Assembly (NCBI GenBank): GCA_028290385.1
Contig: JAQGJZ010000423.1
Coordinates: 1 to 15,735 of the forward strand
From: Enterovirga sp.
GTDB lineage: Bacteria > Pseudomonadota > Alphaproteobacteria > Rhizobiales > Beijerinckiaceae
Length of the DNA stretch: 15,735 nt
Reading direction: 5' to 3'
A program made the position numbers and the translations under genes. Within the stretch, counting starts at the first letter, position 1. The number at the start of each line of letters is the position of its first letter. Below the pieces are notes generated by a model. It was not told where the DNA came from. It made no database searches and saw only the letters and a program-made list of their open reading frames with translations. Of the stretch, positions 1 through 15,735 are shown one piece after another.

Positions 1-2132
<2,132 letters not shown>

Positions 2133-2174
2133 CGTCGCGAGAAGACGGAACCGGAACGTGCGTCCTTTTTCACC

Positions 2175-2180
2175 AGGAGG
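2175..2180 (+). promoter_or_regulatory. Strong ribosome binding site for the Tae4-like gene
   Basis: AGGAGG sits five bases before the ATG at 2186. It is the best Shine-Dalgarno match I see in the window, most other genes here having weak ones. It fixes the start of the amidase gene and suggests independent, efficient translation rather than coupling to the mutase. Confidence 0.75.
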
Positions 2181-2185
2181 GTGCG

Positions 2186-2632
2186 ATGGCCAAGCCGAGC
2201 TTCAGGATCCTTCGGGCAGCCTATGACCAACTCCTGACGGAGTATCCGGATCACATGCCCTGCGATGGCGGGTGGGACAACCAATGCGCCATCCGCATGA
2301 GCATCGTGTTGAATCAGGAAAAGACGGTCAAGATCAACAAGGAAACCTATTCGGAACCGAAATGCAGCCACGGCCATGCGCGGGGCGCCGAGTCCCTCGC
2401 CAATTTCCTGGTCACGAAAATCGGATATCCCAAGGTCTACAAGGATCCGGCTGCCGCGAAGATCACCATCGCTGAACAGACCGGCATTCTGTTCTTCAAG
2501 GATTGTTTCCAGCGCACCGGGGAAACGACGGCCCGCGGCGATCACATCGACCTCTGGGATCGAGGCCTCACGATGACCTACGACGACCCCGGCAACAAAG
2601 CGAAGCAGCTCTGGTTCTGGCAGTTGCCATGA
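2186..2632 (+). CDS. tae4: Tae4-family peptidoglycan amidase (type VI secretion effector-like)
   Basis: A 148-residue protein resembling type VI amidase effector 4, an NlpC/P60-fold endopeptidase that cuts the D-Glu to mDAP bond of peptidoglycan stems in the periplasm of a rival cell. The evidence is the NQCAIRMS block around C34 (Salmonella Tae4 has NACPIRMS around its catalytic Cys, from memory), GDHIDLWD with H120 as the likely catalytic His, and a C-terminal LWFWQLP that matches the family's TLWILP ending. The third catalytic residue is uncertain; D133 is a candidate. There is no signal peptide, as expected for type VI cargo. Length fits the family (about 150-165). No VgrG, Hcp, PAAR or other secretion component is nearby, so it is an orphan cargo. 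A hand count gives about 57% GC, lower than its neighbours, suggesting transfer. Its stop overlaps the next start. Confidence 0.82.
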   Translation: MAKPSFRILRAAYDQLLTEYPDHMPCDGGWDNQCAIRMSIVLNQEKTVKINKETYSEPKCSHGHARGAESLANFLVTKIGYPKVYKDPAAAKITIAEQTGILFFKDCFQRTGETTARGDHIDLWDRGLTMTYDDPGNKAKQLWFWQLP

Positions 2633-3036
2633 GATCGGCCATCGCGGGGGTCGTGCTGGCTGTCGCCGGGGCCGGCGGCGCTGGAGCGGTCGAGCAAGTC
2701 GCCGGCGCGAGCCTGGCGCTCTCGGCCAGCTCCGGCTCCTGCCAGCTGCAATGGACGACCCAGGGGGGCGCCGGCGATCTCGAACTCGGCCTTCCACAGC
2801 CCTGCCAGTTCCACCGCGATCGGAACGGCGCCATCCGGATACGGAGCGTCGGGAGCGCGGAGCATGTTCTGGTCGAAAGCGTCACGCGTTCGCCGGAGAG
2901 TCCCGGCCAGTGCGTCACGCAGATCCGCGGCATAGCGGTCGCGGCCGGGGCCGTGGCGGCCTCGCCCCACGTGTCCAAGGTTGCGGCGTGCCCGCCCGTC
3001 CAGTGGGACGAGAAGATGTTCATCGGCCTGTTCTGA
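2629..3036 (+). CDS. Secreted four-cysteine protein, candidate immunity protein for the Tae4-like amidase
   Basis: A 135-residue protein I do not recognise by family. Its ATG overlaps the amidase stop (ATGA), so the two are translationally coupled. Residues 1 to about 20 form a Sec signal peptide (Arg at 2, alanine/glycine/valine-rich core, likely cleavage near AGA-VEQ), placing the product in the periplasm, where a Tae4 amidase would act. The mature part has cysteines at 38, 59, 95 and 121, enough for two disulfides, looks beta-rich, and ends with the acidic, aromatic stretch WDEKMFIGLF. Known Tai4 immunity proteins are also periplasmic but, as I recall, mostly helical, so this looks like a different family. 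The immunity role is inferred from position, coupling and export. GC content is visibly higher than in the amidase gene. It could instead be an unrelated envelope protein. Confidence 0.7.
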   Translation: MRSAIAGVVLAVAGAGGAGAVEQVAGASLALSASSGSCQLQWTTQGGAGDLELGLPQPCQFHRDRNGAIRIRSVGSAEHVLVESVTRSPESPGQCVTQIRGIAVAAGAVAASPHVSKVAACPPVQWDEKMFIGLF

Positions 3037-3075
3037 TGGCCCGAGACCACGACGAAACCAGCTGAGCCCGCGCCG

Positions 3076-3921
3076 ATGCCCTCCTTCCCCGCCGCCTACC
3101 AGGCATCCGCCGGCTCGCCGCTTGCGCCCGACCGCGCCTTCTACGCGCGCGTCGCAGCGGCGCCCGGCCGCGAGCTCGTCGAGCGCTTCACGATCCCGAT
3201 CCGCACCGGGCGGGCCTGGGAGGTGCCGGCCGGGCACGTCGTCCGGCTGCTCACCGTGGACGGACCGCAGGTCGGCGACCTCAACATCTGGAACCGGCAC
3301 AATCCGCGCGAGCGGTTCTGGGCGGCGCGGACGCGCCAGCTTCAGGCCGCGCATGTCACGACCTTCGACCGGCTCTGGTCCACCCTGCCCTACCTGCGGC
3401 CGCTCGCGACGATTACGAGCGACACGCTCGCGGGCTACGGCACGGACGAGTATGGCGGGCGCGTGCACGACCTGCTCGGTACCCGGTGCGACCCCTACGT
3501 CAACAAGCTGCTGACGGGCGAGGATTTCGACCACCATTGCCACTCGAACCTAGTCCGTGCCGTCGCGCCCTACGGGCTCACGGAGTTCGACGTCCATGAC
3601 GTGCTGAACGTCTTCCAGGTCACCGGCCTGAACGCCGAGGACAAGTATTTCATGCGCGATTGCCCGGCCCGCCCTGGCGACCATCTGGAACTGTTTGCCG
3701 AGATCGACCTGCTGCTTGCGCTGTCGACCTGCCCGGGGGGAGATCTCTCCGTGCCGCTCTGGGGGCCGGATGCGCGCGACCCGATCGACGTGTGCCGGCC
3801 GATCGGCGTGGAGGTCTATCGGCTCGACCCCGCTGTGCTCGACGGATGGTCGCCGCCGCCCGTGGCGGATTACAAGGGCGGCCACGGCATGCGGCTGAAG
3901 ATGCCGGCCTGGGAAGAATGA
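3076..3921 (+). CDS. DUF1989 (urea carboxylase-associated / carboxyguanidine-deiminase-like) protein
   Basis: A 281-residue cytoplasmic protein of the DUF1989 family. Typical features are the VPAGHVVRLLTVDGPQVGDLN segment (51-70), C138 in GTRCDPY, the HHCHSNL block at 153-159, LNVFQVTGLN around 177-186 and C219 in STCPGGD. C138, the H153/H154-C155 group and C219 are plausible metal ligands. Paired members (CgdA and CgdB, formerly urea carboxylase-associated proteins 1 and 2) form carboxyguanidine deiminase beside guanidine carboxylase. Here there is one gene, longer than those subunits, with no carboxylase, allophanate hydrolase, transporter or guanidine riboswitch visible, so its substrate is unknown. 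It lies 39 bases after the candidate immunity gene, with no clear Shine-Dalgarno. An in-frame stop at 3034 leaves no earlier start candidate. Confidence 0.85.
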   Translation: MPSFPAAYQASAGSPLAPDRAFYARVAAAPGRELVERFTIPIRTGRAWEVPAGHVVRLLTVDGPQVGDLNIWNRHNPRERFWAARTRQLQAAHVTTFDRLWSTLPYLRPLATITSDTLAGYGTDEYGGRVHDLLGTRCDPYVNKLLTGEDFDHHCHSNLVRAVAPYGLTEFDVHDVLNVFQVTGLNAEDKYFMRDCPARPGDHLELFAEIDLLLALSTCPGGDLSVPLWGPDARDPIDVCRPIGVEVYRLDPAVLDGWSPPPVADYKGGHGMRLKMPAWEE

Positions 3922-3986
3922 GGAACGCGACCGTCTCAACTTAAGAACTTTCTGAGTTTCCTCGGGCTTCTGTTGATCTACTCTCC

Positions 3987-4016
3987 CCGTGAGCGCGGCA
4001 CAGACCCGCGACACGG
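3987..4016 (+). promoter_or_regulatory. Leader hairpin abutting the ribosome binding site of the PQQ dehydrogenase gene
   Basis: In the 104-base gap before the dehydrogenase gene, CCGTG (3987-3991) and CGCGG (3994-3998) can pair with CCGCG (4006-4010) and CACGG (4012-4016), with a small bulge and a seven-base loop. The 3' arm runs into the GGGAG ribosome site (about 4015-4019) before the ATG at 4026, so folding could limit ribosome access. There is no U-run, so it is not a normal terminator. The role is inference. Confidence 0.35.
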
Positions 4017-4025
4017 GAGACGTCC

Positions 4026-5306
4026 ATGGGAAGGCTTCACGGGGCCGCGGCGGCCCTCTTCGCCACACTTGTCACGGGCACCTGCGCCCATGCTCAGCCC
4101 GCTGGCCAGCCGGCCGCCCCCACGGACACGCTCGAGAAGATGTCGAGCTTCCAGACCACGGGCGTCGGCGACCTCCCAACCATTCCGCAGACCGGGGCGA
4201 AGGCCGACGCGGTGCGGAAGACGCTGTCGCAGATCAAGCTGCCGCCCGGCTTCAAGATCGATCTCTACGCCCTTGTCCCCGACGCGCGGGCGATCGCTGT
4301 GGGGCCGCAGGGGATCGTGACCTTCGTCGGCACCCGCAAGAGCCAGGTCTACGCCGTGACGGACCGGGCCAAGGTGGGCGTCGCCGAGGAGGTGAAGCGC
4401 TTCGCGCCGACGCTGCCGATGCAGGTGCCGAACGCGGTCTGCTTCTCCAGAGACGGGTTCCTCTACATCGCCGAGCGCAATCGCGTTCTCGTCTTCCCGG
4501 CGGCCGAGTTCTTCTACGAGGGCGGCGACGTCGCGGTCGCCGAGGTGGTGAAGCAGGGCGAGCTGATCCCCAAGGCCGAGGAAAGCTTCAACCACACGGC
4601 CCGGATCTGCCGCGTCGGGCCGGACGATAAACTCTACATAACGCTCGGCCAGCCCTTCAACGTGCCGGCACCCGCGAAGGGCGAGCTCTATGCCAAGTGG
4701 GGCATCGGCGGGATCGTCCGCATGTCCCGCGAGGGGAAGGACCGCGAGGTCTTCGCCACGGGCGTGCGCAACTCCGTCGGGATGGACTTCAACCCGAAGG
4801 ACAAGGTGCTCTGGTTCACGGACAACCAGGTCGACGGGATGGGCGACAACGTCCCTCCCGGCGAGCTGAACCGCGCCCCGCAGATGGGGCTGAACTTCGG
4901 CTTTCCCTGGTATGGCGGCGGCAAGATCCGCACGGTCGAATACAAGGACCAGACGCCGCCGGCGAACGTCGTGTTCCCGCAGGTGGAGACGGACGCACAT
5001 GCGGCGGATCTCGGCATGGCGTTCTACGCGGGCGAGGCGTTTCCGACGAAATACCGCGGTGGCATCTTCTCGGCGCAGCACGGGTCCTGGAACCGGACGA
5101 CCCCGGTCGGGGCCCGGCTCATGTTCACGAGCCTGAAGGAGGACGGCACGGCGGACAAGACGGAGGTCTTCGCGGAGGGCTGGCTGACCGGAAAGGGCGA
5201 GTATCTCGGCCGTCCGGTTGACGTCGCGACGCTCCGCGACGGCTCCCTCCTGGTGTCGGACGATTTCGTCGGCGCCCTCTACCGCATCACCTACGAGGGC
5301 AGATGA
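4026..5306 (+). CDS. Exported PQQ-dependent sugar (L-sorbosone-type) dehydrogenase
   Basis: A 426-residue periplasmic quinoprotein of the soluble glucose/sorbosone dehydrogenase beta-propeller family, oxidising an aldose, aldehyde or similar substrate with PQQ and Ca2+. Residues 1-23 are a signal peptide (cleavage AHA-QP). The propeller follows from about residue 70. H190 in NHTARICRVGPDDKLYIT aligns with the catalytic His144 of Acinetobacter soluble glucose dehydrogenase, and R248-N249 in GVRNSVG with its R228-N229. An acidic/Asn segment at 274-282 lies where Ca2+ ligands are expected. AQHGSWNR (350-357) and GRPVDV followed by LLVSDDFVGALYRITY close the domain, as in sorbosone dehydrogenases. 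The natural substrate cannot be read from the sequence. A GGGAG site precedes the ATG. The stop overlaps the cytochrome c start, so the two are coupled. Confidence 0.88.
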   Translation: MGRLHGAAAALFATLVTGTCAHAQPAGQPAAPTDTLEKMSSFQTTGVGDLPTIPQTGAKADAVRKTLSQIKLPPGFKIDLYALVPDARAIAVGPQGIVTFVGTRKSQVYAVTDRAKVGVAEEVKRFAPTLPMQVPNAVCFSRDGFLYIAERNRVLVFPAAEFFYEGGDVAVAEVVKQGELIPKAEESFNHTARICRVGPDDKLYITLGQPFNVPAPAKGELYAKWGIGGIVRMSREGKDREVFATGVRNSVGMDFNPKDKVLWFTDNQVDGMGDNVPPGELNRAPQMGLNFGFPWYGGGKIRTVEYKDQTPPANVVFPQVETDAHAADLGMAFYAGEAFPTKYRGGIFSAQHGSWNRTTPVGARLMFTSLKEDGTADKTEVFAEGWLTGKGEYLGRPVDVATLRDGSLLVSDDFVGALYRITYEGR

Positions 5307-5638
5307 GGGCCTGCCTTCTGGCCTCGCTGATCGTGTCGGCAGCGCTCGCTGCCGACACCATCCCGGCCACGGCGGGCGATGCCGCCGCCGGCCGGCAAAA
5401 GGCCCTGCAATGCCAGGCCTGCCACGGGCTCGACGGCCTGTCGAAACTGCCGGAAGCCCCGCATCTCGCCGGCCAGGTCGAGCCCTATCTGGTGAAGTCC
5501 CTCTCCGATTACCGCAGCGGCGCACGCCAGAACGAGATGATGTCCGTGGTCGCGCCGAACCTGTCGGATGAGGATATCGCGGACCTCGCCGCCTATTACG
5601 CCAGCATCGAGATCACGGTCGCGAAGCCGCCCGAATGA
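5303..5638 (+). CDS. Small periplasmic c-type cytochrome
   Basis: A 111-residue class I cytochrome c. A hydrophobic signal peptide (about 1-17, cleavage near ALA-AD) precedes a single haem-attachment motif C37-x-x-C40-H41 (CQACHG). The sixth ligand is probably M79 or M80 in RQNEMM, and the C-terminal helix NLSDEDIADLAAYYAS is typical. Its ATG overlaps the stop of the PQQ dehydrogenase gene (ATGA), so it most likely accepts electrons from that enzyme and passes them to a terminal oxidase. The remaining helices match the short cytochrome c553-like monohaem group. Nothing is missing from the fold. Confidence 0.92.
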   Translation: MRACLLASLIVSAALAADTIPATAGDAAAGRQKALQCQACHGLDGLSKLPEAPHLAGQVEPYLVKSLSDYRSGARQNEMMSVVAPNLSDEDIADLAAYYASIEITVAKPPE

Positions 5639-5639
5639 C

Positions 5640-5667
5640 GGCCGGGCGCTGCCGATCGGCCCCGGCC
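5640..5667. terminator. Possible bidirectional hairpin between convergent genes
   Basis: GGCCGGG (5640-5646) and CCCGGCC (5661-5667) form a perfect seven-base stem around a 14-base loop, itself containing the palindrome GCCGATCGGC. It fills most of the 33-base gap between the cytochrome c and transglycosylase stops. Neither side has a T-run, so intrinsic termination is uncertain. Confidence 0.3.
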
Positions 5668-5671
5668 TGTA

Positions 5672-6472
5672 TCAGCTGCCCACCATGATGCCGCCGCGCT
5701 TCCAGGGCAGCCGCGCCTCGATGGCCCGGATGCGCGCGCCATGCGCGGCCCAGAAGCTCCTGCTCGTCCGCGGCGTGCGCACCGCCCCGACCTTGACCAG
5801 CCGCCCGGCCACCCGTCGAACCCGCGGGGTGGCTCCGCCCGCGAAGACGGGGCCGAGCCCGCCCGGCACGGCACCGAACTCGGCCTGCGGGAGCGGCCCG
5901 GCCGCAAGGGGCGACCCGATGCTCGCCAGGTGGCTCTTGGCGCGCCGGCAATACTCGACCGACAAGGCCGACATGCGCTCCTGGTTGTGCCCGGCCCGGT
6001 ACTTCATCAGCGCCCGGCAGAGATTCCCGTTCGCCAGCTTCCAGGCGTCGGCCAGGTAGCTGACCCCCAGGCGGATATTGGTGGCCGGCTCGGCCAGTTG
6101 CTCCGCCGTCCCCTTGAAGCCGAGCATCGCGGCGGTCGGCGGCATCACCTGCATCATGCCGCGCTCGCCATCGCCGCCCACAGCCCCGGAATTGTAGCCG
6201 CTCTCGACTCGGGCGACCGCGTCGGCGACCTCGGGCGGAAGCCCGCGCGCCTTCGCCTCCGCGGCGATCAATGGGAGGTAGAGCTTGCGCCCTTCCGGCA
6301 GGGTGGGGCTCACGGCCGTCGCCGCAGGAGGTACGGCGGGCGGGACGGGCAGATCGGGGAAGCTGTCCGGACGCGCAGGCGGGAGCGGTCGCTCCGACGC
6401 GAGCGCGAGGTCGCCGGTGCACAGCAGAAGGCAGGCCGCTGCCAAGGCCGAAACGGTTCGCGACGTCACCAC
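5672..6472 (-). CDS. Secreted lytic transglycosylase (SLT family)
   Basis: A 266-residue periplasmic enzyme that cleaves the MurNAc-GlcNAc bond of peptidoglycan, forming 1,6-anhydro ends. Residues 1-26 are a signal peptide (cleavage LALA-SE); the LLLC segment does not fit a lipobox well. A proline-rich linker (about 28-58) leads to the SLT domain (about 64-175), with catalytic E90 in VARVESGYN, the GERGMMQVMPPTA motif (102-114), ATNIRLGVSYL and the KYRAGHN block. C152 and C175 could form a disulfide. A basic C-terminal tail of about 80 residues follows and resembles no domain I know. The gene converges on the cytochrome c gene and diverges from DUF3750. It is more likely a housekeeping wall enzyme than a partner of the Tae4-like amidase, which lies in another transcription unit. 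Confidence 0.93.
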   Translation of the reverse strand: MVTSRTVSALAAACLLLCTGDLALASERPLPPARPDSFPDLPVPPAVPPAATAVSPTLPEGRKLYLPLIAAEAKARGLPPEVADAVARVESGYNSGAVGGDGERGMMQVMPPTAAMLGFKGTAEQLAEPATNIRLGVSYLADAWKLANGNLCRALMKYRAGHNQERMSALSVEYCRRAKSHLASIGSPLAAGPLPQAEFGAVPGGLGPVFAGGATPRVRRVAGRLVKVGAVRTPRTSRSFWAAHGARIRAIEARLPWKRGGIMVGS

Positions 6473-6672
6473 AGATCCTCGTTGGACCGCCCATGAACCC
6501 GATCAACGGGGCACATTCGTGACCTGCGAGTGTCGCAGCCAAACGTTACCCGAACGCGACCGAGGCGCTACGACGCATGGGGCTGCGCTTTATAGCAACG
6601 CCCGAGCGGCAGACCCATATAGATCATGTCCTTTCCCGTACCTCTGCCGGGTCGCCGGTTCACCCTCAATTG
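6473..6672. promoter_or_regulatory. Divergent intergenic region with a short dyad
   Basis: These 200 bases separate the transglycosylase (-) and DUF3750 (+) starts and should hold both promoters, although I cannot assign -35/-10 boxes with confidence. One clear element is CTGCGA-GTG-TCGCAG (6524-6538), a perfect six-base inverted repeat with a three-base centre. It could be an operator or a small hairpin. Confidence 0.4.
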
Positions 6673-7434
6673 ATGACCACCGTCGTGGTTCGCGTTCTTC
6701 TCGCGATCCTTATCCTCTTCATTCTGCCACTGGTGACGCACGCGCTCTGGTGGGCGACGCGGGGCGATCTCGCGCCCGACTGGTCGCGCGCGGACTGGTC
6801 GAGCGCCAAGATCCTGCCGGCGGCGCGCGAGCATCGCCCGGCCCTGATCCGAATCTATGCGGCGCGCACCGGGCGCTGGAAGGGCATCGTCGCCCATCAC
6901 AGCTGGATCGTCGTGAAGGAGGAGGGAGCCTCCCGATACAGCCGCTTCGACAAGGTCGGGTGGGGGTCGCCCATTCGGACGGATGCCTGGGCGGCGGACG
7001 CGCGCTGGTTCGGCAACGACCCGCAGCTGGTTCTCGCCATCGATGGACCCGAGGCAGAGCGGCTCATCCCGGACATTCGGAAGGCCGTGGCCGCGTACCC
7101 GTATTCGCGCTTCGGCGATTACCGGGTCTGGCCCGGGCCGAACTCCAACACCTTCGTAGCCCATATCGTCGGCAAGGTGCCCGGCCTGCACACGGCGCTG
7201 CCCCCGACGGCCCTCGGCAAGGATTTCCACCCGCTCGGGGATCTGGTCGGCATCACCCCGAGCCGAACCGGGTTCCAGATCCAGCTCGGCGGCTATCTCG
7301 GCCTGACGGTCGGCTGGGTCGAAGGTGTCGAGCTCAACTTTCTCGGCCTCGTGACGGGGATTGATCTGCGCCACCCCGCCTTCAAGCTCCCGGGCTGGGG
7401 CCGAATCGGGCTTCCGCTCCCGGCCGGCCCGTAG
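6673..7434 (+). CDS. DUF3750 membrane-anchored protein of unknown function
   Basis: A 253-residue protein of the DUF3750 family, for which I know no established activity. I chose the ATG at 6673 because it puts the hydrophobic segment VVVRVLLAILILFILPLVTH directly at the N-terminus, as a signal anchor. The frame also opens at ATG 6577, which would add 32 non-hydrophobic residues. The rest is soluble and probably periplasmic. Conserved-looking blocks include RIYAARTGRWKGIVAHHSWI, FGDYRVWPGPNSNTFVAHI and a glycine-rich GFQIQLGGYLGLTVG stretch. The HHSW and PNSNTF blocks suggest an NlpC/P60-like hydrolase or ligand-binding fold, but that is speculation. It is divergent from the transglycosylase and 67 bases before the MFS gene. 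No good Shine-Dalgarno is visible. Confidence 0.8.
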   Translation: MTTVVVRVLLAILILFILPLVTHALWWATRGDLAPDWSRADWSSAKILPAAREHRPALIRIYAARTGRWKGIVAHHSWIVVKEEGASRYSRFDKVGWGSPIRTDAWAADARWFGNDPQLVLAIDGPEAERLIPDIRKAVAAYPYSRFGDYRVWPGPNSNTFVAHIVGKVPGLHTALPPTALGKDFHPLGDLVGITPSRTGFQIQLGGYLGLTVGWVEGVELNFLGLVTGIDLRHPAFKLPGWGRIGLPLPAGP

Positions 7435-7501
7435 GGCGAGGCGCAGCCTCCCTTCACGACGCGAAGCTGGACGCCGAGCCCGCACTCGTCTCAATAGGCG
7501 C

Positions 7502-8653
7502 GTGAGCGAACGGGCAGACCATCCGGACAGCCTGCGTCCGGCCTTTGCCGGCGCTGCCGCCACCTTTTCCGGGATCGGCCTCGGCCGGTTCGCCTATGTG
7601 CCCCTGTTTCCCGCCATGGTGTCCGCCGGCTGGGTGACGGGCGCGGAGGGTGCGCTGATCGGCGCGTCGAACCTCGCCGGCTATCTCGTCGGCGTTCTGG
7701 GCGGGCCGAGCGTCGCCCGGAGGATCGGCACCGCCGCCGCGCTCGATTGCGGGATGCTGCTCGGCATGGTCGGGTTCGGGGCCTGCGCGTTCGATCTGGG
7801 CGCCGCCTGGTTCCTGCTCTGGCGCTTCGTCTCGGGGGTTGGCGGCGGGCTCCTGATGGCTCTGGCTGGTCCGGCCGTTCAGGGAACCGTTCGGGCCGCC
7901 CGGCGAGGCGTCGCGGGCGGGATCGTGGTGTCCGGGATCGGATTCGGCATCGTCGTGGCCTCAGCCGCGATCCCGGCTCTCGTGCCGCTCGGCCTGTCGG
8001 TAGCCTGGGCTGCACTTGCGGCGATCGTCGGCCTGCTGTGGCTGCTTGCCCGGCCGTCCTGGCCGAGGACCCCGATTCCCCCTACCCCGGCAGCAATTCC
8101 CGCCCGATCCCTCGTGCTGCAGACAGCCTACGGCATCTCGGGCGGGGGGCTCGTGCCGCACATGGTCTACTTCGCCGATCTGGCGGTCCGCGGGTACGGG
8201 TTCGCGCCGAGCTTCGGCTCTCTGTTGTGGCTGATCTTCGGGACCGGCGCCCTCGCCGGGACGCTGCTGGGCGGCCGCCTCGCCGACCGGCTCGGCGCGC
8301 TCACCTCGTTCCGGCTCTGGCTCGCCTTTCAGGTGGTTGCCCTCGCGGCGGCGCTGTCCGGTAACACCGTCCTTCTGCTCCTCTCAGGTTTTGCCGGCGG
8401 GTTCAGCGCGCTCGGCTTGGCGGCCATCGCCCTCGCTAGGGCCCGCGAGCTCGCCGGACCCGCCGCCGGCGCGGTCTGGGTCAAGACGACGGCCGCGTTC
8501 GGCATTGCACAGGCAGTGGCAGGACTGGCGCTCGCCGCGCTGTTTGCCCAAACCGGCTCCCACACGGCGGTATTCCTGACGGGTCTCGCGCTCTCCGTTG
8601 CCGCACTTCTCGTGTCCTTTCTCAACGCGGACCGGGCCGCGGCACCCGCGTGA
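7502..8653 (+). CDS. MFS transporter, YbfB/YjiJ family
   Basis: A 383-residue integral membrane protein with about twelve hydrophobic helices, of the YbfB/YjiJ major facilitator group (Pfam MFS_4). The signature [16 protein letters not shown] lies near residues 24-39, in the first helix. An Arg-rich segment (around RAARRG) lies near 130, and [10 protein letters not shown] is the equivalent of the conserved loop between helices 8 and 9. The substrate is unknown. I chose the GTG at 7502: the frame opens earlier, at ATG 7361 inside the DUF3750 gene, but that would add 47 mostly Arg/Pro/Ser residues that are an out-of-frame reading of the upstream gene. The TGA overlaps a GTG that could start MeaB, so transport and MeaB are probably cotranscribed. 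Confidence 0.88.
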
Positions 8654-8691
8654 GGCTCGACGGCGCCGGGCCGCAGCGGCACAACACCGGG

Positions 8692-9669
8692 ATGCGACCG
8701 CGTCCCTCGCCCGACCTCGACAAGCTGCTTGCCGGCGACCGGGCGGAGCTCGCGCGCGCCATCACGCTCGTCGAATCCTCGCGCGCCGACCATCGCGCCG
8801 CGGCGCGCCAGGTGATCGAGGCCGTGATGCCGAGGACCGGCCGGGCCATCCGGGTCGGCATCACGGGCGTGCCCGGCGTCGGCAAATCAACCCTGATCGA
8901 TGCCCTCGGCTGTCTCTTGGTCGAGGCCGGGCATCGGGTGGCCGTGCTCGCCGTGGACCCGAGCTCGACGCGGACCGGCGGGGCGATCCTGGGCGACAAG
9001 ACCCGCATGGCCCGGCTCGCGACGGATCCGGCCGCCTTTATCCGGCCCTCTCCGTCCTCCGGCACGCTCGGCGGCATCGCCGGCCGCACCCGCGAGGCGA
9101 TGCTGCTGTGCGAGGCTGCTGGCTACGACGTCGTACTCGTGGAAACCGTCGGGGTCGGCCAATCGGAGACGGCGGTGGCGGACCTGACCGACATCTTCGT
9201 GGTCCTCGCCCTGCCCGGGGCGGGCGACGATCTCCAGGGCATCAAGAAGGGCGTCATCGAGCTCGCCGACGTCATCGCGGTGAACAAGGCGGACGGGCCG
9301 GGCGGCGAGCGGGCCGCCGCCGCAGCCGCCGATTACCGCGCGGCGCTGCACATCCTCGTGCCGCCCGGCGCGCTGTGGACCCCGCCCGTGCTCCTGATCT
9401 CCGGCCTGTCCGGCACCGGCCTCGACGGGCTCTGGGCGAAGGTCCTCGAGCATCGCCGCGTTCTGGAGGGGGCCGGAGAGCTCGCGGCGAAGCGCCGCCA
9501 GCAGGACCTGAAATGGATGTGGGCCCTTGTGGAGGACCGCATCCGCCACCGGCTTCGGACCGACCCGGCCATCCGCGACCGGGCGCCGGCCATCGAGGCG
9601 GCCCTGGCCGACCGTTCGCTGTCCCCCGCCGCGGCCGCGGACGAGATTGCCGGGATGCTGGGGCTCTGA
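8692..9669 (+). CDS. meaB: MeaB, methylmalonyl-CoA mutase-associated GTPase
   Basis: A 325-residue cytoplasmic G3E-type GTPase that gates adenosylcobalamin loading into methylmalonyl-CoA mutase and protects it from inactivation. Numbering from ATG 8692: P-loop GVPGVGKS (59-66), [11 protein letters not shown] (switch region, about 87-97), ETVGVGQSE (151-159, switch II) and NKAD (198-201, guanine specificity). The C-terminal [14 protein letters not shown] helix is the dimerisation arm typical of MeaB. It closely resembles Methylobacterium MeaB as I remember it (329 residues). An upstream in-frame GTG at 8650 overlapping the MFS stop would add 14 residues; I prefer the ATG because it matches the usual N-terminus. 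The next start is one base after its stop. Its client mutase is encoded at the left edge of the window. Confidence 0.95.
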
Positions 9670-9670
9670 G

Positions 9671-10351
9671 ATGCCGCGCCGGCTTCTTGTGACGGGGTTT
9701 GGCCCCTTTCCGTCCATGCCGCGCAACCCGAGCGCGGCCGCCGCGCGTGCCGTCGCCGCATCCCCGCGCTGGCGGCGGCTGGGCGTCGATGCCAAGCCCG
9801 CGATCATCACCACCGCCTATTCGGCGCTCGTCTCGGAGCTCGATCCGCTCCTGCAGGAGAGACCGGATGCCGTTCTGATGATCGGCGTCGCGGGCCGCTC
9901 GAACCGCGTCCGCGTGGAGTGGCGGGGGACCAGCCGGCGCAGCACGCTATTTCCGGACGTCGCCGGCGAGCGCGCCGAAACGCCCTCGCCCGTTCGCGGC
10001 AGACCGGCGCTCAGCACAACCGTACCGGCCGGAAAAATGCTGCGCGTCCTGCGGCGGCACCGTCTCCCGTCGCGGCTGTCGCGCGATGCCGGGCGCTATC
10101 TCTGCAACGCGTCCTACCATCGTGCGCTCGGGACGGGCCTCCCCGTCCTGTTCATCCACATCCCGAGGACGCCGGATCCGAACCGCCCCGCCGCCGTCGG
10201 CCCCCGGCGGCGGTGCGCGAGATGGCCGGAGCGGCTCGCGGGAGCGCTGACGGAGGTCGCCGTCGAGCTCCTTCGCGAAGCCCGGCGGAACGCGTTGAAC
10301 CGCGGCCGCCCCTCGGCTAAGCCAGCCGGATCCGGCCAGGCCGGTCCATGA
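9671..10351 (+). CDS. pcp: Pyroglutamyl-peptidase I-like cysteine peptidase (family C15)
   Basis: A 226-residue cytoplasmic peptidase of the C15 family, which removes N-terminal pyroglutamate from peptides. LLVTGFGPFPSMPRNPS (5-21) matches the family's N-terminal motif. The triad appears intact: E83 (in VRVEW, aligned with the IERV glutamate), C145 (GRYLCNASYH) and H163 (FIHIPRTP). It is divergent elsewhere: the usual IPDNxGxxP loop reads LFPDVAGERAETP, and the last 30 or so residues are Arg/Pro-rich beyond the usual end, so substrate preference may differ from classical Pcp. It starts one base after the meaB stop, with no separate promoter visible, so the two are almost certainly cotranscribed. 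I know of no link between pyroglutamyl peptides and MeaB. Confidence 0.8.
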   Translation: MPRRLLVTGFGPFPSMPRNPSAAAARAVAASPRWRRLGVDAKPAIITTAYSALVSELDPLLQERPDAVLMIGVAGRSNRVRVEWRGTSRRSTLFPDVAGERAETPSPVRGRPALSTTVPAGKMLRVLRRHRLPSRLSRDAGRYLCNASYHRALGTGLPVLFIHIPRTPDPNRPAAVGPRRRCARWPERLAGALTEVAVELLREARRNALNRGRPSAKPAGSGQAGP

Positions 10352-10359
10352 GGGTGCGG

Positions 10360-10596
10360 ATGCAGACCTTCTTCGTCGAGATCAAGTGCAAGCTGGGCAA
10401 GACCTATCCGGTCGCGAGCGCTCTGGCGGACCGCGAGATCGCGTCCGAAATCTACTCGACAGCCGGGAATTACGACATCCTGGCCAAGTTCCACGTCGAT
10501 GACGACGTCGATATCGGCCATTTCGTCGCCGAGAACGTGCACCCGATCCCGGACATCGCCGACACCCGCACGATCATCACCTTCAAGGCGTTCTGA
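10360..10596 (+). CDS. Stand-alone Lrp/AsnC ligand-binding (RAM) domain protein
   Basis: A 78-residue protein consisting only of the AsnC/Lrp C-terminal effector-binding domain, with no helix-turn-helix. The core reads KLGKTYPVASALADREI, YSTAGNYDILAKFHVDDD and a C-terminal TRTIITFKAF strand. Such domains assemble into decamers or larger rings that bind amino acids or similar ligands. I chose ATG 10360 because GAGGG (10350-10354) lies five bases before it and homologues as I recall them begin MQTFF. ATG 10348, overlapping the pcp stop, would add four residues. It is the last gene of the MFS-meaB-pcp run and converges on the dehydrogenase gene, 39 bases away. An amino-acid-sensing role tied to the upstream peptidase is possible but unproven. 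Confidence 0.9.
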   Translation: MQTFFVEIKCKLGKTYPVASALADREIASEIYSTAGNYDILAKFHVDDDVDIGHFVAENVHPIPDIADTRTIITFKAF

Positions 10597-10635
10597 CCCG
10601 CGCCCCGGAGGTGCTCTGCGCGCCCAGCCGGCAGC

Positions 10636-11394
10636 TCACAGGGACGAAACGAGGTGCCCGCCGTCCACCGCGATGCAGGTACCCGTCATCCAGGCGGAGG
10701 CATCGCCGGCGAGGAGCAGGAACGCCCCGTCCAGGTCGCTCGGCTGGCCGAGACGGCGCATCGGGATGCGCTTGATCATCGCCTGCCCGGCGTCGGTTTC
10801 GAAGAAGGTCGAGTTGATATCGGTCGCGATATAGCCCGGGGCGAGCGCATTCACCCGGATGCCGTAGCGCGCCCATTCGAGGCCGAGCGCGGCCGTGAGC
10901 TGCGCCACCGCGGCCTTGGAGGCCGCATAGACCGGAACCGCCCCGGCGACGCGGAAGGCCAGGATCGAGGCGATGTTCACGATGACGCCGCCCTGCCCCG
11001 CCTCGCGCCAGGCGCGGGCCGCGGCCGTCGAGAGCAGCCAGACCCCGCGCAGATTGGTGTCCACGACGGCGTCGTACAGGTCGACCGTGACGTCCAGCGC
11101 CGGACGCCCCTCGGAGATGCCGGCGTTGTTGACCAGCACGTCGATCGGCCCCGCGGCGGCCAGGGCCGCCTCCACGGAGGCCGGATTCGCGACGTCCAGC
11201 TCGACCGCGCGCACCTCCGGGGCACCGAGTTCGGCCAGATCGGCGGCAAGAGCCTCGAGCCGGTCGAGCCGGCGCGCCCCGATGGTGACCCGCGCGCGGC
11301 ATCGCGCGACCAGCCTGGCGAAGTGCTCCCCCAACCCGCTGGAGGCGCCTGTAACGAGCACGTGTCGGCCGGCGAAACCTGCGGCGAGATCCAT
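10636..11394 (-). CDS. Short-chain dehydrogenase/reductase (SDR)
   Basis: A 252-residue classical SDR with a Rossmann fold. It has TGASSGLG (15-22) for the dinucleotide, NNAG (89-92), catalytic S143, and Y156-x-x-x-K160 (YAASK). The Arg pair after the second strand (R41, R42 in GARRLDR) favours NADP(H). The late block IAVDGGHLVSSL is typical of the FabG-like group. The substrate cannot be told. The ATG at 11394 was chosen because it begins right before the Rossmann strand and has GAAGGGTGA upstream; the frame stays open far upstream through an overlapping gene, but that stretch is a shadow. It is the third gene of the ABC-CNB-SDR operon, 11 bases after the CNB gene. Confidence 0.9.
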   Translation of the reverse strand: MDLAAGFAGRHVLVTGASSGLGEHFARLVARCRARVTIGARRLDRLEALAADLAELGAPEVRAVELDVANPASVEAALAAAGPIDVLVNNAGISEGRPALDVTVDLYDAVVDTNLRGVWLLSTAAARAWREAGQGGVIVNIASILAFRVAGAVPVYAASKAAVAQLTAALGLEWARYGIRVNALAPGYIATDINSTFFETDAGQAMIKRIPMRRLGQPSDLDGAFLLLAGDASAWMTGTCIAVDGGHLVSSL

Positions 11395-11405
11395 GGATTC
11401 ACCCT

Positions 11406-11858
11406 TCAGGCAGGCTCGGGTGCGCGGGCGAGAACCTGAGCGTTCATCCGCTCGAGCCTGCTGGCGAGCTCCCGCATCACGGCGATCGACATCTGCGGGA
11501 ACTGGCTCAGCAGCTCCAGGAAGACCCGCTTGTCGATCCGCAGAGCCGAGGTCGGTTCCGAGGCCAGGATGGTGGCGGAGCGGGGTGAGTCGGACAGGAT
11601 GCCCATCTCGCCCAGCAGGGCGTTGCGGCCGAGTTCGGCGACCTTGACCGGTCCGCTGGGGGTCTCGAGCAGGACCTCGGCGCAGCCTTCCAGGATGACG
11701 TAGGCTGCATCCGCCGCATCGCCCTGGGAGAAGAAGCGCTGGCCCTTGGCGAAGTGGATGCGTTCGGAGGTGAAGGCCAGCAGCTTCAAGCGCGAGGGGT
11801 CGATGTCGCGAAACATCGGGACCTGCCGCAGCGATTGAACTTCCGTGTCGATCGTCAT
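11406..11858 (-). CDS. Cyclic nucleotide-binding domain protein without output domain
   Basis: A 150-residue protein that is essentially one cyclic-nucleotide-binding (CNMP/CRP-type) beta-barrel followed by a terminal helix. GDAADAAYVILEGCAEVLL (46-64) is the core barrel. The phosphate-binding cassette is intact: G83-E84, then R93-S-A-T (GEMGILSDSPRSAT), so cAMP or cGMP binding is plausible. There is no DNA-binding helix-turn-helix; the chain ends about 20 residues after the C-helix. It therefore probably works by binding a partner protein. The ABC-like gene lies 17 bases upstream and the SDR 11 bases downstream, all in one transcript, which makes the ABC-like protein the obvious partner. The ATG is preceded by GGAG and AGGA at slightly long spacing. 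Confidence 0.88.
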   Translation of the reverse strand: MTIDTEVQSLRQVPMFRDIDPSRLKLLAFTSERIHFAKGQRFFSQGDAADAAYVILEGCAEVLLETPSGPVKVAELGRNALLGEMGILSDSPRSATILASEPTSALRIDKRVFLELLSQFPQMSIAVMRELASRLERMNAQVLARAPEPA

Positions 11859-11875
11859 CGGACCGGTCCTGCTCC

Positions 11876-14575
11876 CTATTCCGCGGCTGCCTGCGGCAGC
11901 TCTTCCGGCTGACCGGCAGCGCGGGCTGCGGCGACATTAACGTCGGCCGCGCCGCCGCGGAACTGGATCACGGCATCGAAATGCTCGCTGCGCTGGGCAT
12001 TGGAGAGAACCGCCAGGAGCGTGCGCTCGCGGGTTTCCTCGAGAACGATGTCCAGAACGGCACCAATCCGCCCCTCGCCGAACGGCGCGAGAGCGCCATC
12101 GACCACCAGGATGTCGGGTTTCTTGACGAGACAGCGGAGCAGATTGACCCCTGCCCGCTGCGGCGATGTCAGGAGCCGCCCCGCGGGCCCGACCTGGTGG
12201 TCGAGCCCGACCCGCTCGATCCCGCCGCGCAACGCCATCTCGTCGATGATCTCGGCTCCAATCAGGCGCACCCGCTCCCGGGCATCGGCAACGCGCTCGT
12301 TCACCCGGCCGAAGAGCAGGTTGTCACGGTCGGTCGCGGCGGGATTCAGCGTGTCCGGCTCGTAGAAGCGGATGTCATCCCGGCCGTGCCGGCCGAAGAT
12401 CTCCCGAACCTGGACGCGCCCGGCGAGCAGGCGCTCGATCATCCCCTCGTCGAGCAATCCGAGCCGGTGCCGCGGCTCGATATAGGGCAGGGTCAGCGCG
12501 AGCAGCCGCTCGCGATCCTCGACCGTCTCGCCGGCGCGCCCTGACTTTCCGAGCCGTTTCAGGATGGCCTCGAACTCGCCGAGCTCGTCCGCATGCACGA
12601 ACGAGAACTGGTCGAAGAGCGGATGTCCGAGCGGCAGCCCGCGGAAGATGTCGACCATGGTCTCGGCGATCCGAGCGCCCATCCGCACGAGGTCTGCCGA
12701 GAGGTCAGCACGGTCGAGCGCCTGGCGGAAATGCAGATCGCCCACGAGCGCGCGCCCCATCAGGCTTTGGCTCGTCGGCACGCCGAACAGAAGGTTCTCG
12801 GCGACGGTTGCGTGAAGATTGTACCGCTCGGGGTCGAAGAACTCGACCAACTCTGACAGCCCCTCGCCGCTGAGCCGCTCGTGAAAACGGCCCCGCGCTT
12901 CGAGCAGGCGTTCCGCGAGATCGGGGTGGCTCTCGGGGTCGATCGCCCCACCGAGCCCGAACCGGTACAGGTCGTCCACCAGCCCCATGCGCCCGAGCAG
13001 CTGGATGATGCGCTCGTCAAGTTCCTCGCGGGTGCCGAACCCAGCCCGCTGGAGGTCGATCCACTCGACCTCGATCGAGTCGCTCGGGTTGCCCGTTCGG
13101 CCAGCCTCGAAGCGGCGGCGACGATCGAGCTCACCCTTTTCCGCTTCGGTGAGCGGCTGCTGGCGCAAGCCGTAGAGAATATTGTCCCGGATGCTGCCCG
13201 GAAACAGGATCGGCTCCACGCCCGCATAGGCGATCCGGCGTCCGACGACGCTGGCGGGCAGGTCGCTCAGGTCCCGGCCGGAAATTTGCACCTCGCCGGA
13301 AAATTCGATCGGCCGGCGCGCGATGAGCCGGGCGAACATGCTGGCCGCCGCCCCGCTCTCGGCCGTGAGGGCCACGTGGGCAGGCAGATCGAGATGGAGA
13401 CTCGCCCGGCTGATCAGGATCCCGCCATGCGGGTCGTTGATGGACAGATCCTTCACCTCGAGCGCGCCGACGAGCTCGACATCCTCGCCCGTGTGGTCAT
13501 CCGCGTGCTCGGGCAGGAGCTTCTCCGCCGAGAAATAGGCGACCACCTGGTCGTACTTGACCTGCACATCGAGCCGTTGCTGGTCCCAGTCGATGAGCTC
13601 CTTGAGCGGGGGCGGCAGTTCCCGGTAGGCCGCGATCACCGCGACGAGCTGGCCGATATCGAGGCGGCCCTGCAGAGCGAAGTAACCGCCGAATGCGTAA
13701 AAGAAGAAGGGCGTCAGCTGGGCCAGCAGGTTGTTGAGGAATTTGACGATGAACTTCCGCTTGTAGATCCGGAAGCGGATGTCGAACAGCTCGTAGAGCC
13801 GGTGCGCGATCTCGGCCCGCTCCCAGCGGGCCGTGTTGTGCACGTGGACGGCCTCCATGCCGTCGATCACTTCGCTGACTCGTCCGGCGAGCCGGCGGGA
13901 GGCGATCTGGCGCATCCTGCCGAGCCGCAGGAGTTCCCGCCGCATGCGGGGAATAATAATGAACTGCACCCCGACCACTGCCGCGGCCGTGAGGCCGAGC
14001 CATACGCTCTGCATCAGGATGAACAGCAGCGCGGTTGCCGCCTGCGTTCCCAAGAACATGGGCTGAACGAAGGCGTCGCCGATGAACCCGCCGATCGGCT
14101 CGACTTCGTCCTTGATGATCGTTGCCGCCTCCGACGACTTCACGGTACGGAGCGTCTCGGGCGTAAAACGAAGCGCCAAGCTGAACAGCTCGAAGCGCAT
14201 GCGGCGCAACATCCGTTCTCCAAGCGCCCCCTTGGACACGTTGATCCAGTACTTGAAGCCGCCGTTGATCAGCACGAAGAACAAGAACAGGAACGATAGG
14301 CCGAACAGCAGGTGCAGCCGGCCGACGTCGATCCCCTCGAAGAACTGGAACCTGTGCCCGCCAAGCCAAGATGGCAGCGAGAATCCGATGTCGAGAAACT
14401 TTGCCGTCTGGCGCCCCTGTTCGAAGGCGCGGCCTTGGATTGCTTCGTTGACGATCCGCCGTGGCAGATCGAGCGACATGTAATAGAAGGGCAACGACGC
14501 CAGCACCACCGCGAAGATGAGCAGCTGATCGCGCTTCGAATGCCGCCAGATGTAGCGGAAGAGGCTTCTATTCAT
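11876..14575 (-). CDS. ABC-exporter-like protein with degenerate ATPase domain and large insertion
   Basis: An 899-residue inner-membrane protein. Residues 1-350 form an ABC-exporter-type membrane domain; hydrophobic helices lie near 18-34, 86-104, 173-208 (two) and 285-317 (two), with the usual long cytoplasmic helices between. The ATPase-like domain starts near 370, but its key residues are gone: the P-loop reads AESGAAAS (405-412) with no lysine, the Q-loop Gln is V453 (YAGVEP), the signature is LTSPQ (802-806), Walker B ends D826-G827 instead of Asp-Glu, and the H-loop His is probably N859. Between Q-loop and signature are about 350 residues, where ordinary exporters have some 50; the motif seen after the Q-loop recurs twice there. 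Active transport by this chain alone is doubtful. It could pair with an active half-transporter, act as a scaffold or sensor, or be regulated by the CNB protein. First gene of its operon. Confidence 0.85.
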   Translation of the reverse strand: MNRSLFRYIWRHSKRDQLLIFAVVLASLPFYYMSLDLPRRIVNEAIQGRAFEQGRQTAKFLDIGFSLPSWLGGHRFQFFEGIDVGRLHLLFGLSFLFLFFVLINGGFKYWINVSKGALGERMLRRMRFELFSLALRFTPETLRTVKSSEAATIIKDEVEPIGGFIGDAFVQPMFLGTQAATALLFILMQSVWLGLTAAAVVGVQFIIIPRMRRELLRLGRMRQIASRRLAGRVSEVIDGMEAVHVHNTARWERAEIAHRLYELFDIRFRIYKRKFIVKFLNNLLAQLTPFFFYAFGGYFALQGRLDIGQLVAVIAAYRELPPPLKELIDWDQQRLDVQVKYDQVVAYFSAEKLLPEHADDHTGEDVELVGALEVKDLSINDPHGGILISRASLHLDLPAHVALTAESGAAASMFARLIARRPIEFSGEVQISGRDLSDLPASVVGRRIAYAGVEPILFPGSIRDNILYGLRQQPLTEAEKGELDRRRRFEAGRTGNPSDSIEVEWIDLQRAGFGTREELDERIIQLLGRMGLVDDLYRFGLGGAIDPESHPDLAERLLEARGRFHERLSGEGLSELVEFFDPERYNLHATVAENLLFGVPTSQSLMGRALVGDLHFRQALDRADLSADLVRMGARIAETMVDIFRGLPLGHPLFDQFSFVHADELGEFEAILKRLGKSGRAGETVEDRERLLALTLPYIEPRHRLGLLDEGMIERLLAGRVQVREIFGRHGRDDIRFYEPDTLNPAATDRDNLLFGRVNERVADARERVRLIGAEIIDEMALRGGIERVGLDHQVGPAGRLLTSPQRAGVNLLRCLVKKPDILVVDGALAPFGEGRIGAVLDIVLEETRERTLLAVLSNAQRSEHFDAVIQFRGGAADVNVAAARAAGQPEELPQAAAE

Positions 14576-14756
14576 TCGTGATCACGTTACCACGACGGCA
14601 CAGGCGAGCGACAGCCATTCCGCATGAGAAACACGTGCAAGGCCAGCCCGGCGCATGCCGGGTCAACACAAGGGGGTGATCGCCGCCCGGCTCCTGTGCT
14701 ACACAGGCCTCCGGCGCTCGCCGCATCCGGCCCACCCTCTGCGCGGACATGACAGC
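14576..14756. promoter_or_regulatory. Divergent intergenic region with two perfect dyads
   Basis: This 181-base gap between the ABC-like gene (-) and the glycosyltransferase (+) must contain the promoters of both units. I see two perfect inverted repeats: CCCGGC-GCAT-GCCGGG (14647-14662) and CCTGTG-CTA-CACAGG (14693-14707), 30 bases apart. A ten-base palindrome, CGTGATCACG, lies at 14577-14586, right before the ABC start codon. These may be operators coordinating the two units. No promoter boxes can be assigned with confidence. Confidence 0.4.
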
Positions 14757-15735
14757 ATGGCGTTTGGAGGGGAAGAGGACCACTGGTCTGCATACTCAGC
14801 GTCATCGTCGGAAGCCCCAGCCGCCTCCGTCCGGGTCCTCATCTACAGCCATGATACGTTCGGCCTCGGTCATCTGAGGCGGTCGCGGGCGATCGCCAAC
14901 GCGCTTGTTTCCGCGCGGCCGGGCGTCTCGGTGCTGATCATCTCGGGATCACCGGTCATCGGCAGCTTCGAGTTCGGGCGCGGGGTCGATTACGTCCGCA
15001 TCCCGGGCGTGACCAAGCAACCGGACGGCGATTATCGGAGCCTCAACCTCAACGTCCCGATCGAGGAGGCGGTTCGGCTGCGCGAGGCCCTGATCCTGCA
15101 GACCGCCGAAACCTTCCGGCCGGACATCTTCATCGTCGACAAGGAGCCGACCGGCTTCCGCGGCGAGGTGGTGCCCGCCCTGGATCTGCTGCGCGCCCGC
15201 GGCTGCCGCATCGTGCTCGGGGTCCGCGACGTGCTGGACGAGCCGAGGCTGCTGGTACCCGAATGGGAGCGCAAGGGCGCGCTCGAGATGCTGTCCCGCG
15301 CCTATGACGAGATCTGGGTGTACGGGCTACCGGAGGTCTATCGGCCGCTGGAGAGCCTGGCCTTGCCAGGCCACCTGGCCCGGCACACGACCTATACGGG
15401 CTATCTCCGGCGCGAGATCCCGGCCACCTCTTCCCTGACGTATCATCCCAAGATCACCCGGCAGCCATTTATCCTGGTGACGACGGGAGGCGGCGGCGAC
15501 GGCGAGGACGTGATCGACTGGGTGATCTCGGCCTACGAAAACAGCGACCGCATCGAGCTGCCGGCGCTGATCGTCTTCGGCCCCTTCATCAATCGGGATC
15601 ATCGGCGAGGGTTTCTGGACCGGATCGCCCGCCACCCGAAGCTCGACGCGATCTCGTTCGACACCAAGCTCGAGATCCTGATGCGCAAGGCCGCCGCGGT
15701 GGTCGCGATGGGCGGCTACAACACGTTTTGCGAGA
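14757..15735 (+). CDS. Glycosyltransferase family protein (COG4671-like), 3' end outside window
   Basis: The frame stays open from ATG 14757 to the right edge (326 codons visible), giving a GT-B-fold, MurG/GT28-like predicted glycosyltransferase. After a low-complexity N-terminus (1-24), strand VRVLIYSH leads to GLGHLRRSRAIANAL (36-50), the glycine-rich loop and first helix. IISGSPVIGSFEF and FIVDKEPTGFRGE complete the N-terminal half. The second domain begins with ILVTTGGGGDGEDVIDW, the sugar-nucleotide phosphate loop, and MGGYNTFCE at the edge is the start of the nucleotide-binding motif. No membrane segment is visible. Donor and acceptor cannot be told. It is divergent from the ABC-like gene, so a role in making or modifying an envelope polysaccharide or glycolipid alongside that protein is plausible. 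The start is tentative: the Shine-Dalgarno is weak. Confidence 0.85.
   Translation, partial: MAFGGEEDHWSAYSASSSEAPAASVRVLIYSHDTFGLGHLRRSRAIANALVSARPGVSVLIISGSPVIGSFEFGRGVDYVRIPGVTKQPDGDYRSLNLNVPIEEAVRLREALILQTAETFRPDIFIVDKEPTGFRGEVVPALDLLRARGCRIVLGVRDVLDEPRLLVPEWERKGALEMLSRAYDEIWVYGLPEVYRPLESLALPGHLARHTTYTGYLRREIPATSSLTYHPKITRQPFILVTTGGGGDGEDVIDWVISAYENSDRIELPALIVFGPFINRDHRRGFLDRIARHPKLDAISFDTKLEILMRKAAAVVAMGGYNTFCE

Follow-up and report, generated by a model that had tools for sequence, protein, structure and literature searches.

In CFTR and SUR1/SUR2 the ABC-exporter fold has been turned into a channel or a regulator, and these proteins have retained the binding of nucleotides as well as one or more competent sites; the protein described here has a degenerate ATP site. 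To our knowledge, the well-studied degenerate ABC exporters retain one working ATP site. In the heterodimers TM287/288, TmrAB, TAP and MsRv1273c/72c, one canonical site is described beside one degenerate site (PMC7756269). HetC of Nostoc PCC 7120 is an ABC exporter that bears a C39 peptidase domain, requires an ATPase residue and needs its cNMP-binding domain in vivo; this domain bound ppGpp, not cAMP (PMC10986499). The protein studied in this work, ABC-A, is encoded in a 15,735-nucleotide stretch of Enterovirga sp. DNA (hereafter, the window), and the features of the locus are collected in Table 1.

Table 1. Features of the ABC-A locus, with positions in the window
Feature	Position	Strand	Basis or remark
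ABC-A, 899-residue ABC-exporter-fold protein with a degenerate NBD	11876..14575	-	ORF, Pfam, alignment, AlphaFold2
Transmembrane domain (TMD), residues 1-350	13526..14575	-	ABC_membrane part 13631-14305; lowest median dN/dS, 0.081
Degenerate P-loop, residues 405-412, AESGAAAS; Lys column Ala411	13340..13363	-	alignment
Q-loop column, Gln replaced by Val453	13217..13219	-	alignment
Repeat hallmark 1, residues 463-469, RDNILYG	13169..13189	-	repeat comparison
Insert of about 315 residues in the NBD helical subdomain, residues 476-790	12206..13150	-	repeat comparison, AlphaFold2
Repeat hallmark 2, residues 592-598, AENLLFG	12782..12802	-	repeat comparison
Repeat hallmark 3, residues 750-756, RDNLLFG	12308..12328	-	repeat comparison
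Degenerate signature, residues 802-806, LTSPQ (canonical LSGGQ)	12158..12172	-	alignment
Walker B, residues 822-827, ILVVDG; Asp826 retained, catalytic Glu replaced by Gly827	12095..12112	-	alignment
H-loop column, His replaced by Ser858	12002..12004	-	alignment with six exporters
Cyclic-nucleotide-binding protein of 150 residues (PF00027), next gene downstream of ABC-A; candidate regulatory subunit	11406..11858	-	Pfam, neighbour counts
Phosphate-binding cassette of the cNMP protein, residues 83-96, GEMGILSDSPRSAT	11571..11612	-	conserved in relatives
Divergent gene upstream of ABC-A, cut by the contig end	14655..15734	+	neighbour comparison

An earlier note on this DNA had described an ABC-exporter-like protein with an 899-codon frame free of stops, giving no strand. 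The frame starts with ATG, lies on the minus strand and contains no internal stop. The Pfam scan found ABC_membrane (PF00664) at residues 91-315 (42.6 bits against a gathering cut-off of 28) and ABC_tran (PF00005) at residues 391-531 (30.1 bits against 25), and no C39 peptidase domain. The comparison of a predicted structure with exporters, which the note had proposed, recovered the exporter folds of both domains. The AlphaFold2 model (mean pLDDT 83.5, pTM 0.79) was aligned over 225 residues of the NBD with ComA (3vx4_A) at 2.8 Å, and over 388 residues of the whole chain with PaMsbA (9bd6_A) at 4.0 Å; SUR structures are also among its structural matches. The confidence is low at residues 158-173 and 321-339, both of them conserved stretches of the membrane part. 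By descent and by its predicted fold, ABC-A is a type IV ABC exporter with TMD and NBD in one chain.

To set the register of the ATPase motifs, we aligned ABC-A with six ordinary exporters from the same MAG; these were chosen for canonical motifs, and thus serve as controls of the register and say nothing about frequency (at a seventh locus, L237, no ORF passed the filter). The alignment showed that the residue set of an active ABC ATPase, namely the Walker A Lys, the catalytic Glu, the Q-loop Gln, the H-loop His and LSGGQ, is missing or degenerate in all five positions. In the P-loop, when compared to G-x4-GKS, Ala411 takes the place of the Lys and two glycines are changed to Ala, with Ser412 retained. 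The replacements reported in the earlier note for the P-loop, Q-loop, Walker B and signature all fall in register with the six exporters. For the H-loop, the loss of His was confirmed, but not its proposed replacement by Asn: Asn859 pairs with the Arg of ‘HR’, so that the note was one residue off. A canonical P-loop displaced to another site, which the note had named as a possible objection, was not found either: the whole ABC-A protein contains no G-x4-GK or L[ST]GG[QEK] motif, and its segment 360-475 has a single Lys, at position 375.

The insert together with its flanks repeats the Q-loop/helical-subdomain unit. Units U2 and U3 resemble each other with a probability of 94.7 and U1 and U3 with 61, the maxima for 20 shuffled controls per pair being 0.42 and 0.14, respectively. 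No significant similarity was detected between U1 and U2 (0.65; shuffled maximum 0.22), so the threefold repeat rests on the U2-U3 and U1-U3 comparisons.

The motif losses are shared by the close relatives. In an alignment of the window protein with 119 homologues of at least 59% identity (P0002, identical to the query, was left out, and homologues were read only from ORFs without stops), columns 411, 827, 453 and 858 hold Lys, Glu, Gln and His, respectively, in 0 of the 120 sequences, and such a loss is, at the level of sequence, not due to chance. The median dN/dS was 0.125 (range 0.048-0.334) for 210 non-independent pairs, which were restricted to those sharing 80% or more of their amino acids over 700 or more aligned codons, with dS below 2; for the window gene against Enterovirga aerilata it was 0.15. 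The constraint is strongest in the TMD, where 91 of 350 columns are invariant in 60 sequences, and weakest among the four domains in NBD-N (median 0.203, against 0.14 for the insert and 0.145 for NBD-C). Neither relaxed selection nor a broken frame, the marks of a pseudogene, was found. Since losses common to all 120 sequences go together with purifying selection, ABC-A is not decaying, and the earlier view of a maintained pseudo-ATPase, along with its expectation of conserved substitutions and low dN/dS, is supported as far as sequence goes.

The cNMP gene next to ABC-A is a regular companion: it follows ABC-A on the same strand, no more than 700 bp away, at 83 of 106 ABC-A loci, which were not thinned for relatedness and include many from Microvirga (L112 left out). 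The 23 loci lacking an adjoining copy comprise 21 from Methylobacterium/Phreatobacter plus L027 and L030. Among 141 distinct sequences from the fetched loci, the cassette keeps Gly83 in 141, Glu84 in 132 and Arg93 in 137. The neighbour of ABC-A looks able to bind cyclic nucleotides, its predicted class of ligand; the ppGpp-binding domain of HetC speaks for caution here. Of 184 relatives, 16 have the cNMP domain fused to the C-terminus of the ABC protein; in P0228, the fusion also includes GGDEF. On the other side of ABC-A, the annotated start of the divergent gene is 79 bp away from that of ABC-A. This gene has no Pfam match of its own; its relative at L164 matches PF04101 (glycosyltransferase family 28 C-terminal). 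A divergent glycosyltransferase gene was found within 900 bp of ABC-A at 78 of 105 loci, likewise not thinned for relatedness, and was absent at 27.

Taken together, these results lead us to regard ABC-A as a maintained pseudo-ATPase exporter, probably gated by a cNMP subunit and serving a surface-glycan pathway; the predicted fold, the residue losses, their conservation, the purifying selection, the gene linkage, the fusions and the conserved cassette are seen directly, the lack of hydrolysis, the cyclic-nucleotide control and the glycan substrate are what we infer, and we put the probability of this reading at about 0.5. Because the ATP residues are gone in ABC-A and its close relatives while the gene is kept with a cNMP protein alongside, ABC-A probably works without ATP hydrolysis, as judged from its sequence. 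ABC-A is an exporter-fold half-transporter that has kept the NBD fold and lost the residues for binding and hydrolysing ATP. Its transmembrane domains may form a gate, a carrier or a docking platform for the glycan or glycolipid that the neighbouring glycosyltransferases would make, and its NBD may serve as a platform for a dedicated cNMP-binding subunit, which would control the state of the membrane part. In a more specific version, which we consider only tentatively, ATP would have given way to another controlling ligand: both halves would be ATP-dead in the window's lineage, the NBD would be a docking domain grown by helical-subdomain repeats, and the cNMP subunit, sometimes fused and once with GGDEF, would open and close the membrane part, making it a nucleotide-signal-gated gate for a glycan or glycolipid.

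The degenerate NBD, the cNMP linkage and fusions, the GGDEF fusion in one relative and the glycosyltransferase neighbours are also consistent with a receptor or scaffold in the membrane that transports no substrate and holds the cNMP protein and the glycosyltransferases at the membrane. However, the TMD is the most constrained part of ABC-A (0.081 vs. 0.14-0.20), a pattern that fits a pathway no worse than it fits an anchor, and we consider a pure receptor or scaffold a less likely, though serious, alternative.

An insert-bearing paralogue, ABC-B, bears on the question of a partner (its loci L196 and L197 were left out as repeats). Lys411 and Glu827 are each found in 0 of 106 ABC-B sequences, but 65 of the 106 have kept an acidic residue close to Walker B, with Glu at the position of Asp826. 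Among 149 genomes searched, 25 carry both genes, including all three of the same genus, 28 carry ABC-A alone and 6 ABC-B alone. The two may form a heterodimer that has no canonical composite site, which would be one form of the reading that we prefer. Besides the common insert and the co-occurrence, this is favoured by an MBL-fold gene, which lies 3′ of ABC-B in 10 of 13 loci and, at L210, directly follows ABC-A and its cNMP gene. Against it, each gene also occurs without the other, the two are on separate contigs or distant among the genomes listed, and the MAG to which the window belongs (77.8% complete) yielded no ABC-B; an all-dead pair thus has perhaps one chance in three or somewhat less. 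The suggestion of the earlier note that ABC-A may need an active partner finds no support among the family paralogues, given that ABC-B, the one conserved paralogue found, is degenerate and was not found in 28 of 53 ABC-A genomes.

The wider family is more varied. A complete catalytic set (K, S/T, Q, D, E, H) is found in 0 of its 108 representatives, and single motifs persist in distant homologues (below 48% identity), with K411 in 39/108 and E827 in 33/108; H858 is retained in 18/108, and K, E and H together in 11/108. L002-L008 (ordinary exporters) and L112 (partial) were dropped before counting; the ABC-A set also excludes repeat fetches of one gene and, for their low coverage, the ABC-B loci L195-L197, and the 4129 matches of the homologue search, which include ordinary exporters, are not counted as the family. 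The distant L027 and L121 retain four of these residues (Lys, Asp, Glu and His), with Ser/Thr412, Gln453 and the signature glycines gone. Homologues with an intact P-loop and Walker B, named in the earlier note as evidence to the contrary, are absent among the close relatives and matched in part by distant ones, and some family members may have remained ATPases, since distant ones retain ATP-site residues. Among the 39 representatives that keep the Lys, position 412 is mostly acidic (Glu in 16, Asp in 12) and position 826 often carries Asn (23). Together with L027 and L121 and with Asp826 and Ser412 in the window protein, this would fit another reading, in which the NBD retains nucleotide binding or slow hydrolysis through unorthodox residues; in the Lys-keepers these might be a rebuilt metal site. 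For ABC-A we find this improbable, as all 120 close sequences have lost Lys, Glu, Gln and His and NBD-N is the least constrained domain.

Still less probable is that ABC-A pairs, after the manner of TM287/288 or TAP, with a conventional exporter from another locus whose ATPase is competent. The genome has at least six ordinary exporters, and degenerate-site heterodimers are well known (PMC7756269); however, the signature glycines that the partner's site would need are gone in ABC-A, and the sole insert-bearing paralogue found is itself degenerate. Finally, decay into a pseudogene, which the joint loss of several catalytic motifs could bring to mind, is refuted by the intact 899-codon frame, the dN/dS of 0.05-0.33, the identical losses in 120/120 aligned sequences and the conserved neighbour genes.

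In the phylum sample, 31 of 348 genomes gave ABC-A matches at E<=1e-60, all from the window's own class; the family is so far alphaproteobacterial, a restriction that this sample does not prove, as it leaves the make-up of the unlisted genomes unshown. One homologue (P0231) is labelled Thermoleophilia, perhaps through a binning error, as its contig has exactly the length of the contig of L102 (Phreatobacter). The laboratory strain Sinorhizobium meliloti 2011 carries an intact family member on the pSymB replicon; in the record of S. meliloti 1021 the gene matches as two pieces in different frames. There are also NBD-less relatives of the membrane part, in keeping with the reading that we prefer, and a search of 5 kb around them detected no NBD gene at any of 12 loci. 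A search by title and start of abstract, with subscription papers and preprints outside its scope, found no literature on the family.

The ABC-A family is widespread, and its ATP site has changed many times with the membrane part kept; this makes the family a place to study the use of an exporter that has lost its engine, and the possible passing of control from ATP to another ligand. With the type IV exporters MsbA, PglK, BmrA and TM287/288, ABC-A shares the Pfam domains, the single TMD-NBD chain and the predicted fold of both domains; unlike them, it has no canonical ATP site, and it has a repeat-built insert of about 315 residues and a dedicated cNMP-binding neighbour. Like the degenerate-site heterodimers, it has an NBD without the catalytic Glu and other motifs, but here both known halves of the family, ABC-A and ABC-B, are degenerate. 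It resembles HetC in that an exporter fold is joined or linked to a cNMP-binding domain, encoded by the adjacent gene or fused in relatives, and differs from it in having no C39 peptidase domain, in the placing of the cNMP domain (a gene of its own, or fused at the C-terminus) and in its degenerate ATPase site.

As a register control, six exporters of the same MAG, chosen for their canonical motifs, were aligned with ABC-A, the exporter-fold protein of the window, and all six carried GxxGxGKS, Q, LSGG[QE], DE and H where expected. At the same positions in ABC-A, Ala411 replaces the P-loop Lys, Val453 the Q-loop Gln, Gly827 the catalytic Glu and Ser858 the His, and the signature reads LTSPQ instead of LSGGQ. 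The degeneration of the main ATPase motifs claimed in an earlier note is thus real, with the replacements of Lys, Gln, Glu and the signature as listed there, but not the H-loop Asn, which is the residue next to Ser858. A canonical P-loop hidden elsewhere by a misplaced alignment was also considered, and a scan of the whole protein found no second P-loop in the chain; the reading frame is open over all 899 codons, as had been stated. Pfam places the exporter-type membrane domain at residues 91-315 and the ATPase domain at 391-531, and an insert of about 315 residues splits the NBD, such that the signature and Walker B lie beyond it, at about 790-875. The window is the entire contig C373 (15,735 bases) of a MAG 77.8% complete, and the nearest named relative among our searches was Enterovirga aerilata (81% identity).

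Coordinates and loci of the features discussed (bare positions are those of the window)
Feature	Location	Strand	Remarks
ABC-A ORF	11876-14575	-	899 aa, stop-free
cNMP gene (cyclic-nucleotide-binding)	11406-11858	-	150 aa, PF00027, downstream of ABC-A
Gene presumably resembling methylmalonyl-CoA mutase	24-2132		
Gene presumably resembling MeaB-type GTPase chaperone of that mutase	8650-9669		both genes in one window
ABC-A orthologue, S. meliloti R14 pSymB (L251)	CP130053.1:459940-462651		Q1M65_09435, 903 aa
21 ABC-A loci without cNMP gene	L086, L089, L090, L092, L094, L096-L098, L100-L105, L107-L111, L115, L116		Methylobacterium/Phreatobacter set

The proposal that the gene is maintained rather than decayed is supported by both conservation and selection. 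An alignment of the window protein with P0003-P0121 (120 sequences in all, identity at least 59%) contained no Lys411, Glu827, Gln453 or His858, and Gly827 and Asp826 were invariant in it. The dN/dS (Nei-Gojobori with Jukes-Cantor, own implementation) for 210 locus pairs with amino acid identity of at least 80% had a median of 0.125 and a range of 0.048-0.334, the medians by part being 0.081 for the TMD, 0.203 for NBD-N, 0.14 for the insert and 0.145 for NBD-C. The window and E. aerilata gave 0.15 (TMD 0.058, NBD-N 0.315, NBD-C 0.285), and in a 60-sequence alignment 91/350 columns of the TMD and 4/125 of NBD-N were invariant. Near the former ATP site selection is less strong than in the TMD and still purifying; the motif losses are conserved and do not reflect decay.

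Judged from the sequences, the losses are a trait of the ABC-A family that deepens towards the window. The motif table comprised 149 sequences including the window, and the tree 108 representatives, obtained by thinning at 72% identity, together with 14 sequences of the paralogue ABC-B (FastTree, motif columns removed, no bootstrap). Among the 108, Lys411 was kept in 39, Ser/Thr412 in 18, Gln453 in 12, Asp826 in 48, Glu827 in 33 and His858 in 18, and none kept all six. The tree required at least 14 changes for Lys411, 16 for Glu827, 9 for Gln453 and 13 for His858, without direction, so that gain and loss are not told apart; loss is plausible because the wider superfamily is canonical. The idea that the whole family is dead is weakened, since Lys, Glu and His occur together in 11/108 (Lys, Asp and Glu in 3/108) and L027 and L121 keep Lys, Asp, Glu and His while lacking Ser/Thr412, Gln453 and the signature glycines. 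Homologues with an intact P-loop and Walker B were thus absent from the 120 close sequences and partly present in these two loci. Of the 39 Lys-keeping members, 28 have Glu or Asp directly after the P-loop Lys and 23 have Asn for the Walker B Asp, which resembles a swap of metal ligands in these distant homologues; L117, L119, L122 and L114 are examples, mostly with Glu/Asp after the Lys and often with Asn-Glu for Asp-Glu.

In 83/106 loci (kinship among loci ignored), down to about 38% ABC-A identity (L037), the cNMP gene lies at most 700 bp downstream of ABC-A and in the same orientation. In 16/184 proteins, two of which end at a stretch edge, a cNMP domain is fused in frame to the ABC-A C-terminus (hmmsearch E 8e-57 to 2e-7), and the fusions fall in two separate clades. 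A single relative, P0228, combines ABC_membrane, ABC_tran, cNMP_binding and GGDEF in 1173 aa, which would connect one lineage of the family with cyclic-di-GMP signalling. Among 141 distinct cNMP sequences from the fetched loci, the phosphate-binding cassette retained Gly83 in 141, Glu84 in 132, Arg93 in 137, Ser/Thr94 in 133 and Ala95 in 132, thus suggesting that the cNMP protein retains a predicted ligand site while the transporter has not retained its ATP site. The gene is missing from this position in 23/106 loci. Of these, 21 make up a set from Methylobacterium/Phreatobacter (within L086-L116) in which ABC-A has degenerated in a pattern of its own; no cNMP gene was found anywhere in the fetched stretches of this set.

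An active partner, as suggested earlier, is not provided by ABC-B, which has the same insert and is itself degenerate: neither Lys411 nor Glu827 occurs in any of 106 sequences (P0122-P0227, some partial), and 65 have Glu in the Asp826 column. A search of 149 genomes of the window's family (E<=1e-60; ABC-B called above 950 bits to its own profile) found ABC-A in 53 and ABC-B, a second full-length gene forming its own clade, in 31, with both in 25, ABC-A alone in 28 and ABC-B alone in 6. All three other sampled genomes of the genus carry both; a search of the MAG that holds the window, which is incomplete, did not find ABC-B. Twelve stretches came from genomes lacking ABC-B, and Lys411 was absent from ABC-A in the nine examined and likewise in L248 and L249 (genes L186 and L182), L242 being left out. 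Downstream of ABC-B lie an MBL-fold hydrolase gene (10/13 loci) and a WecA-like glycosyltransferase gene (8/13), one example of each matching PF12706 and PF00953; in L198-L205 and L217 the former is immediately 3′ of ABC-B. The one hydrolase scanned matched a cyclic-nucleotide-degrading phosphodiesterase model weakly (36 bits vs. a cut-off of 400) and RNase Z better. In L210 the MBL gene directly follows ABC-A and the cNMP gene, linking the two units.

A putative link to glycans comes from a divergent gene that starts at 14655, 79 bp from ABC-A; its relatives lie divergently within 900 bp in 78/105 loci (kinship ignored). The window's copy had no Pfam match; that of L164 matches PF04101, and the L164 operon also encodes a second PF04101 protein, two PF00534 glycosyltransferases and a protein without Pfam match that looks like a polysaccharide deacetylase. 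ORFs similar to these operon genes occur in 42-55 of 83 loci. The S. meliloti R14 orthologue, with Gly at the P-loop Lys as judged by eye, is followed by the cNMP gene, which carries a Crp/Fnr annotation, and by a gene for an FkbM methyltransferase; a glycosyltransferase gene lies about 2 kb upstream and, at about 12 kb, a gene with an adenylate/guanylate cyclase domain. In this species, a laboratory model, the orthologue (L250-L252) is a single piece in R14 and 2011 and two pieces in different frames in the 1021 record, where the frame may truly be shifted or the sequence may be in error. Among 72,556 plasmid records, 290 matched ABC-A (E<=1e-30), of which 262 covered more than 80% of the query; the matches came mostly from Rhizobium (144) and Sinorhizobium (80). 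Our samples (289 genomes of the class, 348 of the phylum) do not prove limitation to Alphaproteobacteria, and our literature searches found nothing on the family, a gap claimed within those searches only.

Taken together, the simplest reading is that the TMD of ABC-A would serve as a gate or platform in the membrane and that the cNMP subunit, not ATP, would set its state, because constraint is strongest in the membrane part, the NBD retains the fold without the chemistry, the cNMP domain preserves its ligand site and is sometimes fused to the chain, and membrane-only relatives exist. The latter are open frames of 323-425 aa (PF00664 in both scanned), with no NBD gene within 5 kb in all 12 stretches (L218-L229). 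L229 contains an in-frame TAG, and in L218-L220 the gene follows two genes that we take to resemble copper-resistance CopA/CopB. CFTR and SUR are parallels to ABC-A. For the degenerate-site exporters that have been reviewed, one site is reported as canonical (PMC7756269). HetC sets a precedent for the control of an ABC exporter by a cNMP domain: according to that study, ppGpp bound to this domain, GDP and GTP but not cAMP stabilised it, and an ATPase residue was essential (PMC10986499).
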